Shown here: positions 1 through 64,000 of the stretch, piece by piece | Layout: each line of letters starts with the position of its first letter | How positions within the stretch are numbered: the stretch's first letter is position 1 | DNA from: Paeniroseomonas aquatica | GTDB taxonomy: Bacteria; Pseudomonadota; Alphaproteobacteria; Acetobacterales; Acetobacteraceae | NCBI RefSeq assembly: GCF_030409335.1 | Contig: NZ_JAUFPN010000197.1 | Span: 1 to 64,000 of the forward strand | Length of the DNA: 64,000 nt | Reading direction: 5' to 3' | Position numbers and translations under genes: made by a program | Notes under the pieces: generated by a model | Databases searched by the model: none | Seen by the model: only the letters and a program-made list of their open reading frames with translations | Told to the model about the DNA's origin: nothing

Positions 1-2
1 GC

Positions 3-356
3 CCGCCCATGCGGCCGCCGGTGGTCCCGGCGCCGGAGGCCGTGCGCACCCCGCCGCCGGCCCCGGCCATGACGGCGGCCCCGCCGCGGGTGACGCCGCC
101 CGCCGCAGAGGCGCCGCGCCAGGCCGAGGCGCTGCCGGTGCCGCCGCCCGCCCCATCGCCGCCGGATCCGTCACCCATCGCCCGGGTCCAGGCCGCGCCG
201 CCCGCCGTGGATGAAGCGCGCGCCCTGCCGCTGCCGATTTCCGCGCAGTCCATTGCCGGGGCCCAGCGTTGCCGCTTGATCACCCAGCGCATCCAGATCG
301 GAGAGACTGTTGCCGATGCCGATATTCGCTTCCTCCAGCGGGGCTGCCCGGATTGA
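3..356 (+). CDS. Pro/Ala-rich protein, 5' end outside window
   Basis: The reading frame is open from the first bases of the window, so the true start probably lies upstream, although an ATG occurs at 9. The visible 115 residues are a low-complexity Pro/Ala linker of about 85 residues, followed by a short ordered tail with two cysteines (RCRLITQRIQIG...FLQRGC). The gene ends 10 nt before the ATG of the OmpA-domain lipoprotein gene, so the two are probably co-transcribed. A Pro/Ala-rich segment of this kind is typical of a periplasm-spanning or extracellular linker. I do not recognise the family and assign no function. Confidence 0.6.
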   Translation, partial: PPMRPPVVPAPEAVRTPPPAPAMTAAPPRVTPPAAEAPRQAEALPVPPPAPSPPDPSPIARVQAAPPAVDEARALPLPISAQSIAGAQRCRLITQRIQIGETVADADIRFLQRGCPD

Positions 357-366
357 CCGGCACCCC

Positions 367-1611
367 ATGACCTGGGGCGCCCCCGTCCTGCTGGCCCTGG
401 GCCTGGCCCTGTCCGCCTGCGCCACGCCGCCGGCCGCCGATGGCCCGGCGCCGACCGCATCGGCGGGCCGCCCGGCCCCCCCGCAGGCGCCGAAGCCGCC
501 GAAGGAGGCCCAGCCGCTCGACGCCGCCGTGCTCAGCCTGGCGGATGCAGTGCTGGCGCGCGCCGAGATCTCCCGGCCCGGGCCGCATGAGCTGGTCATC
601 GACCCGCTGATCGACCGCGCCAGCGGCACCGAGACCGCCACCACCCGCGCCATGTCCCGCCGCATCGCCTCGGTGGTGCGGGAGCGCCACCCGAGCTACC
701 GGGTGCAGCCCTTCACCCTGGCCTCGCTGGAGTCGAAGCCGCTGGTCCTGCTCGGCGCCATCACCGGCGTGGTCGAGGCCGGCAGCCTGACCAACAGCAC
801 CGACAAGGCCCCCGCGGCCTATCGGATCTGGGCGGTGCTGGCCGATCTCTCGACCGGCAAGGTGGTGGCGCACGAGACCGCCTGGGTCCGCCCGGACGAG
901 GTCGACACCACCCCGACCGCCTTCAACCGGGACAGCCCCACCTGGCTCGACGACCCCGCCGCCGCCGCCTACCTCAGGGTCTGCGCCGGCAATCCGGGCG
1001 ATGCGATCGACGCCGCCTGGCTCGACGGGCTGAAGGCCGAGGCGCTGATCACCCAGGCGACCACCGCCTACGAGGCCGGCCGCTACGCCCAGGCGAAGAC
1101 GCTCTACGCCAATGCCAAGGCGGCGCCGAAGGGGGCCCAGCTCCGCACCCTGAACGGCCAGTACCTGACCGCCTCGGCGCTGGGCCAGCCGCAGGAGGCC
1201 GAGCGCGCCTTCGGCCAGCTGGTCGACTACGGGCTGGAGCGGAAGCGCCTGGCGGTGAAGTTCCTGTTCCGCCCGGGCGTCATCGAGTTCTGGCCGGACC
1301 CGGCGATCAGCGGCCCCTACGACATGTGGCTGCGGCAGATCGCCAGCCGCACCAGCGCCGACGACGCCTGCCTCGATGTCTCGGGCCATGCCAGCACCAC
1401 CGGTGCGGCATCCTGGAACGACCGGCTGTCGCTGATGCGGGCCCAGGCCATCCGGACCCGCCTGGTCGGCGAGCAGCCGGGGCTGGGGGCGCGGCTCAAG
1501 ACCGAGGGCTTCGGCGCCTCGCGGCCCCTGGTCGGCACCGGCCGGGATGATGCGACCGATGCGCTCGACCGCCGCGTCGAGTTCGAGCCCCGGGAATGCC
1601 GCACCGGCTGA
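367..1611 (+). CDS. OmpA-domain outer-membrane lipoprotein
   Basis: This is a 414-residue protein. The start at 367 is preferred over 310 because it gives a clean lipoprotein signal: hydrophobic residues 5-17 and lipobox LSAC with Cys18. A Pro/Ala-rich stretch follows (about 19-50), then a mixed alpha/beta region (about 55-180) and a helical, TPR-like stretch (about 230-300). The C-terminal OmpA-like peptidoglycan-binding domain (about 305-414) is recognisable by V-S-G-H-A-S, then N-x-x-L-S-x-x-R-A, then G-F-G and a final DRRVEF. The likely role is an envelope anchor that ties the outer membrane to peptidoglycan, with an extra N-terminal sensor or assembly domain. The gene directly follows the Pro-rich gene and converges on the cupin gene across a large palindrome. 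The partner system is unknown. Confidence 0.8.
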   Translation: MTWGAPVLLALGLALSACATPPAADGPAPTASAGRPAPPQAPKPPKEAQPLDAAVLSLADAVLARAEISRPGPHELVIDPLIDRASGTETATTRAMSRRIASVVRERHPSYRVQPFTLASLESKPLVLLGAITGVVEAGSLTNSTDKAPAAYRIWAVLADLSTGKVVAHETAWVRPDEVDTTPTAFNRDSPTWLDDPAAAAYLRVCAGNPGDAIDAAWLDGLKAEALITQATTAYEAGRYAQAKTLYANAKAAPKGAQLRTLNGQYLTASALGQPQEAERAFGQLVDYGLERKRLAVKFLFRPGVIEFWPDPAISGPYDMWLRQIASRTSADDACLDVSGHASTTGAASWNDRLSLMRAQAIRTRLVGEQPGLGARLKTEGFGASRPLVGTGRDDATDALDRRVEFEPRECRTG

Positions 1612-1625
1612 ACCCGGCCGCGGAA

Positions 1626-1655
1626 GGCCTGAAGGGGCCATGGCCCCTTCAGGCC
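1626..1655. terminator. 30-bp perfect palindrome between convergent genes
   Basis: Bases 1626-1640 are the exact reverse complement of 1641-1655, giving a stem of at least 13 bp with a 4-nt loop in either transcript. It sits in the 51-bp gap between the ends of the OmpA-domain gene and the cupin gene, where a bidirectional terminator is expected. There is no T tract on either side, so it may act as a 3'-end stabiliser or a weak terminator. Confidence 0.6.
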
Positions 1656-1662
1656 CGGCCCG

Positions 1663-2112
1663 TCACCCCGGCGGCGGCAGGAATTCCACGCCGTATTCCG
1701 CGGCGATCCGGACCACCTCGCCGGGATCGCCGACATCGTGGATGCGGCTGAACAGCTCATAGAGCCGCTGGCTCGGCGCCACCCAGAACAACGCCCGCAC
1801 CGGCTTGCCCGACTTGTTGAAGATGCCGTGCGGGCTGCCCATCGGCATCTTGATCAGGTCGCCGGTGGAGGCGTGCTTCGTCTCTCCCGCAAGGAAAAGC
1901 TCGAAGGTGCCGTCGAGCATGTAGATGAACTCGTCCTGGTCGGCATGGATGTGCGGCGGCACGAAGGTGCCGTCCGGGAAGAGCGTCTCGAAGGCGAAGG
2001 ATGCGGCGGAATGCTGCATCGGCCTGTATGTCTGGCCGAGGATGTTCCAGACCACCCCGCCTTCGCCCGTCCCGGCCGGGGTGATCCCCGGGGTCATCAT
2101 CGGCTGCACCAT
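1663..2112 (-). CDS. Single-domain cupin protein at end of ABC operon
   Basis: This is a 149-residue cupin with no signal peptide, so probably cytoplasmic. The metal-binding motif 1 is visible as PPHIHADQDEFIYMLDG (His-x-His, then Glu). Motif 2 is GSPHGIFNKSG, and the three His plus one Glu needed for a bound divalent metal are present. The start is 18 nt after the livF stop on the same strand, making it the sixth gene of the liv-type operon. Such stand-alone cupins often act on, or sense, the compound imported by the transporter. The substrate cannot be read from sequence. Confidence 0.8.
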   Translation of the reverse strand: MVQPMMTPGITPAGTGEGGVVWNILGQTYRPMQHSAASFAFETLFPDGTFVPPHIHADQDEFIYMLDGTFELFLAGETKHASTGDLIKMPMGSPHGIFNKSGKPVRALFWVAPSQRLYELFSRIHDVGDPGEVVRIAAEYGVEFLPPPG

Positions 2113-2130
2113 TCTCGCCTCCTCTTCGTT

Positions 2131-2843
<713 letters not shown>

Positions 2844-2844
<1 letters not shown>

Positions 2845-3599
2845 CAGGCGACCTCGTCCTCGCCGAGGTAGGCCGCCCGCACCGCCGGGTCGGCGCGGAT
2901 CGCCGCCGGCGCGTCGGTGGCGATGACCCGGCCGTAGACCAGCACCGAGATCCGGTCGGCGAGCGCAAACACCGCCTGCATGTCGTGCTCGACCAGCAGG
3001 ATGGAGTAGCGCCGCTTCAACCCCAGCAGAATATCGATCAGCCGCTCCGTCTCCTCCGGCCCGGCGCCGGCCAGCGGCTCGTCTAGCAGCAGCAGGCGCG
3101 GCTCCATCGCCAGGGCGATGGCCAGCTCGAGCTGCCGCTTCTCGCCATGCGACAGCGCCCCGGCCGGCGCCGCGGCGCGCCCGGCCAGCCCGACCTGGTC
3201 AAGCGCCGCCATGGCCGCCGCGTTCAGCCGCGCCTCGGCGGCGGCCGGCCGCCAGAAGCGGAAGGAGGAGCCGCTGCGCGCCTGCACCGCCAGCGCGGCA
3301 TTCTCGAGGGCCGAAAAGCCGGGGATGACCGAGGTGATCTGGAAGCTGCGCGCCAGGCCGAGCCGCGCCCGCCGCTGCAGCGGCAGGGCGGTCACGTCGC
3401 GGCCGGCGAAGCGCACCGTCCCGGCATCCGGCCGCAGGGTGCCCGAGAGCTGGTGGATCAGCGTGGTCTTGCCCGCCCCGTTGGGGCCGATCACCGCATG
3501 GATGCCGCCCGGGGCGACGGCGAAGGAGACGTCGTCGGTCACCGCCAGCCCGCCGAAGCGCTTGCGCAGCCCGGCCACCTCGAGGATCGGCTCAGCCAC
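2844..3599 (-). CDS. livG: Branched-chain amino-acid-type ABC transporter ATPase LivG
   Basis: This is a 251-residue ABC ATPase with a GTG start that overlaps the livM end by 8 nt. The Walker A is GPNGAGKTT, the signature is LSHGEKRQLELAIAL and the Walker B is LLLLDEPLAGAGPEE. The signature is LSHGE rather than the canonical LSGGE, which is common in LivG proteins. It pairs with LivF as the second nucleotide-binding subunit of the importer. The C-terminal end (VYGRVIATDAPAAIRADPAV.AAYLGE) matches the usual LivG tail. Confidence 0.9.
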
Positions 3600-4530
3600 G
3601 CCGGACCATCCTGGCGATCTGCCCCGGCACCCCCGCCAGCCCGCCCCGCAGGTGCAACACGGCCAGCACCAGCAGCGGCCCGAAGACCAGCCGCCAGTGC
3701 TGGGTCCAGTGGCTGAGCCCTTCCTCCAGCAGCACGAAGGCCAGCGCCCCCAGCACCGCCCCGTGCAGCGAGCCGAGCCCGCCCAGGATCACCATGAAGA
3801 GCAGGTCGCCCGAGCGCTGCCAGGCGAGGAAGGAGGGCGCCACGAATTCCGTCGCATTGGCCAGCAGCATCCCCGCCAGCCCCGCCACGCCGCCGGCAAC
3901 GGCATAGGCGACCAGCCGGTAGGGGGCCGGGGAGAAGCCGACCGCCCGCACCCGCTCGGGGTTCTCCCGCGCCGCCCGCAGCACCCGGCCGAAGCGCGAG
4001 GCCAGCAGCGCCCGCCCGCCCAGCACGGCGGCGGCGAGCAGCCCGAGGCAGAGGTAGTGGAAGACCAGCCGGTCCTCCAGCCAGCGCCGCCCGGCCAGAG
4101 TGTTGCGGCCATAGAGGGTGTAGCCGTCGTCGCCGCCATAGCCGGCGAGCGAGGCCGCGGTGAAGAAGGCCATCTGCCCGAAGGCCAGGGTGATCATGAT
4201 GAAATGCACCCCGCTGGTCCGCACCGCGACCGCGCCGGTCGCCACGGCGAAGACCGCGGCGGCGGCCATGGCGACGGGCGCCACCACCAGCGCCTCGGTC
4301 ACCCGGGCATCGTCGAGCGCCACCACCGCATAGGCGCCGACGCCGAGCATCGCCGCATGGCCGAGGCTGACCAGCCCGGCGCCGCCGACCAGCAGCCAGA
4401 GGCTGGTGGCCGCCAGCCCCATGATCATCGCCCGCGCCAGGATGGTCAGCAGGTAGCCCTCGCCGAGCCCGGCGAAGGGCGCCGCCGCCAGCAGGGCGAA
4501 GACCAGCAGCGGCAGCCACGCCCGCCCCAT
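3592..4530 (-). CDS. livM: Branched-chain amino-acid-type ABC transporter permease LivM
   Basis: This is a 312-residue, highly hydrophobic permease. I place the start at the ATG at 4530 (MGRAWLPLLVF), 14 nt after the livH stop. The frame is open far upstream, but only because it runs antisense-free through livH. Typical LivM landmarks are GLVSLGHAAMLGVGAY near residue 50 and the cytoplasmic coupling loop ARENPERVRAVGFSP followed by LAGMLLANATEFVAPSF. The conserved VILGGLGSLHGAVLGA stretch lies near the C terminus. It forms the membrane channel with LivH. Confidence 0.9.
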   Translation of the reverse strand: MGRAWLPLLVFALLAAAPFAGLGEGYLLTILARAMIMGLAATSLWLLVGGAGLVSLGHAAMLGVGAYAVVALDDARVTEALVVAPVAMAAAAVFAVATGAVAVRTSGVHFIMITLAFGQMAFFTAASLAGYGGDDGYTLYGRNTLAGRRWLEDRLVFHYLCLGLLAAAVLGGRALLASRFGRVLRAARENPERVRAVGFSPAPYRLVAYAVAGGVAGLAGMLLANATEFVAPSFLAWQRSGDLLFMVILGGLGSLHGAVLGALAFVLLEEGLSHWTQHWRLVFGPLLVLAVLHLRGGLAGVPGQIARMVRRG

Positions 4531-4544
4531 CCTGCCCGGTAGGA

Positions 4545-5465
4545 TCAACCGCGCACCGGAAACAGCCCGCGCGGCCGCACCGCCAGGATCAGCGCCATGA
4601 CGGCATAGACCAGCATGGAGCCGATCGCCGCCCCCGCCTGCCGCGCCGGCGAGGCCGCCATGACGAGGCGCAGCAGGTCGGGCAGCAGCGACCGCCCGAG
4701 GCTCTCGACCAGCCCGACCAGCAGCGCCGCGACGAAGGCGCCGCGGACGCTGCCGATGCCGCCGATGACGATGACGACGAAGGCGAGGATCAGCACCCCA
4801 TCCCCCATCCCCGGCTCGACCGAGAGGATCGGCGCCGCCATCACCCCGGCGAAGCCCGCCAGCATCGCCCCGAAGCCGAAGACCAGCATGAAGAGCCGGC
4901 GGATGTCGACGCCGAGCGCCGCCACCATCGCCGCATTGGTGGCGCCCGCCCGCACCAGCGCGCCCACCCGGGTGCGCTCGACCAGCAGCCAGAGCAGCCC
5001 CGCCGTCGCCAGCCCGGCGGCCAGGATCGCCAGCCGGTAGGCCGGGTACTGCAGCCCCGGCAGCAGGGTGATGCCGCCCGCCAGCAGCTCCGGCGGCGCC
5101 ATCTGCAGCGGCGCGGTGCCCCAGGCCAGCTTCACCGCCTCGTTCAGGAACAGGATCACCCCGAAGGTCGCCAGCACCTGCGACAGGTGGTCGCGGTCGT
5201 AGAGGTGGCGGAAGACCAGCCATTCCAGCACCAGCCCGGAGGCGAGCGTCGCCGGCAGCGCCAGCAGCAGCCCGCCCCAGAAGCTGCCGGTCAGGGAGGC
5301 CAGGCTGGCGCCGAGATAGGCGCCCAGCATGTACTGCACGCCATGCGCCAGGTTGATGAAGTCCATCACCCCGAAGACCAGCGTCAGCCCGGCCGCGACC
5401 AGGAACAGCAGCACCCCGAACTGCAGGCCGTTCAGCCCCTGCACCAGAAGCAATCCGAAGCTCAT
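4545..5465 (-). CDS. livH: Branched-chain amino-acid-type ABC transporter permease LivH
   Basis: This is a 306-residue permease starting at the ATG at 5465 (MSFGLLLVQGLNGLQFG), 7 nt after the livJ stop. LivH landmarks are VFGVMDFINLAHGVQYMLGAY near residue 45 and the coupling region ALVRAGATNAAMVAALGVDIRRLF. The conserved VIVIGGIGSVRGAFVAALLVGL follows. About eight hydrophobic segments are visible. It heterodimerises with LivM in the inner membrane. Confidence 0.9.
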   Translation of the reverse strand: MSFGLLLVQGLNGLQFGVLLFLVAAGLTLVFGVMDFINLAHGVQYMLGAYLGASLASLTGSFWGGLLLALPATLASGLVLEWLVFRHLYDRDHLSQVLATFGVILFLNEAVKLAWGTAPLQMAPPELLAGGITLLPGLQYPAYRLAILAAGLATAGLLWLLVERTRVGALVRAGATNAAMVAALGVDIRRLFMLVFGFGAMLAGFAGVMAAPILSVEPGMGDGVLILAFVVIVIGGIGSVRGAFVAALLVGLVESLGRSLLPDLLRLVMAASPARQAGAAIGSMLVYAVMALILAVRPRGLFPVRG

Positions 5466-5472
5466 CGGCGGG

Positions 5473-6675
5473 TCAGCGCATCCGGCATTCGGCAGCCCAG
5501 GGGTCGACGTCGGCCTCCAGCACGCGCCGCAGCGTCTCGGTCTGGAACTTGCCGTCGGGGCGCTTCGCCACCTGGCACAACCAGAAGTCCTGCACCGGGT
5601 AGTGGTTGGCGCCGAATTTGAAGCTGCCGCGCACCGACTGGAAATCCGCCGCCCGCAGCGCCTCGCGCAGTGCATCCTTCCCCGCGAGGTTGCCGCCCAC
5701 CTTGCGGATCGCGCTGTTCAGCAGCATCGCCGCATCGTAGCTCTGGGCCGCGTAGCTCGCCGGGACGTAGCCGTAGCTCGCCTCGAAGTCGCGGACGAAG
5801 CGGGTATTCGCCGCATTCTCCATGTTGGGCGCCCAGCTCGCGGCCGAGAAGAAGCCCAGCGCCGCCTCCTGCTGCGCCGGCAGGGTCGCCTCGTCCACGG
5901 TGAAGGTGGACAGGAAGGGGATGCCGGCGAGCCCGGCCTGGCGGTACTGCCGCACCAGGTTCACCCCGAGCCCGCCCGGCATGAAGGTGAAGAGCGCATC
6001 CGGCTTGCTGGCTGCGATCTTCGCCAGCTCGGCGGAGAAGTCGAGCTGGGTCAGCGGGACATAGACCTCGTCCACCACCTCGCCCTTGAAGCGGGACTTG
6101 AAGCCCGCCACCGCATCCCGCCCGGCCTGGTAGTTCGGCACCATGACGAAGACCCGCTTGTGCCCGGCATCCTGCGCCGCCTGGCCCATGACCGAATGGA
6201 CCTGGTCGTTGTTGTAGCTGGTCGTGAAGAAATTGGGGTTGCAGCCGCGGCCGGCGAAGGTCGAGGGCCCGGCGTTGGTCGAGATCAGGAAGGTGCCGCT
6301 CTCGGTCACCGGCCGCATGATGGCGGCGAGGATGTTCGAGAAGACCACGCCGACGACGACATCCACCTTGTCGCGCTCGAGCGCGGCGCGGACCTTGGTC
6401 ACCGCTACCTCCGGCCGCAGCTCGTCGTCGATCGGCACGATCTCCGCCGCCAGCCCGCCCAGCTTGCCGTCGAGGTGCTTCAGCCCCTGCAGGAAGCCGT
6501 CCCGGAGCTGGGTGCCGAGCGCCGCCTGCGGTCCGGTCTGCACCGCCACCAACCCGATCTTCACGCCGCGGCCCTGGGCCCGTGCCCGGCCCGCCCCCTG
6601 CGTTGCCCCGAGGACCGCCGGCAGCGCCAGGGCCCCCGCCGCGCCCAGCACACCCCGCCTGCCGATGCCGATCAT
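5473..6675 (-). CDS. livJ: Periplasmic substrate-binding protein LivJ-type
   Basis: This is a 400-residue type I periplasmic binding protein (Peripla_BP_6 family) and the first gene of the operon. The ATG at 6675 gives MIGIGRRGVLGAAGALALPAVLG, an export signal with twin Arg. The mature protein starts near GRGVKIGLVAVQTGPQAALG, the conserved ligand-lobe opening. Further landmarks are VVVGVVFSNILAAIMRPV, the middle stretch RVFVMVPNYQAGRDAVAGFK and the C-terminal AAQSYDAAMLLNSAIRKVGG. The sequence resembles the aromatic/amide/short-chain-amide receptors more than classical leucine receptors. That is an impression, not a proof. Confidence 0.88.
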   Translation of the reverse strand: MIGIGRRGVLGAAGALALPAVLGATQGAGRARAQGRGVKIGLVAVQTGPQAALGTQLRDGFLQGLKHLDGKLGGLAAEIVPIDDELRPEVAVTKVRAALERDKVDVVVGVVFSNILAAIMRPVTESGTFLISTNAGPSTFAGRGCNPNFFTTSYNNDQVHSVMGQAAQDAGHKRVFVMVPNYQAGRDAVAGFKSRFKGEVVDEVYVPLTQLDFSAELAKIAASKPDALFTFMPGGLGVNLVRQYRQAGLAGIPFLSTFTVDEATLPAQQEAALGFFSAASWAPNMENAANTRFVRDFEASYGYVPASYAAQSYDAAMLLNSAIRKVGGNLAGKDALREALRAADFQSVRGSFKFGANHYPVQDFWLCQVAKRPDGKFQTETLRRVLEADVDPWAAECRMR

Positions 6676-6922
6676 CCACGCCGCTCCTGAAAGCCGAACC
6701 GGGGGCATGCTTGCCGGATTTCCGCCGCCGCCCCAAGGCTCTTTCCGGCCGTGCGCCCTCCCGCCGCGGCCTTAGCCCGGCGGGCGGAGGGCAGGGGTTT
6801 CGGGTCAGGAACTGTTCCCCGCAATTGTCTTAAAGTAATCAAACGGGAGCGGTGAACGAATCCGCTGATGCCATGTTTGTAGTGTCAGTCGAACGCGGCA
6901 CGGCATACGGGAATCCCAACAA
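6676..6922. promoter_or_regulatory. Divergent intergenic region between livJ and the DUF2382 pair
   Basis: This 247-bp gap holds the promoters of the liv-type operon (minus) and of the stress-protein pair (plus). An 11-bp inverted repeat with arms GGAAC and GTTCC lies at 6808-6818. It is followed by an AT-richer stretch, AATTGTCTTAAAGTAATCAA (6822-6841), which is conspicuous in this GC-rich DNA. No convincing -35/-10 pair could be fixed. Confidence 0.4.
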
Positions 6923-7372
6923 GTGCCACAAGACAACGATGACCGCCGTACCGTAGATACAACGATAATCCCAGTCATCGAGGAAACCGCTCGGATTTCG
7001 ACTCGTCAGGTCGAGGCCGGAAGGGTCCGGGTACATCTCCGCACCGAAGTCGGACAGCAGCGGCTGCAGGCGACCCTGCGCTCCGAAGCGGTGACCGTCG
7101 AACACCGCCCGATCGGCCGCGAACTCGCCCCCGGCGAGCCGCTGCCGGTGCCGCACGACGAGGAGGACGGACGGGTCACCGTGATCCCCGTGCTCGAGGA
7201 GATCCTCGTCGTCGAGAAGCGGCTGGTCCTGCGGGAGGAGCTGCGCCTCCGCCGCACCAGCAGCCTCGAGGACGTGGACCACGCCGTCGACGTGCAGCGA
7301 CAGCACGCCGAGGTGGAACGCCTGCCGCCCGCCGATCCGCAAGACCCCTCCAACCCAGGACATCCCCAATGA
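6923..7372 (+). CDS. DUF2382 stress-type protein, short form
   Basis: This is a 149-residue cytoplasmic protein with a GTG start. It carries one DUF2382 (YsnF/AvaK C-terminal) domain at about residues 14-115. The repeated half-motifs are visible: IPVIEETARISTRQVEAGRVRVH, then VIPVLEEILVVEKRLVLREELRLRR. The domain is strongly charged and predicted to be beta-rich. DUF2382 proteins are often induced by salt, desiccation or heat, but their biochemical role is not known. The stop overlaps the ATG of the longer DUF2382 gene (ATGA), so the two are translated together. Confidence 0.75.
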   Translation: MPQDNDDRRTVDTTIIPVIEETARISTRQVEAGRVRVHLRTEVGQQRLQATLRSEAVTVEHRPIGRELAPGEPLPVPHDEEDGRVTVIPVLEEILVVEKRLVLREELRLRRTSSLEDVDHAVDVQRQHAEVERLPPADPQDPSNPGHPQ

Positions 7373-8241
7373 GCAACCAGACCATCACCGCCGTCTTCGA
7401 CAGCGCCGCCGAAGCCGAGACCGCCGCCCGTGACCTGGCCATGAAGGTCGGCGGCGTCCGCGCCGGGCTCTATGCCTCCGAGGCCGACGCGGCCAGCCTG
7501 CGCGATCTCGGCGTCAGCGGCCCCGACCAGGCCGTGCTGGAGGAAGCCATCCGCCGTGGCGGCGCCGTCCTCTCCGCCACCGTGCCGGAGGACCGCATCA
7601 CCGAGGTGACGCAGGTGCTGGAAGGCTCCGGCGCCATCGACCTGCAGGAGCGCGAGGACAGCTGGCGCCAGTCCGGCTGGCAGGGCAGCGGCCCGACCGC
7701 GACCCGGGTGAACGCCATGGACACCGGCACTGCCGGCACCGGCCAGGTGGGCGCGATGGCGACCGGGACTGCCACGACGGGCACTGCCACGACCGGCACT
7801 GCCGCAACCGGCGCCGCCGCGACCGGCCGCGACGAGGTCATCCCGGTGGTCGAGGAGACGCTGCAGGTCGGCAAGCGCCAGGTCGCCTCGGGCCGCGTGC
7901 GGGTGCATTCCCACATCGTCGAGACCCCGGTGCAGGAGCAGGTGACGCTGCACCAGGAGCACGTGCAGGTGGAGCGCCGCCCGGTCGGCCGCCCGGTCGA
8001 CGTTACCGCCGATGCCTTCCGCGACCGCACCATCGAGGCGACCGAGACGACCGAGGAGGCGGTGATCGCCAAGGAGGCGCGGGTGGTCGAGGAAGTCGTC
8101 GTCCGCAAGACCAGCGACGACGAGACCCGCACCATCAGCGATTCCGTCCGCCGCACCGAGGTGGAGGTCGAGGACGATCGCCTGCCGCGCACCGCCGCGA
8201 CGCCGGGCACGCCGAAGGCCGACCCCGCCCGCGAGCGCTGA
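7369..8241 (+). CDS. YsnF-like stress protein with DUF2382 domain
   Basis: This is a 290-residue protein. An N-terminal alpha/beta domain (about 1-98, opening TITAVFDSAAEAETAARDL) matches the general-stress YsnF/YflT-like module. A Gly/Thr/Ala linker follows (about 117-150). A DUF2382 domain lies at about 152-265, with DEVIPVVEETLQVGKRQVASGRVRVH at its start. The linker is encoded by a tandem 15-nt repeat. The C-terminal tail is acidic. It is coupled to the upstream short DUF2382 gene, and the two C-terminal domains could pair with each other. It is probably a cytoplasmic stress protein; its molecular function is unknown. Confidence 0.75.
   Translation: MSNQTITAVFDSAAEAETAARDLAMKVGGVRAGLYASEADAASLRDLGVSGPDQAVLEEAIRRGGAVLSATVPEDRITEVTQVLEGSGAIDLQEREDSWRQSGWQGSGPTATRVNAMDTGTAGTGQVGAMATGTATTGTATTGTAATGAAATGRDEVIPVVEETLQVGKRQVASGRVRVHSHIVETPVQEQVTLHQEHVQVERRPVGRPVDVTADAFRDRTIEATETTEEAVIAKEARVVEEVVVRKTSDDETRTISDSVRRTEVEVEDDRLPRTAATPGTPKADPARER
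7762..7821 (+). repeat. Four tandem 15-nt units coding a Gly-Thr-Ala linker
   Basis: Four consecutive 15-nt copies (7762-7776, 7777-7791, 7792-7806, 7807-7821) differ by one to three bases. They encode repeated TGTAT / TGTAA / TGAAA pentapeptides. They lie inside the YsnF-like gene, between its two domains. Copy-number change here would alter linker length by five residues without a frameshift. Confidence 0.8.
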
Positions 8242-8247
8242 CCGGCC

Positions 8248-8274
8248 GGGGCCGGCGGCACCGCCGCCGGCCCC
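8248..8274. terminator. GC-rich hairpin between convergent genes
   Basis: An 11-bp perfect stem (8248-8258 with 8264-8274) has a 5-nt loop. It occupies the 43-bp gap between the convergent YsnF-like and alpha/beta-hydrolase genes, so it probably serves both. No T tract follows on either strand. Confidence 0.5.
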
Positions 8275-8284
8275 ACCCCACCCT

Positions 8285-9088
8285 TCAGCCGCCTCGGGCG
8301 AGCAGCGCCGCGCGCCGCACCAGCGGATGTTCCGGCCCGGCCAGCGGCGCCAGCACGGTGAAATGGTTCGCGCCGGGCAGCGCCTCCCAGCTGCCGCCCC
8401 AATGAGCGGCGAAGTCCCGGGTCTGGCGGCGGAACTCGCCGCTCTCGGCATCCCCCACCACCGCATGCAGCCGCCCGCCCGCGGGGGGCAGCAGCAGGGC
8501 GGGGGAGTGCGCCCGCGCCGTCGTCTCGTCGAGCCCCAGCGCCGCGTTGATGCTGGTCCCGAGCAGCGGCCAGAGCTCGAAGACCCCGGAGATCGGCAGC
8601 GCCGCCGGCACCAGCCCGGCCGGCAGGCCGCGGGCCGCCCAGTCGGTCGCCATCAGCATGGCGCTGGCATGGCCCCCGGCCGAATGCCCCATCGCCAGCA
8701 GCCGGCGGCCGCTGCGGCGGTGCAGGAAGGCGGCCGCCTCCCGCAGCTGCTCGGTAATGCGGTCCAGCGGCACCGCCGGGCAAAGGTCGTAGGAGGGCAC
8801 CGCGACCGCCACGCCATGCGCCAGCAGCCCGCGCGCGCAATGGCTGAAGACGCGGCGGTCGAGGGACTGCCAGTAGCCGCCGTGGACAAAGAGCGCGACC
8901 GGCCAGTTCTCGCCCGGCCCGGGCCGGAACAGGTCCAGCCGCTCCCGTTCCCCCGGCCCGTAGGGCAGGTCCAGCGCCGCCTCCGCCCAGCCGGCGCGGA
9001 AGGCCGCGGCGTCGCGCACCCAGCCGGCGATGATGCCGGGATGCTCGGGCACCAGCGCCCGGTTGTTGTATTCTGCCTCGTGGTCCAT
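8285..9088 (-). CDS. Alpha/beta hydrolase, esterase/kynurenine-formamidase-like
   Basis: This is a 267-residue alpha/beta hydrolase without a signal peptide. The oxyanion motif is HGGYW and the nucleophile elbow is GHSAGGHASAML. The acid is probably in VVGDAESGEF, and the catalytic His is in GANHFTVLAPL. The HGGYW plus GHSAGGH combination is typical of the small-carboxylesterase/formamidase group (BNA7-like). It lies 52 nt downstream of the racemase-family gene on the same strand and probably shares its transcript. The substrate is unknown. An amide or ester cleaved in the same catabolic route as the racemase product is the simplest guess. Confidence 0.75.
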   Translation of the reverse strand: MDHEAEYNNRALVPEHPGIIAGWVRDAAAFRAGWAEAALDLPYGPGERERLDLFRPGPGENWPVALFVHGGYWQSLDRRVFSHCARGLLAHGVAVAVPSYDLCPAVPLDRITEQLREAAAFLHRRSGRRLLAMGHSAGGHASAMLMATDWAARGLPAGLVPAALPISGVFELWPLLGTSINAALGLDETTARAHSPALLLPPAGGRLHAVVGDAESGEFRRQTRDFAAHWGGSWEALPGANHFTVLAPLAGPEHPLVRRAALLARGG

Positions 9089-9140
9089 GCCGGCATTGCA
9101 GCGCGGCCGGGCCGGCGGGGCAAGGCCGCGCCGCGGCGCC

Positions 9141-9890
9141 TCAGCCCTGCTGGAACCGCCGCGGCCGCAGCCCGGCCTGGAACCAGCTCACCATCGAGTA
9201 GATGTCGTAGACCGGCAGCCCCACCGCCGCCGCCAGCGCCGCGGCATAGGGCGGCATGTTGGTGCATTCGAGCACGATCGCGCCGACCTCGGGGTGGGCC
9301 GCCACCAGCGCCCGGCCGGCGTCGAGGATGTCCTGCTCGGCCAGGTCCAGGTCCATGTCGACCGCCTGGGCCTGGATCAGCACGCGGAAGAACTCGCGCC
9401 CCCCCTCGGTCCCCACGACCGGCACGTCGGGCGGCACCCCCGCCGCCGCCAGATGCGCCGGCGTCAGCGAGCCGCGGCTTACGGTCACCACGCCGACGCG
9501 CCGGCCCGGCGGCAGGGTCGCCTGCACCCAGGGCACCTGCATGAGGGAGGAGGTCGCCACCGGCACCTGCACCGCCGCCGCGAGCTCGGCCTGGAACAGC
9601 GAGAGGAAGCCGCAATTGGTGGTGATCGCCTCGGCCCCGAGCGCCACCAGCTCCCGCGCCGCGGCGAGGAAGTCGGGCAGCAGCCCGCGGGCGCCTTCCA
9701 GCACCACCCGCTCCGGCGTCGCCCCGCGCACCACCTTGTACAGCACCGGGAAGGGCCAGGTTCCGGCATTGCCCATGTCGCCGGGAATGCGCGGAAAACG
9801 GGCTTCCAGCATCAGGATGCCGAGCGGCGCGCCATAGATGGATTGTCCGCCGCGCGCGATGCGCCGGGGAGGCGTTGTTGGGCTGGTCAT
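9141..9890 (-). CDS. Aspartate/glutamate/hydantoin racemase superfamily protein
   Basis: This is a 249-residue cytoplasmic enzyme of the Asp/Glu racemase superfamily. The two catalytic cysteines expected of the two-base mechanism are visible in ITTNCGFLSL and VLECTNMPPY. The N-terminal half carries GAPLGILMLEARFPRIPGDMGNA, which is common to uncharacterised proteobacterial members near maleate isomerase and arylmalonate decarboxylase relatives. It is transcribed divergently from the TctC receptor gene with 43 bp between the starts, so the two are likely co-regulated. It could act as a racemase or an isomerase. Confidence 0.8.
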   Translation of the reverse strand: MTSPTTPPRRIARGGQSIYGAPLGILMLEARFPRIPGDMGNAGTWPFPVLYKVVRGATPERVVLEGARGLLPDFLAAARELVALGAEAITTNCGFLSLFQAELAAAVQVPVATSSLMQVPWVQATLPPGRRVGVVTVSRGSLTPAHLAAAGVPPDVPVVGTEGGREFFRVLIQAQAVDMDLDLAEQDILDAGRALVAAHPEVGAIVLECTNMPPYAAALAAAVGLPVYDIYSMVSWFQAGLRPRRFQQG

Positions 9891-9933
9891 GCACCCAGCC
9901 TATCCCACACCATGCGGCGCCGAAACCGCAGGG

Positions 9934-10932
9934 ATGCCCGGGATGCTCCGCCGCTTGCCATTCGCCGCCGCGCTGATCGCCACGCTGCTCGCCGCCGCGC
10001 CGGCCGGGGCGCAGGACCCGTGGCCCAGCCGCCCCATCACCATCCTCGGCGGCTTCCCCAACGGCGCCGGCACCGACATCTACGCCCGCAAGCTGGCCGA
10101 GCCGCTGTCCCGCGCCCTCGGCCAGCCGGTGGTGGTCGACAACCGCACCGGCGCCGGCGGCAACATCGCCTCCGATGCCGTCGCCAAGGCGCGGCCGGAC
10201 GGCTACCTGTTCCTGATGGGCACCGCCGGCACCCATGCGATCAACGCCGGCCTCTACCGCAACCTGCCCTTCGATGCGCTGCGCGACGTCACCCACGTGA
10301 TCCTGCTGGGCGACGTGCCCAACGTGCTGCTGGTGAACCCGGAGAAGCGGCCGCAGTACCGGAGCTGCGCCGACGTCCTCGCCGCCGCCCGGGCGCGGCC
10401 GGGGGCGCTGAACTACGCCTCGACCGGCAACGGCGCCTCGACCCATCTGGCCGCGGCGCAGTTCGCCGCCGCGGCCGGCGTCGTGCTCACCCATGTCCCC
10501 TACCGCGGCCAGCCCGGCGCCATGGGGGCGCTGCTCGCCGGCGACGTCGACCTGTTCTTCAACCAGACCGGCCCCAGCATCGGCCCGGTGCAGCAGGGCC
10601 AGGTCAGCGCCCTGGCGGTGACGACCCTCGCCCCGGTGGCGGCGCTGCCCGGCGTCCCCACCCTGGCCGGGGCCTGCGCCCTGCCGGGCTTCGAGACCAG
10701 CACCTGGTACGGGCTGCTCGCCCCGCCCGGCCTGCCGGCGGCGATCCAGGCGCGGATGAACGCCGAGGTCGCCCGCATCATCGGCGCCCCCGAATTCCGG
10801 AGGTGGCTGGTCGAGAACCAGGGCATCACCCCGCCGGCCGATACCTCGCCGGCCGGCTTCCGCGGCATCCATGAGCGCGACATCGCCCGCTGGGGCGAGA
10901 TCATCCGGGCCTCCGGCGCCAGCGTCGACTGA
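9934..10932 (+). CDS. Orphan Bug/TctC-family tricarboxylate-type solute receptor
   Basis: This is a 332-residue periplasmic receptor. The start at 9934 gives a classic Sec signal, MPGMLRRLPFAAALIATLLAAAPAGAQ. The frame is open further upstream, but that part runs through the divergent gene. Family landmarks are WPSRPITILGGFPNGAGTD, VVVDNRTGAGGNIASDAVAKARPDGY, the loop LNYASTGNGASTHLA and VPYRGQPGAMGALLAGDVD. No TctA/TctB membrane genes are nearby, as is usual for the large Bug families of Acetobacteraceae and Burkholderiales. It lies between the racemase gene and a GntR regulator, which suggests that its ligand feeds the same pathway. Confidence 0.88.
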   Translation: MPGMLRRLPFAAALIATLLAAAPAGAQDPWPSRPITILGGFPNGAGTDIYARKLAEPLSRALGQPVVVDNRTGAGGNIASDAVAKARPDGYLFLMGTAGTHAINAGLYRNLPFDALRDVTHVILLGDVPNVLLVNPEKRPQYRSCADVLAAARARPGALNYASTGNGASTHLAAAQFAAAAGVVLTHVPYRGQPGAMGALLAGDVDLFFNQTGPSIGPVQQGQVSALAVTTLAPVAALPGVPTLAGACALPGFETSTWYGLLAPPGLPAAIQARMNAEVARIIGAPEFRRWLVENQGITPPADTSPAGFRGIHERDIARWGEIIRASGASVD

Positions 10933-10937
10933 GGCCG

Positions 10938-11003
10938 CATGATGCACGTTATAAAATAGTTGTTCGGTTTGCGGGCCCATCTTTTGTCGTGGTATGCGGC
11001 AGG
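10938..11003 (+). promoter_or_regulatory. AT-rich promoter region of the GntR regulator
   Basis: The 95-bp gap between the TctC gene and the regulator contains TATAAAAT at 10950-10957, one of the most AT-rich octamers in the region. It is a good -10 candidate for the regulator gene. No clear -35 box is visible, and no operator symmetry could be assigned with confidence. Confidence 0.35.
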
Positions 11004-11027
11004 ATGGCTCATGGCAGCGGCGGCCCG

Positions 11028-11723
11028 ATGTCCTTCCTCGCACCCATCCCCCTCCCGGCTCCGCTCACCACCCGGGCCCTGAATGCGCTGCGCCGGGACA
11101 TCGTCACCACCCGTCTCGCCCCGGGGGAGACGCTGTCGGAGGCGACGACGGCCGAGCGGCTGAACCTCGGCAAGGCGCCGATCCGCGCCGCCCTGGCGCA
11201 GCTGGCGGCCGAGGGGCTGGTGCAGCCGGTGCCGCGCCGCGGCTGGATCGTCTCCCTGGTCACGGTGCGGGACATCCACGAGGTCTTCGACCTGCGGCTG
11301 CTGCTGGAGCCCGAGGCGGCCCGCCGGGCGGCGGCCTCGGCCCAGGACCGCGCCGCGGCCGCGGCGCCCGAGCGGCTGGACGCGGTCTGCCGGGCCGGCT
11401 ACCGGCCGGAGGATCCGGCCAGCGCCCTCGGCTTCCTCGAGGCCAACCGGGCGTTCCACGTCGCGGTCGCGGAGCTTTCGGGAAATGCCCGGCTGGCCCG
11501 GCAGATCGGCCGGCTGCTGGACGAGAGCACCCGCATGCTGGTCCTCGGCCTCCGCCGGCGGGACCGCAGCGGCGAGATGGCGCATGAGCACCGCGCCCTG
11601 ACCGCGGCGCTGGCAGCCGGCGATGCCGCCGGCGCCGCCGCGCTCATGCGCGAGCAGGTGGCGGCCAGCCGGGCCATGGTGCTGGCGGCGCTGACGGTGC
11701 CGGATGCGGCGACCGTGGCCTGA
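11028..11723 (+). CDS. GntR-family (FCD subfamily) transcriptional regulator
   Basis: This is a 231-residue protein from the ATG at 11028; an in-frame ATG (11004) and GTG (10989) lie just upstream. Residues about 10-75 form the GntR winged helix (ALNALRRDIVTTRLAPGETLSEATTAERL, then APIRAALAQLAAEGLVQPVPRRGWIV). Residues about 85-215 form the all-helical FCD ligand domain, with the DLRLLLEPEAARRAA helix, the NRAFHVAVAELSGN His and the MAHEHRALTAAL His of the metal/ligand site. FCD regulators usually repress a nearby catabolic operon and release DNA on binding a carboxylic acid. The flanking TctC receptor, racemase and oxidoreductase genes are the obvious targets. Confidence 0.85.
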   Translation: MSFLAPIPLPAPLTTRALNALRRDIVTTRLAPGETLSEATTAERLNLGKAPIRAALAQLAAEGLVQPVPRRGWIVSLVTVRDIHEVFDLRLLLEPEAARRAAASAQDRAAAAAPERLDAVCRAGYRPEDPASALGFLEANRAFHVAVAELSGNARLARQIGRLLDESTRMLVLGLRRRDRSGEMAHEHRALTAALAAGDAAGAAALMREQVAASRAMVLAALTVPDAATVA

Positions 11724-11809
11724 GGCCGGCGCCCCGCCCGGGCGCCGCGGCCATCGCCCTGCGCGAGGCGACGCGCTACCACTGCCTCCGCCTGATGCGG
11801 AGCCGCCGG

Positions 11810-13120
11810 ATGCCTGAGCCTGTGCCGACCATGCCGAACAGCCTCTGGGCCGCGACGGCGCCGCCGCCGCCGCCGACCACGGCGCTGGCCGGGGAGGCGC
11901 ATTGCGACGTGGCGGTGGTCGGCGCCGGCTTCACCGGCCTCGCCGCCGCCCTGCACCTGGCCGAGGCGGGCATCGCCTGCACCGTGCTGGAGGCCGCCGA
12001 GATCGGCTTCGGCGCCTCCGGCCGCAACAACGGCCAGGTCATCCCCAACCTCTCGCGCATGGACCCGGATGCGATCGTCGCGGCGGTGCCGCAGGAACTG
12101 GGCGGGGCGGAGAAGGGCGAGGCCTTCGTCGGCCTGGTCCGCGACAGCGCCAGCCTGGTCTTCGACCTGATCCGCAAGCACGGGATCGCCGCCGAGGCGG
12201 TGCAGAACGGCTGGATCCAGCCGGCGCACCGGCCCTCCCGCATGAGGCTGGTCGAGAACCGGGTGCGGCAATGGGGCAGCCGCGGCGCGCCGGTGCGGCT
12301 GCTGTCGAAATCCGAGGTCGCGGGCCTGGCCGGCAGCGACAGCTGGGAAGGCGGCTGGGAGAACCGCTCGGGCGGGCGGATCAACCCGCTGGGCTATGCG
12401 CGCGGGCTGGCGGCGGCGGCGGCGCGGGCGGGCGCCACCCTCCATACCCGCAGCCCGGTCACCCGCATCACCCGGGAGCCGAGCGGCTGGCTGCTGGAGA
12501 CGCCGGCGGGACGGCTCGGCGCCGACCGGGTCATCCTGGCGACCAACGCCTATACGCCGCCGGGGCTCTGGCCGGGCCTCGCCCGCACCGTGGTGCCGGT
12601 GCGCAGCTACCAGATGGCGACCGGCGTGCTCTCGGACAATATCCGCAAGTCCATCCTGCCGGAGGGCCATGCGCTGTCGGATACCCGCGGCGACCTCTTC
12701 TTCTACCGCTTCGATGCCGATGGCCGGCTGGTGACCGGCGGCGGCCTGGTGATCCCCTTCGGCTGGGAAGGCCGCATCAGGGACCGCATCCGCGCCCGCA
12801 TCGCCCGGGTCTTCCCCCAGGTCGGCGAGTTCACCTTCGACTACGTCTGGTGGGGCCATATCGGCGGCACCCAGGACAAGCTGCCGCATGTCTACGAGCT
12901 GGCGCCGGGCGTCCTCGCCTGGACCGGCTGCAACGGCCGCGGCGTCGGGCTGGCGACCGCGCTGGGCCGGGAACTGGCCAAGGCCTGCGCCGGGGTGCCG
13001 CTGCGGGAGATCGCGGTGCCGGTCGAGACCCGGCTGAAGCGCATTCTCGGCCATGAATTCCGGGCCCTCGGCACCGCCTGGCACGTCCTGCAGAACAGGC
13101 GGAACGATTCCCGGGATTAG
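11810..13120 (+). CDS. FAD-dependent amine/amino-acid oxidoreductase (DAO family)
   Basis: This is a 436-residue flavoprotein of the DAO/DadA/PuuB superfamily. The ATG at 11810 is chosen; 11795 and 11831 are possible. The dinucleotide-binding motif is VAVVGAGFTGLAAALHLAEAG near residue 32. It is followed by the substrate-side GASGRNNGQVIPNL, which is typical of gamma-glutamylputrescine oxidase relatives. The C-terminal FAD-contact stretch is TGCNGRGVGLATALGREL. It would oxidise a secondary amine or D-amino acid to the imine and pass electrons to oxygen or a quinone. Its position after the GntR regulator suggests that it belongs to the same catabolic unit. Confidence 0.82.
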   Translation: MPEPVPTMPNSLWAATAPPPPPTTALAGEAHCDVAVVGAGFTGLAAALHLAEAGIACTVLEAAEIGFGASGRNNGQVIPNLSRMDPDAIVAAVPQELGGAEKGEAFVGLVRDSASLVFDLIRKHGIAAEAVQNGWIQPAHRPSRMRLVENRVRQWGSRGAPVRLLSKSEVAGLAGSDSWEGGWENRSGGRINPLGYARGLAAAAARAGATLHTRSPVTRITREPSGWLLETPAGRLGADRVILATNAYTPPGLWPGLARTVVPVRSYQMATGVLSDNIRKSILPEGHALSDTRGDLFFYRFDADGRLVTGGGLVIPFGWEGRIRDRIRARIARVFPQVGEFTFDYVWWGHIGGTQDKLPHVYELAPGVLAWTGCNGRGVGLATALGRELAKACAGVPLREIAVPVETRLKRILGHEFRALGTAWHVLQNRRNDSRD

Positions 13121-13328
13121 CGACTCCGGTCAGGCGGCGGGATCGCGGCGCCGCGTGCCACGGCGGCCGAGACGGCACGCGGCCGGCGGGCGCAACGGTT
13201 CATTGCGAGTGCAGGAATCTACGGTTTTGTTACTTTCGCCCGGCCATTCTGTCCGCGGTTTCACATGGCCGGTACTGGCATGGGTCTAGGGTTCGCCGCA
13301 GCGCGACCCTGCGCTGCGGAGATCGGAC

Positions 13329-13547
13329 ATGGCGGATTTCGTCATCGTCGTCGCCACGATGGCGGCGGTTGCCTCGGGTGCGGCCACCGGCCCGGTGCCG
13401 GACCGCCTGCCCACGCTCGGCTTCAAGACCTATCCGAGCCTCGAGGCCTGCGAGGCGGCGGCAGCCGATAACCGGCCGCAGCCCGGCACCCGCCTGGTCT
13501 GCCTGCCGATCGAGCCGCCGCCCGGGGCGATGTTCAGCGCCCACTGA
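13329..13547 (+). CDS. Small hypothetical protein, 72 residues
   Basis: A short protein is preceded by GGAG at 13318-13321, 7 nt before the ATG. The N terminus is hydrophobic (about residues 4-20) and could be a signal or membrane segment. The rest contains two cysteines (EACEAAA and RLVCLPI), a spacing that could form one disulfide outside the cytoplasm. It resembles the many short exported proteins of Acetobacteraceae with a SLEACEAA motif, but I know no function for them. It converges on the bpt gene. Confidence 0.6.
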   Translation: MADFVIVVATMAAVASGAATGPVPDRLPTLGFKTYPSLEACEAAAADNRPQPGTRLVCLPIEPPPGAMFSAH

Positions 13548-13556
13548 GGCCCGCCG

Positions 13557-14327
13557 CTACTCCGCCTCGACCCGCAACGCCTCGGCCTCGCCGGCCAGGG
13601 CCGGTGGCTCCTCGAGCACCCGCCAGGTGCCGCCGATGAGGATCTCGCTCGGGCGGTAGCGGCTCTTGTAGGTCATCTTGCGGCTCTCGGGGACCCAGTA
13701 GCCGAGATAGACATAGGGCAGCTGCAGCGCCTGGGCGCGCCCGACCAGCCAGAGGATCGCCCAGGCGCCGAGCGAGCGCCGCGCCAGCGCCGGGTCGTAG
13801 AAGGAATAGACCGCGGAGAGCCCGTCGCTCAGCCAATCGGTCAGGCAGGCGCCGACCAGCCGGTCCTGGGCGTCGCGGAACTCGATCATGCCGGTGGTGA
13901 TCGGGGTGTCCTCGACCATGGCGCGGTAGTCGTAGAAGCCCATGCCGGCCATGTCACCCTCGCCGTGGCGGGCCTGCTGGTAGCGCTGGAACAGGGCGAA
14001 TTGCTCCGCCGTGGCGCGGGCCGGCATCTCGAAGGCGGCGATGTCGGCATTGAGCTTCGACAGCTTGCGCTGCGCCCGGTTGGGCTCGAACTGCGGCGCC
14101 AGGATGCGGATGGGGATGCAGGCGTTGCAGCCCGGGCAGACCGGCGAATAGGCGATGTTGTGGCTGCGGCGGAAGCCGGCACGGGAGAGGCGGTCGTGCA
14201 ACGCCTCGGCGTCCGGGCCGGTGAGCTCCGTCACGATCTTCCGTTCCGTCCTGCCTGCCAGGTAGGGGCAGGGCAAAGGCGCGGTGGTGTAGAAGAACTG
14301 CGGTCGTCGGTTGGGGCGGTGGAGCAT
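13557..14327 (-). CDS. bpt: N-end-rule aminoacyl-tRNA protein transferase (Ate/Bpt family)
   Basis: This is a 256-residue transferase. I chose the ATG at 14327 (MLHRPNRRPQFFYTTAP); a TTG at 14366 would add 13 residues. The N-terminal ATE domain has CPYLAGRTERKIVTEL, then NIAYSPVCPGCNACIPIRI with the conserved cysteines. The C-terminal GNAT-like half has YDYRAMVEDTP, SFYDPALARRSLGAWAILW and YVYLGYWVPESRKMTYKSRYRP. Bacterial Bpt moves leucine from Leu-tRNA to proteins with N-terminal Asp or Glu, marking them for ClpS/ClpAP degradation. Alphaproteobacterial members are often labelled arginyltransferase. The family is secure; the exact amino acid donor is inferred. Confidence 0.9.
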   Translation of the reverse strand: MLHRPNRRPQFFYTTAPLPCPYLAGRTERKIVTELTGPDAEALHDRLSRAGFRRSHNIAYSPVCPGCNACIPIRILAPQFEPNRAQRKLSKLNADIAAFEMPARATAEQFALFQRYQQARHGEGDMAGMGFYDYRAMVEDTPITTGMIEFRDAQDRLVGACLTDWLSDGLSAVYSFYDPALARRSLGAWAILWLVGRAQALQLPYVYLGYWVPESRKMTYKSRYRPSEILIGGTWRVLEEPPALAGEAEALRVEAE

Positions 14328-14390
14328 GTAGGCGTCCAGTCTCGGCGCGGCGCGCGGCGGAATCAATCGCCTGCTTGCGCTGCTCCGGAG

Positions 14391-16784
14391 TTATTGCAAT
14401 CGGAGCTCCAGGCGGGTGGTGGGCCCGGTGGCCTGCCGTCCCAGCCGCAGCATCCCGCCGTCCCGCCAGCGGCCCAGCAGGTCGCTCCAGTGCGGCGACA
14501 GCGGATGGCCGGACTGGCCGGTGGCGATGACCGCCAGCGCCGCCTCCGGATCGGCGAGGTCGACCACCAGCCGCAGCCCGGCGCCATGCACGTCGACCCA
14601 GGACTCGGGCCCCTCGCCGCCGCGCGGGCCGCCACGCCGCACGGTCCATTCGTCGCCGCCGGTCGCCGCTTCCAGCCGGGTCAGCGGGCCGAGCACCGGC
14701 AGGAAGCGGAACAGCGGGTGCTCGAAGCGGGCGACATGCCGCCGGCCCCAGCGCCAGCCGGCCGGGTCGGGGCCGTCGCTGGCCTGCAGCTCGGCCACCG
14801 CCTCGGCCAGGGCGCGGGCGGCCAGCGCCCGGCAGTCGCCGCCGCACCAGGCTGCGCCGCCGCCATCGGGGGCCAGCACCCGCTGCAGGAAACCGGCGTT
14901 GGCCGACCAGGCGCCGGCCGGGACGCCGCCCTCGGCCAGCGCCAGGCGGCCGAGCCGGCGCAGCCAGGCATTGAAGATGAGCGGCTCGGGCCGCTCCGCC
15001 GCGACATCGCCGTCCCAGCCGAGCAGCAGCGCCTGGGCGGCGCCGGCGGCGCCGGGCTGGGGCGGCAGGCGCCGCAGCAGCGACTCGGGCCCGGTGAGCG
15101 CCTGGGCGAAGGGCGAGACGGTGTCCCGCTGCAGCGCGGCGAAGCCGGCGGCATCGTGCTTAGGCTGGGCGGCGAGCACCTCGGCGATGCGGCGGAAGCG
15201 CCAGTCGGCGAACCAGTCGCGGCCGAGGAAGACCGGATGGCCGGCGGGCGCCACCCGGTTGTTGGCATTGGCCAGCATGCCGCCGGGCGGGTCCTCGGCA
15301 TGCGGCAGGGCCTCGAAGGGCACCCAGCCGGTCCAGTCGTGGCTGCCGTCCCAGCCGGGGACGGGCAGCGTGCCGTCGCCGGCGCGGCGCCGCGGGGTGC
15401 GGCCGGTCAGCAGCAGGCCGATGTGCCCGGCGGCATCGGCCAGCATCAGGTTCTGCGAGGGGCTGGTGATGAGCGCCGCCGCCCCGCGCGCCGCGGCGAC
15501 CGAGCCGGCCCGGTTCAGCGCATGCAGCCCGGCGGCGGCGGTATCGGCCGGGGCGAGGTTGGCCATGGCGACCGCGAGGACCGAGCCCTCGGCGGCCGCC
15601 ATGCCCTCGAGGTCCGAGATCACCGGGCCGTGCCGCGTCTCCCGCACCCGCAGCGTCACCGGCGCGGCGCCGCGGACGGCGATGGTCTCCTCGATCACCG
15701 CGAAGGGGCGGGGGCCCTCGGGCGTCTCGTAGGACCCGGGGCCGGCCAGGCGTTCGACGAAGACGTCCTGGGTATCCGAATGGGTGGTGGTGAAGCCCCA
15801 GGCGAGGCTGGCGTTGCGGCCGATGACCAGGAAGGGCACGCCCGGGCTGGTGGCGCCCGCCAGCATCCGCCCATCCGGCAGATCGATGCGGGCGAGGTAC
15901 CAGAGGATCGGCGCCTGGAAGCCGAGATGCGGGTCGGAGGCCAGCAGCGGCGCGCCGGAGGCGGAGCGGCCGGCGGCGACCGCCCAGGCGTTGCTGGCCG
16001 AGGCGGGCAGGGTGCCGAGGCCGGGGAAGCGGGGCAGCACGGCCGCGAGCCGGCCGAGCGCCGCGGGGTCGAGCGCGACCCGCGGGTCGCCGGGGCTGGC
16101 ATCCTCCGGCCAGAGGTCGCGCATCCGCTCGGGCGGCAGGAGGGGGGCGAGCCGGGCGCGGTCCAGCTCGCTCCGCCAATTGCCGGAGAGCCAGAGCCCC
16201 ATGACCTTGCCCCAGAGCAGGCTGTGCTCCGGCCGCCAGGGCTCGGGCGCGCCGAGGGCCAGGAATTCCGGCGCGGCGAAGCGGCCGCGCGCGGCGATCC
16301 AGGCATTCACCCCGGCGGCATAGGCCTCCAGCAGGTCCTGCGTCTCGGCCGGCAGGGTGGCGAGGTCGGCGGCGGCGCGGCGGGCGAGGCCGAGGGTCCG
16401 GGTGAAGCGGTCGGTCCGCAGCGCCGGCTCCCCCACCAGCTCGGCCAGCCGGCCGGCGGCGCCGCGCCGCATCAGCTCCATCTGGAACATCCGGTCGCGG
16501 GCATGCAGCCAGCCGAGCGCCAGGGCGGCATCCCGCTCGGAGCCGGCGGCGATGCGGGGAATGCCCTGGGCATCGAGGCTGACCGCGACCGGCGCGGCCA
16601 GGCCGGGCAGGCGGAGGCTGCCCTCGGCGGCGGGCAGGCTCCACCAGACGGCGCCGGCGAGGCTAGCCGCGGCCAGCAGCGGCAGGGCCAGCAGCCCGAG
16701 GCCGATCCGGGCCGGCCAGCCCAGGCGGCGGCGGGGCGCGGCGGGGGTCGTCGGGCGGGGCGGAAGGCGAGGGGCCGGGGGCAT
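14391..16784 (-). CDS. Penicillin acylase family Ntn-hydrolase
   Basis: This is a 797-residue S45 peptidase / penicillin amidase precursor; an upstream ATG at 16850 would add 22 residues. Residues about 22-45 form a hydrophobic signal or anchor, so the enzyme acts in the periplasm. Proteins of this family cut themselves into alpha and beta chains. The new N-terminal nucleophile should be Ser264 in PASASNAWAVAAGRSASG, followed by the conserved PLLASDPHLGFQ. Other landmarks are WLHARDRMFQMELMRRGAAGRLAEL (alpha chain) and NANNRVAPAGHPVFLGRDWFADWRFRRI (beta chain). Natural substrates are often N-acyl-homoserine lactones or acylated amines, and nothing here decides between them. Confidence 0.85.
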   Translation of the reverse strand: MPPAPRLPPRPTTPAAPRRRLGWPARIGLGLLALPLLAAASLAGAVWWSLPAAEGSLRLPGLAAPVAVSLDAQGIPRIAAGSERDAALALGWLHARDRMFQMELMRRGAAGRLAELVGEPALRTDRFTRTLGLARRAAADLATLPAETQDLLEAYAAGVNAWIAARGRFAAPEFLALGAPEPWRPEHSLLWGKVMGLWLSGNWRSELDRARLAPLLPPERMRDLWPEDASPGDPRVALDPAALGRLAAVLPRFPGLGTLPASASNAWAVAAGRSASGAPLLASDPHLGFQAPILWYLARIDLPDGRMLAGATSPGVPFLVIGRNASLAWGFTTTHSDTQDVFVERLAGPGSYETPEGPRPFAVIEETIAVRGAAPVTLRVRETRHGPVISDLEGMAAAEGSVLAVAMANLAPADTAAAGLHALNRAGSVAAARGAAALITSPSQNLMLADAAGHIGLLLTGRTPRRRAGDGTLPVPGWDGSHDWTGWVPFEALPHAEDPPGGMLANANNRVAPAGHPVFLGRDWFADWRFRRIAEVLAAQPKHDAAGFAALQRDTVSPFAQALTGPESLLRRLPPQPGAAGAAQALLLGWDGDVAAERPEPLIFNAWLRRLGRLALAEGGVPAGAWSANAGFLQRVLAPDGGGAAWCGGDCRALAARALAEAVAELQASDGPDPAGWRWGRRHVARFEHPLFRFLPVLGPLTRLEAATGGDEWTVRRGGPRGGEGPESWVDVHGAGLRLVVDLADPEAALAVIATGQSGHPLSPHWSDLLGRWRDGGMLRLGRQATGPTTRLELRLQ

Positions 16785-17049
16785 GCGCCGGTATGGCGCC
16801 AATCCGCCGGCGCCGTCCACGCCCGCGCCGGCGTCCCGCGGCGGTTTCATCGCCCCGCCGCGACCCGGACCCGCGGGCGATCCCGGCCGGGGGAGGGGGC
16901 GATTCGGCCGCCATGGACCCGGGGTGCCTTGGAATGCGGCGGCCGCTGCGCTAAACGCCCCAGTTCAGCGCTGCCGCCGCCGGCCCGCCCGGCCCTGCAT
17001 GGGGCCTCGGGCGGGGCCGGCGGCTCGGCGTAGCCGGGTCTGGCGGCAG

Positions 17050-17134
17050 GCGGGCGTGGTGGAATTGGCAGACACGCTGGATTTAGGTTCCAGTGGCGCA
17101 AGCCTTGGGGGTTCAAATCCCTCCGCCCGCACCA
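17050..17134 (+). tRNA. tRNA-Leu (anticodon UAG)
   Basis: This is an 85-nt class II tRNA. The acceptor arms GCGGGCG and CGCCCGC pair perfectly and CCA is encoded. The anticodon stem CTGGA/TCCAG encloses TTTAGGT, giving anticodon TAG. It has the long variable arm (TGGCGCAAGCCT) expected of tRNA-Leu. It lies 68 nt upstream of the trigger-factor start and may be co-transcribed with it. Confidence 0.95.
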
Positions 17135-17202
17135 TCCCCGCCAGTTTGGCCCCGCCGGACTGGACGACGCCGCGACATGTTTTTGGGAAGAGAGTGACGA
17201 CG

Positions 17203-18531
17203 ATGCAGGTGACCGAGGTCGCGAACGACGGGCTGAAGCGGGCCTATACCATCCTGGTCCCGGCGGCCGATATCGCGGCCGAGCGGACGCGCCGGCTGGA
17301 CGAGCTGGGCCGCGACCTGCGCCTGCCCGGCTTCCGCCCCGGCAAGATCCCGGCGACGGTGGTCAGGCAGCGCTACGGCCAGGCGGTGATGAGCGAGGTG
17401 CTCGAGCAGTCGGTCAACAAGGCGACGCAGCAGGTGGTGACCGACCGCGGCCTCCGCCCGGCGCTGCAGCCGAAGATCGAGCTGGTCAATTTCGCCGACG
17501 GCGCCGACCTGGAATTCAAGGTCGAGGTCGAGATCCTGCCGGAGATCCCGATGCCGGACTTCGCCGGCATCGAGGTGGAGCGGCTGAAGGCCGAGCCGGC
17601 CGAGGAGCAGGTGGCCAAGACGATCGAGACGATCGCCGCCCGCAACCGCAAGCTGGAGGACATCACCGAGGACCGCGGCGCGGCCAAGGGCGAGGTCGCG
17701 GTCTGCGACTTCACCGGCACGCTGGAGGGCGATGCCGAGCCCTTCCCCGGCGGCACCGCCACCGAGATGCCGATCGAGGTCGCCGGCACCGGCTTCATCC
17801 CCGGCTTCACCGAGCAGCTCGAGGGCATCAAGGCCGGCGAGACCCGCACCGTGAACGTGGCCTTCCCGGAAGAATACGGCGCCAAGGAACTGGCCGGCAA
17901 GTCCGCGGTCTTCCAGGTGACCTGCAAGTCGCTGAAGGCGCCGGTCAATCCGGCCGCCGACGACGAGCTGGCCAAGACCATGGGCTTCGAGGACCTGGCC
18001 AAGCTGCAGGAGGCCGTGCGCGGCAGCCTGCAGCAGGAATACGACGGCCTCTCGCGGCTCAAGGTGAAGCGGGCGCTGCTCGACGGGCTGGCCGAGCGGG
18101 CCAGCTTCCCGGTGCCGGAGGGCATGGTGGAGGCCGAATTCGCCCAGATCTGGCAGCGGATCGAGGCCGACATGAAGGCCGAGCGGCTGGACGAGGACGA
18201 CAAGGGCAAGGACGAGGACACGCTGAAGGCCGACTACCGGGCCATCGCCGAGCGCCGCATCCGGCTCGGCCTGCTGCTGTCCGAGATCGGCCGGACCAAC
18301 AACATCAGCGTCTCGGCCGATGAGCTCTCCCGCGCCATGCGCCAGGAAGCCGCCCGCTACCCCGGCCAGGAGCAGCAGGTCATGGAGTTCTTCCGCAAGA
18401 ACCCCCAGGCCGCGGACAACCTGCGCTCCCCGATCTTCGAGGAGAAGGTGGTCGACTTCATGCTGGAGCTGGCCAAGGTGACGGACCGCAGCGTGGCGCC
18501 CGAGGAGCTGTCGGCCGCCGCCGCGGCCTGA
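17203..18531 (+). CDS. tig: Trigger factor, ribosome-associated chaperone
   Basis: This is a 442-residue protein. The ATG at 17203 opens MQVTEVANDGLKRAYTILVP, the usual trigger-factor N terminus, with GGAAGAGAG upstream. The ribosome-docking loop is visible as GFRPGKIPATVVRQRYG (about 43-59). The FKBP-like PPIase domain is about 160-245 (VCDFTGTLEGDAEPFPGG to FPEEYGAKELAGKSAVFQVT). The C-terminal helical chaperone arms fill the rest. It shields nascent chains at the ribosome exit and catalyses prolyl isomerisation. The tig-clpP-clpX-lon order is the standard one. Confidence 0.97.
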   Translation: MQVTEVANDGLKRAYTILVPAADIAAERTRRLDELGRDLRLPGFRPGKIPATVVRQRYGQAVMSEVLEQSVNKATQQVVTDRGLRPALQPKIELVNFADGADLEFKVEVEILPEIPMPDFAGIEVERLKAEPAEEQVAKTIETIAARNRKLEDITEDRGAAKGEVAVCDFTGTLEGDAEPFPGGTATEMPIEVAGTGFIPGFTEQLEGIKAGETRTVNVAFPEEYGAKELAGKSAVFQVTCKSLKAPVNPAADDELAKTMGFEDLAKLQEAVRGSLQQEYDGLSRLKVKRALLDGLAERASFPVPEGMVEAEFAQIWQRIEADMKAERLDEDDKGKDEDTLKADYRAIAERRIRLGLLLSEIGRTNNISVSADELSRAMRQEAARYPGQEQQVMEFFRKNPQAADNLRSPIFEEKVVDFMLELAKVTDRSVAPEELSAAAAA

Positions 18532-18578
18532 TTCACTCCCCGGAAAGGGTGCGGGGGCATGCTCTCCGCCCCATCCAC

Positions 18579-18596
18579 CCCCGCCATTCGGCGGGG
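18579..18596 (+). terminator. Hairpin after tig
   Basis: A 7-bp GC stem (18579-18585 with 18590-18596) with loop ATTC starts 48 nt after the tig stop. It is followed only by CCTTCC, so termination would be partial. It may attenuate read-through into clpP. Confidence 0.4.
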
Positions 18597-18615
18597 CCTT
18601 CCGGCGGCCGGTCGC

Positions 18616-18646
18616 TTGCACCACATTAAGCCTCTCGGGCTATGCT
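18616..18646 (+). promoter_or_regulatory. Candidate clpP promoter
   Basis: TTGCAC (18616-18621) and TATGCT (18641-18646) are separated by 19 bp, longer than the ideal 17. The site lies 82 bp upstream of the clpP start and directly after the tig hairpin. It is the best sigma-70-like match in the gap. Confidence 0.35.
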
Positions 18647-18727
18647 GCCATGCGACGCCGCCGGCGGCTGGTCCGGATGCCCCTCCGAGCGCCGGCCTGC
18701 GTGCGCTGCTGACTGAAAGGTACTTCC

Positions 18728-19378
18728 ATGCGGGACCGTGATCCTGTCGAGGTCTTCAACAATACCCTGGTCCCCATGGTCGTCGAGCAGACGGCGCGGG
18801 GCGAGCGGTCCTACGACATCTATTCCCGCCTGCTGAAGGAACGGATCATCTTCCTGACGGGCCCGGTCTTCGACCAGGTGTCCTCGCTGATCTGCGCCCA
18901 GCTGCTCTTCCTCGAGAGCGAGAATCCCAACAAGGACATCGCCTTCTACATCAACAGCCCGGGCGGCGTCGTCTCCGCCGGCCTCGCGATGTACGATACC
19001 ATGCAGTACATCCGCTCCCCCGTCAGCACGGTCTGCATCGGCCAGGCGGCCTCCATGGGCTCCCTGCTGCTGACCGCCGGCGCCGCGGGCAAGCGCTTCT
19101 GCCTGCCGAACAGCCGGGTCATGGTGCACCAGCCCTCGGGCGGGGCCCAGGGCCAGGCGACCGACATCGAGATCCAGGCGCGCGAGATCCTGAAGCTGCG
19201 GCAGCGGCTGAACGAGATCTACGTGAAGCATACCGGCCAGCCGATCGAGGCGATCGAGAAGAAGCTGGAGCGGGACAGCTACATGTCGGCCGAGGAGGCC
19301 CGGGACTTCGGCCTGGTGGACCAGGTGGTCGACCAGCGGCCGCTGGCGCCCGGCGCGGCCGAGGCGGGCAAGAGCTGA
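18728..19378 (+). CDS. clpP: ATP-dependent Clp protease proteolytic subunit ClpP
   Basis: This is a 216-residue serine peptidase of family S14, the normal length for ClpP. The catalytic Ser109 lies in [11 protein letters not shown], His134 in [10 protein letters not shown], and the Asp in the [11 protein letters not shown] segment. The N-terminal [23 protein letters not shown] forms the axial gate. Fourteen subunits form the barrel that ClpX feeds, and the ClpX gene follows 241 bp downstream. GAAAGG precedes the ATG at a normal distance. Confidence 0.98.
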
Positions 19379-19424
19379 CGCTCCGTCCCGCCATGGGGTT
19401 GCGGCCGGCCGGCCGGGTGACGCG

Positions 19425-19442
19425 GGGCCCGATTTCGGGCTC
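19425..19442 (+). terminator. Hairpin between clpP and clpX
   Basis: A 7-bp stem (19425-19431 with 19436-19442, one G-T pair) with loop ATTT lies 46 nt after the clpP stop. There is no T tract. The remaining gap to clpX (about 175 nt) has no clear promoter by eye, although ACCCTACAAAGCTTTT (19471-19486) is locally AT-rich. Confidence 0.35.
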
Positions 19443-19619
19443 TCCCGTCCTCGCGACGCTCCCGGCCGTGACCCTACAAAGCTTTTCCCCCGATGACAGG
19501 GGGGCTACAGTCCCGTGGAAAGCCCCCTTTCCGGCCCGCAAGGGCCATGGGGGGCGCGGCCTGCTGGCTGCCCGCACGATCCGCGGGCGTTACGGCCGGC
19601 CCTTTCAGGCGGAGTGCCC

Positions 19620-20876
<1,257 letters not shown>

Positions 20877-21041
20877 CGGGACAGCCGGGGGGTGGTACCC
20901 CCGCCATCCGGCTGATCAGACTTGCGGGGGGGTGCTGGGCGGCCCATCTGCTCAACATCCCCGTGGCGCCGCGGGTCATGCCGCCAACCAGCAGTTGCTG
21001 GGGGTGGCCCGCGGGCCGACTGTCCTACAGTGAGGTCCATT

Positions 21042-23456
<2,415 letters not shown>

Positions 23457-23560
23457 CCGGACCGCGGGGGCGAGGCGCGATCATGCCTCCCCCCCGCGCC
23501 TCCCAGGCCACCCTTCGCCGGAAAATGGCGGATAACTGCGGGCATGGACGCGTAGCGCGA

Positions 23561-23590
23561 TTGACGCGCGAGAATTTGCGCCCGTACAGT
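23561..23590 (+). promoter_or_regulatory. Sigma-70-type promoter of the HU gene
   Basis: TTGACG (23561-23566) and TACAGT (23585-23590) are 18 bp apart, a close match to the housekeeping consensus. The site lies 73 bp upstream of the hup ATG and about 105 bp after the lon stop. Confidence 0.6.
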
Positions 23591-23662
23591 CCTTGCCAGT
23601 AACAGCCTGGATTCATCTGGGGCAGGCTGATGGCATCATCCATGGCGAAGGGGGGCTAGCCC

Positions 23663-23935
23663 ATGAACAAGCAGGATCTCATCACGATCGTGGCCGAGGC
23701 GGGTGACCTGCCGAAGGCCAAGGCCGGAGACATCCTCGACGCGGTCTTCGATGCCATCACCGAATCCCTGAAGACCAAGACCGATGTCCGCCTGGTCGGA
23801 TTCGGCACCTTCTCGACCTCCAAGCGCAAGGCCGGCAAGGGCCGCAATCCCCGCACCGGTGAGGAGATCAAGATCCCCGCGACCACCACCGTGCGCTTCA
23901 AGGCCGGCAAGGGCCTGAAGGATGCGGTGAACTAG
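23663..23935 (+). CDS. hup: DNA-binding protein HU
   Basis: This is a 90-residue HU-beta-type histone-like protein of full normal length. The dimer core opens MNKQDLITIVAEAGDLPKAKA. The beta-arm carries the signature GRNPRTGEEIKIPATTTVRFKAGK, with the Pro that intercalates into DNA. It bends and compacts DNA as a dimer. The lon-hup order is standard in Proteobacteria. An 8-bp GC hairpin (23935-23942 with 23950-23957) directly follows the stop and may limit read-through into tRNA-Val. Confidence 0.97.
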   Translation: MNKQDLITIVAEAGDLPKAKAGDILDAVFDAITESLKTKTDVRLVGFGTFSTSKRKAGKGRNPRTGEEIKIPATTTVRFKAGKGLKDAVN

Positions 23936-23960
23936 GGCCGGGGCTCAGGCCCGGCCCAGG

Positions 23961-24032
23961 GGGCGCTTAGCTCAGCGGTAGAGCGCCTGCCTTACACGCA
24001 GGTGGCCGTAGGTTCGATCCCTACAGCGCCCA
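23961..24032 (+). tRNA. tRNA-Val (anticodon UAC)
   Basis: The acceptor stem GGGCGCT pairs with AGCGCCC. The anticodon stem CCTGC/GCAGG encloses CTTACAC, giving anticodon TAC. The T arm GTAGGTTCGATCCCTAC is canonical. CCA is not encoded and must be added by the nucleotidyltransferase, unlike the Leu and Asp tRNAs in this window. Confidence 0.95.
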
Positions 24033-24131
24033 TTCCAGCCGCTGCGTTATCTTGATCCGTTCCGGTACTCATGTAAGCTTTCGCAGGTAGAATGTCTGGC
24101 TCAGGCCAGCGTGTTCCGGTGGAGGCCTCAG

Positions 24132-24935
24132 GTGCTGTCTGGTCTTGGTAAATTGGGCGTTGCAGCCGTCGCCGCCCTGTCGCTTGGCGGTTGTATTCAG
24201 CAGGGCACCTCAAGCGGCCCTGTGACCGGGGCCGCCGGCGGCAGTGCCAGCGTCGGCGCCAGCGGCGTCGAGCGCTGCTCCGAGCCGCTCGGCACCGTGG
24301 CGGTCGATGACGGCCGCGACCAGAGCTGGTGGGGGCCCTTCATGGCCCGCACCCAGATCACCACCATCGAGCCGATGGTGCGCCTGGTCATCCAGCAGTC
24401 CAACTGCTTCGTCATCACCTCGCTGGGCAACAACCGGCTGGAAGGCCGCATGCGCGGCATGGTCGGCGACATGCGCAACAGCGGCGAGTTCCGCGCCGGC
24501 TCCAACATGCAGCGCGGCCAGCGGGTCGCCGCCGACCTCTTCATCGAGCCGGCGATTCTCTTCTCGAACCAGAACCTCGGCGGCCTCGGCGGCGGCATCG
24601 GCGGCTGGGGCGGGCTGGCGGTCGGCCTCGCCGGGGCGGCGATGTCGCAGTCGGCCACCTCGGTCACCATGTCGGTCTTCGACATGCGCAGCGGCGTGCA
24701 GGTGGCGGCCTCGGAAGGCTCGGCCACGGCGACGAATTTCGGCGCGGTGATGGGCGGCTTCGGCGCCACCGCCGGCGGCGTGCTCGGCGGCTACCAGCGG
24801 ACCCCGGCGGGGCAGGCGACGGTCGCCGCCTTCGTCGATGCCTACAACAAGCTCGTCGTCGCGGTGCGGAACTACAAGGCGCAGGACGTCCGCGGCGGGC
24901 TCGGCACCGGTGGCGGCGCGCTGCGCTCCCGCTGA
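24132..24935 (+). CDS. CsgG/HfaB-like outer-membrane lipoprotein
   Basis: This is a 267-residue lipoprotein. The GTG at 24132 is chosen because GGAGG lies at 24121-24125 with ideal spacing, whereas the more upstream GTG at 24111 lacks a ribosome site. The lipobox is LGGC with Cys21. The body has the CsgG-like pattern: VDDGRDQSWWGPFMARTQITTIEPMVRLVIQQSNCFVI, a Gly-rich segment (GGLGGGIGGWGGLAVGLAGAAM) that could be a transmembrane hairpin, and an end (VAAFVDAYNKLVVAVRNYKAQ) like other CsgG-family proteins. Family members form secretion pores or assist surface-organelle assembly. No curli or holdfast genes are seen here, so the client is unknown. Confidence 0.7.
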   Translation: MLSGLGKLGVAAVAALSLGGCIQQGTSSGPVTGAAGGSASVGASGVERCSEPLGTVAVDDGRDQSWWGPFMARTQITTIEPMVRLVIQQSNCFVITSLGNNRLEGRMRGMVGDMRNSGEFRAGSNMQRGQRVAADLFIEPAILFSNQNLGGLGGGIGGWGGLAVGLAGAAMSQSATSVTMSVFDMRSGVQVAASEGSATATNFGAVMGGFGATAGGVLGGYQRTPAGQATVAAFVDAYNKLVVAVRNYKAQDVRGGLGTGGGALRSR

Positions 24936-25896
24936 GGCGGGCGGCCGCGGCGGCATCGCCGTCGCGGCCCTCGGCCTCGGCCTGCTGCTGGGCGGGTGCC
25001 AGCCGCGGATGGTCGGCGGCAGCGGCTTCGGCCCGGCCGTGCAGGTCTGCGACGAAGCCGGCTGCCGGGTGCAGTCGAGCCAGGCGCAGACCATCGTCAT
25101 CGCCGACGACGAGCGGCTGCAGCGCCAGGCCGACCCCGACCTCTACCGCGGCGAATCGGTGGCCGAGCTGCGGGCCGCGGCCGCGGCGGGCGACCCCGGG
25201 GCGGCCTATCGGCTCGGCCAAGCCTATGAATTCGGGGCCGGCGGCCTCGGCCGGAACCTGGGCCAGGCCGCCCGAAACTATGAGGTGGCGGCCGGCGCCG
25301 GCATGCCCTTCGCCCAGTACCGGCTCGGCAAGCTGGCCGAGGAGGGGGCGGCGCCCGGTGGCCGGGCCCGGGCCATCCGGCTCTATACCGAAGCCGCCCA
25401 GGGCGGCGTGGCCCAGGCGGCGCACAACCTCGGCTTCCTCTACCTGCAGGGCCGCGGCCTGCCGCGCGATTCGGCCGAGGCGGCGCGCTGGTTCACCCTG
25501 GCGGCCGAAAAGGGCGTCGCCGAGAGCCAGTACAACCTCGGCCTGATGTATTTCCGCGGCGACGGCGTCTCCCGCCGCTCCTACGAGGCGCTGCAATGGA
25601 TGCGGCGCTCGGCGCAGAACGGCTTCCTGCCGGCGCAGAAGGCGGTTGGGCGGCTCTACATGACCGGACTCGAGGAGATGGGCCAGGACCTGGCCGAGGC
25701 GCGGTCCTGGCTGTCGCTGGCGGCCAGCCGCGGCGATGCCGAGGCGCGGCGCTGGCTCGCCCAGATCGAGCGGGCGGAGGCGGCGGATCGCGCCTTCCAG
25801 CAGCGGCTGGCCCTGGAGGCGCAGCAGACCGCGACCTACTGGGCCTCGGTCGCGCTGGCGGTGGCGCTGACGCCGCCGGTGGTGGTGATTTACTGA
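24910..25896 (+). CDS. Sel1-repeat lipoprotein
   Basis: This is a 328-residue protein. The only plausible start is the GTG at 24910, overlapping the CsgG-like gene by 26 nt. It gives a signal with lipobox LLGGC (Cys30). From about residue 80 to 285 there are five or six Sel1-type repeats of about 36 residues (for example AAHNLGFLYLQGRGLPRDSAEAARWFTLAAEKG, then SQYNLGLMYFRGDGVSRRSYEALQWM). Sel1 repeats form alpha-solenoids that hold protein partners. A hydrophobic C-terminal stretch (TYWASVALAVALTPPVVVIY) could be a second membrane contact. Overlap with the CsgG-like gene argues that the two work together at the outer membrane. Confidence 0.75.
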   Translation: MAARCAPAEAGGRGGIAVAALGLGLLLGGCQPRMVGGSGFGPAVQVCDEAGCRVQSSQAQTIVIADDERLQRQADPDLYRGESVAELRAAAAAGDPGAAYRLGQAYEFGAGGLGRNLGQAARNYEVAAGAGMPFAQYRLGKLAEEGAAPGGRARAIRLYTEAAQGGVAQAAHNLGFLYLQGRGLPRDSAEAARWFTLAAEKGVAESQYNLGLMYFRGDGVSRRSYEALQWMRRSAQNGFLPAQKAVGRLYMTGLEEMGQDLAEARSWLSLAASRGDAEARRWLAQIERAEAADRAFQQRLALEAQQTATYWASVALAVALTPPVVVIY

Positions 25897-25962
25897 CGGG
25901 GAAGGGCGAGGGGCGCTTGACACCCCGGGCCGTCCCCCATAAACCCCGGCTCCTGTTCGCGG

Positions 25963-26039
<77 letters not shown>

Positions 26040-26055
26040 CGCGGACAGCAGGCAC

Positions 26056-26100
26056 CAGAGGCGCCGCTCCTGAGAAGGGGCGGCGCCTCTGCCGCATTTT
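26056..26100 (+). terminator. Rho-independent terminator after tRNA-Asp
   Basis: A 15-bp stem (26056-26070 with 26077-26091, one G-T pair) with a 6-nt loop is followed by CCGCATTTT. It starts 17 nt after the tRNA 3' end. It is one of the clearest terminators in the window and separates the tRNA from the nuo operon. Confidence 0.85.
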
Positions 26101-26278
26101 GGACCCTTTACGTTCCGGCCCGGCGTCGCCAAATGCGGGGTGTTAAAGGCCGCTCCCCCTATGGCGGAGCACGCGGGGCAGGGGTAATGTCCGGCCGCGC
26201 TGCGCTGCGGTAGGCTTGCCCCGGGTGTCTCGAAAGCCTACGGCCAGCACCCGAAGCGCGTCTGAAGGCGGAGCACCC

Positions 26279-26647
26279 ATGACCCAGCCGCTGCTGGCCG
26301 AATATTTCCCGATCCTGGTCTTCCTGGCCATCGCCGGGGGCATCGCCGTCGCCATGGTGGGCGGCAGCCTGCTGGTCGCCCGGCAGAAGCCCAACCCGGA
26401 AAAGCTCTCGGCCTATGAATGCGGCTTCGAGCCCTTCGACGACACGCGCCGCCGCTTCGACGTGCGCTTCTACCTGGTGGCCATCCTCTTCATCATCTTC
26501 GACCTGGAGGTGGCCTTCCTGTTTCCCTGGGCGGTGGCGCTGGGGGGCATCGGCTGGTTCGGCTTCCTCTCGATGGTCGCCTTCCTCGGCGTGCTGACGG
26601 TTGGCTTCGTCTACGAATGGCGCAAGGGCGCCCTGGACTGGGAGTGA
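26279..26647 (+). CDS. nuoA: NADH-quinone oxidoreductase subunit A
   Basis: This is a 122-residue membrane subunit of complex I with three hydrophobic segments. The start at 26279 is preceded by AAGGCGGAG. The invariant loop [43 protein letters not shown] is complete, including the quinone-site Cys. It opens the 14-gene nuo operon. The 178 bp upstream, after the tRNA-Asp terminator, must hold the operon promoter, but no confident boxes could be fixed. Confidence 0.97.
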
Positions 26648-26675
26648 CGGCCACGCCGTTACGCCGGAGAGACCC

Positions 26676-27233
26676 ATGAGCGATAACACGGATACAGTGG
26701 CCTGGAACCGCGACCACCTGGCGCCGGGCGCGGCGCAGGATGCGGTGGTGAAGGGCATCACCGGCGAGATCGAGGACAAGGGCTTCGTCATCGCCAACCT
26801 GGACAAGGTGGTGAACTGGGCCCGCACCGGCAGCCTCTGGCCGATGACCTTCGGCCTGGCCTGCTGCGCGGTGCCGATGATCCACGCCTACATGGCGCGC
26901 TACGACCTGGACCGGCTCGGCGTCATCCCGCGCGGCTCGCCGCGGCAGTCGGACGTGATGATCGTGGCCGGCACGCTGACCAACAAGATGGCCCCGGCGC
27001 TCCGCAAGGTCTACGACCAGATGTCGGAGCCGCGCTGGGTCATCAGCATGGGCAGCTGCGCCAATGGCGGCGGCTACTACCACTACTCCTACAGCGTGGT
27101 GCGCGGCTGCGACCGGATCGTGCCGGTCGATGTCTACGTGCCGGGCTGCCCGCCGACCGCCGAGGGGCTGGTCTACGGCATCATGCAATTGCAGAAGAAG
27201 ATCCGGCGTCAGGGGACCATCCTGCGTGGCTGA
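26676..27233 (+). CDS. nuoB: NADH-quinone oxidoreductase subunit B
   Basis: This is a 185-residue peripheral-arm subunit that carries the terminal 4Fe-4S cluster N2. The cluster ligands are in [12 protein letters not shown] (the adjacent Cys pair), [15 protein letters not shown] and [15 protein letters not shown]2 hands electrons to ubiquinone at the NuoB/NuoD interface. The ATG at 26676 lies 28 nt after nuoA, and the 3' end overlaps the nuoC start. Confidence 0.97.
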
Positions 27234-27870
27234 GACTCAATCCCTGACGGCCCTCGGCGAGGCCGTGCTGGCCGCGCTGCCCGCCGGCCGCATCGAGATC
27301 GAGCGCGGCGCCGAGCTGGTGCTGACCCTGCCGGGCGAAGGCCTGGTGGAGGCCATGACCCTGCTCCGCGACCACTTCGGCTTCGAGCAGCTGATGGACC
27401 TCTGCGGCGCCGACTGGCCGGAGCGGCCGGCCCGCTTCGAGGTGATCTACAACCTGCTCAGCCTGTCGCATAACCGGCGCATCCGGGTCATCGTCTCGAC
27501 CGATGCGGCGACGCCGGTGCCGAGCCTGATCCATGTCTGGCCCTGCGCCACCTGGTACGAACGCGAGGCCTGGGACATGTACGGCATCGTCTTCGAGGGC
27601 CAGACCGACCTGCGCCGGCTGCTGACCGACTACGGCTTCGAGGGCCACCCGCTGCGCAAGGACTTCCCGCTCACCGGCCACGTCGAGGTCCGCTACGACG
27701 AGGAACGGAAGCAGGTGGTCTACGAGCCGGTGAAGCTGACCCAGGACTTCCGCAATTTCGATTTCCTCTCCCCTTGGGAAAACATGACGACCTTGCCGGG
27801 CGACGAGAAGGTCTTCCTCAACCGGGTCGAGCCGCCCGCCGCACCCCAGGTCGCGGGGCCGAAGCCATGA
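27226..27870 (+). CDS. nuoC: NADH-quinone oxidoreductase subunit C
   Basis: This is a 214-residue subunit with a GTG start at 27226 that overlaps the nuoB end by 8 nt. Recognition is by the core [45 protein letters not shown]. It is separate from NuoD, unlike the fused NuoCD of enterobacteria. It belongs to the peripheral arm next to the quinone site. Confidence 0.96.
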
Positions 27871-29096
27871 GCCTGACAGCAGAATCCGCGAACGCCTCCC
27901 CGAACGAGCCGACCCGCACCGTCGAGGTCGACAGCCACACCATCAACTTCGGCCCGCAGCATCCGGCCGCGCACGGCGTGCTGCGCCTCATCCTCGAGAT
28001 GAAGGGCGAGATGGTGGAGCGGGCCGATCCGCATATCGGGCTGCTGCATCGCGGCACCGAGAAGCTGATCGAGTACAAAACCTACCTCCAGGCGCTGCCC
28101 TACATGGACCGCCTGGATTACGTCAGCCCGATGTGCATGGAGCACAGCTTCGCCATCGCGGTGGAGCGGCTGCTGGGCATCGAGGGCGACGTGCCGATCC
28201 GCGCCCGGGTCATCCGCACGATGTTCGCGGAGCTGACGCGCATCCTGAACCACCTGCTGAACGTGACCACCTATGCGCTGGATTGCGGCGCCATCACCCC
28301 CGCGCTCTGGGGCTTCGAGCAGCGCGAGCACCTGCTGGAATTCTACGAGGCGGTCGGCGGCAGCCACTACCACGTGAACTACTTCCGCCCCGGCGGCGTG
28401 GCAAAGGACCTGCCCGCCGGGCTCGACGATCGGATCGCCGGCTGGTGCGAGCAGTTCCCGAAGTTCCTCGGCGACCTCGAGGGGCTGCTGACCAACAACC
28501 GCATCTTCAAGCAGCGCACCGTCGACATCGGCATCATGACCGCCGAGATGGCGATGGAATGGGGCTTCTCCGGCCCCTGCCTGCGCGCTTCCGGCGTGCC
28601 CTGGGACCTGCGCAAGTCGCAGCCCTACGAGATCTACGACCAGCTCGACTTCGAGATCCCGGTCGGGCGGCAGGGCGACTGCTACGACCGCTACCTCGTG
28701 CGCATGATGGAGATGCGCCAGAGCCTTAGCATGGTGAAGCAGTGCCTCGGCCTGCTGAAGCCGGGGCCGATCAAGGTGCTGGACAACAAGATCGTGCCGC
28801 CCTCCCGGGGCGAGATGAAGCGGTCGATGGAATCGCTGATCCATCACTTCAAGCTTTATACCGAGGGCTATCACGTGCCCGCCGGCGCGACCTACACGGT
28901 GACCGAGGCGCCGAAGGGCGAGTTCGGCGTCTACATGGTCGCCGACGGCACCAACCGGCCGTATCGCTGCAAGATCCGCGCGCCGGGCTATGCCCATCTG
29001 CAGGCCATGGAAGTGCTCTCGAAGGGGCACATGCTGGCCGATGCCGTGGCGATCATCGGTTCGCTCGACATCGTCTTCGGGGAGATCGACCGGTGA
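27867..29096 (+). CDS. nuoD: NADH-quinone oxidoreductase subunit D
   Basis: This is a 409-residue subunit whose ATG overlaps the nuoC stop (ATGA). The 49-kDa-subunit signature is complete: [36 protein letters not shown], and the C-terminal [41 protein letters not shown]. NuoD forms the quinone-binding pocket with NuoB. Confidence 0.98.
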
Positions 29097-29707
29097 CGGA
29101 CTTCATCCAGCCCGAGAGCTTCGCCTTCGACGACGAGAGCCTGAAGGCGATCGACACCATCGTGAAGCGCTACCCGCCGGGCAAGCAGGCGAGCGCGGTG
29201 ATCCCGCTGCTCTATGTCGTGCAGAAGCAGATGCAGCGGCAGACCGGCAGCGCCTGGGTCCCGAACAAGGGCATGGATGCGGTCGGCGAGCGGCTCGGCA
29301 TGCCGGCGATCCGCGTCTACGAGGTCGCGACCTTCTACTTCATGTTCAACATGAAGCCGATCGGCAAGTACCACCTGCAGGTCTGCGGCACGACGCCCTG
29401 CTGGCTGCGCGGCTCGGATGACGTGGCCCGCGCTTGCCGGGATGCCGGGCATCTCTCGGGCTATGGCCAGACCAGCGAGGACGGCGTCTTCACCATGACC
29501 GAGGTCGAGTGCCTCGGCGGCTGCGTGAATGCGCCGATCCTGCAGGTCGACGACGACTACTACGAAGACATGGACTACGACAGCACGGTGAAGCTGCTCG
29601 AGGCGCTGCGGCGCGGCGAGCGGCCGGCGCCGGGTTCGGTCATCGGCCGCCAGACCAGCGCCCCGGTCGGCGGACCGCAGACCCTGACCGATGTGGCGGG
29701 AGAATAG
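29093..29707 (+). CDS. nuoE: NADH-quinone oxidoreductase subunit E
   Basis: This is a 204-residue subunit with a GTG start inside the nuoD stop (GTGA overlap). The 2Fe-2S cluster (N1a) ligands are in [13 protein letters not shown] and [15 protein letters not shown]. The C-terminal 35 residues past the cluster domain are a typical alphaproteobacterial extension. It acts with NuoF and NuoG in NADH oxidation. Confidence 0.97.
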
Positions 29708-29710
29708 GTC

Positions 29711-31018
29711 GTGGCACTGTCCGACAAGGACCGCATCTTCACCAACCTCTACGGCCTGCACGACTGGCGCCTGGCCGGCGCGCGGAAGCGTGGCCAATGG
29801 GACGGTACCGGCGCGCTGATCGCCAAGGGCCGCGACTGGATCATCGAGGAGTTGAAGAACTCCGGCCTGCGCGGCCGCGGCGGCGCCGGCTTCCCGACCG
29901 GGCTCAAGTGGTCCTTCATGCCGAAGCAGGCGAGCGACCGGCCGCACTACCTGGTGGTCAATGCCGACGAGTCCGAGCCGGGCACCTGCAAGGACCGCGA
30001 CATCCTGCGGCACGACCCGCATACGCTGGTCGAGGGCTGCCTGATCGCCGGCGTCGCCATGGGCGCGCATGCCGGCTACATCTACGTCCGCGGCGAGTAC
30101 TACAACGAGCATCTGGTGCTGCAGGCCGCCATTGACGAAGCCTATGCGGCCGGTCTGCTCGGGCCGAATGCCTGCGGCGGCGGCTGGGACTTCGACCTCT
30201 ATGTCCACCGCGGCGCCGGCGCCTATATCTGCGGCGAGGAGACGGCGCTGATCGAGAGCCTCGAGGGCAAGAAGGGGATGCCGCGGCTGAAGCCGCCCTT
30301 CCCGGCGGCCGTCGGGCTCTATGGCTGCCCCTCCACGGTGAACAACGTCGAGACCATCGCGGTGGTGCCGACCATCCTGCGCCGTGGCGCCGCCTGGTTC
30401 GCCGGCTTCGGCCGGCCGAAGAACAGCGGCACCAAGATCTTCTGCATCCAGGGCCATGTGAACAAGCCCTGCAACGTCGAGGAGGAGATGAGCATCCCGC
30501 TGCGGGAGCTCATCGAGAAGCACGCCGGCGGCGTGCGCGGCGGCTGGGACAATCTGCTGGCGGTGATCCCCGGCGGATCCTCGACGCCGATGATCCCCAA
30601 GTCCGTCTGCAACGACGTGCTGATGGATTTCGACGCGCTGCGGGAGCACAAGACCGGCCTCGGCACCGCGGGGGTGATCGTGATGGACAAGTCCACCGAT
30701 CTCATCAAGGCGATCGCCCGGCTCTCGACCTTCTACAAGCATGAGAGCTGCGGCCAGTGCACCCCCTGCCGCGAGGGCATGGGCTGGGTGAAGCGCATGA
30801 TGGACCGCATGGTCGAAGGCCGCGCCGAGGTCGACGAGATCGACATCCTCGAGCAGGTGACGCGGCAGATCGAGGGGCACACGATCTGTGCCCTCGCCGA
30901 TGGCGGCGTCTGGCCGGTGCAGGGCTTGATCCGGCACTTCCGGCCGATGATGGAAGAACGCATTGCGGCCTTCAAGGCAGCGCGCGGCACGCGCGCCCTG
31001 CCCATGGCGGCGGAGTAG
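29711..31018 (+). CDS. nuoF: NADH-quinone oxidoreductase subunit F
   Basis: This is a 435-residue flavoprotein subunit with a GTG start. The NADH-binding stretch [20 protein letters not shown] and the FMN region [10 protein letters not shown] and [19 protein letters not shown] are complete. The 4Fe-4S ligands are in [16 protein letters not shown] with the distant Cys in [16 protein letters not shown]. It takes hydride from NADH and starts the electron chain. Confidence 0.98.
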
Positions 31019-31023
31019 CACCG

Positions 31024-33027
31024 ATGGCGAAGGTTACCGTCGACGGGATCGAGGTGGAGGTGCCGAACGGCGTCTCCGTGCTGCAGGCCTGCGAAGCGGC
31101 CGGCAAGGAGATCCCGCGCTTCTGCTACCACGAGCGGCTGAGCGTCGCCGGCAATTGCCGGATGTGCCTGGTCGAGGTGGAGAAGGCGCCGAAGCCCATC
31201 GCCTCCTGCGCCTATCCGGTCGCGGATGGCATGAAGGTCTTCACCGATAGCCCGATGGTCCGCAATGGCCGCCGCGGCGTCATGGAATTCCTGCTGATCA
31301 ACCACCCGCTGGATTGCCCGATCTGCGACCAGGGCGGCGAGTGCGACCTGCAGGACCAGGCCGTTGCCTTCGGCAAGGATGCCAGCCGCTACCGCGAGGA
31401 AAAGCGGGCGGTGAAGGACAAGTACCTGGGCCCGCTGGTCAAGACGATCATGAACCGCTGCATCCAGTGCACCCGCTGCGTGCGCTTCGCCACCGAGGTG
31501 GCCGGCGTGCCGGAGCTGGGTGCCACGAACCGCGGCGAGAACATGGAAATCGGCACCTATGTCGAGAAGGCGCTGACCACCGAGCTGTCCGGCAACCTGA
31601 TCGACATCTGCCCTGTTGGCGCGCTGACCAGCCGGCCCTATGCCTTCGTCTCCCGCCCCTGGGAACTGCGCAAGACCGACAGCATCGACGTGCTGGACGC
31701 GACCGGGACCAATATCCGCATCGATGCGCGCTCGGGCGAGGTGCTGCGGATCATGCCGCGCACCAATGACGACGTGAACGAGGAATGGATGGCCGATCGC
31801 GGCCGCTTCGCCTTCGACGGGCTGAAGCGCCGCCGGCTCGACCGGCCCTGGATCCGCAAGGGCGGCAAGCTGGTGCCGGCCAGCTGGATGGAGGCCTTCA
31901 CCGCCATCGCCGAAGGGTTCCGCGGCAAGAAGCTCGGCGCCGTGGTCGGCGACCTGGTGGATGCCGAGGCGACCGTCGCGCTGCGCGACCTGATGGCGGC
32001 CCTCGGCAGCACCAACCTCGAGTGCCGGGTCGACGATGCGGCGATCGACGCCTCGCGGCGCGACTTCTACACCTTCAATACCGGCATCGCCGGGATCGAG
32101 GAGGCGGATGCGCTGCTGATCATCGGCAGCAACCCGCGGATCGAATCGCCCGTCATCAATGCCCGCATCCGCAAGCGGGTGGTGGCCGGCAGCTTCCCCA
32201 TCGGCTTCATCGGCCCGCGCGGCCTCGACCTGACCTATGGCCATGACTGGCTGGGGGAGGGGGGCGCGACCCTCGCGGCGCTTGCCGGCGGCAGCCACCG
32301 CTTCAACGAGGTGCTGCGCGCGGCCAAGCGCCCGATGCTCATCCTCGGCCGTGGCGCGCTGACCCGGGGCGACGGCGCCGCGGTGCTGGCGGCGGCCTGG
32401 CAGATCGCGGCTCAGAACAACATGCTGCAGGCGGACTGGCACGGCTTCAACCTGCTGCACCAGTTCGGCGGCCAGGTGGCGCCGCTCGACCTCGGCTTCA
32501 CCACCGGCATCCCGGCCGACGTCCAGGGGCTCTGGCTGCTGGGCGCCGAGCCCGGCGGCGTGCCGGAGGGCGCCTTCGTGGTCTACCAGGGCCACCATGG
32601 CGAGGCCGGCGCGGCGCGGGCCGACGTCATCCTGCCCGGCGCGGCCTATACCGAGAAGGACGCGACCTGGGTCAATACCGAGGGCCGGGTGCAGCGCGGC
32701 CGCCTCGCGGTCTATCCGCCGGGCGAGGCACGGGAGGATTGGAAGATCATCCGCGCCGCTTCCGAGCTGCTCGGCGCCCGGCTGCCCTATGACAGCCTCG
32801 ACGGCGTGCGGGCGCGGCTGGCCGAGGTGAGCCCGGCCTTCGCCGGCGCCGAGTTCACCCCGCATGGCTGCACCGACCAGACCGGGCCGGCGGGCGATGT
32901 GGCGGCGGTCTCCGATGCCGCCTTCACCCCTTCGGTCGCCAACTACTGGCAGGCCGACGTCATCAGCCGCGCCTCCGCCACCATGGCGGAATGCGCGCGG
33001 ACCTATCTGCCCCAGGCTGCGGAGTAG
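31024..33027 (+). CDS. nuoG: NADH-quinone oxidoreductase subunit G
   Basis: This is a 667-residue iron-sulfur subunit. The N-terminal ferredoxin-like domain has [20 protein letters not shown] (2Fe-2S). It is followed by the [19 protein letters not shown] cluster with its His ligand, then [17 protein letters not shown] and [16 protein letters not shown] (4Fe-4S). The C-terminal two thirds is the molybdopterin-oxidoreductase-like fold without cofactor. Length and layout are those of alphaproteobacterial NuoG. Confidence 0.97.
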
Positions 33028-33032
33028 GCGGG

Positions 33033-34043
33033 ATGGATGCTTTTCTCGCCTCGCCCATCGGGATCCTGGCGATCACGGTGGCGCAGACCCTGGCGCTGCT
33101 GGTGCCGGTGCTGCTGGCCGTCGCCTATTTGACGCTCGCGGAGCGCAAGGTGCTGGCGGCGATGCAGCTGCGCCGCGGCCCGAACGTGGTCGGCCCCTTC
33201 GGCCTGCTGCAGCCCTTCGCCGATGCCATCAAGATGCTGATGAAGGAAACGATCATCCCCTCCGGGGCCAATCGCTTCCTCTTCGTGCTGGCGCCGATCC
33301 TGCTGTTCATGCTGGCGATGATCGCCTGGGCGGTGATCCCGGTGCAGGATGGCTGGGCCATCGCCGACATCAACGTCGGGATCCTGTACCTGTTTGCGGT
33401 CAGCTCGCTCGGCGTCTATGGCGTCATCATCGCCGGCTGGGCCAGCAATTCGAAGTACGCCTTCCTTGGCGCGCTGCGCTCGGCGGCGCAGATGGTCAGC
33501 TACGAGGTCTCGATCGGCTTCGTCATCGTGACCGTGCTGCTCTGCGTCGGCTCGCTGAACCTTTCGGACATCGTTCGGGCGCAGGAGCGGGTGTGGTTCT
33601 TCATCCCGCTCTTCCCGATGTTCATCATCTTCTTCATCAGCGCCCTGGCCGAGACCAACCGGGCGCCCTTCGACCTTCCGGAGGGCGAGTCCGAGCTGGT
33701 GGCCGGCTTCTTCGTCGAATACTCCAGCATGTCCTTCGCGCTGTTCTTCCTCGGCGAATACGCGAACATGATCCTGATGTCGGCGCTGACCACCATCCTC
33801 TTCCTGGGTGGCTGGCATCCGCCGATGCACATGGAGCCCTTCACCTGGATCCCGGGCTTCGTCTGGTTCGCGCTGAAGATCGCGCTTCTCCTCTTTGTCT
33901 TCATCTGGGTGCGGGCCACCTTCCCGCGCTACCGCTACGACCAGCTGATGCGGCTGGGCTGGAAGGTCTTCCTGCCTTTCAGCCTGGTCTGGCTGATCCT
34001 GACGGCGGCGGTGCTGAAGCTTGCCGGCTGGCTCCCGGCCTAA
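33033..34043 (+). CDS. nuoH: NADH-quinone oxidoreductase subunit H
   Basis: This is a 336-residue membrane subunit starting at the ATG at 33033. The signature [38 protein letters not shown] and the acidic quinone-channel loop [43 protein letters not shown] are intact. It connects the quinone cavity to the proton-pumping arm. Eight hydrophobic helices are visible. Confidence 0.98.
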
Positions 34044-34053
34044 GGATCGCGTC

Positions 34054-34542
34054 ATGGCAACCCTCGACCGCGTCGCCCGCAGCCTGCTGCTGACCGAGAT
34101 CATCTCGGGCATGGCGCTGACCTTCTCCTACCTGTTCAAGCCGAAGGTCACGATCAACTACCCCTACGAGAAGGGCGCCATCAGCCCGCGCTTCAAGGGA
34201 GAGCACGCGCTGCGCCGCTACCCGAACGGCGAGGAACGCTGCATCGCCTGCAAGCTCTGCGAGGCGGTCTGCCCGGCCCAGGCCATCACCATCGAGGCCG
34301 AACCGCGCGAGGATGGCAGCCGCCGCACCACGCGCTACGACATCGACATGACCAAGTGCATCTATTGCGGGATGTGCGAGGAAGCCTGCCCGGTGGATGC
34401 CATCGTCGAGGGGCCGAACTTCGAGTTCAGCACCGAGACCCGGGAGGAGCTGCTCTACGACAAGAAGCGGCTGCTCGCGAACGGCGACCGCTGGGAGCCC
34501 GAGCTGGCCAAGCGGCTCGAACTCGACGCCCCCTATCGCTGA
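34054..34542 (+). CDS. nuoI: NADH-quinone oxidoreductase subunit I
   Basis: This is a 162-residue ferredoxin-type subunit with two 4Fe-4S motifs, [18 protein letters not shown] and [19 protein letters not shown]. The N-terminal helix [27 protein letters not shown] packs against the membrane arm. Clusters N6a and N6b relay electrons to N2 in NuoB. Confidence 0.98.
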
Positions 34543-34555
34543 AGCGGGAAAACCG

Positions 34556-35242
34556 ATGATCGCCGCTCTCGCCTTCTACTTCTTCGCCGCCATCCTGATC
34601 GCCTCGGCGGTGATGGTGGTGTCGTCGCGCAACCCCGTCCACAGCGTGCTCTTCCTGATCCTGGCCTTCTTCAACGCGGCAGCGCTGTTCCTGATCGCGG
34701 GGGCGGAGTTCCTGGCGATGATCCTGGTCATCGTCTACGTCGGCGCGGTCGCGGTGCTGTTCCTCTTCGTCGTGATGATGCTCGACATCGACTTCGCCCG
34801 GCTGCGGGAGGGCTTCCAGCGCTACGCCCCGGTCGGCGCGGTGGTCGGCGCCATCCTGTTCCTCGAGCTGCTGCTGGTGCTCGGCAGCTGGACCTTCGCC
34901 GACCAGTCGGCGGAGCTGCGGCTCTCGCCCAACCCGGGCGGCGACGTGACCAATGCCATGGCCATCGGCCGCATCCTCTATACCGACTACGTCTACCTCT
35001 TCCAGGCCTCCGGCCTGATCCTGCTGGTGGCGATGATCGGGGCGATCGTGCTGACCCACCGCAAGTCGACCGCCTCGCGCCGGCAGAACATCGGGGCGCA
35101 GGTCTCGCGCAGCGGCTCGGTCCTGCTTGAGAAGGTGCCGTCCGGCGCCGGCATCGGCACGCTCGGCATCCGCCGCCCGCCGGTCGCCGAGGTGGAGAAG
35201 CCCGCCGTCACGCATGATGCCGGGCACGGGGGTCACCACTGA
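34556..35242 (+). CDS. nuoJ: NADH-quinone oxidoreductase subunit J
   Basis: This is a 228-residue membrane subunit with five hydrophobic segments. The signature is [52 protein letters not shown], with the pi-bulge helix. The last 60 residues form a polar tail ending in HDAGHGGHH, as in other alphaproteobacteria. The stop overlaps the nuoK start by one base. Confidence 0.97.
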
Positions 35243-35550
35243 TGGACATCGGCCTCGCCCACTACCTGACCGTCAGCGCCATCCTGCTGGTACTCGGCAT
35301 CTTCGGCATCTTCCTCAACCGGAAGAACGTCATCGTCATCCTGATGAGCGTGGAGCTCATCCTGCTCGCGGTGAACCTGAATTTCGTGGCTTTTTCTGCC
35401 TTCCTGAACGATCTCACCGGGCAGATCTTCGCTATGTTCGTCCTCACCGTCGCGGCGGCCGAGGCCGCCATCGGGCTCGCCATCGTCGTCATCTACTTCC
35501 GCAACCGCGGCAGCATCGAGGTCGAGGATATCTCGACGCTGAAGGGCTGA
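35242..35550 (+). CDS. nuoK: NADH-quinone oxidoreductase subunit K
   Basis: This is a 102-residue membrane subunit with three helices. The two buried glutamates of the proton path are in [20 protein letters not shown] and [20 protein letters not shown]. It is the MrpC-like subunit beside NuoJ and NuoN. Length and sequence are typical. Confidence 0.98.
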
Positions 35551-35554
35551 ACCC

Positions 35555-37465
35555 ATGTTCGTTGGCGCGATCTTCTTCCCCCTGCTGGGCGCCTGCCTCA
35601 GCGGATTCCTCGGCCGCTGGCTGGGCGACCGGCTGGCGCAGTGGTCCACCGTCGCCTGCATGGCGCTGGCCGCGGTCTGCGGCAGCCTGGCCTTCGGCCA
35701 GGTGGCCATGGGCAGCCACCCCGCGACCTTCCCGCTGCTGACCTGGATGGACGTGGGCGGGCTCGAGTTCTCCTGGGCGCTGCGCTACGACACGCTCAGC
35801 GTGGTGATGGTGGCGATGGTCACCTTCATCTCGACGCTGATCCATCTCTACTCGGTCGGCTACATGTCGCATGACGCGACGCCGGCACGGTTCTTCGCCT
35901 ACCTCAGCCTCTTCACCTTCATGATGCTGATGCTGGTGACCGCCGACAACCTGGCCCAGCTCTTCTTCGGCTGGGAGGGCGTCGGCCTCGCCTCCTACCT
36001 GCTGATCGGCTACTGGTACGACCGCGAGAGCGCCAACCGCGCCGCGATGAAGGCCTTCATCGTCAACCGCGTCGGCGATGTCTTCTTCATGCTGGGCGTG
36101 GCGCTGACCTTCTTCGTCTTCGGCAGCATCGAATTCGACACCATCTTCGCCAATGTGGCGGAGCATGCCAACGACCGCTTCGCCGGCCTGCCGGCGATCG
36201 AGCTGATCGGCGTGCTGCTGTTCCTCGGCGCCTGCGGCAAGTCGGCGCAGATCGGCCTGCACACCTGGCTGCCGGATGCGATGGAGGGGCCGACCCCGGT
36301 CTCGGCGCTCATCCATGCCGCGACCATGGTGACGGCGGGCGTCTTCCTGATGGCGCGGATGTCGCCGATCATGGAATACGCCCCGGTCGCGCTGCAGATC
36401 GTGACGGTGGTGGGGGCGACGACCGCCATCTTCGCCGCGACCATCGGCTGCGTGCAGAACGACATCAAGCGGGTCATCGCCTATTCCACCTGCTCGCAGC
36501 TCGGCTACATGTTCTTCGCCGCCGGCGTCGGCGCCTATCAGGTGGCGATCTTCCACCTCTTCACCCACGCCTTCTTCAAGGCGCTGCTCTTCCTCGGCGC
36601 GGGCAGCGTGATCCACGCCATGTCGGACGAGCAGGACATCCGCCGGATGGGCGGCATCTGGACCAAGATCCCGGTGACCTATGCCGTCATGTGGATCGGC
36701 AGCCTGGCGCTGGCCGGCATCCCCTTCTTCGCCGGCTACTATTCCAAGGACGCCATCCTGGAGGCCGCCTTCGCCGCCCATAGCGCGGTCGGCATCTATG
36801 CCTTCGTCTGCGGCATCCTCGCCGCCTTCCTGACCGCCTTCTACTCCTGGCGGCTGCTGATCCTGACCTTCCACGGCAAGCCGCGGGCGGATCACCACAC
36901 CATGGAGCATGTCCACGAAAGCCCGGCGGTCATGCTGATCCCGCTGCTGCTGCTGGCGGTGGGCGCGGTGCTGACCGGCGCGATCTTCGCCCCCTTCTTC
37001 ATCGGCGAGCACGAGCACGAATTCTGGAACGGCGCGATCTTCAACGGCGCCCACAACCACATCATGCACGCGATGCACGAGGTGCCGGAATGGGTGCCGC
37101 TGGCGCCGACCGTGGTCGGCGTGGTCGGCATCGTCCTCGCCTATGTCATGTACATGTTCGCGCCGGGCATCCCGGCCCGGCTGGCCGCGACCTTCCGCGG
37201 GGCCTACCGGTTCCTGCTGAACAAGTGGTACTTCGACGAGCTCTACGACATGATCTTCGTGCAGCCGCTGCGGCGGCTGGCGTTCCAGTTCTGGAAGGTG
37301 GGCGATGCCCGGATCATCGACGGCATGCCGAACGGCGCGGCCGGGATCGCCGCCGGCGTCGCCCGCGGCGCGGTCCGGCTGCAGACGGGGAGGGTGGCGA
37401 ACTACGCCTTCACCATGATCATCGGCCTCGTCATCTTCGTCTCCCTCTTCCTGATCGGGCGCTGA
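35555..37465 (+). CDS. nuoL: NADH-quinone oxidoreductase subunit L
   Basis: This is a 636-residue antiporter-like subunit. The key proton-path residues are in [21 protein letters not shown] (Glu) and [39 protein letters not shown] (Lys). The frame continues into the C-terminal amphipathic lateral helix and anchor, ending [11 protein letters not shown]. It is the most distal proton pump of the membrane arm. A His-rich loop ([32 protein letters not shown]) precedes the lateral helix. Confidence 0.98.
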
Positions 37466-37467
37466 GA

Positions 37468-38979
37468 ATGAACGCCGCCGGCTTTCCGCTGCTCACGCTG
37501 CTCACCTTCCTGCCGCTCGCGGGCGCGGCCATCATCATGTCGGTCCGCGGCACGGACGAGGTGGTCGCCAGCAACGCCCGCTGGACCGCGCTCTGGACCA
37601 GCCTGATCGTCTTCCTCCTCAGCCTGATCCTCTGGGTGAAGTTCGACCGCGCCTCCTCCGGCTTCCAGTTCGAGGAGAAGCTGGCCTGGCTGCCGGAATT
37701 CGGCGTCGGCTACCACATGGGCGTCGACGGCATATCGGTGCTCTTCGTGCTGCTCTCCACCGCACTGACGCCGCTCTGCATCCTCGCCTCCTGGGAGTCG
37801 ATCCAGGTGCGGGTGCGGGAGTACATGGTCGCCTTCCTCATCCTCGAGACGATGATGGTCGGCATGTTCGCGGCGCTCGACTTCATCGTCTTCTACGTCT
37901 TCTTCGAGGCCGTGCTGATCCCGATGTTCCTGATCATCGGCGTCTGGGGCGGGCCGCGGCGGGTCTATGCCGCCTTCAAGTTCTTCCTCTACACGCTGCT
38001 CGGCAGCGTGCTGATGCTGCTGGCGATCCTCTACCTCTGGTACAATGCCGGCACGACCGACATCCCGGCGCTGTTTGAGTATGCGGTGCCGCGCTCGGCG
38101 CAGACCTGGATCTTCTTCGCCTTCCTCTGCTCCTTCGCGGTGAAGGTGCCGATGTGGCCGGTCCATACCTGGCTGCCGGATGCGCACGTCGAGGCGCCGA
38201 CCGCCGGCTCCGTCATCCTCGCCGGCGTGCTGCTGAAGATGGGTGCCTACGGCTTCCTGCGCTTCACCCTGCCGCTGCTGCCCGAGGCCAGCGCCGACTT
38301 CGCCCCGCTGATCTTCGTGCTGTCCATCGTCGCCATCGTCTACACCTCGATGGTGGCGCTGGCGCAGGAGGACATGAAGAAGCTCATCGCCTATTCCTCG
38401 GTGGCGCACATGGGCATCGTCACGCTGGGCATCTTCACCTTCAACCAGCAGGGCCTCTCGGGCGCGCTCTTCACCATGCTGGCGCATGGCGTCGTCTCCG
38501 GCGCGCTCTTCCTCTGCGTCGGCGTGCTGTACGACCGCCTGCACAGCCGCGAGATCCTGCGCTACGGCGGCACCGCCCGCGTGATGCCGGCCTATGCCCT
38601 GGTCTTCATGCTCTTCACCATGGCCTCCATCGGCCTGCCCGGCACCGCCAACTTCGTCGGCGAGTTCCTGGTCATCGTCGGGGCCTGGCGCATCAATCCC
38701 TGGGTGGCCTTCGGGGCCGCGACGGGCATGGTGCTCGGCGCCTGCTACATGCTCTGGCTCTATCGCCGGGTTTCGTTCGGGGCGATCACCCGGGACGACG
38801 TGCGGGCGCTGCTCGACCTCAGCCCGCGGGAATACGCGGTCTTCGCCCCGCTGATCATCCTCACCCTCTGGATGGGCATCTATCCGCAGCCCTTCCTGTC
38901 CTTCTTCGAGGCGACCGTCGCCGCGCTGGTGGCGCGGCACGAGGCCGCCTTGAGCATCAGCCGCCTGGCGGGAATGTAA
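37468..38979 (+). CDS. nuoM: NADH-quinone oxidoreductase subunit M
   Basis: This is a 503-residue antiporter-like subunit; the ATG lies 2 nt after the nuoL stop. Proton-path motifs are [20 protein letters not shown] and [44 protein letters not shown]. The remaining antiporter core ([26 protein letters not shown]) is complete. Confidence 0.98.
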
Positions 38980-38983
38980 GACC

Positions 38984-40405
38984 ATGGACTGGACCCTCGC
39001 CCTGCCGGAGCTCGTCCTCGGCTGCGCCGGCCTGCTGCTGCTGCTGGTCGGCGTGATCCCGAAGAAGGAGACCTTCTTCCCCATCACCATGGGCGCCATC
39101 GGCGCGCTGCTCTTCACCGCCGTGCTGGTGCTCGGCCAGGGGGAGGGGACGGCGCTCTCGGGCCACTACGTCGCCGACAGCTTCAGCGGCTTCATGAAGG
39201 TGCTGGCGCTCGGCGCCGCGGCGGTCAGCCTGCTGCTCTCGCTCGACTTCAACGAGCGCGAGGGGCTGGGCCGCTTCGAGTATCCGGTGCTGGTGGTCTT
39301 CGCCACCCTCGGCGCGATGGTCATGATCTCGGCCAACGACCTGATGTCGCTCTACATCGGGCTCGAGCTGCTCTCGCTGCCGCTCTACGTCATCGCCGCC
39401 TTCAACCGGGACAATGCCCGCTCGGCCGAGGCCGGCCTCAAGTATTTCGTCCTCGGCGCCCTGGCCTCCGGCCTGCTGCTCTACGGCTCGTCGCTGGTCT
39501 ACGGCTTCGCCGGCACCACCAACTTCGACCGGCTGGCGGATGCCTTCTCGGCGCAGCAGGGCGTCTCGGCCGGGGTCATCGTCGGCGTGGTCTTCGTCAT
39601 CACCGGCCTCGCCTTCAAGATCTCCGCCGTGCCCTTCCACATGTGGACGCCGGACGTCTACGAGGGCGCGCCGACGCCGGTGACCGCCTTCTTCGCCTCC
39701 GCCCCCAAGGTCGCCGCCATCGCGCTGATGGCGCGCGTCCTGCTCGGCCCCTTCGGCGACCTCATCGCCCAGTGGCAGCAGGTGATCCTGCTGATCTCGA
39801 TGGGCTCGATGATCCTCGGCGGCTTCGCCGCCATCGGCCAGACCAACCTGAAGCGGCTGATGGCCTATTCCTCGATCGGCCACGTCGGCTACGCGCTGAT
39901 GGGCCTCGCGGTCGGCTCGGACATCGGGCTGCGCGGCCTGCTGGTCTACATGGCGATCTATGTCTTCATGAACCTCGGCACCTTCGCCGTGCTGGTCGCC
40001 ATGCGGCGCCAGGGCCGCGCGGTCGAGCGGATCGAGGACCTCGCCGGCCTCGGCCGCACCGACCCGACCACCGCCATGTGGATGGCGATCTTCATGTTCT
40101 CCATGGCCGGCATCCCGCCGCTCGCCGGCTTCTTCGGCAAGCTCTACGTCTTCCTCGCGGCGGTGCAGGGCGGCTTCTGGACGCTGGCCGTCATCGGCGT
40201 GCTGACCAGCGTGGTATCGGCCTACTACTACCTCCGCGTGGTCAAGGTGATGTACTTCGACCAGCCGGTCGGCGCGCTCGACCATGCGCCCGCCAGCCTC
40301 ACCATCGTCATGGCCGGCAGCGGGTTGTTCACCCTGCTGTTCTGCCTCTGGCCGGCGCCGATGCTGGCGGCGGCCCAGGCCGCGGCGGCGGCGCTGCTGG
40401 GGTGA
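38984..40405 (+). CDS. nuoN: NADH-quinone oxidoreductase subunit N
   Basis: This is a 473-residue antiporter-like subunit. Landmarks are DLMSLYIGLELLSLPLYVIAAF and GLAFKISAVPFHMWTPDVYEGAPTPVTAFFASAPKVAA, then LKRLMAYSSIGHVGYALMGL. It closes the complex I gene set; all 14 subunits (A-N) are present without inserted genes. The stop lies inside the birA start (GTGA), so the biotin ligase is translated with the operon. Confidence 0.98.
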   Translation: MDWTLALPELVLGCAGLLLLLVGVIPKKETFFPITMGAIGALLFTAVLVLGQGEGTALSGHYVADSFSGFMKVLALGAAAVSLLLSLDFNEREGLGRFEYPVLVVFATLGAMVMISANDLMSLYIGLELLSLPLYVIAAFNRDNARSAEAGLKYFVLGALASGLLLYGSSLVYGFAGTTNFDRLADAFSAQQGVSAGVIVGVVFVITGLAFKISAVPFHMWTPDVYEGAPTPVTAFFASAPKVAAIALMARVLLGPFGDLIAQWQQVILLISMGSMILGGFAAIGQTNLKRLMAYSSIGHVGYALMGLAVGSDIGLRGLLVYMAIYVFMNLGTFAVLVAMRRQGRAVERIEDLAGLGRTDPTTAMWMAIFMFSMAGIPPLAGFFGKLYVFLAAVQGGFWTLAVIGVLTSVVSAYYYLRVVKVMYFDQPVGALDHAPASLTIVMAGSGLFTLLFCLWPAPMLAAAQAAAAALLG

Positions 40406-41139
40406 CACTCCCGCCCGGCTGGCGGCTGGAGGTGCATGAGGCCCTGGCCAGCACCTCCGACCGGGTCGCCGCGGCGGCCGAGGCCGGCGCCCCCGCCGGG
40501 CTCGCGGTGCTCGCCCGCCGGCAGACCGCCGGGCGCGGCAGGTCGGGGCGGGCCTGGGCCTCGCCGGACGGCAACCTCTTCTGCACCCTGCTGCTGCGGC
40601 CGCCGGGGCCGGTGCGCGAGGCCGGGCAGTGGTCGCTGGTCGCCGGCGTCGCCCTGGCCGAGGCGGCCCGCGCCCTCGACCCGGAGCCGCTGGCGCTGCG
40701 GCTGAAATGGCCGAACGACCTGCTGCGGCATGGCGCGAAATGCGCGGGCATCCTGACCGAGAGCGCCTTGGCGGCGGACGGGACCCTCGCCTGGGTCAGC
40801 CTCGGCATCGGCGTCAACCTGGCGGCGGCGCCGCCGCTGCCGGACCGGCCGACCGCGAAGCTCGGCGCCGCCGAGGCGCCGGAGGCCTTCGCCGCCCGGC
40901 TCATCGCCCGCGTCGACCATTGGGCCCGGCGGCAGGCGGCCGAGGGCTTCGCCCCGGTGCGCACCGCCTGGACCGCCCTCGGCCCCGACCCCGGCACCCC
41001 GCTGACGCTGTCCGCGGGCCCGGTGACCGCCGGCCGCTTCGCCGGCCTCGCCGAGGACGGCGGGCTGCTGCTCGAAGCCGGGGGCCAGCGCCACGTCATC
41101 CGCAGCGGCGAGATCCAGCAGCGGCCGGAGGGGGCCTGA
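40402..41139 (+). CDS. birA: Biotin--[acetyl-CoA-carboxylase] ligase, monofunctional
   Basis: This is a 245-residue class I biotin-protein ligase with a GTG start overlapping nuoN. The biotinyl-AMP loop is GRGRSGRAW at residues 44-52, and the catalytic KWPNDLL is intact, followed by AGILTES. There is no N-terminal helix-turn-helix, so it cannot be a biotin operon repressor of the E. coli type. It attaches biotin to carboxylase carrier proteins. Location between nuoN and coaX is common in Alphaproteobacteria. Confidence 0.94.
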
Positions 41140-41143
41140 GGCC

Positions 41144-41947
41144 ATGCTGCTGGCGATCGATGCGGGCAACACCAACGTCGTCTTCGCCGTGCACGACGGC
41201 CGGGAATGGCGCGGCCGCTGGCGCATCGCCACCCGGCCGGACCGCACCTCGGACGAATACGCGGTCTGGCTGCTGGCGCTGCTGCAGTTCTCCGGCCTGA
41301 AGCCGGGCGACGTCGATCGCTGCGTCATCGGCACGGTGGTCCCGGCCGCGCTCTACAACCTCCGCCGGCTCTGCCGCGAATGGTTCCTGGCCGAGCCGCT
41401 GGTCGCCCGCGCGGTGCTGGACTGGGGCTTCGCCATCCGGGTGGACCGGCCGGGGGAGGTGGGCGCCGACCGGCTGCTGAACTCGCTGGCGGCGCACCGG
41501 CACTACGGCGGGCCGCTGGTGGTCGTGGATTTCGGCACGGCCACCACCTTCGACGTGGTCGACGGCTCGGGCGCCTACCTCGGCGGCGTCATCGCGCCGG
41601 GAATCAACCTCTCGCTCGAGGCGCTGCATACCGCCGCGGCGCGGCTGCCGCGGATCGGCATCGGCCGGCCGCAGGCGGTGATCGGCCGGGACACCGTCGC
41701 CGCCATGCAGTCCGGGATCTACTGGGGCTACGTCGGGCTGATCGAGGGCATCATCGGCCGCATCCGGGCCGAGCAGGAGGCCGGGATGAAGGTGGTCGCC
41801 ACCGGCGGCCTCGCCCCGCTGCTGGCCGAGGGCACGGCGGTGATCGAGCGGATCGACCCCGATCTCACCCTGGAGGGGCTTCGCCTGTTGGCGGAACGCA
41901 ACCCGGTCCCCACCTTAGGCAAAACACCCCTACGCGATCCGGGTTGA
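41144..41947 (+). CDS. coaX: Type III pantothenate kinase
   Basis: This is a 267-residue kinase of the ASKHA fold. The phosphate loop is [18 protein letters not shown]. Further motifs are [11 protein letters not shown], the catalytic [28 protein letters not shown], and the C-terminal [14 protein letters not shown]. It makes 4'-phosphopantothenate, the first step of coenzyme A synthesis. CoaX enzymes need a monovalent cation and resist CoA feedback. It starts 4 nt after birA. Confidence 0.96.
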
Positions 41948-42027
41948 AGCGGCCCCCTTGACCGGGACCAAGGTCAGCGCTCCGGACCGTGCGGGAAGCG
42001 ATCGCGGTATGAAAGGCTGGGGCCACG

Positions 42028-42055
42028 TTGCCGGCGCAACCGGCGCGACTATGCC
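42028..42055 (+). promoter_or_regulatory. Candidate rnj promoter
   Basis: TTGCCG (42028-42033) and TATGCC (42050-42055) are 16 bp apart, ending 13 bp before the rnj ATG. The 121-bp coaX-rnj gap thus probably allows transcription of rnj apart from the nuo operon. The short distance to the ATG would leave a very short leader, which weakens the call. Confidence 0.4.
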
Positions 42056-42068
42056 CTAGAAGGTAAGC

Positions 42069-43739
42069 ATGAACGATTTTAACGGCTCGGCCGCACCCGA
42101 TGCGGCCGACGATCTTGCTTTCATCCCGCTTGGCGGGACCGGCGAGATCGGCATGAACCTGAATGTCTACCGTTGCGACGGCAAGCTTCTGGCAATCGAC
42201 TGCGGCATCGGCTTCGGCGGCCCTGAGATGCCGGAGGTCGAGGTCATGGTCCCCGACCCGGTCTGGCTCTCCGAGCGGCGGGACCGGCTGGTCGGCCTGG
42301 TCATCACCCATGCGCATGAGGACCATGTCGGTGCCGTCGCCCATCTCTGGCCGCAGCTGCGCTGCCCCATCTATGCCGGGCCCTTCGTCGCCGCCGTGCT
42401 GCGGCGGAAGCTGGGCGAGGCCGGGCTGAACGGCGAGGCCAAGGTCATCACCGTGCCGCTCAGCGGCAGCGTCTCCCTCAAGCCCTTCGACCTGCAATTC
42501 CTCCGCGTCGCCCATTCGGTGCCGGAGGCCCAGGCCGTCGCCATCCGCACCCGGCACGGGCTGGTCGTGCATACCGGCGACTGGAAGCTGGACCCCGAGC
42601 CGCTGATCGGCCTGCCGACCGACGAGGCCGCCTTCGCCAAGCTGGGCGAGGAAGGGGTGCTGGCCATGGTCTGCGACTCGACCAATGCGCTGGTCGAGGG
42701 CCATTCCGGCTCCGAGGCCGAGGTGCGCCGCAACCTCGCCGCCATCATCAAGGGGCTGCGCGGCCGGGTCGCCGTCACCTGCTTCGCCACCAACGTCGCC
42801 CGGGTCGAGAGCATCGCCCGGGCCGGCCAGGCGGCGGGACGGCAGGTGGCGCTGTTCGGCCGATCGCTGCGCAACGCGGAAGCGGCGGCGCGGGAATGCG
42901 GCTACCTCCGGGAGATCGAGCCCTTCGTCTCCGAGGAGGAGGCCGGCTTCATCCCCGACGACAACCTGCTCATCATCTGCACCGGCAGCCAGGGCGAGCC
43001 GCGCTCGGCGCTGGCCAAGATCGGCGCCGATACCCACCCCGCCATCGCGCTGGGGGAGGGGGATACCGTCATCTTCTCCTCCCGCATGATTCCGGGCAAC
43101 GAGCGCGGCATCCTGAAGCTGCAGGACGAGCTGGCCCGCCGCGGCTGCCGGATCATGACGGCCGACGACCACATGGTGCATGTCTCCGGCCATCCGGCGC
43201 GGGATGAGCTGAAGCGCCTCTATGCGCTGGTGAAGCCGAAATACGCCGTGCCGGTGCATGGCGAGTGGCGCCACCTCTCGGAGCACGCGGCCCTGGCCGA
43301 GGACCTCGGCGCCATCCCGGTGCTGGTCGAGGACGGCGACGTGCTGCGCCTCTCGCCGGGCAGGCCGGATGTGGTGGAGGCCGTGCCGACCGGCCGCCTC
43401 GCGGTCGACAACGGCCGGCTGCTGCCGCTCTCGGGCGGCGTGCTGGCGGCGCGCAAGCGCATGCTCTTCAACGGCGTGGTGGTGGCGAGCTTCGCCGTGG
43501 ATTCCACGGGGCGGGTGCTCGGCACGCCGCAGATCTCGGCGCCCGGCCTGTTCGAGGGCGGCGACCGGGATTCCGTCCAGCTCGCCGCCGATCTCGCCCG
43601 GGCGGTGGGCGACCTGCCGAATTCGCTGCGGCGGGAGGATGACGCGCTGCGCGAGGCGGCCCGGACCGTGCTGCGCAAGGCGGTCGGCCGCCGGCTGCGG
43701 AAGAAGCCGAACGTCGAGGTGCATCTGCTGCGGGTCTAG
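42069..43739 (+). CDS. rnj: Ribonuclease J
   Basis: This is a 556-residue metallo-beta-lactamase/beta-CASP nuclease. The zinc motif HAHEDH is at residues 81-86, with further metal ligands in [21 protein letters not shown] and DSTN. The beta-CASP helicase-like part has [30 protein letters not shown] and SSRMIPGNE, then [15 protein letters not shown]. It has 5'-to-3' exonuclease and endonuclease activity and matures rRNA and mRNA. AGAAGG precedes the ATG. Confidence 0.96.
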
Positions 43740-43749
43740 GGCAGGGCGT

Positions 43750-43769
43750 CCCGGGCCGCAGGGCCCGGG
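43750..43769 (+). terminator. Hairpin terminator after rnj
   Basis: A perfect 8-bp GC stem (43750-43757 with 43762-43769) with loop GCAG begins 10 nt after the rnj stop. It is followed by TTCCGGTTCCGCTTTT. It plausibly ends the long nuo-birA-coaX-rnj transcript. Confidence 0.5.
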
Positions 43770-43851
43770 TTCCGGTTCCGCTTTTCATTTCTTGTTAACA
43801 ATGATAGCGTCCCGGCCTCCGGCAAGGGGCGGGATCTTGGCGCTGCGGACC

Positions 43852-44760
43852 ATGCTCTGGGGCAAGAAGGCCATCTGGCGATCGGCGCCAGCGGCCGGCC
43901 CGCAGGCGCCGCCGGCCGGGACCGCCGATGATCCTGCGGTCCCGGGCCGGGCCGGCTTCAACGAGGCGGCCGCCCCGCCCCTGCACCCGCCCGGGGCGGC
44001 GGGGGCCGGCTTTTCCCTCCGGCATGCGGCGGAGGGCCGCAGGGCGTCCCGCCCCGGCGCGGGGGATGCCGCCTCCCATCCCTTTCCCAGCACCGGGCCG
44101 CAGGGCCATCGCGGCCGGATGCGGCAGAAGCTGCTCGAGCGCGGGCCGGATGCGCTGGCCGACTACGAACTGCTGGAGATGCTGCTGTTCTTCGCCATGC
44201 CCAAGGGCGACACCAAGCCGCTGGCCAAGGCACTGATCAATCGCTTCGGCAGCTTCGCCCGGGTGCTGGCGGCGCCGCAGCAGGAATTGCTCGAGACCCG
44301 CGGGCTGGGCGAGCACAGCGTCGCCGCGTTGAAGCTGGTGCAGGCCTCCTCCCTCCGCCTCGCCCGGGCCGAGGTGATGGAGATGCCGGTCCTCAACAAG
44401 TGGGACCTGCTGATCGACTACCTCACCGCCGCGCTGGCGCGGGAGAAGACCGAGCAGTTCCGCGTCCTCTTCCTCGATACCCGCAACCGGCTGGTCGGAG
44501 ACGAGGCGCAGGCGCGCGGCACGGTCAACCACACCCCGGTCTATCCGCGCGAGGTGGTCAAGCGGGCGCTGGAGCTGAACGCCACCGCCCTGATCCTGGT
44601 CCACAACCATCCCTCCGGCGACCCGACCCCCTCGGGCGAGGACATCGCCATGACGCGGGAGGTGAAGGCCGCCGCCGCCGCCCTGGGCATCGCCCTGCAT
44701 GACCACGTCATCATCGGCAACGGCCGGCACCTGAGCTTCCGGCGCGAGGGCCTGCTGTAG
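43852..44760 (+). CDS. radC: RadC-family JAB/MPN metalloprotein with N-terminal extension
   Basis: This is a 302-residue protein from the ATG at 43852. Alternatives are a TTG at 43837 (with GGGGCGGG upstream) or an ATG at 43801 in a promoter-like AT-rich stretch. The first 80 or so residues are disordered Pro/Ala/Gly and unusual for RadC. The helix-hairpin-helix part ([38 protein letters not shown]) follows. The C-terminal JAB domain has the zinc motif [14 protein letters not shown] at about 251-264. Family members are isopeptidase- or nuclease-like. The historic DNA-repair role is doubtful. Confidence 0.88.
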
Positions 44761-44775
44761 CCGGGCCGGGCGCGG

Positions 44776-48228
<3,453 letters not shown>

Positions 48229-48243
48229 GGCCCCGAGGATAGC

Positions 48244-48924
48244 TCAGCCCGGCACCACCCGCCCATCCCGCAGCGTCACCACCCGGTCCATTCGCGCCGC
48301 CAGCGCCGGGTTGTGGGTGGCGATCAGCGCCGCCACCCCCTGGCCCCGGACGGCGGCCAGCAATTCGGTGAAGACCAGCTCCGAGGTGCCGACATCGAGG
48401 TTCCCGGTCGGCTCATCGGCCAGCAGGATGCGCGGCGCATTGGCCAGGGCCCGGGCGATGGCGACCCGCTGCTGCTCGCCGCCCGAAAGCCGGCCGGGGC
48501 GGTGGTTCTCCCGCCCGGTCAGGCCGAAGCTGGCCAGCAGCTGCCGCGCCCGCGCCTGGGCCGTGGCCCGCGGCACCGCATCGGCCATCTGCGGCAGCAC
48601 CACGTTCTCCTCCGCGGTGAACTCGGGCAGCAGGTGGTGGAACTGGTAGACGAAGCCGATGTCGGTCCGGCGGATGGCGGTGCGCGCATCATCGGACAGC
48701 GTCCCGGCGGCGCGGCCGCCGACGAAGACCTCGCCGGCATCCGGCTTCTCCAGCAGCCCGGCCAGGTGCAGCAGGGTCGACTTGCCGGTGCCGGAGGGCG
48801 CGACCAGGGCGACGATCTCCCCGGCCTCCAGCCGCATGTCGGCGCCGGTCAGCACCGGCAGCTCCCCCGCCTCGGTGCGGAAGCGGCGGGAGACGCCCTC
48901 GAGGCGCAGCGCCGGCTCACTCAT
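48244..48924 (-). CDS. lolD: Lipoprotein-releasing ABC transporter ATPase LolD
   Basis: This is a 226-residue ABC ATPase of the MacB/LolD group. The Walker A is [11 protein letters not shown], the signature is [15 protein letters not shown] and the Walker B is [13 protein letters not shown]. The start overlaps the lolC end by 8 nt. With LolC/LolE it extracts mature lipoproteins from the inner membrane and loads LolA. The several lipoproteins encoded in this window would be clients. Confidence 0.95.
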
Positions 48925-50173
48925 TGCGCAGCGCCTCCACCGGGTCGAGCTTGGCCGCGCGCCAGCTCGGATAGACCGTCGCCAGCAGCGACAGGCCGAG
49001 CCCCATCAGCACCACCTGCGCCACCTCATGCGGGTCGACCACCGCCGGCAGCTGGCTGAGGAAATAGACCTCGGCGTTGAACAGCTCGGTGCCGGTCAGG
49101 GATTGCAGGCCCTGGCGGATGTTCTCGATGTTCAGGCAGAAGACCAGGCCGAGGCCGAAGCCGATCAGCGTGCCCATCACCCCCACCGAGGCGCCGCAGA
49201 GCAGGAAGATCCTGAGGATCGAGCCGCTGGTCGCCCCCATGGTCCGCAGGATGGCGATGTCCCGCCCCTTGTCCTTCACCAGCATGATCAGGCTGCTGAC
49301 GATGTTGAAGGCGGCGACGATGATGATCAGCGTCAGGATCAGGAACATCACGTTCCGCTCGACCTGCACCGCATTGAAGAAGCTGCTGTTGGCGTCCTGC
49401 CAGTCGACGATCCGCACCGGCCGGTCGGGGCCCAGTGCCCGGCGGATCTCGGTATTCACCGCCCGCACCCGGGTCGGGTCCTGGACGAAGACCTCGATCT
49501 GGCTGGCCGCGTCGCCGGTCTGGAAGAAGAGCTGTGCCGCCGCCATGGGCAGGTAGGCGAAGGTGCTGTCGTATTCGTTCATGCCGACGTTGAACAGCGC
49601 CGCGACCCGGTAGGCACGCACCCGCGGCAGAGTGCCGAGCACCGTGGTCCGCCCCTGCGGCGAGACCAGGCTGACCCGGTCGCCGACCCCGACCCGCAGC
49701 TTGTTGGCGAGGCCGGTGCCGATGACGATGGCATCCTCGCCCTCGAAGCCGGCCAGCGAGCCGCGGCGGATGTTGTTGGCGATGATCGCCTTGGCCTTCA
49801 GATCCTCGGTCTTGATGCCGCGCGCCAGGCCGCCGGAGGCGCCGCCCTGCTCGCTGGTCAGCAGCACCTGGCCCTCGACGATCGGCGTCGCCATGACCAC
49901 GCCCGGCACCGCACGGATCGCCGCCGCCACCGGGTCGTAGTCGCGCATGGCGCCGCCATCCGCGGCATAGATGCCCATGTGGCCGTTCAGCCCGAGGATG
50001 CGGCCGAGCAGCTCCTGGCGGAAGCCGTTCATCACGCTCATCACGATGATCAGCGTGGCGACGCCGAGGGCGATGCCGACCAGGGAGAAGATGGCGATGA
50101 CCGACACGAAGCGCTCGCCCTTGCGGGCGCGCAGGTAGCGGAAGGCGACGGCCCGCTCGAAGGCATTGAACAT
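48917..50173 (-). CDS. lolC: Lipoprotein-releasing ABC transporter permease LolC/LolE
   Basis: This is a 418-residue permease starting at the ATG at 50173 ([51 protein letters not shown]), the classic LolC/E opening. It has one N-terminal and three C-terminal membrane segments around a periplasmic MacB-like domain (about 45-265). The coupling region is [28 protein letters not shown], and the end is [25 protein letters not shown]. Alphaproteobacteria often have a single LolC/E-type permease (LolF-like homodimer), and only one is seen here. Confidence 0.95.
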
Positions 50174-50181
50174 GGGTGGGG

Positions 50182-51489
50182 TCAGGCCTTGATGCGGGCG
50201 ATCGCATCCTCGAGCGAGAGTTCCAGCCGCTCGCCGGTGGCGCGCCGCTTCAGCTCGACCTTGCCGACCGCCGCGCCGCGCGGCCCGACGATGGCCTGCC
50301 AGGGGTAGCCCATCAGGTCGGCATCGGCGAATTTCACCCCGGCGCGGTCGGCGCGGTCGTCGTAGACCGCATCCGGGTCGAAGGCGGCGTAGAGCCTGTC
50401 GCACAGCGCATCGGTCGCGGCATCGCCCTGCTTCAGGTTCAGCACCGCGACCTTGAAGGGGGCGATCGCCTCCGGCCAGCGGATGCCGGCCTCGTCGTGG
50501 TTCGCCTCGATGATGGCGCCGACCAGGCGGGAGACGCCGATGCCGTAGCTGCCCATCTCGGGCACCACCATCTTGCCGTCCGCCCCGGCCACCTGCAGCC
50601 CCATCGCCGCGCTGTACTTGGTGCCGAAGTAGAAGATGTGGCCGATCTCGATGCCGCGCGCGCTGACCTGCCGCTCGGCCGGCACCTGGGCCCAGGCGGC
50701 CGCGTCGTGCTTCTCGTCGGTCGCGGCGTAGCGGCTGGTCCAGAAGTCCATGACCGGCGAGAGGTCGCCGTCGTAGTCGACCGGCTGCGACAGCGCGTCG
50801 AATTCCAGCAGGTCCCGGTGCAGGTAGACCTGGCTCTCGCCGGTCTCGGCCAGGATCAGGAACTCATGGGAGAGGTTGCCGCCGATCGGCCCGGTATCGG
50901 CCTGCATCGGGATGGCCTTCAGCCCCATGCGGGCGAAGGTCCGGAGGTAGGCGACGAACATCTGGCGGTAAGATTTCTGCGCCCCGGCATAGTCGAGGTC
51001 GAAGGAATAGGCGTCCTTCATCAGGAATTCGCGGCCGCGCATCACCCCGAAGCGGGGGCGGACCTCGTCCCGGAACTTCCACTGGATGTGGTAGAGGTTG
51101 CGCGGCAGGTCCCGGTAGGATTTCGCGTAGGTCTTGAAGATGTCGGTGACCATTTCCTCGTTGGTCGGGCCGTAGAGCATCTCCCGGTCGTGCCGGTCCT
51201 GCAGCCGCAGCATCTCCGGCCCATAGGCGTCGTAGCGCCCGCTGGTGCGCCAGAGGTCGGCGGTCTGGATGGTCGGCATCAGGATTTCCTGGGCGCCGGC
51301 GCGGTCCTGTTCCTCGCGGACGATCTGCTCGACCTTCTGCAGCACCCGCCAGCCGAGCGGCAGCCAGGCATAGATGCCGGCGCTGGTCTGCCGGACCATC
51401 CCCGCGCGCAGCATCAGCCGGTGCGAGGCGATCTGCGCATCGGCCGGGGTTTCCTTGAGGGTCGGCAGGAAGGCGCGGGACAGGCGCAA
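50182..51489 (-). CDS. proS: Prolyl-tRNA synthetase, short alphaproteobacterial type
   Basis: This is a 435-residue class II synthetase. I place the start at a TTG (51489), because the conserved opening [44 protein letters not shown] begins there and GGAG lies 8 nt upstream. No ATG or GTG is available. Motif 2 is [26 protein letters not shown], and motif 3 is [16 protein letters not shown]. The INS editing domain of the E. coli-type enzyme is absent, so this is the compact form. It is the first gene of the proS-lolC-lolD-dnaE operon. Confidence 0.93.
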
Positions 51490-51602
51490 GGCGGGCTCCG
51501 GGGCGTGAGGGCAGGGGCAGGAGGGCGGCCGGACACTAGGGGCGGGGCGCCCGTTCCGCCAGGGGCTAGGCCCTTCCGCTGCACTGCCGCAATTTTCTTG
51601 CG

Positions 51603-51631
51603 ATGTTGCGGTGCGGTACGAACGAAACCAA
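51603..51631 (-). promoter_or_regulatory. Candidate promoter of the proS operon
   Basis: On the minus strand, TTGGTT (51631-51626) and CAACAT (51608-51603) are 17 bp apart, in a locally AT-richer stretch about 115 bp upstream of the proS start. The match is partial, but it is the best one between the terminator at 51692 and proS. The rest of 51490-51691 holds no gene that I can support. Confidence 0.35.
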
Positions 51632-51691
51632 AAGAAAATTCCGCTTTCGCGTTGTTTCCCACTTGGCGAAACGACACCCATGCAGTAGACG

Positions 51692-51724
51692 AAAAAAAGG
51701 GCCGCACCCGTTGGGGTACGGCCC
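51692..51724 (-). terminator. Intrinsic terminator with seven-U tract
   Basis: An 11-position stem (ten Watson-Crick pairs and one U-G) with loop CAAC is followed on the minus strand by TTTTTTT. It ends transcription coming from the DUF1467 gene and/or the candidate small RNA, about 200 bp before proS. Confidence 0.85.
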
Positions 51725-51783
51725 GAGTTTAGGGAGGAAACGCCAGTCACACGGCAGAGAGAGGACCAACCCTCCCTCTGCCA
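51692..51783 (-). ncRNA. Candidate small RNA with anti-Shine-Dalgarno motif
   Basis: The minus strand holds a compact two-hairpin element. Hairpin 1 (51782-51771 with 51764-51753) has a 12-bp stem with a 6-nt loop. A 28-nt single-stranded stretch (51752-51725) contains UUUCCUCCCUAAA, in which CCUCCC is 51737-51732. Hairpin 2 (51724-51714 with 51709-51699, loop CAAC) runs into seven U residues (51698-51692), a textbook terminator. The one non-Watson-Crick position in each stem is a G-U pair on the minus strand but an A-C mismatch on the plus strand, which fixes the transcribed strand. It is about 90 nt long. It could be an independent sRNA or the 3'-UTR end of the DUF1467 transcript. Confidence 0.6.
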
Positions 51784-51908
51784 GTATGTTGGCGCCAGCG
51801 ACCAACGTGGCACAACCTCAATCGATGCCCGCGTCGCCAGAAAAAGATGCTGCCAAACCAACCTCGCACAACAAGAAGGCGACACCGGCCTGACAGCCGG
51901 AAAGTCGC

Positions 51909-52169
51909 TCATTTTTCGGGCAAGGCCAGCCAGCCGGTGCGGAAGCTGAGCCAGTCGCTGTCGATCAGCAGGAAGACGAAGACGAAGATCACGCTGGAAA
52001 CCAGCGTGGTGACCGCCGCCTTCCGCCAGAGTCGCGGCGCCTGCGGCGTGCCGCGCCAGCCGCTTTCGGGGTCGCCCTCCGCCTCCGGGCGGGTGCCGAA
52101 GGGCAGCACCGCGAAGAGCACCACCCACCAGATCAGGAAATAGACGACGACACCGCTGACGAGGCTCAT
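51909..52169 (-). CDS. DUF1467 family small membrane protein
   Basis: This is an 86-residue protein with two membrane helices (about 4-24 and 53-72). Between them is the conserved polar loop [31 protein letters not shown], typical of the alphaproteobacterial DUF1467 family. The [13 protein letters not shown] signature is intact. The gene lies upstream of proS on the same strand, as in many relatives, but here a strong terminator separates the two. Its function is unknown. Confidence 0.85.
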
Positions 52170-52229
52170 GACCGCTGTGTGGGGCCGCTTCGCCGCGGCG
52201 GCAAGACCGGGCCGGCGCCGCCGCCCGGA

Positions 52230-52781
52230 TTAATCCGCCGGCCTCGATGGGCCAGCGTCATCTCCGGGATGGATTCGCGCGCCGTCCAGCAGCGGCCGTG
52301 GCTGTCGGCGTGCACCGCCGGGGCCGCGGCATCCGCCTCCCGGCCGTGGCTCCAGGCCGAAGCGGCCGTGCCGGTTCTCCCCGCGCACCAGCGTCGCCGA
52401 GCGCCGGGTCGACCCGACGTGCCGCACCCGCGCCGCGATGTCGCTGATCCGAGGCCGATCCGGTCCCGGGCCCGAGCGGTCCGGCGCCGAGGCACGCAGC
52501 GCCAGCGTGTCGTGCAGCGGGAACTGGCCGGGCTGCACGATGACCGGCACCGCCGCCCGCGCCGCCACCGCCAGGCTTGCCGTCTGGCCGCGCGACCGCA
52601 TCACCGCCGGGTCCTTGCGGTCGGCGTGCGGGAGATGGCCGTGCCGGTGCGAGCCCGGCAGGATGGTGACGCAGCCGCTCTCCTCATGGCTCGGCGTCAG
52701 CGCGACCCGGGCGGTGACATGCCCATGCGGCGCCAGGCAGCCGTCGCGGGCGGCCGATGGCGCATCGAGAACCCTGCCCAT
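52230..52781 (-). pseudogene. Phytanoyl-CoA dioxygenase (PhyH) family remnant
   Basis: An open frame of 183 codons matches only the C-terminal half of a PhyH-type Fe(II)/2-oxoglutarate dioxygenase. Recognisable stretches are VTARVALTPSHEESGCVTILPGSHRHGHLPH, then VIVQPGQFPLHDTLALRASAPDRS, then RISDIAARVRHV, and LVRGENRHGRFGLEPRP. The N-terminal half with the HxD iron motif is absent from all frames upstream. The distal His region, normally H-G-S-x-x-N, reads RASAPD, so the iron site cannot form. The last 35 residues have lost similarity. I read this as a truncated, decaying gene. A recently frameshifted but expressed protein is less likely. Confidence 0.6.
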
Positions 52782-52923
52782 GTCCCGGCCTCCTGCCGCG
52801 GCGCGATGCAAGCCGTGTCCTGCGCCGCAGCATGCGGGACATGTCACCCGGACTGGAACGGGCCGCCGCAGCATCCCATGTCCTGATCCAGGACATGCGC
52901 GGCGAATACTGTCGCGCGACAGT
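52779..52923. promoter_or_regulatory. Cluster of TGTCC/GGACA half-sites and two palindromes
   Basis: Five TGTCC or GGACA half-sites lie at 52781, 52816, 52837, 52879 and 52891. The last two form a perfect inverted repeat, CATGTCCTG-ATC-CAGGACATG, reading 52877-52897 with 9-bp arms. A second perfect 16-bp palindrome, ACTGTCGCGCGACAGT, is at 52908-52923. The region 52782-53114 has no convincing long gene. It looks like the control region of the decayed PhyH gene and of the plus-strand exporter gene. Confidence 0.45.
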
Positions 52924-53031
52924 ACCGACCAATCAACTAAACAAATAACCGCAACAAGGCATTGGGCATCGTTGTTGCCCGTCTGCAGTATGCCGCCGCT
53001 TCCGGGAATTCCCGGGCGGAAGGACAGTCCC

Positions 53032-53118
53032 ATGCAGCTTGCCACCGCAGCAGCAGGCTCCCCGGCGCGATCAGGGTCGCAGCGCGCGGCCGGCGCCGCC
53101 ATGGGCCGCCCGGCATGA
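53032..53118 (+). CDS. Possible 28-residue leader ORF coupled to lysE-type gene
   Basis: The ATG at 53032 is preceded by GGAAGGAC at a good distance, better than the site before the exporter gene itself. The ORF codes MQLATAAAGSPARSGSQRAA followed by GAAMGRPA, and its stop overlaps the exporter ATG (ATGA at 53115). It has no recognisable domain. It may serve translational coupling or be an attenuator peptide, or it may be chance. Confidence 0.3.
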   Translation: MQLATAAAGSPARSGSQRAAGAAMGRPA

Positions 53119-53738
53119 TGCCGCCAGGGCTCGAGGCCGGCACCCTGCTCGGCCATTTCCTGCTGGGCTACCTGATCGTGCTGGCGACGCCCGGTCCCAA
53201 CCTGCTGGTCATCGGCGGCGTCGCCGCGCTGCGCGGGCTGCGCGGCGCCCTGCCGCTCTGCCTCGGCGTGGCGCTGGGGGCGGGGGCGCTGGCCGCCGCC
53301 ATCGCCGCCACCATCGGCGCCGGCGCCGCCCAGGGCGGCTGGAACGCCGCCTGCCGGCTGCTGGGCGCGGGACTGCTGCTCTGGGTCGCCTGGTCGGTGG
53401 CACGGTCCCGCCCGCCCGACCCGGCGGCGCTGCGGGACCGCACCGCCCGCACCGCCGAATTCGGCGCCGCCTTCTGCACCGCCGCGACCAACCCGTTGAC
53501 CGCGGCCTTCTTCGCCGCGCAATTCCTCGGCCCGCTCTCGGCCGTGGGCGAGCTGCGGCTGCTGGTGCCGCCTTCGGTCGCGGCTGCGGCGCTGGCCTTC
53601 TTCCTCGGCGTCGCCAGCCTCTTCGCCCATCCGGCCTTCCGCCAGGCGGTGCTGGCCTGGCACCGGCCCATCCGCCTGGCCGCCGCGGTCGCGCTGGTGC
53701 TGATGGCGGTCTCCGTCGCCACCCCGATCCTCGCCTGA
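53115..53738 (+). CDS. LysE/RhtB-family exporter
   Basis: This is a 207-residue membrane protein with six hydrophobic segments. The family motif ATPGPNLLVIGGVAALRGLRGALPLCLGVALGAG follows the first helix. The second landmark, FGAAFCTAATNPLTAAFFAAQFLG, matches the NPK-type loop of RhtB proteins. These proteins export amino acids or small metabolites by proton exchange. The start ATG at 53115 overlaps a short leader ORF. The exported compound is unknown. Confidence 0.82.
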   Translation: MMPPGLEAGTLLGHFLLGYLIVLATPGPNLLVIGGVAALRGLRGALPLCLGVALGAGALAAAIAATIGAGAAQGGWNAACRLLGAGLLLWVAWSVARSRPPDPAALRDRTARTAEFGAAFCTAATNPLTAAFFAAQFLGPLSAVGELRLLVPPSVAAAALAFFLGVASLFAHPAFRQAVLAWHRPIRLAAAVALVLMAVSVATPILA

Positions 53739-53748
53739 CCCGGCAGGA

Positions 53749-54465
53749 TCAGGCCGGGGTGGGCGCCGGCACCACCCAGAGCGCCCGCGCCAGCCCGCGC
53801 AGCCCGCCATCGGCGCCGAAGATGGCGGTGCCGGCATGGCGCTTCCGCCCCTCCGCCGCGATCTGCCAGCCCAGCACGATGCAGGCCTCGCCCACCGCCA
53901 CCGGGCCGCGCAACTCGCCGGCGATCCGACCCAGCAGCATCCGCCCCGGCGCGGCATCGACGGTAAAGGCGAAATGCCCGGCGCAATCGAGCGCCGACCA
54001 GAGGTAGGCCGGATCGATCGTGCCGTCGGCGCCGGCGAAGCCCGCCGCCGGCCGCCACAGCGCCGCGGCGACCCCCGGCCGTCCCGGCACCCGCCCGGTG
54101 AAGACCCGCAGCCCGACGCCCTCCGCCAGCGCCGTGCCGCAGACGAAGCACTGCCCCTGGCTGTGGCTGAAGGGCCCCTCGGCGAACCAGCGCGTCGCCG
54201 CCGCCGCCTCGGCCACGGAGGGCGGCGGCGGCACCTCCAGCGCGAATTCGACCGGCCGCGCCTCGGCGATCACCTGCCCGGCGGCGTCGCAGGCCTCGAC
54301 CAGCCCGTCCCGGCGGCGGATCCCGAGCGGCACGTCGAGCGGCCAGCCCCGCCGCAGCGTCACCTCGAGCGGTTGCCGCCCGAGCAGCGCCGCCATCCGC
54401 CCGGCGACGTAGCCGCCGTTGCCGACGCCGGGCGGGCCGCGGAACCGCGCCTCGATCAGCGCCAT
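53749..54465 (-). CDS. Hotdog-fold thioesterase family protein
   Basis: This is a 238-residue protein starting at the ATG at 54465, right after the periplasmic-cupin stop. The opening GPPGVGNGGYVAGRMAALLG resembles the TesB/4HBT_3 acyl-CoA thioesterase-like double-hotdog family, where the GNGG/GGYVAG segment contacts the acyl substrate. The second half has CFVCGTALAEGVGLRVF, an HQ-type Cys-x-x-Cys phrase found in uncharacterised hotdog proteins, and LDCAGHFAFTV. Hydrolysis of an acyl-CoA is likely but unproven. Confidence 0.65.
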   Translation of the reverse strand: MALIEARFRGPPGVGNGGYVAGRMAALLGRQPLEVTLRRGWPLDVPLGIRRRDGLVEACDAAGQVIAEARPVEFALEVPPPPSVAEAAAATRWFAEGPFSHSQGQCFVCGTALAEGVGLRVFTGRVPGRPGVAAALWRPAAGFAGADGTIDPAYLWSALDCAGHFAFTVDAAPGRMLLGRIAGELRGPVAVGEACIVLGWQIAAEGRKRHAGTAIFGADGGLRGLARALWVVPAPTPA

Positions 54466-54467
54466 GC

Positions 54468-54929
54468 CTAGCGGGCCGGGGCGGCGGCGGGGGCCGAGGT
54501 GCCCGGGCCCTCGCCGACGATCAGCAGCACCGCCGGCTCCGCCTTGGCGCCGTCGTAGTGCACGCCCCGGGCGTGATGCGTGACGAAGCCGCCCGCCGGC
54601 ACCGGCACCGTCGTCTCCGGGCTGAACGCCGGCCCGCTGCCCATCCACCAGGTGCCCGAGAGCACGGTGATGAAGCGGTCGTTGGGGTGCGAATGCGGCC
54701 GGCTCATGTGCCCCGGCAGCCAGCGGACCATGACGGCGTAGAAGCCCGGCCCGGCCGGGTCGCCCACCAGCACCGCCTGCTGGTTGCCCGCGGCCGATAC
54801 CGGCCCCCAGGGGATCTGCGCCGGCAGCAGGGCGGTGATCGCCTTGGGGTCGAGCTCCGCCCGGGCCGGCGCCACCGCCGCCGCTGCCAGTCCCAAGGCC
54901 AGCAATCCCCTGACCAGGCCATGCATCAT
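54468..54929 (-). CDS. Periplasmic cupin-domain protein
   Basis: This is a 153-residue exported cupin. The Sec signal MMHGLVRGLLALGLAAAAVAPARAELD ends near residue 25. The cupin core has GHMSRPHSHPNDRFITVLSGTWWMG (His-x-His and an Asp/Arg in place of the usual Glu) and GFVTHHARGVHYDG (third His). A metal-bound beta-barrel acting on or binding a small molecule in the periplasm is expected. It is the upstream partner of the hotdog gene, 2 nt apart, so the two form an operon. Confidence 0.75.
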   Translation of the reverse strand: MMHGLVRGLLALGLAAAAVAPARAELDPKAITALLPAQIPWGPVSAAGNQQAVLVGDPAGPGFYAVMVRWLPGHMSRPHSHPNDRFITVLSGTWWMGSGPAFSPETTVPVPAGGFVTHHARGVHYDGAKAEPAVLLIVGEGPGTSAPAAAPAR

Positions 54930-54953
54930 CGTGGTGTCCTCCGTCGCCGGAGG

Positions 54954-55808
54954 CTAGCCCGGCTTCGCCGGCGGCGGCCAGCCGTAGAGGGCGGCGGGAT
55001 TGTCCACCAGGATGCGCCGCCGCGTCGCGTCATCCGGCACCCAATGCCCCAGCAGGTCCAGCAGCGCCGCCTCGTCGACGGGATGGGCCGGCGGGTTCGG
55101 GTGCGGCCAGTTGCTGGCCCAGACCACCCGGTCGGAGGCGGTGCCGATCGCCGCCCGGGCGATGGCGGTCACGTCCCGGTAGTCCGGCGGCCCGGCGAGG
55201 GAGGAATGATAGGGCGCGCTCACCTTCAGCCAGACCCGGCCGGTCTCGAGCAGCCGCAGCAGCGCCCGCACCGGCTGGCTGTCCGGCGCGCCGGGCGGGT
55301 GGAACCGCGCGATGTGGTCCAGCACCACCGGGCAGGGCAGGGCGCGGATCATCGCCTCCCGCGCCGGCAGCTCGTTGCCGTCGAACTGCAGCTGCACGTG
55401 CCAGCCGAGCGGCGCCACCAGCGCCGCCACCGGCGCGACCGCCTCCCAGCCCTGCGGCGCGCCGCCGAGCAGGTGGAAGCGGGCGCCGCGGGCCCCGGCC
55501 GCATGCAGCCGCGCCAGCCCGGCCGGCGTCGCCGCCGGCGTCACCACCACCACCGCCCGCGCCGCGTCGCCGAGCGTTGCCACCGCATCCAGGGTGCAGC
55601 GGTTGTCGGTGCCGTAGCTGGTCGGCTGCACCACCACCACCCGGCTCAGCCCGAGCCGCGCCATCACCGCCCGGTAGGCCGCCACATCCGCCTCCGCCGG
55701 CACCGGCCGCCCGCCATTGGTCGGGGCCAGCGGATAGCCGGGGCCATAGAGGTGCATGTGCGTGTCGCAGGCGCCCGGGGGGACCGGCAGTCTCGGCGTC
55801 GGCAGCAT
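54954..55808 (-). CDS. Amidohydrolase family 2 / PDC-lactonase-like hydrolase
   Basis: This is a 284-residue TIM-barrel enzyme. The ATG at 55808 gives MLPTPRLPVPPGACDTHMHLYGP, with the metal-type HxH near residue 17. Further motifs are QLQFDGNELP, VVLDHIARFHPP, WLKVSAPY and VVWASNWPHPNPP. The last position carries Asn where typical amidohydrolases have Asp (G-T-D-W-P-H). The 2-pyrone-4,6-dicarboxylate lactonase (LigI) group has a similar NWPH, so a lactone or dicarboxylic substrate is plausible. It is 24 nt upstream of the cupin gene and probably the first gene of a three-gene minus operon. Confidence 0.78.
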   Translation of the reverse strand: MLPTPRLPVPPGACDTHMHLYGPGYPLAPTNGGRPVPAEADVAAYRAVMARLGLSRVVVVQPTSYGTDNRCTLDAVATLGDAARAVVVVTPAATPAGLARLHAAGARGARFHLLGGAPQGWEAVAPVAALVAPLGWHVQLQFDGNELPAREAMIRALPCPVVLDHIARFHPPGAPDSQPVRALLRLLETGRVWLKVSAPYHSSLAGPPDYRDVTAIARAAIGTASDRVVWASNWPHPNPPAHPVDEAALLDLLGHWVPDDATRRRILVDNPAALYGWPPPAKPG

Positions 55809-55915
55809 CGGGCGGGATTTCCTTCCTGGGCATGGAGTGAAGGCGCCCGGCCCCCCGCTGTCCAGCGGGCCGCGGATGCGGCAGGCTCGGCCACCGCCAC
55901 CGCAGGAGAGGCCGC

Positions 55916-56554
55916 TTGCCCGCACCGCCAGCCACTGCCCGCAGCACCGTCGTCTTCGACCTCGGCGGCGTGCTGATCGACTGGGACCCCCGCCACCTCT
56001 ACCGCAAGCTCTTCCCCGGCGACGCCGCCGGCATGGAGCGCTTCCTCGCCGAGGTCTGCACCGGCGCCTGGAACCTGCGGCAGGACGCCGGCCGCCCCTG
56101 GGCCGAGGCGACCGCCGAGCTGGCCGCGGCGCACCCCGGCCAGGCGGCGCTGATCGAGGCCTTCCACCGGCGCTGGCCGGAGATGATCGCCGGACCCATC
56201 GCCGGTACGGTGGAGATCCTGGCCGCGCTGCGCGCCGCCGGCACGCCGCTCTTCGCCCTGACCAACTGGTCTGCCGAGACCTTCCCGGTGGCGCTGGAGC
56301 GCTTCGAATTCATGGCCTGGTTCCAGGGCATCGTGGTCTCCGGCCAGGAGGGGCTGATCAAGCCGGATCCCCGCATCTACCGGCTGCTGGTCGAGCGCCA
56401 CGGGCTGCGGCCGGAGGAGATCGTCTACATCGACGACAACCCCGGCAATGCCGCGGCCGCCACCGCGCTCGGCATGCATGGCATCCATTTCACCGGCCCG
56501 GCGGCGCTGCAGACGGAACTGGCCAGCCTCGGTCTGCTGCGGCAGTCTGGCTGA
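55916..56554 (+). CDS. HAD-superfamily hydrolase, subfamily IA
   Basis: This is a 212-residue HAD enzyme with a TTG start, supported by AGGAGAGG upstream. Motif I is VVFDLGGVLIDWD with the nucleophile Asp15; the second position is Gly rather than Asp, as in YihX-like members. Motif II is ALTNWS, motif III is KPDPRIY, and motif IV is YIDDNPGN. It is likely a small-molecule phosphatase or a 2-haloacid dehalogenase-like enzyme; the ligand cannot be read. It is divergent from the amidohydrolase gene, with 107 bp between the starts. Confidence 0.85.
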   Translation: MPAPPATARSTVVFDLGGVLIDWDPRHLYRKLFPGDAAGMERFLAEVCTGAWNLRQDAGRPWAEATAELAAAHPGQAALIEAFHRRWPEMIAGPIAGTVEILAALRAAGTPLFALTNWSAETFPVALERFEFMAWFQGIVVSGQEGLIKPDPRIYRLLVERHGLRPEEIVYIDDNPGNAAAATALGMHGIHFTGPAALQTELASLGLLRQSG

Positions 56555-56595
56555 CGCCGGTCCGCCCGGCCAATGCGCGCCGGGAGCAAGCGACG

Positions 56596-57546
56596 ATGCC
56601 ACACCGAAGGGTCCTGCTGGGCGGCCTCGCCGCGCTGGCCGCCGGCCGGGCCGCCGGGCAGCCCGCGCCCGGCTGGGAGCCGACCCGGCCGGTGCAATGC
56701 ATCATCGGCTTCGCCCCCGGCGGCGGCGCCGACCTCATCGCCCGCGCCATCGTCGAGGCGGCGCAGCCGCTGATCCCGCAGCCGCTGTTCGTGGTGAACC
56801 GCCCCGGCGCCGGCGGCACCCTCGCCGCCCAGCAGGTCGCAGCCCTGGGCGCCGAGGGCCATACCCTGCTGATGGGCGGCGGCAGCGAGAGCACCAGCAT
56901 CCCCGCCTGGCGGCAGCTGCCCTACGACCCTAGGACCAGCTTTCGTGCCGTGATGCGGCTGATGCGCCAGCGCATGTTCATCCTGGTCAAGGCCGACAGC
57001 CCCTGGCGCAGCATGGCCGAGGTGATCGCCGCGGCGAAGGCGAAGCCGCAGGCGGTCAGCCACGGCTCCTCCGGCATCGGCTCGATCTACCACTCGGTCT
57101 TCGTGGTGCTGGAGAAGCGGGCGGGGGTCGAGCTGCTGCACGTCCCCTATACCGGCGGCGCCCCGGGGCTGCAGGCCGTCGCCGCCGGGCAGGTGGATCT
57201 GATGGTCGCCAGCCCCGAGGAGTTCCGCGGCCTGACCGACGGCGGGTTGCTGCGCATCCTCGCCTGCTGCTCGGCCGACCGGGCCGAGAGCTACCCGGGC
57301 GTGCCGACGCTGAAGGAGCTCGGCTGGAGCCTCGACATCGAGAACATGAAGGGCTGGGTCATGCCGGCGGCGACGCCCGATGCGGCCGTCGCCTACTTCC
57401 ACGACCGCTTCCGCGCCGCCATGGCCCGGCCGGGCTGGCGGGCCTTCCTCGAGCGTGCCGGCGATACCGACGGCTACCTCGACGGCCCGGCCTTCCAGCG
57501 CGCCATGGATGGCGTGCTGGATGCCATCACCGCGGCGAAGGCCTGA
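56596..57546 (+). CDS. Second orphan Bug/TctC-family solute receptor
   Basis: This is a 316-residue periplasmic receptor with an atypically short signal (MPHRRVLLGGLAALAAGRAAGQ; Arg-Arg could be Tat). Family landmarks are RPVQCIIGFAPGGGADLIARAI, FVVNRPGAGGTLAAQQVAALGAEGH, SHGSSGIGSIYHS and VPYTGGAPGLQAVAAGQVD. No TctAB genes are close. It is only distantly similar to the receptor at 9934, so it probably binds a different carboxylate. It ends 1 nt before the convergent pepN stop. Confidence 0.86.
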   Translation: MPHRRVLLGGLAALAAGRAAGQPAPGWEPTRPVQCIIGFAPGGGADLIARAIVEAAQPLIPQPLFVVNRPGAGGTLAAQQVAALGAEGHTLLMGGGSESTSIPAWRQLPYDPRTSFRAVMRLMRQRMFILVKADSPWRSMAEVIAAAKAKPQAVSHGSSGIGSIYHSVFVVLEKRAGVELLHVPYTGGAPGLQAVAAGQVDLMVASPEEFRGLTDGGLLRILACCSADRAESYPGVPTLKELGWSLDIENMKGWVMPAATPDAAVAYFHDRFRAAMARPGWRAFLERAGDTDGYLDGPAFQRAMDGVLDAITAAKA

Positions 57547-57547
57547 G

Positions 57548-60184
57548 CTACAGCAGGCCCTTCGAGGCCTTCTCGAAGGTCCCCTTGCTCAGCTTCGGCA
57601 CCTCGAGGATGCGCCGCAGCTCCCGCCGCATCAGCGCCGCCCGCGCCGGCGCCTGCCGCCGCCACATCCCGAGCGGCGAGATCAGCCGCGCCGCCATCGA
57701 GGCGTTGATCGGGTCGAGCGCGATCACCGCATCGGCGAGGAAGCGGTAGCCGGTGCCATCGGCGGCGTGGAAATGCTGCGGATTGCCGCTGGCGAAGGCG
57801 CCGATGAGCGCGCGCGCCCGGTTCGGGTTGCGCAGGTCGAAGTCCGGATGCGCCTGCAGCGCGCGCACGGCTTCCATGGCATCCGGCCGGGCCGACATGG
57901 CCTGGATGGAGAACCACTTGTCCAGCACCAGCTCATCCCCGTGCCAGCGGGCGTGGAAGGCCTCCAGCGCCGCGTCGCGGGCGGGATGGGTGGTATCGAC
58001 CAGCAGCGACAGCGCCGCCAGCGTGTCCGTCATGTTGGTCGCCGCCTCATACTGCGCCGCGGCCAGCCCGGCATCGCCGGCCGCCACCAGATAGGCGAGG
58101 CAGGAATTGCGCAGCGCCCGGCGGCCGATGCTGCGGCCATCGACCTGGTAGGCGCCGGCCTCGGCCAGGCTGGCGTAGCAGGCCCGGAGCTCGGCGCCGC
58201 AGCGCCGGCCGATCTCCCGGCGGAGGTGCTGGCGGACCTGGTGGATCGCCTGCGGATCGGCGATCTCCATCTGGTCGGCGAGGAAGCCCTCGCCGGGCAG
58301 GGCCAGGGCCTCGGCGGCGAAGGCCGGGTCGGCCTCGGCGCCGCGCAGCGTGGCCAGCACCGCCTCGGCCAGCGCCTCGTCGAAGCCGGGCGCCTCGCCG
58401 CGCTGCCGCGCCGCGACCATCCCCAGCATCAGCCCGGCGGCATATTGCAGCCCGCTCTCCCAGCGGACGAAGGGGTCGGTGTCGTGCACCGCGAGGAAGC
58501 GCAGCCGCTCGGGCGAGATGCCCTTCAGCCGCACCGGCGCGGAGAAGCCGCGCAGCAGGGAGGGGGTGGGCGGCGCCGCCACGTCCTCGAAGACGAAGCG
58601 CTGCTCGGCCTGCTCCAGCAGCAGCAGGCGGGTGCCGGGCTCCGCTGCGTTCTCGCCGGCCAGCCGCGTCGCCAGCTCGCCGCCGCTGCCGTCCAGTAGC
58701 CCCATCGCCACCGGGATCGGCACCGGATGCTTGGTCTCCTGGCCCGGGGTCGGCGGGATGGACTGCCGCAGCGTCAGGGTCCAGCGCTTCGCCTCGGCAT
58801 CGTAGCTGTCCTCGGCCAGCAGCTCCGGCGTGCCGGCCTGGTCGTACCAGCCCATGAAGGCCGAGAGGTCGATGCCCGAGGCCTCCTGCATGGCGCCGAC
58901 GAATTCCTCGATGGTCACCGCGCGGTTGTCGTTGCGGGCGATGTAGAGGTCCATCCCCCGCCGGAAGGCCGCGGCGCCGATGCGGGTATGGAGCAGCCGC
59001 ACCACCTCGGCGCCCTTCTGGTAGACCGTCGGCGTGTAGAAATTGTCGATCTCGATGTAGCTGTCCGGCCGCACCGGATGCGCCATCGGCCCGGCGTCCT
59101 CGGGGAATTGCGCCGCCCGCAGCCCGCGCACGTCGCGGATGCGCTTGACCGCGCGGCTGCCCTGGTCGGCGCTGAACTCCTGGTCGCGGAAGACCGTCAG
59201 CCCTTCCTTCAGGCTGAGCTGGAACCAGTCGCGGCAGGTGACGCGGTTGCCGGTCCAGTTGTGGAAATACTCATGCGCGATGACGGTCTCGATGCCCTGG
59301 TAGTCGCCGTCGGTCGCCGTCTCCGGCTTGGCGAGCACGTATTTCGTGTTGAAGACGTTGAGGCCCTTGTTCTCCATCGCCCCCATGTTGAAATCCGAGA
59401 CGGCGGCGATGTTGAAGACGTCGAGGTCGTACTCAAGGCCGAAGACCTCCTCGTCCCAGCGCATGCTGCGGATCAGGCTGTCCATCGCATGGGCGCAGCG
59501 GTCCTCGTCGCCGCGCCGCACCCAGATGTTCAGCGCGACCTCGCGGCCGCTGGCGGTGGTGAAGCGGTCCCGCACCGCGACGAGGTCGCCGGCGACCAGG
59601 GCAAAGAGGTAGCTCGGCTTCGGATGCGGATCGACCCAGCGGGCCCAGTGGCGGCCGTCCGGCAGGTCGCCGGCCCCATCCGGATTGCCGTTCGAGAGCA
59701 GCACCGGCACCTTCGCCTTGTCGGCGGTCAGCGTCACGGTGAAGCGCGTCATCACATCGGGGCGGTCGGGGAAGAAGGTGATGCGGCGGAAGCCCTCCGC
59801 CTCGCATTGGGTGTAGAAATTGCCGCCGGAGGTATAGAGGCCGGAAAGCTCGGTATTCCTCTCCGGCGCGATCCGCACCACGGTCTCGAGCAGCCCGGCA
59901 TCGGGGGCTTCCAGGATCGTCAGCGCGCCATCGGTGCCGAAGCTCAGCCGCTCCGGCGGGATCGCCACGCCGTCCCAGCGCGCCTCGACCAGGGTCAGCC
60001 CGTCGCCATCAAGGCGCAGCGGGCCCTCCGCGGCGCGGCGCAGGGCCAGCTTCGCGGTGACGACCGTTGCCGCGGCATCGAGTTGGAAATCCAGTTCGAC
60101 CGTATCGATCCCGTAGGCCGGCGGCCGGTAGTCGCCGCGCTGAATGCTCCGCGGCGCCAGTTCCTGTTGGGTATCCATCAGCAT
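57548..60184 (-). CDS. pepN: Aminopeptidase N
   Basis: This is an 878-residue M1 zinc aminopeptidase of the gammaproteobacterial PepN type. Among three in-frame ATGs (60190, 60184, 60178), the one at 60184 has GAGG at the best distance. The exopeptidase motif GAMEN is at residues 268-272 and the zinc motif HEYFHNW starts at 304, followed by the third ligand in LSLKEGLTVFRDQEF. The C-terminal helical repeats (about 450-878) are complete. It trims N-terminal residues from peptides in the cytoplasm. The start is 8 nt after the dimethylformamidase-like stop, suggesting co-transcription. Confidence 0.96.
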   Translation of the reverse strand: MLMDTQQELAPRSIQRGDYRPPAYGIDTVELDFQLDAAATVVTAKLALRRAAEGPLRLDGDGLTLVEARWDGVAIPPERLSFGTDGALTILEAPDAGLLETVVRIAPERNTELSGLYTSGGNFYTQCEAEGFRRITFFPDRPDVMTRFTVTLTADKAKVPVLLSNGNPDGAGDLPDGRHWARWVDPHPKPSYLFALVAGDLVAVRDRFTTASGREVALNIWVRRGDEDRCAHAMDSLIRSMRWDEEVFGLEYDLDVFNIAAVSDFNMGAMENKGLNVFNTKYVLAKPETATDGDYQGIETVIAHEYFHNWTGNRVTCRDWFQLSLKEGLTVFRDQEFSADQGSRAVKRIRDVRGLRAAQFPEDAGPMAHPVRPDSYIEIDNFYTPTVYQKGAEVVRLLHTRIGAAAFRRGMDLYIARNDNRAVTIEEFVGAMQEASGIDLSAFMGWYDQAGTPELLAEDSYDAEAKRWTLTLRQSIPPTPGQETKHPVPIPVAMGLLDGSGGELATRLAGENAAEPGTRLLLLEQAEQRFVFEDVAAPPTPSLLRGFSAPVRLKGISPERLRFLAVHDTDPFVRWESGLQYAAGLMLGMVAARQRGEAPGFDEALAEAVLATLRGAEADPAFAAEALALPGEGFLADQMEIADPQAIHQVRQHLRREIGRRCGAELRACYASLAEAGAYQVDGRSIGRRALRNSCLAYLVAAGDAGLAAAQYEAATNMTDTLAALSLLVDTTHPARDAALEAFHARWHGDELVLDKWFSIQAMSARPDAMEAVRALQAHPDFDLRNPNRARALIGAFASGNPQHFHAADGTGYRFLADAVIALDPINASMAARLISPLGMWRRQAPARAALMRRELRRILEVPKLSKGTFEKASKGLL

Positions 60185-60192
60185 TGCCATCC

Positions 60193-62322
60193 TCAGGCGC
60201 CGAACCGGCGCAGCACGTTCTCGAGCATCCGGGAGATCGGGTTCGCGTAGCCGTTGTGCGACAGGCTCCCGGCAAAGGTGATCGAGCCGGTCGAGAAGAC
60301 CGCGCCGCCGCCCGGCGTGTCGAAATAGACGATCTCGGCGCGGATCAGCGCCCCGGCATCCTCGCCGGGGATGGTGGTGATGCGGCCGAGCAATTCCTCC
60401 GGCACCGTCACGAAGTGGGACTGGTGCTGCTCCGAGCGCGCCAGGATCACCGCCCCCGGCGGGGTGCCGAGCAGCGGGTCGGCCCGGTCCAGCTCGAAGC
60501 CCGCGGCGCCGCCGCCGGACAGGCCGAAGTCGCCGAGGATATCGCCCTCGACCCCCGCCATGATCCAGGCCACGCGGGGGTCCCCGGCGGCCGGCAGCCG
60601 CCGGTAGTGCGAGCCCTCGAAGGCGCCCTGGCCGGAGAAGCCGACGCCGCAGAGCTGCTGCGGCGGCCGGCCGTTGCGCCGCCAAAGGCCGCCCATGGTG
60701 CCGTCGAACTGGTGGTAGTACTCGCCGGGATCGGCCGCCCAGGCGCGGATGCCGCCCTCGGCCCGGCGCAGCTCGATCACCCCCGGCAGGTCGGCCCGCC
60801 GCGCCACCTTCCAGTAGAAGCCGTTGCCGCCGAGATAAGCCAGGCGCCCGCCGCCACCCACGTAGTTCTGCAGCGCGTCTAGCATCACCTGGCTGTGGTA
60901 TTCGGGGTGCGCCCCGGTCACCACCGCCTTGTAGCCGGCCAGCAGCGGCAGCCCCTCCGCATCGAGGTCCTCGTCGGTGATGACGTCGAAGGCGATGCCC
61001 TTCGCCTCCAGCCAGTCGGTGATGTGGCTGTCGGCCGGGAAGTGCCTGAGGCCGGAGCCGCGGGCATCGTCGAAGGTGAGGAAGCCCGGCCGCATGGTCA
61101 GGATCGGCCGGAGCCGCGTGCTGAAGCCGATGCCGCTGCCGTCGGGGTGGGTGTTGTAGGTGCTGTGGGCGAATTCCGAATGCTCGTCGGGGCTGTGCGG
61201 ATAGGCGCCCCACTCCGCGATGCGCCGGCGGAAGGCGTCGTCAAGGTTGCCGCGCTGGTGGTTGGCATAGACCTGGTAGGTGAAGGTGCTGGCGAGGAAG
61301 GCGATCGGCGCCCGCACCGTGCCCTTCGGCGGCAGCACGTAGAAGGGGATGATGTCCTCGGCTGTCGCCGCCCCATCGGCACCACGTAATCGCACGCCAT
61401 AGACGCCGCTCGGCATGTCGGCCGGGATGGGCACGGTGAAGGCGGTCTCCCAGCCGCAATCGGCCAGGTCGTCCTCGTGGAAATGGATGGCGGCGTAATG
61501 CCGCGGCGCGTGGCGCCAGGCGTGCTCCGTCCCGGTCCAGCGGCTGCCGCGCATGGCCCGGGTCGGGAGGTTCCGGAGCGTCCCGTGCAGGGCCGCCGGG
61601 CCGCGGTCGGTGATGCCGTCGCCGCCGATGCCGATCGAGAAATCCCACCAGGCCCGCACCCGGCCGGCCGCCAGCAGCGCCTCCGGGTCGTCGAGCGTGG
61701 CCGGGTCAGTGCCCGCCAGCAGCATCGGGTCCTCGATCCGGCCGTTGAAGCCGGCCCCGAAGGTCAGCGTCGCGGTCCCCGACCAGTCCGCCGCCGGCAG
61801 CGCCGCCTCGGCCGTGCCTTCGTCCGGCCGGCCCGCCACCGGCTGCAGCGCCCGCTGCGCCAGCCGCAGCCGGCCCTCGCCGAGGGTCACCGCGACCTCG
61901 TACCAGCGCCGGGGGTGGGGGGCCGCCGCCAGGGCGCAGGCCACGCCATCCGCCGTCGCCACCAGCCCCGCGGCACCCAGCGTCAGCGCCAGGGCATGGC
62001 CGCCGACCTCGAGCGCCACCACCTGCCCGCGCAGCAGCCAGGGCTGCAGCCGCAGCAGAAGGGTGAAGCCGCGGCCGAGTTCCAGCGCCCCGCCGGCATG
62101 GCCGGAGGAGCCGAGCGGCACCGCCTGGACCCGCGCCGGATACGCCCCCGCGCAGGCGGAGGCGACCGGGAGCAGCCGCATCCCCGGCCCCGCCGGATTG
62201 GGGTCGGCATGCCGGATCCGCACGATATCCGCCGCATAGGGCATCGCCGCCGAGACCTTCACCGCGAGGCTCTCCCCCGGCCGGCCCGAGAAGCGATCCA
62301 GATACCCGATCAACGGCAGCAT
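60193..62322 (-). CDS. N,N-dimethylformamidase large-subunit-like protein
   Basis: This is a 709-residue protein from the ATG at 62322. Residues about 80-230 look like a concanavalin/LamG beta-sandwich (GFTLLLRLQPWLLRGQVVAL, RWYEVAVTLGEGRLRLAQR, WSGTATLTFGAGFNGRIEDPMLL). The C-terminal 400 residues match the DMFase beta-subunit family: FHEDDLADCGWETAFTVPIP, YANHQRGNLDDAF, RPGFLTFDDARGSGLRHFPADSHITDWLEAKGIAFDVITDEDL, GAHPEYHS and YLGGNGFYWKV. DMFase hydrolyses dimethylformamide with a mononuclear iron site. No small alpha-subunit gene is near, so the natural substrate may be another amide. Confidence 0.8.
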   Translation of the reverse strand: MLPLIGYLDRFSGRPGESLAVKVSAAMPYAADIVRIRHADPNPAGPGMRLLPVASACAGAYPARVQAVPLGSSGHAGGALELGRGFTLLLRLQPWLLRGQVVALEVGGHALALTLGAAGLVATADGVACALAAAPHPRRWYEVAVTLGEGRLRLAQRALQPVAGRPDEGTAEAALPAADWSGTATLTFGAGFNGRIEDPMLLAGTDPATLDDPEALLAAGRVRAWWDFSIGIGGDGITDRGPAALHGTLRNLPTRAMRGSRWTGTEHAWRHAPRHYAAIHFHEDDLADCGWETAFTVPIPADMPSGVYGVRLRGADGAATAEDIIPFYVLPPKGTVRAPIAFLASTFTYQVYANHQRGNLDDAFRRRIAEWGAYPHSPDEHSEFAHSTYNTHPDGSGIGFSTRLRPILTMRPGFLTFDDARGSGLRHFPADSHITDWLEAKGIAFDVITDEDLDAEGLPLLAGYKAVVTGAHPEYHSQVMLDALQNYVGGGGRLAYLGGNGFYWKVARRADLPGVIELRRAEGGIRAWAADPGEYYHQFDGTMGGLWRRNGRPPQQLCGVGFSGQGAFEGSHYRRLPAAGDPRVAWIMAGVEGDILGDFGLSGGGAAGFELDRADPLLGTPPGAVILARSEQHQSHFVTVPEELLGRITTIPGEDAGALIRAEIVYFDTPGGGAVFSTGSITFAGSLSHNGYANPISRMLENVLRRFGA

Positions 62323-62406
62323 CCACCCATATCCCCCATGGTCCGGCCCCACGGTTGACCATCCCACCCCCGGAGGGCAAGCCTGGGTCCCAGGAGGACA
62401 CCCAGG

Positions 62407-63573
62407 ATGGATTTCGCGCTGACCCCGGAACAGGATTCGATCCGCGAGGCGGTCACCGCCATCTGCGCCCGCTTCGACGATGCCTATTGGCTGAAGAAGG
62501 ACAAGGAAGGCGGCTTCCCGCACGACTTCCACCGGGCCCTGGCCGAGGCCGGCTGGCTCGGCATCTGCATCCCCGAGGAATACGGCGGCTCCGGCCTCGG
62601 CATCACCGAGGCGGCGCTGCTGATGGAGGCGATCGCCGCCTCCGGTGCCGGCATGTCGGGCGCGACCGCGGTCCACCTCAACATCTTCGGCCTGCACCCC
62701 GTGGTGGTGCACGGCACGCCGGAGCAGAAGGCGCGGATGCTGCCGCCCATTGCCCGCGGCGAGGTGAAGGCCTGCTTCGGCGTGACCGAGCCGACCACCG
62801 GCCTCGACACCACCCGGCTCAAGTGCCGGGCCGAGCGGCGCGGCGATACCTACTACGCCAATGGCCAGAAGGTCTGGATCAGCTCCGCCCAAGTCGCCGA
62901 CAATATCCTGCTGCTGGCCCGCACCACCCCGATCGAGCAATGCGCCAGCCCGGCCGACGGCATCAGCCTGTTCTACACCAGGCTCGACCGGGCGCATGCC
63001 AGCATCCGCGAGATCGACAAGGCCGGCCGCAAGGCGGTTGATTCCAACGAGATCTTCTTCGAGGACATGCCCATCCCGCTCGAGGACCGGATCGGCGAGG
63101 AGGGCCGCGGCTTCCGCTACATCCTGCACGGGCTGAACCCCGAGCGCGTGCTGATCGCCGCCGAGGCCGTCGGCATCGGCCGCGTCGCGCTGAAGCGGGC
63201 CACCGACTACGCCCGGGAGCGGGTGGTCTTCGGCCGCCCCATCGGCCAGAACCAGGCGGTGCAGCACCCCCTCGCGCAGGACTGGATGGCGCTCGAGGCC
63301 GCCTGGCTGATGACCCTGCAGGCCGCCTGGAAATACGACCGGAAGCAGGACAGCGGCGCCGCCGCCAACGCGGCCAAGTACCTCGCGGCGGAAGCGGCGA
63401 TGAAGGCCTGCCAGAATGCGGTGATGACCCATGGCGGCTTCGGCTATGCCAAGGAATACCACGTCGAGCGCTTCCTGCGCGAGGCGATGATCCCCTGGAT
63501 CGCCCCGGTCAGCCCCAACCTGATCTGCTGCTACATCGCGGAGCGCGTGCTCGGCCTGCCGAAAAGCTACTGA
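62407..63573 (+). CDS. Acyl-CoA dehydrogenase
   Basis: This is a 388-residue flavoenzyme with AGGAGGA before the ATG. Domain order is normal: the N-terminal helical part (FALTPEQDSIREAVTAICARF), the mid beta domain with ACFGVTEPTTGLDTTRLKCRAERRG and VWISSAQVADNILLLART, and the C-terminal helical part with FGRPIGQNQAVQHPLAQ and MTHGGFGYAKEYHVERFLREA. Acyl-CoA dehydrogenases of this group oxidise short or branched acyl-CoA and pass electrons to ETF. It is divergent from the dimethylformamidase-like gene (84 bp between the starts). No ETF or CoA-ligase gene is in the window. Confidence 0.92.
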   Translation: MDFALTPEQDSIREAVTAICARFDDAYWLKKDKEGGFPHDFHRALAEAGWLGICIPEEYGGSGLGITEAALLMEAIAASGAGMSGATAVHLNIFGLHPVVVHGTPEQKARMLPPIARGEVKACFGVTEPTTGLDTTRLKCRAERRGDTYYANGQKVWISSAQVADNILLLARTTPIEQCASPADGISLFYTRLDRAHASIREIDKAGRKAVDSNEIFFEDMPIPLEDRIGEEGRGFRYILHGLNPERVLIAAEAVGIGRVALKRATDYARERVVFGRPIGQNQAVQHPLAQDWMALEAAWLMTLQAAWKYDRKQDSGAAANAAKYLAAEAAMKACQNAVMTHGGFGYAKEYHVERFLREAMIPWIAPVSPNLICCYIAERVLGLPKSY

Positions 63574-63628
63574 GGCGGCGGCGGGCGGGCGGGGGCCTAA
63601 CGCCCTTTTAAGCCCTGCCCGGTATGCC

Positions 63629-63644
63629 TTGCGGTGCACCGCAA
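63629..63644. promoter_or_regulatory. 16-bp perfect palindrome upstream of the last gene
   Basis: TTGCGGTGCACCGCAA is a perfect inverted repeat ending 18 bp before the ATG at 63663 (or 3 bp before the in-frame ATG at 63648). It may be an operator for the repeat-protein gene, or a hairpin in its leader that affects ribosome access. Confidence 0.45.
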
Positions 63645-63662
63645 CGCATGCACGGGACTTCC

Positions 63663-64000
63663 ATGGCCGAGACCCAGATCCCCGACCTCGCCTCGCTCGT
63701 CGACGCGACCTATTACTTCGCCCGTCACCCCGACGCCGCGGCCTCGGGCCTCAGCGCGGCCGAGCACTACCTGCGGACCGGCTGGTCGCAGGGCTTCGAC
63801 CCCAACCCCTATTTCTCGACCAGCGGCTACCTGGCGGCCAATCCCGACGTGGTGGCCCGCGGCATGAACCCGCTCGAGCACTATGCCCGCTTCGGCGCCG
63901 CCGAGGGCCGCAGCCCCTCGGTCCTGTTCGACCAGGATTTCTACCTGGCCCAGAACCCGGACATCGCCGCGGCGGGGGTCAACCCGCTGTGGCATTTCCT
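63663..64000 (+). CDS. Repeat protein with YL..NPDV...NPL.HY units, 3' end outside window
   Basis: The first 112 residues are visible and the frame runs off the window. From residue about 10, units of roughly 40 residues recur: VDATYYFARHPDAAASGLSAAEHYLRTGWSQGFDPNPYFSTSGYLAANPDVVARGMNPLEHYARFGAAEGRSPSVLFDQDFYLAQNPDIAAAGVNPLWHFL. This D-x-x-YYL-x-x-NPD-V-A-A-A-G-x-NPL-x-HY unit is found in large secreted RTX/calcium-binding and glycosyltransferase-linked proteins of Acetobacteraceae and other alphaproteobacteria. There is no Sec signal, consistent with a type I-secreted or cytoplasmic protein. An in-frame ATG at 63648 would add five residues. Confidence 0.7.
   Translation, partial: MAETQIPDLASLVDATYYFARHPDAAASGLSAAEHYLRTGWSQGFDPNPYFSTSGYLAANPDVVARGMNPLEHYARFGAAEGRSPSVLFDQDFYLAQNPDIAAAGVNPLWHF

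Follow-up and report, generated by a model that had tools for sequence, protein, structure and literature searches.

A predicted alpha-r8/suhB/MmgR small RNA gene in Paeniroseomonas aquatica and its conserved location between DUF1467 and proS in Acetobacteraceae

The window, a whole 64,000-nt stretch of Paeniroseomonas aquatica DNA (contig NZ_JAUFPN010000197.1, positions 1 to 64,000), carries at 51692-51783 on its minus strand an element that its sequence identifies as a small RNA (sRNA) gene of the alpha-r8/suhB/MmgR (RF00519) family, of a proS-linked type, with an RNA of ~92-100 nt and a predicted 5′ end. A regulatory RNA and its anti-Shine-Dalgarno (anti-SD) seed had been picked out from the raw sequence in a first-pass annotation; the family was already known. 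The sequence-based case for a credible, well-conserved sRNA gene of this described family is convincing, and the gene is mostly ordinary. What our analysis adds is the conserved proS-side location, which defines a syntenic DUF1467/proS-linked lineage, and control DNA that differs between the siblings.

Results

Structure and family of the element

The first-pass annotation had described three minus-strand parts, namely a hairpin of 12 bp, a linker of 28 nt with UUUCCUCCCU, and a terminator hairpin ending in seven U; folding and a terminator scan confirmed them all. In the first hairpin, the 5′ arm GGCAGAGGGAGG (51782-51771, minus strand; assigned from fold and covariation) pairs with the 3′ arm CCUCUCUCUGCC (51764-51753, minus; fold) over 12 bp, including one G-U on the minus strand. 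The linker (51752-51725, minus) contains the 10-mer anti-SD seed UUUCCUCCCU (51740-51731, minus), assigned by exact match and conservation. The intrinsic terminator (51692-51724, minus) has an 11-bp stem (51724-51714 paired with 51709-51699, including one U-G), a loop of 4 and U7 at 51698-51692; the terminator scan found 1 site versus 1.4 expected, which alone is not above chance.

The minimum free energy of the minus strand was -50.3 kcal/mol versus a shuffle mean of -32.1 (z = -5.1), and none of 200 shuffles equalled it. The earlier claim that the structure is built for the minus strand stood in part: the plus-strand fold was less stable in absolute terms (-43.8), with the wobble pairs turned into A/C mismatches, but its z was likewise -5.1 against its own shuffles, so that the fold alone is no proof of strand. 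The element is assigned to the minus strand by its seed, its U-tail and its match in Rfam. The linker had also been taken as unpaired. Its length was upheld, but partial pairing is possible through a weak 4-bp hairpin adjoining the seed, GCCG(UGUGAC)UGGC (51742-51755, minus), which appeared in the RNAalifold consensus and also folds in the Rfam-bounded 79-nt stretch. Here GCC at the end of the first hairpin's 3′ arm can pair with GGC at 51744-51742. RNAalifold prefers this GCCG/UGGC pairing upstream of the seed, which in the window competes with the 12-bp stem and excludes its outer part; the pairing was kept in 23-24 of the 24 rows of the alignment described below, with no two-sided change.

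When the whole window was scanned with Rfam, four matches exceeded their cut-offs, three tRNAs and RF00519. The tRNA genes lie on the plus strand at 17050-17131, 23961-24032 and 25963-26036. The RF00519 match (suhB, 'Makes More Granules Regulator RNA') spans 51684-51762 on the minus strand and covers the full model (1-77) with 48.8 bits, the cut-off being 41. PMC12559287 describes alpha-r8 RNAs by a terminator and a single-stranded 10-nt UUUCCUCCCU preceded by a weak hairpin. Members of the family are believed to silence mRNAs by masking ribosome-binding sites. The seed in the window is identical to this published 10-mer, and a Rho-independent terminator lies downstream of it; the GCCG/UGGC pairing could correspond to the weak hairpin. 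N-formylglutamate amidohydrolase (FGase) is the usual neighbour where a species has a single alpha-r8 copy, but extra siblings do not follow this rule strictly. The window copy is flanked by DUF1467 and ProS rather than FGase; since SisB-D in Caulobacter also lie away from FGase, the missing neighbour does not exclude membership. The family is stated for all Alphaproteobacteria except Rickettsiales (PMC12559287), so its presence in Acetobacteraceae was expected.

The first-pass annotation had instead placed the element in the CcsR/alpha-r14 ('cuckoo') family, or a convergent form of it; such an RNA would be expected to act beside a DUF1127 protein. CcsR carries a C-rich anti-SD motif, and alpha-r14/CcsR is likewise alphaproteobacterial. 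PMC10253847 associates CcsR RNAs with DUF1127 proteins. However, a permissive Rfam scan of 51400-52200 (E up to 10) listed 12 matches, of which RF00519 was the best and none was ar14 (RF02344); the 11 others (mir-598, NmsRb, SorY, sbrA, BjrC1505 and others) scored far under their cut-offs and were disregarded. The window Rfam scans also gave no match to alpha-r15, a family that is presumably included in Rfam. A whole-genome search with ar14 found nothing, but 14 control genomes were silent too, so this result shows little. The two flanking genes are PF07330 and ProS, with no DUF1127 gene as a neighbour. The motif named earlier, CCUCCUCCC, is the loop reported for the rhizobial models SmelA075 and SmelA099 in PMC3927594, and was replaced by UUUCCUCCCU as the motif actually present. 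With RF00519 at the top, ar14 unlisted and DUF1467/ProS rather than DUF1127 as neighbours, membership in alpha-r14/CcsR was rejected and we consider it extremely improbable. The accompanying suggestion that the RNA titrates an RNA-binding protein was without support in this analysis.

Copies, conservation and covariation

The host genome contains three RF00519 copies. L002 adjoins the usual alpha-r8 neighbour FGase (PF05013), L001 (G000:C272:1450-1523) adjoins an impB/mucB-type Y-family polymerase gene, and the third, the window copy between DUF1467 and proS, has the lowest Rfam score of the three. L001 and its relatives L039, L040, L055 and L056 are extra alpha-r8 copies on contigs of ~7 to 24 kb and may be plasmid-borne or mobile siblings. 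An RF00519 search of 60 genomes, the host's own included, gave a match at E 0.001 in 41 and above the cut-off in 39. Of the seven further genomes from the genus, six had the proS-linked copy; the seventh (75% complete) had no RF00519 match whatsoever.

From 35 related family genomes, 89 matches were obtained and 80 stretches were taken for comparison, nine matches being left out (two from G031, two from G033, three from G034 and two from G035). These 80 stretches and the three host copies (L001-L003) were compared with the window's ProS and DUF1467 proteins. The resulting orthologous set of 24 loci had a proS match in 22, a DUF1467 match in 22 and both in 20. A filter had required five consecutive T downstream of the seed, which L061, L095, L098, L101 and L107 lacked; the first four were restored to the alignment (A1) nonetheless, and L107 was kept out, as DUF1467 was not found there and proS lay ~1 kb off.

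In the 24-row alignment, two-sided changes occurred in 13 of 23 pairs (shuffle mean 7.7, equalled by 1 of 500 shuffles) and in 37 cells (reached by 0 of 500), although these shuffles ignore relatedness and the structure was taken from one of the 24 rows. The annotated structure outscored every slid version. Covarying pairs were found in both helices, 7 of 12 in the first hairpin and 6 of 11 in the terminator, and comparative sequence evidence indicates that both stems covary. Conservation was poor at the two outermost pairs of the 12-bp first hairpin, pair 14-42 failing in 16 of 24 rows and pair 13-43 in 6. Nine of the ten seed columns were invariant and the last nearly so, and the linker from hairpin to terminator was nearly invariant as a whole. 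Hence the expectation that both stems and the seed loop would be kept in relatives, with compensatory changes, was borne out.

The alignment also bears on an off-switch reading, in which the 5′ arm (AGGGAGG) would act as an internal sponge by folding back on the seed. The window has 7 nt in this arm that are an exact complement of the seed. No other of the 24 rows reaches this length: the remaining 23 have 4 to 6 nt, with 6 in just one of them, and folding favours the hairpin. A conserved self-sponge was therefore rejected, and we give such a switch very little chance of being correct.

A lineage covariance model, R1, was built from the 24 aligned loci, window row included. On the window it matched 51692-51792 with 107.4 bits, the window being one of the 24 source rows, and it scored L107 (G030) at 79.2 bits, making this locus the 25th member of the proS-linked lineage. 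At 60 bits or more, R1 gave 93 matches, distributed over 91 of the 150 genomes searched from the bacterial family; these figures count the host's own genome and the source rows. The 60-bit line was our choice, and the next lower score was 56.6. Among the best 30 loci of this search, which include the host's own and some source rows, DUF1467 was found at 30 and proS at 29. In a collection of named species, 13 of 80 proS loci had an R1 match of at least 74 bits, always upstream of proS; carriers include Belnapia mucosa, Siccirubricoccus, Rhodovarius, Neoroseomonas, Caldovatus and Acidocella. Ten weaker R1 rows (34.8 bits and below) were also obtained from this collection, three of them on the opposite strand. 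Gluconacetobacter L185, L190 (1205-1303) showed weak matches upstream of proS (26.8 and 23.2 bits), which are perhaps decayed copies. The listed proS loci of Acetobacter, Asaia and Brytella, as well as one Caulobacter proS locus (L230), gave nothing with R1 at E values up to 0.1.

The location between DUF1467 and proS, unfamiliar in the first-pass annotation, is thus conserved across many Acetobacteraceae. In a class sample of 289 genomes, which includes the host's own and a few family members, the best R1 score outside the family was 56.2 bits. Among 19 loci outside the family, both DUF1467 and proS lay within the stretch in three and DUF1467 alone in three more, and the location may accordingly be older than the family. 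R1 matches also occurred in twos or threes a few hundred bases apart (G129:C4:165033-165642, and on G357:C95, G186:C7, G314:C4 and G411:C1). We found no publication on the proS-linked lineage in the limited open literature searched, which excludes the 2016 phylogeny of Lagares et al.

Independence from neighbouring genes

The element lies between the DUF1467 gene (51909-52169, minus; PF07330, 83.4 bits) and proS, encoding prolyl-tRNA synthetase (50182-51489, minus; TTG start; PF00587 and PF03129, with tblastn across relatives). DUF1467, the element and proS share one strand with a short gap, and a strict sigma-70 scan found no site; both points would fit a reading in which no separate RNA exists and the element merely serves DUF1467 as its 3′ UTR or terminator, or proS as its leader. 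A promoter-like stretch at 51783-51815 (minus) nevertheless contains the hexamers TTGTGC (51815-51810) and CATACT (51788-51783), which are kept in seven of seven genus sequences, the window's included. Their 21-nt spacing is longer than usual and the strict scan was empty, so we treat this stretch as a putative promoter.

Several observations argue against the UTR or leader reading. A terminator-like hairpin (51879-51908, minus; z = -2.9, equalled by 2 of 200 shuffles) separates DUF1467 from the sRNA. The sRNA is retained where DUF1467 is unmatched (2 of 24 loci) or proS is unmatched (2 other loci), and it lies ~1.2 kb from proS in two named loci. In the seven-sequence genus alignment the sRNA is visibly better conserved than the remaining gap, and the other alpha-r8 copies of the host have different neighbours. 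A DUF1467 3′ UTR as the whole explanation is unlikely, and the broader reading without an independent RNA is very improbable as well. The earlier proposal that the minus strand carries an sRNA gene of its own, with the anti-SD seed exposed, looks right, judging from the stems and seed kept in relatives.

PhaR-like boxes differ between siblings

In Sinorhizobium meliloti, PhaR (AniA) represses mmgR and recognises a palindrome in its promoter with the core YGCRNYGCR (PMC12542648). The host genome encodes a PhaR-type protein (PF07879, 107 bits). We scanned for a loose core (YGCRNYGCR) and a strict one (TGCRNYGCA) around the copies of the proS-linked lineage (25) and around the other copies (52); another 6 of the 83 loci lacked a seed row that could be used. 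Upstream of the seed (-110 to -20), a loose box was found in 44 of 52 other copies (background 0.113) versus 5 of 25 lineage copies (0.127), whereas downstream (+100 to +165) it was found in 22 of 25 lineage copies (0.089) versus 5 of 52 others (0.083); these intervals were picked after inspecting the data, so the backgrounds understate chance. The strict box gave the same contrast, with 41 of 52 others versus 4 of 25 lineage copies upstream and 0 of 52 versus 16 of 25 downstream. L107 was grouped with the lineage in these counts; when it was grouped with the others, the upstream numbers became 45 of 53 and 4 of 24. Upstream boxes of the other copies lay mainly at -100 to -85 (36 of 52) and -52 to -40 (25 of 52).

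The window copy has no PhaR-like box within 110 nt upstream of the seed, and the upstream region of the host's FGase-linked copy has two. Between the sRNA and proS, a PhaR/AniA-like box, CGCACCGCA, is present at 51615-51607 (minus) in the loose form only, flanked by an inverted pair AATTTTCTT ... AAGAAAATT (51591-51640, minus). The proS-side arm of this pair is well conserved in the seven genus sequences, and in the other arm it is mainly TCTTT that is kept. At named proS loci, 9 of the 13 that carry the sRNA and 3 of the 65 that lack it had a strict box within 260 nt upstream of proS (backgrounds 0.115 and 0.020); for a loose box the counts were 9 of 13 and 16 of 65 (0.33 and 0.18). Two of the 80 loci, with too short upstream DNA, were excluded from this count, and two of the 13 have the sRNA ~1.2 kb from proS.

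The upstream frequency in the lineage, 5 of 25, is near background, so that the promoter of the proS-linked sibling has probably escaped PhaR control. That the sibling has been rewired Acetobacteraceae-wide, with no PhaR (PHB-sensing) control at the promoter and a PhaR-type operator kept or gained downstream, is a more tentative proposal, which we hold to be possible and somewhat doubtful.

Candidate targets

Candidate targets were sought in four genomes of the genus as an exact complement of the 10-nt seed followed by ATG. The search found 29 sites, 13 of which start substrate-binding proteins, 9 of these TctC; L262, at 26.9 in Pfam where the cut-off is 27, was included as a substrate-binding protein. 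As controls, two patterns differing by one base gave 8 and 15 sites, and 3 of these 23 were substrate-binding proteins; five of the 23, whose ORFs are just 12 to 80 aa long, were left unscanned. The excess (13/29 versus 3/23) had a Fisher p of 0.014. It became 0.038 for ORFs of at least 100 aa (13/28 versus 3/18), 0.043 for Pfam-annotated genes (13/26 versus 3/16) and 0.024 when three ortholog pairs were collapsed by eye (11/26 versus 3/23). For TctC alone p was 0.050 (9/29 versus 2/23), and each genome has at least 133 TctC genes, a very large number. These site counts are suggestive of a transporter target class of substrate-binding proteins, the excess being modest to weak. The seed is common to all three copies, and the targets are not attributable to the window copy alone.

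Discussion

The family, the conserved seed, the covarying stems, the conserved location and the presence of hfq and PhaR-type genes are backed by sequence. We consider it highly probable that the element encodes a trans-acting alpha-r8 sRNA, probably Hfq-dependent, that would block translation through its seed and represents a DUF1467/proS lineage in Acetobacteraceae. Transcription would start at the sRNA's own promoter and stop at its own terminator; the first hairpin would shield the 5′ end and leave UUUCCUCCCU accessible, and the U-rich tail would bind Hfq, whose gene is present in the host genome (111 bits). The seed would then pair with AGGGAGG-type ribosome-binding sites and block translation, the most plausible targets being uptake and catabolic genes. 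This mechanism is carried over by homology from SisA of Caulobacter, whose 10-mer pairs with an mRNA leader and which shows Hfq-dependent pairing with the sponge CrfA (PMC12559287).

The differing placement of PhaR-like boxes among siblings is the most interesting leftover. If the rewiring is true, one seed would be produced under two independent signals, and proS, and with it proline charging, might be coupled to the carbon-storage state. Whether alpha-r8 siblings work independently of one another or are redundant is a question that PMC12559287 leaves open. With PhaR-like boxes at the other copies and not at the window copy, sibling redundancy becomes testable in a second bacterial group.

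Among known sRNAs, AbcR1/2 (alpha-r15) resemble the window sRNA in their CU-rich anti-SD motifs, and their described targets include mRNAs of transporter substrate-binding proteins. The target excess found here fits this preference for transporter mRNAs in AbcR and similar anti-SD sRNAs, with no proof for the window copy. AbcR1/2 differ in forming a tandem pair beside lsrB in S. meliloti, with three stem-loops and two motifs.

MmgR/suhB of S. meliloti, the other studied alpha-r8 member, limits PHB storage according to two reviews. It shares with the window copy the seed 10-mer, a terminator close downstream and a possible GCC/GGC weak hairpin. MmgR is reported to be 77 nt long, to be the only alpha-r8 copy in its genome and to be repressed by PhaR (AniA), for which its promoter has a binding box. 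In contrast, the window copy has a long covarying first hairpin, DUF1467/proS flanks and no PhaR-like box in the 110 nt upstream. SisA-D of Caulobacter crescentus are like the host set in comprising several copies with one common seed, their promoters being unrelated in Caulobacter (PMC12559287). SisA is FGase-linked; in the host, the FGase-linked copy is L002 and not that of the window.
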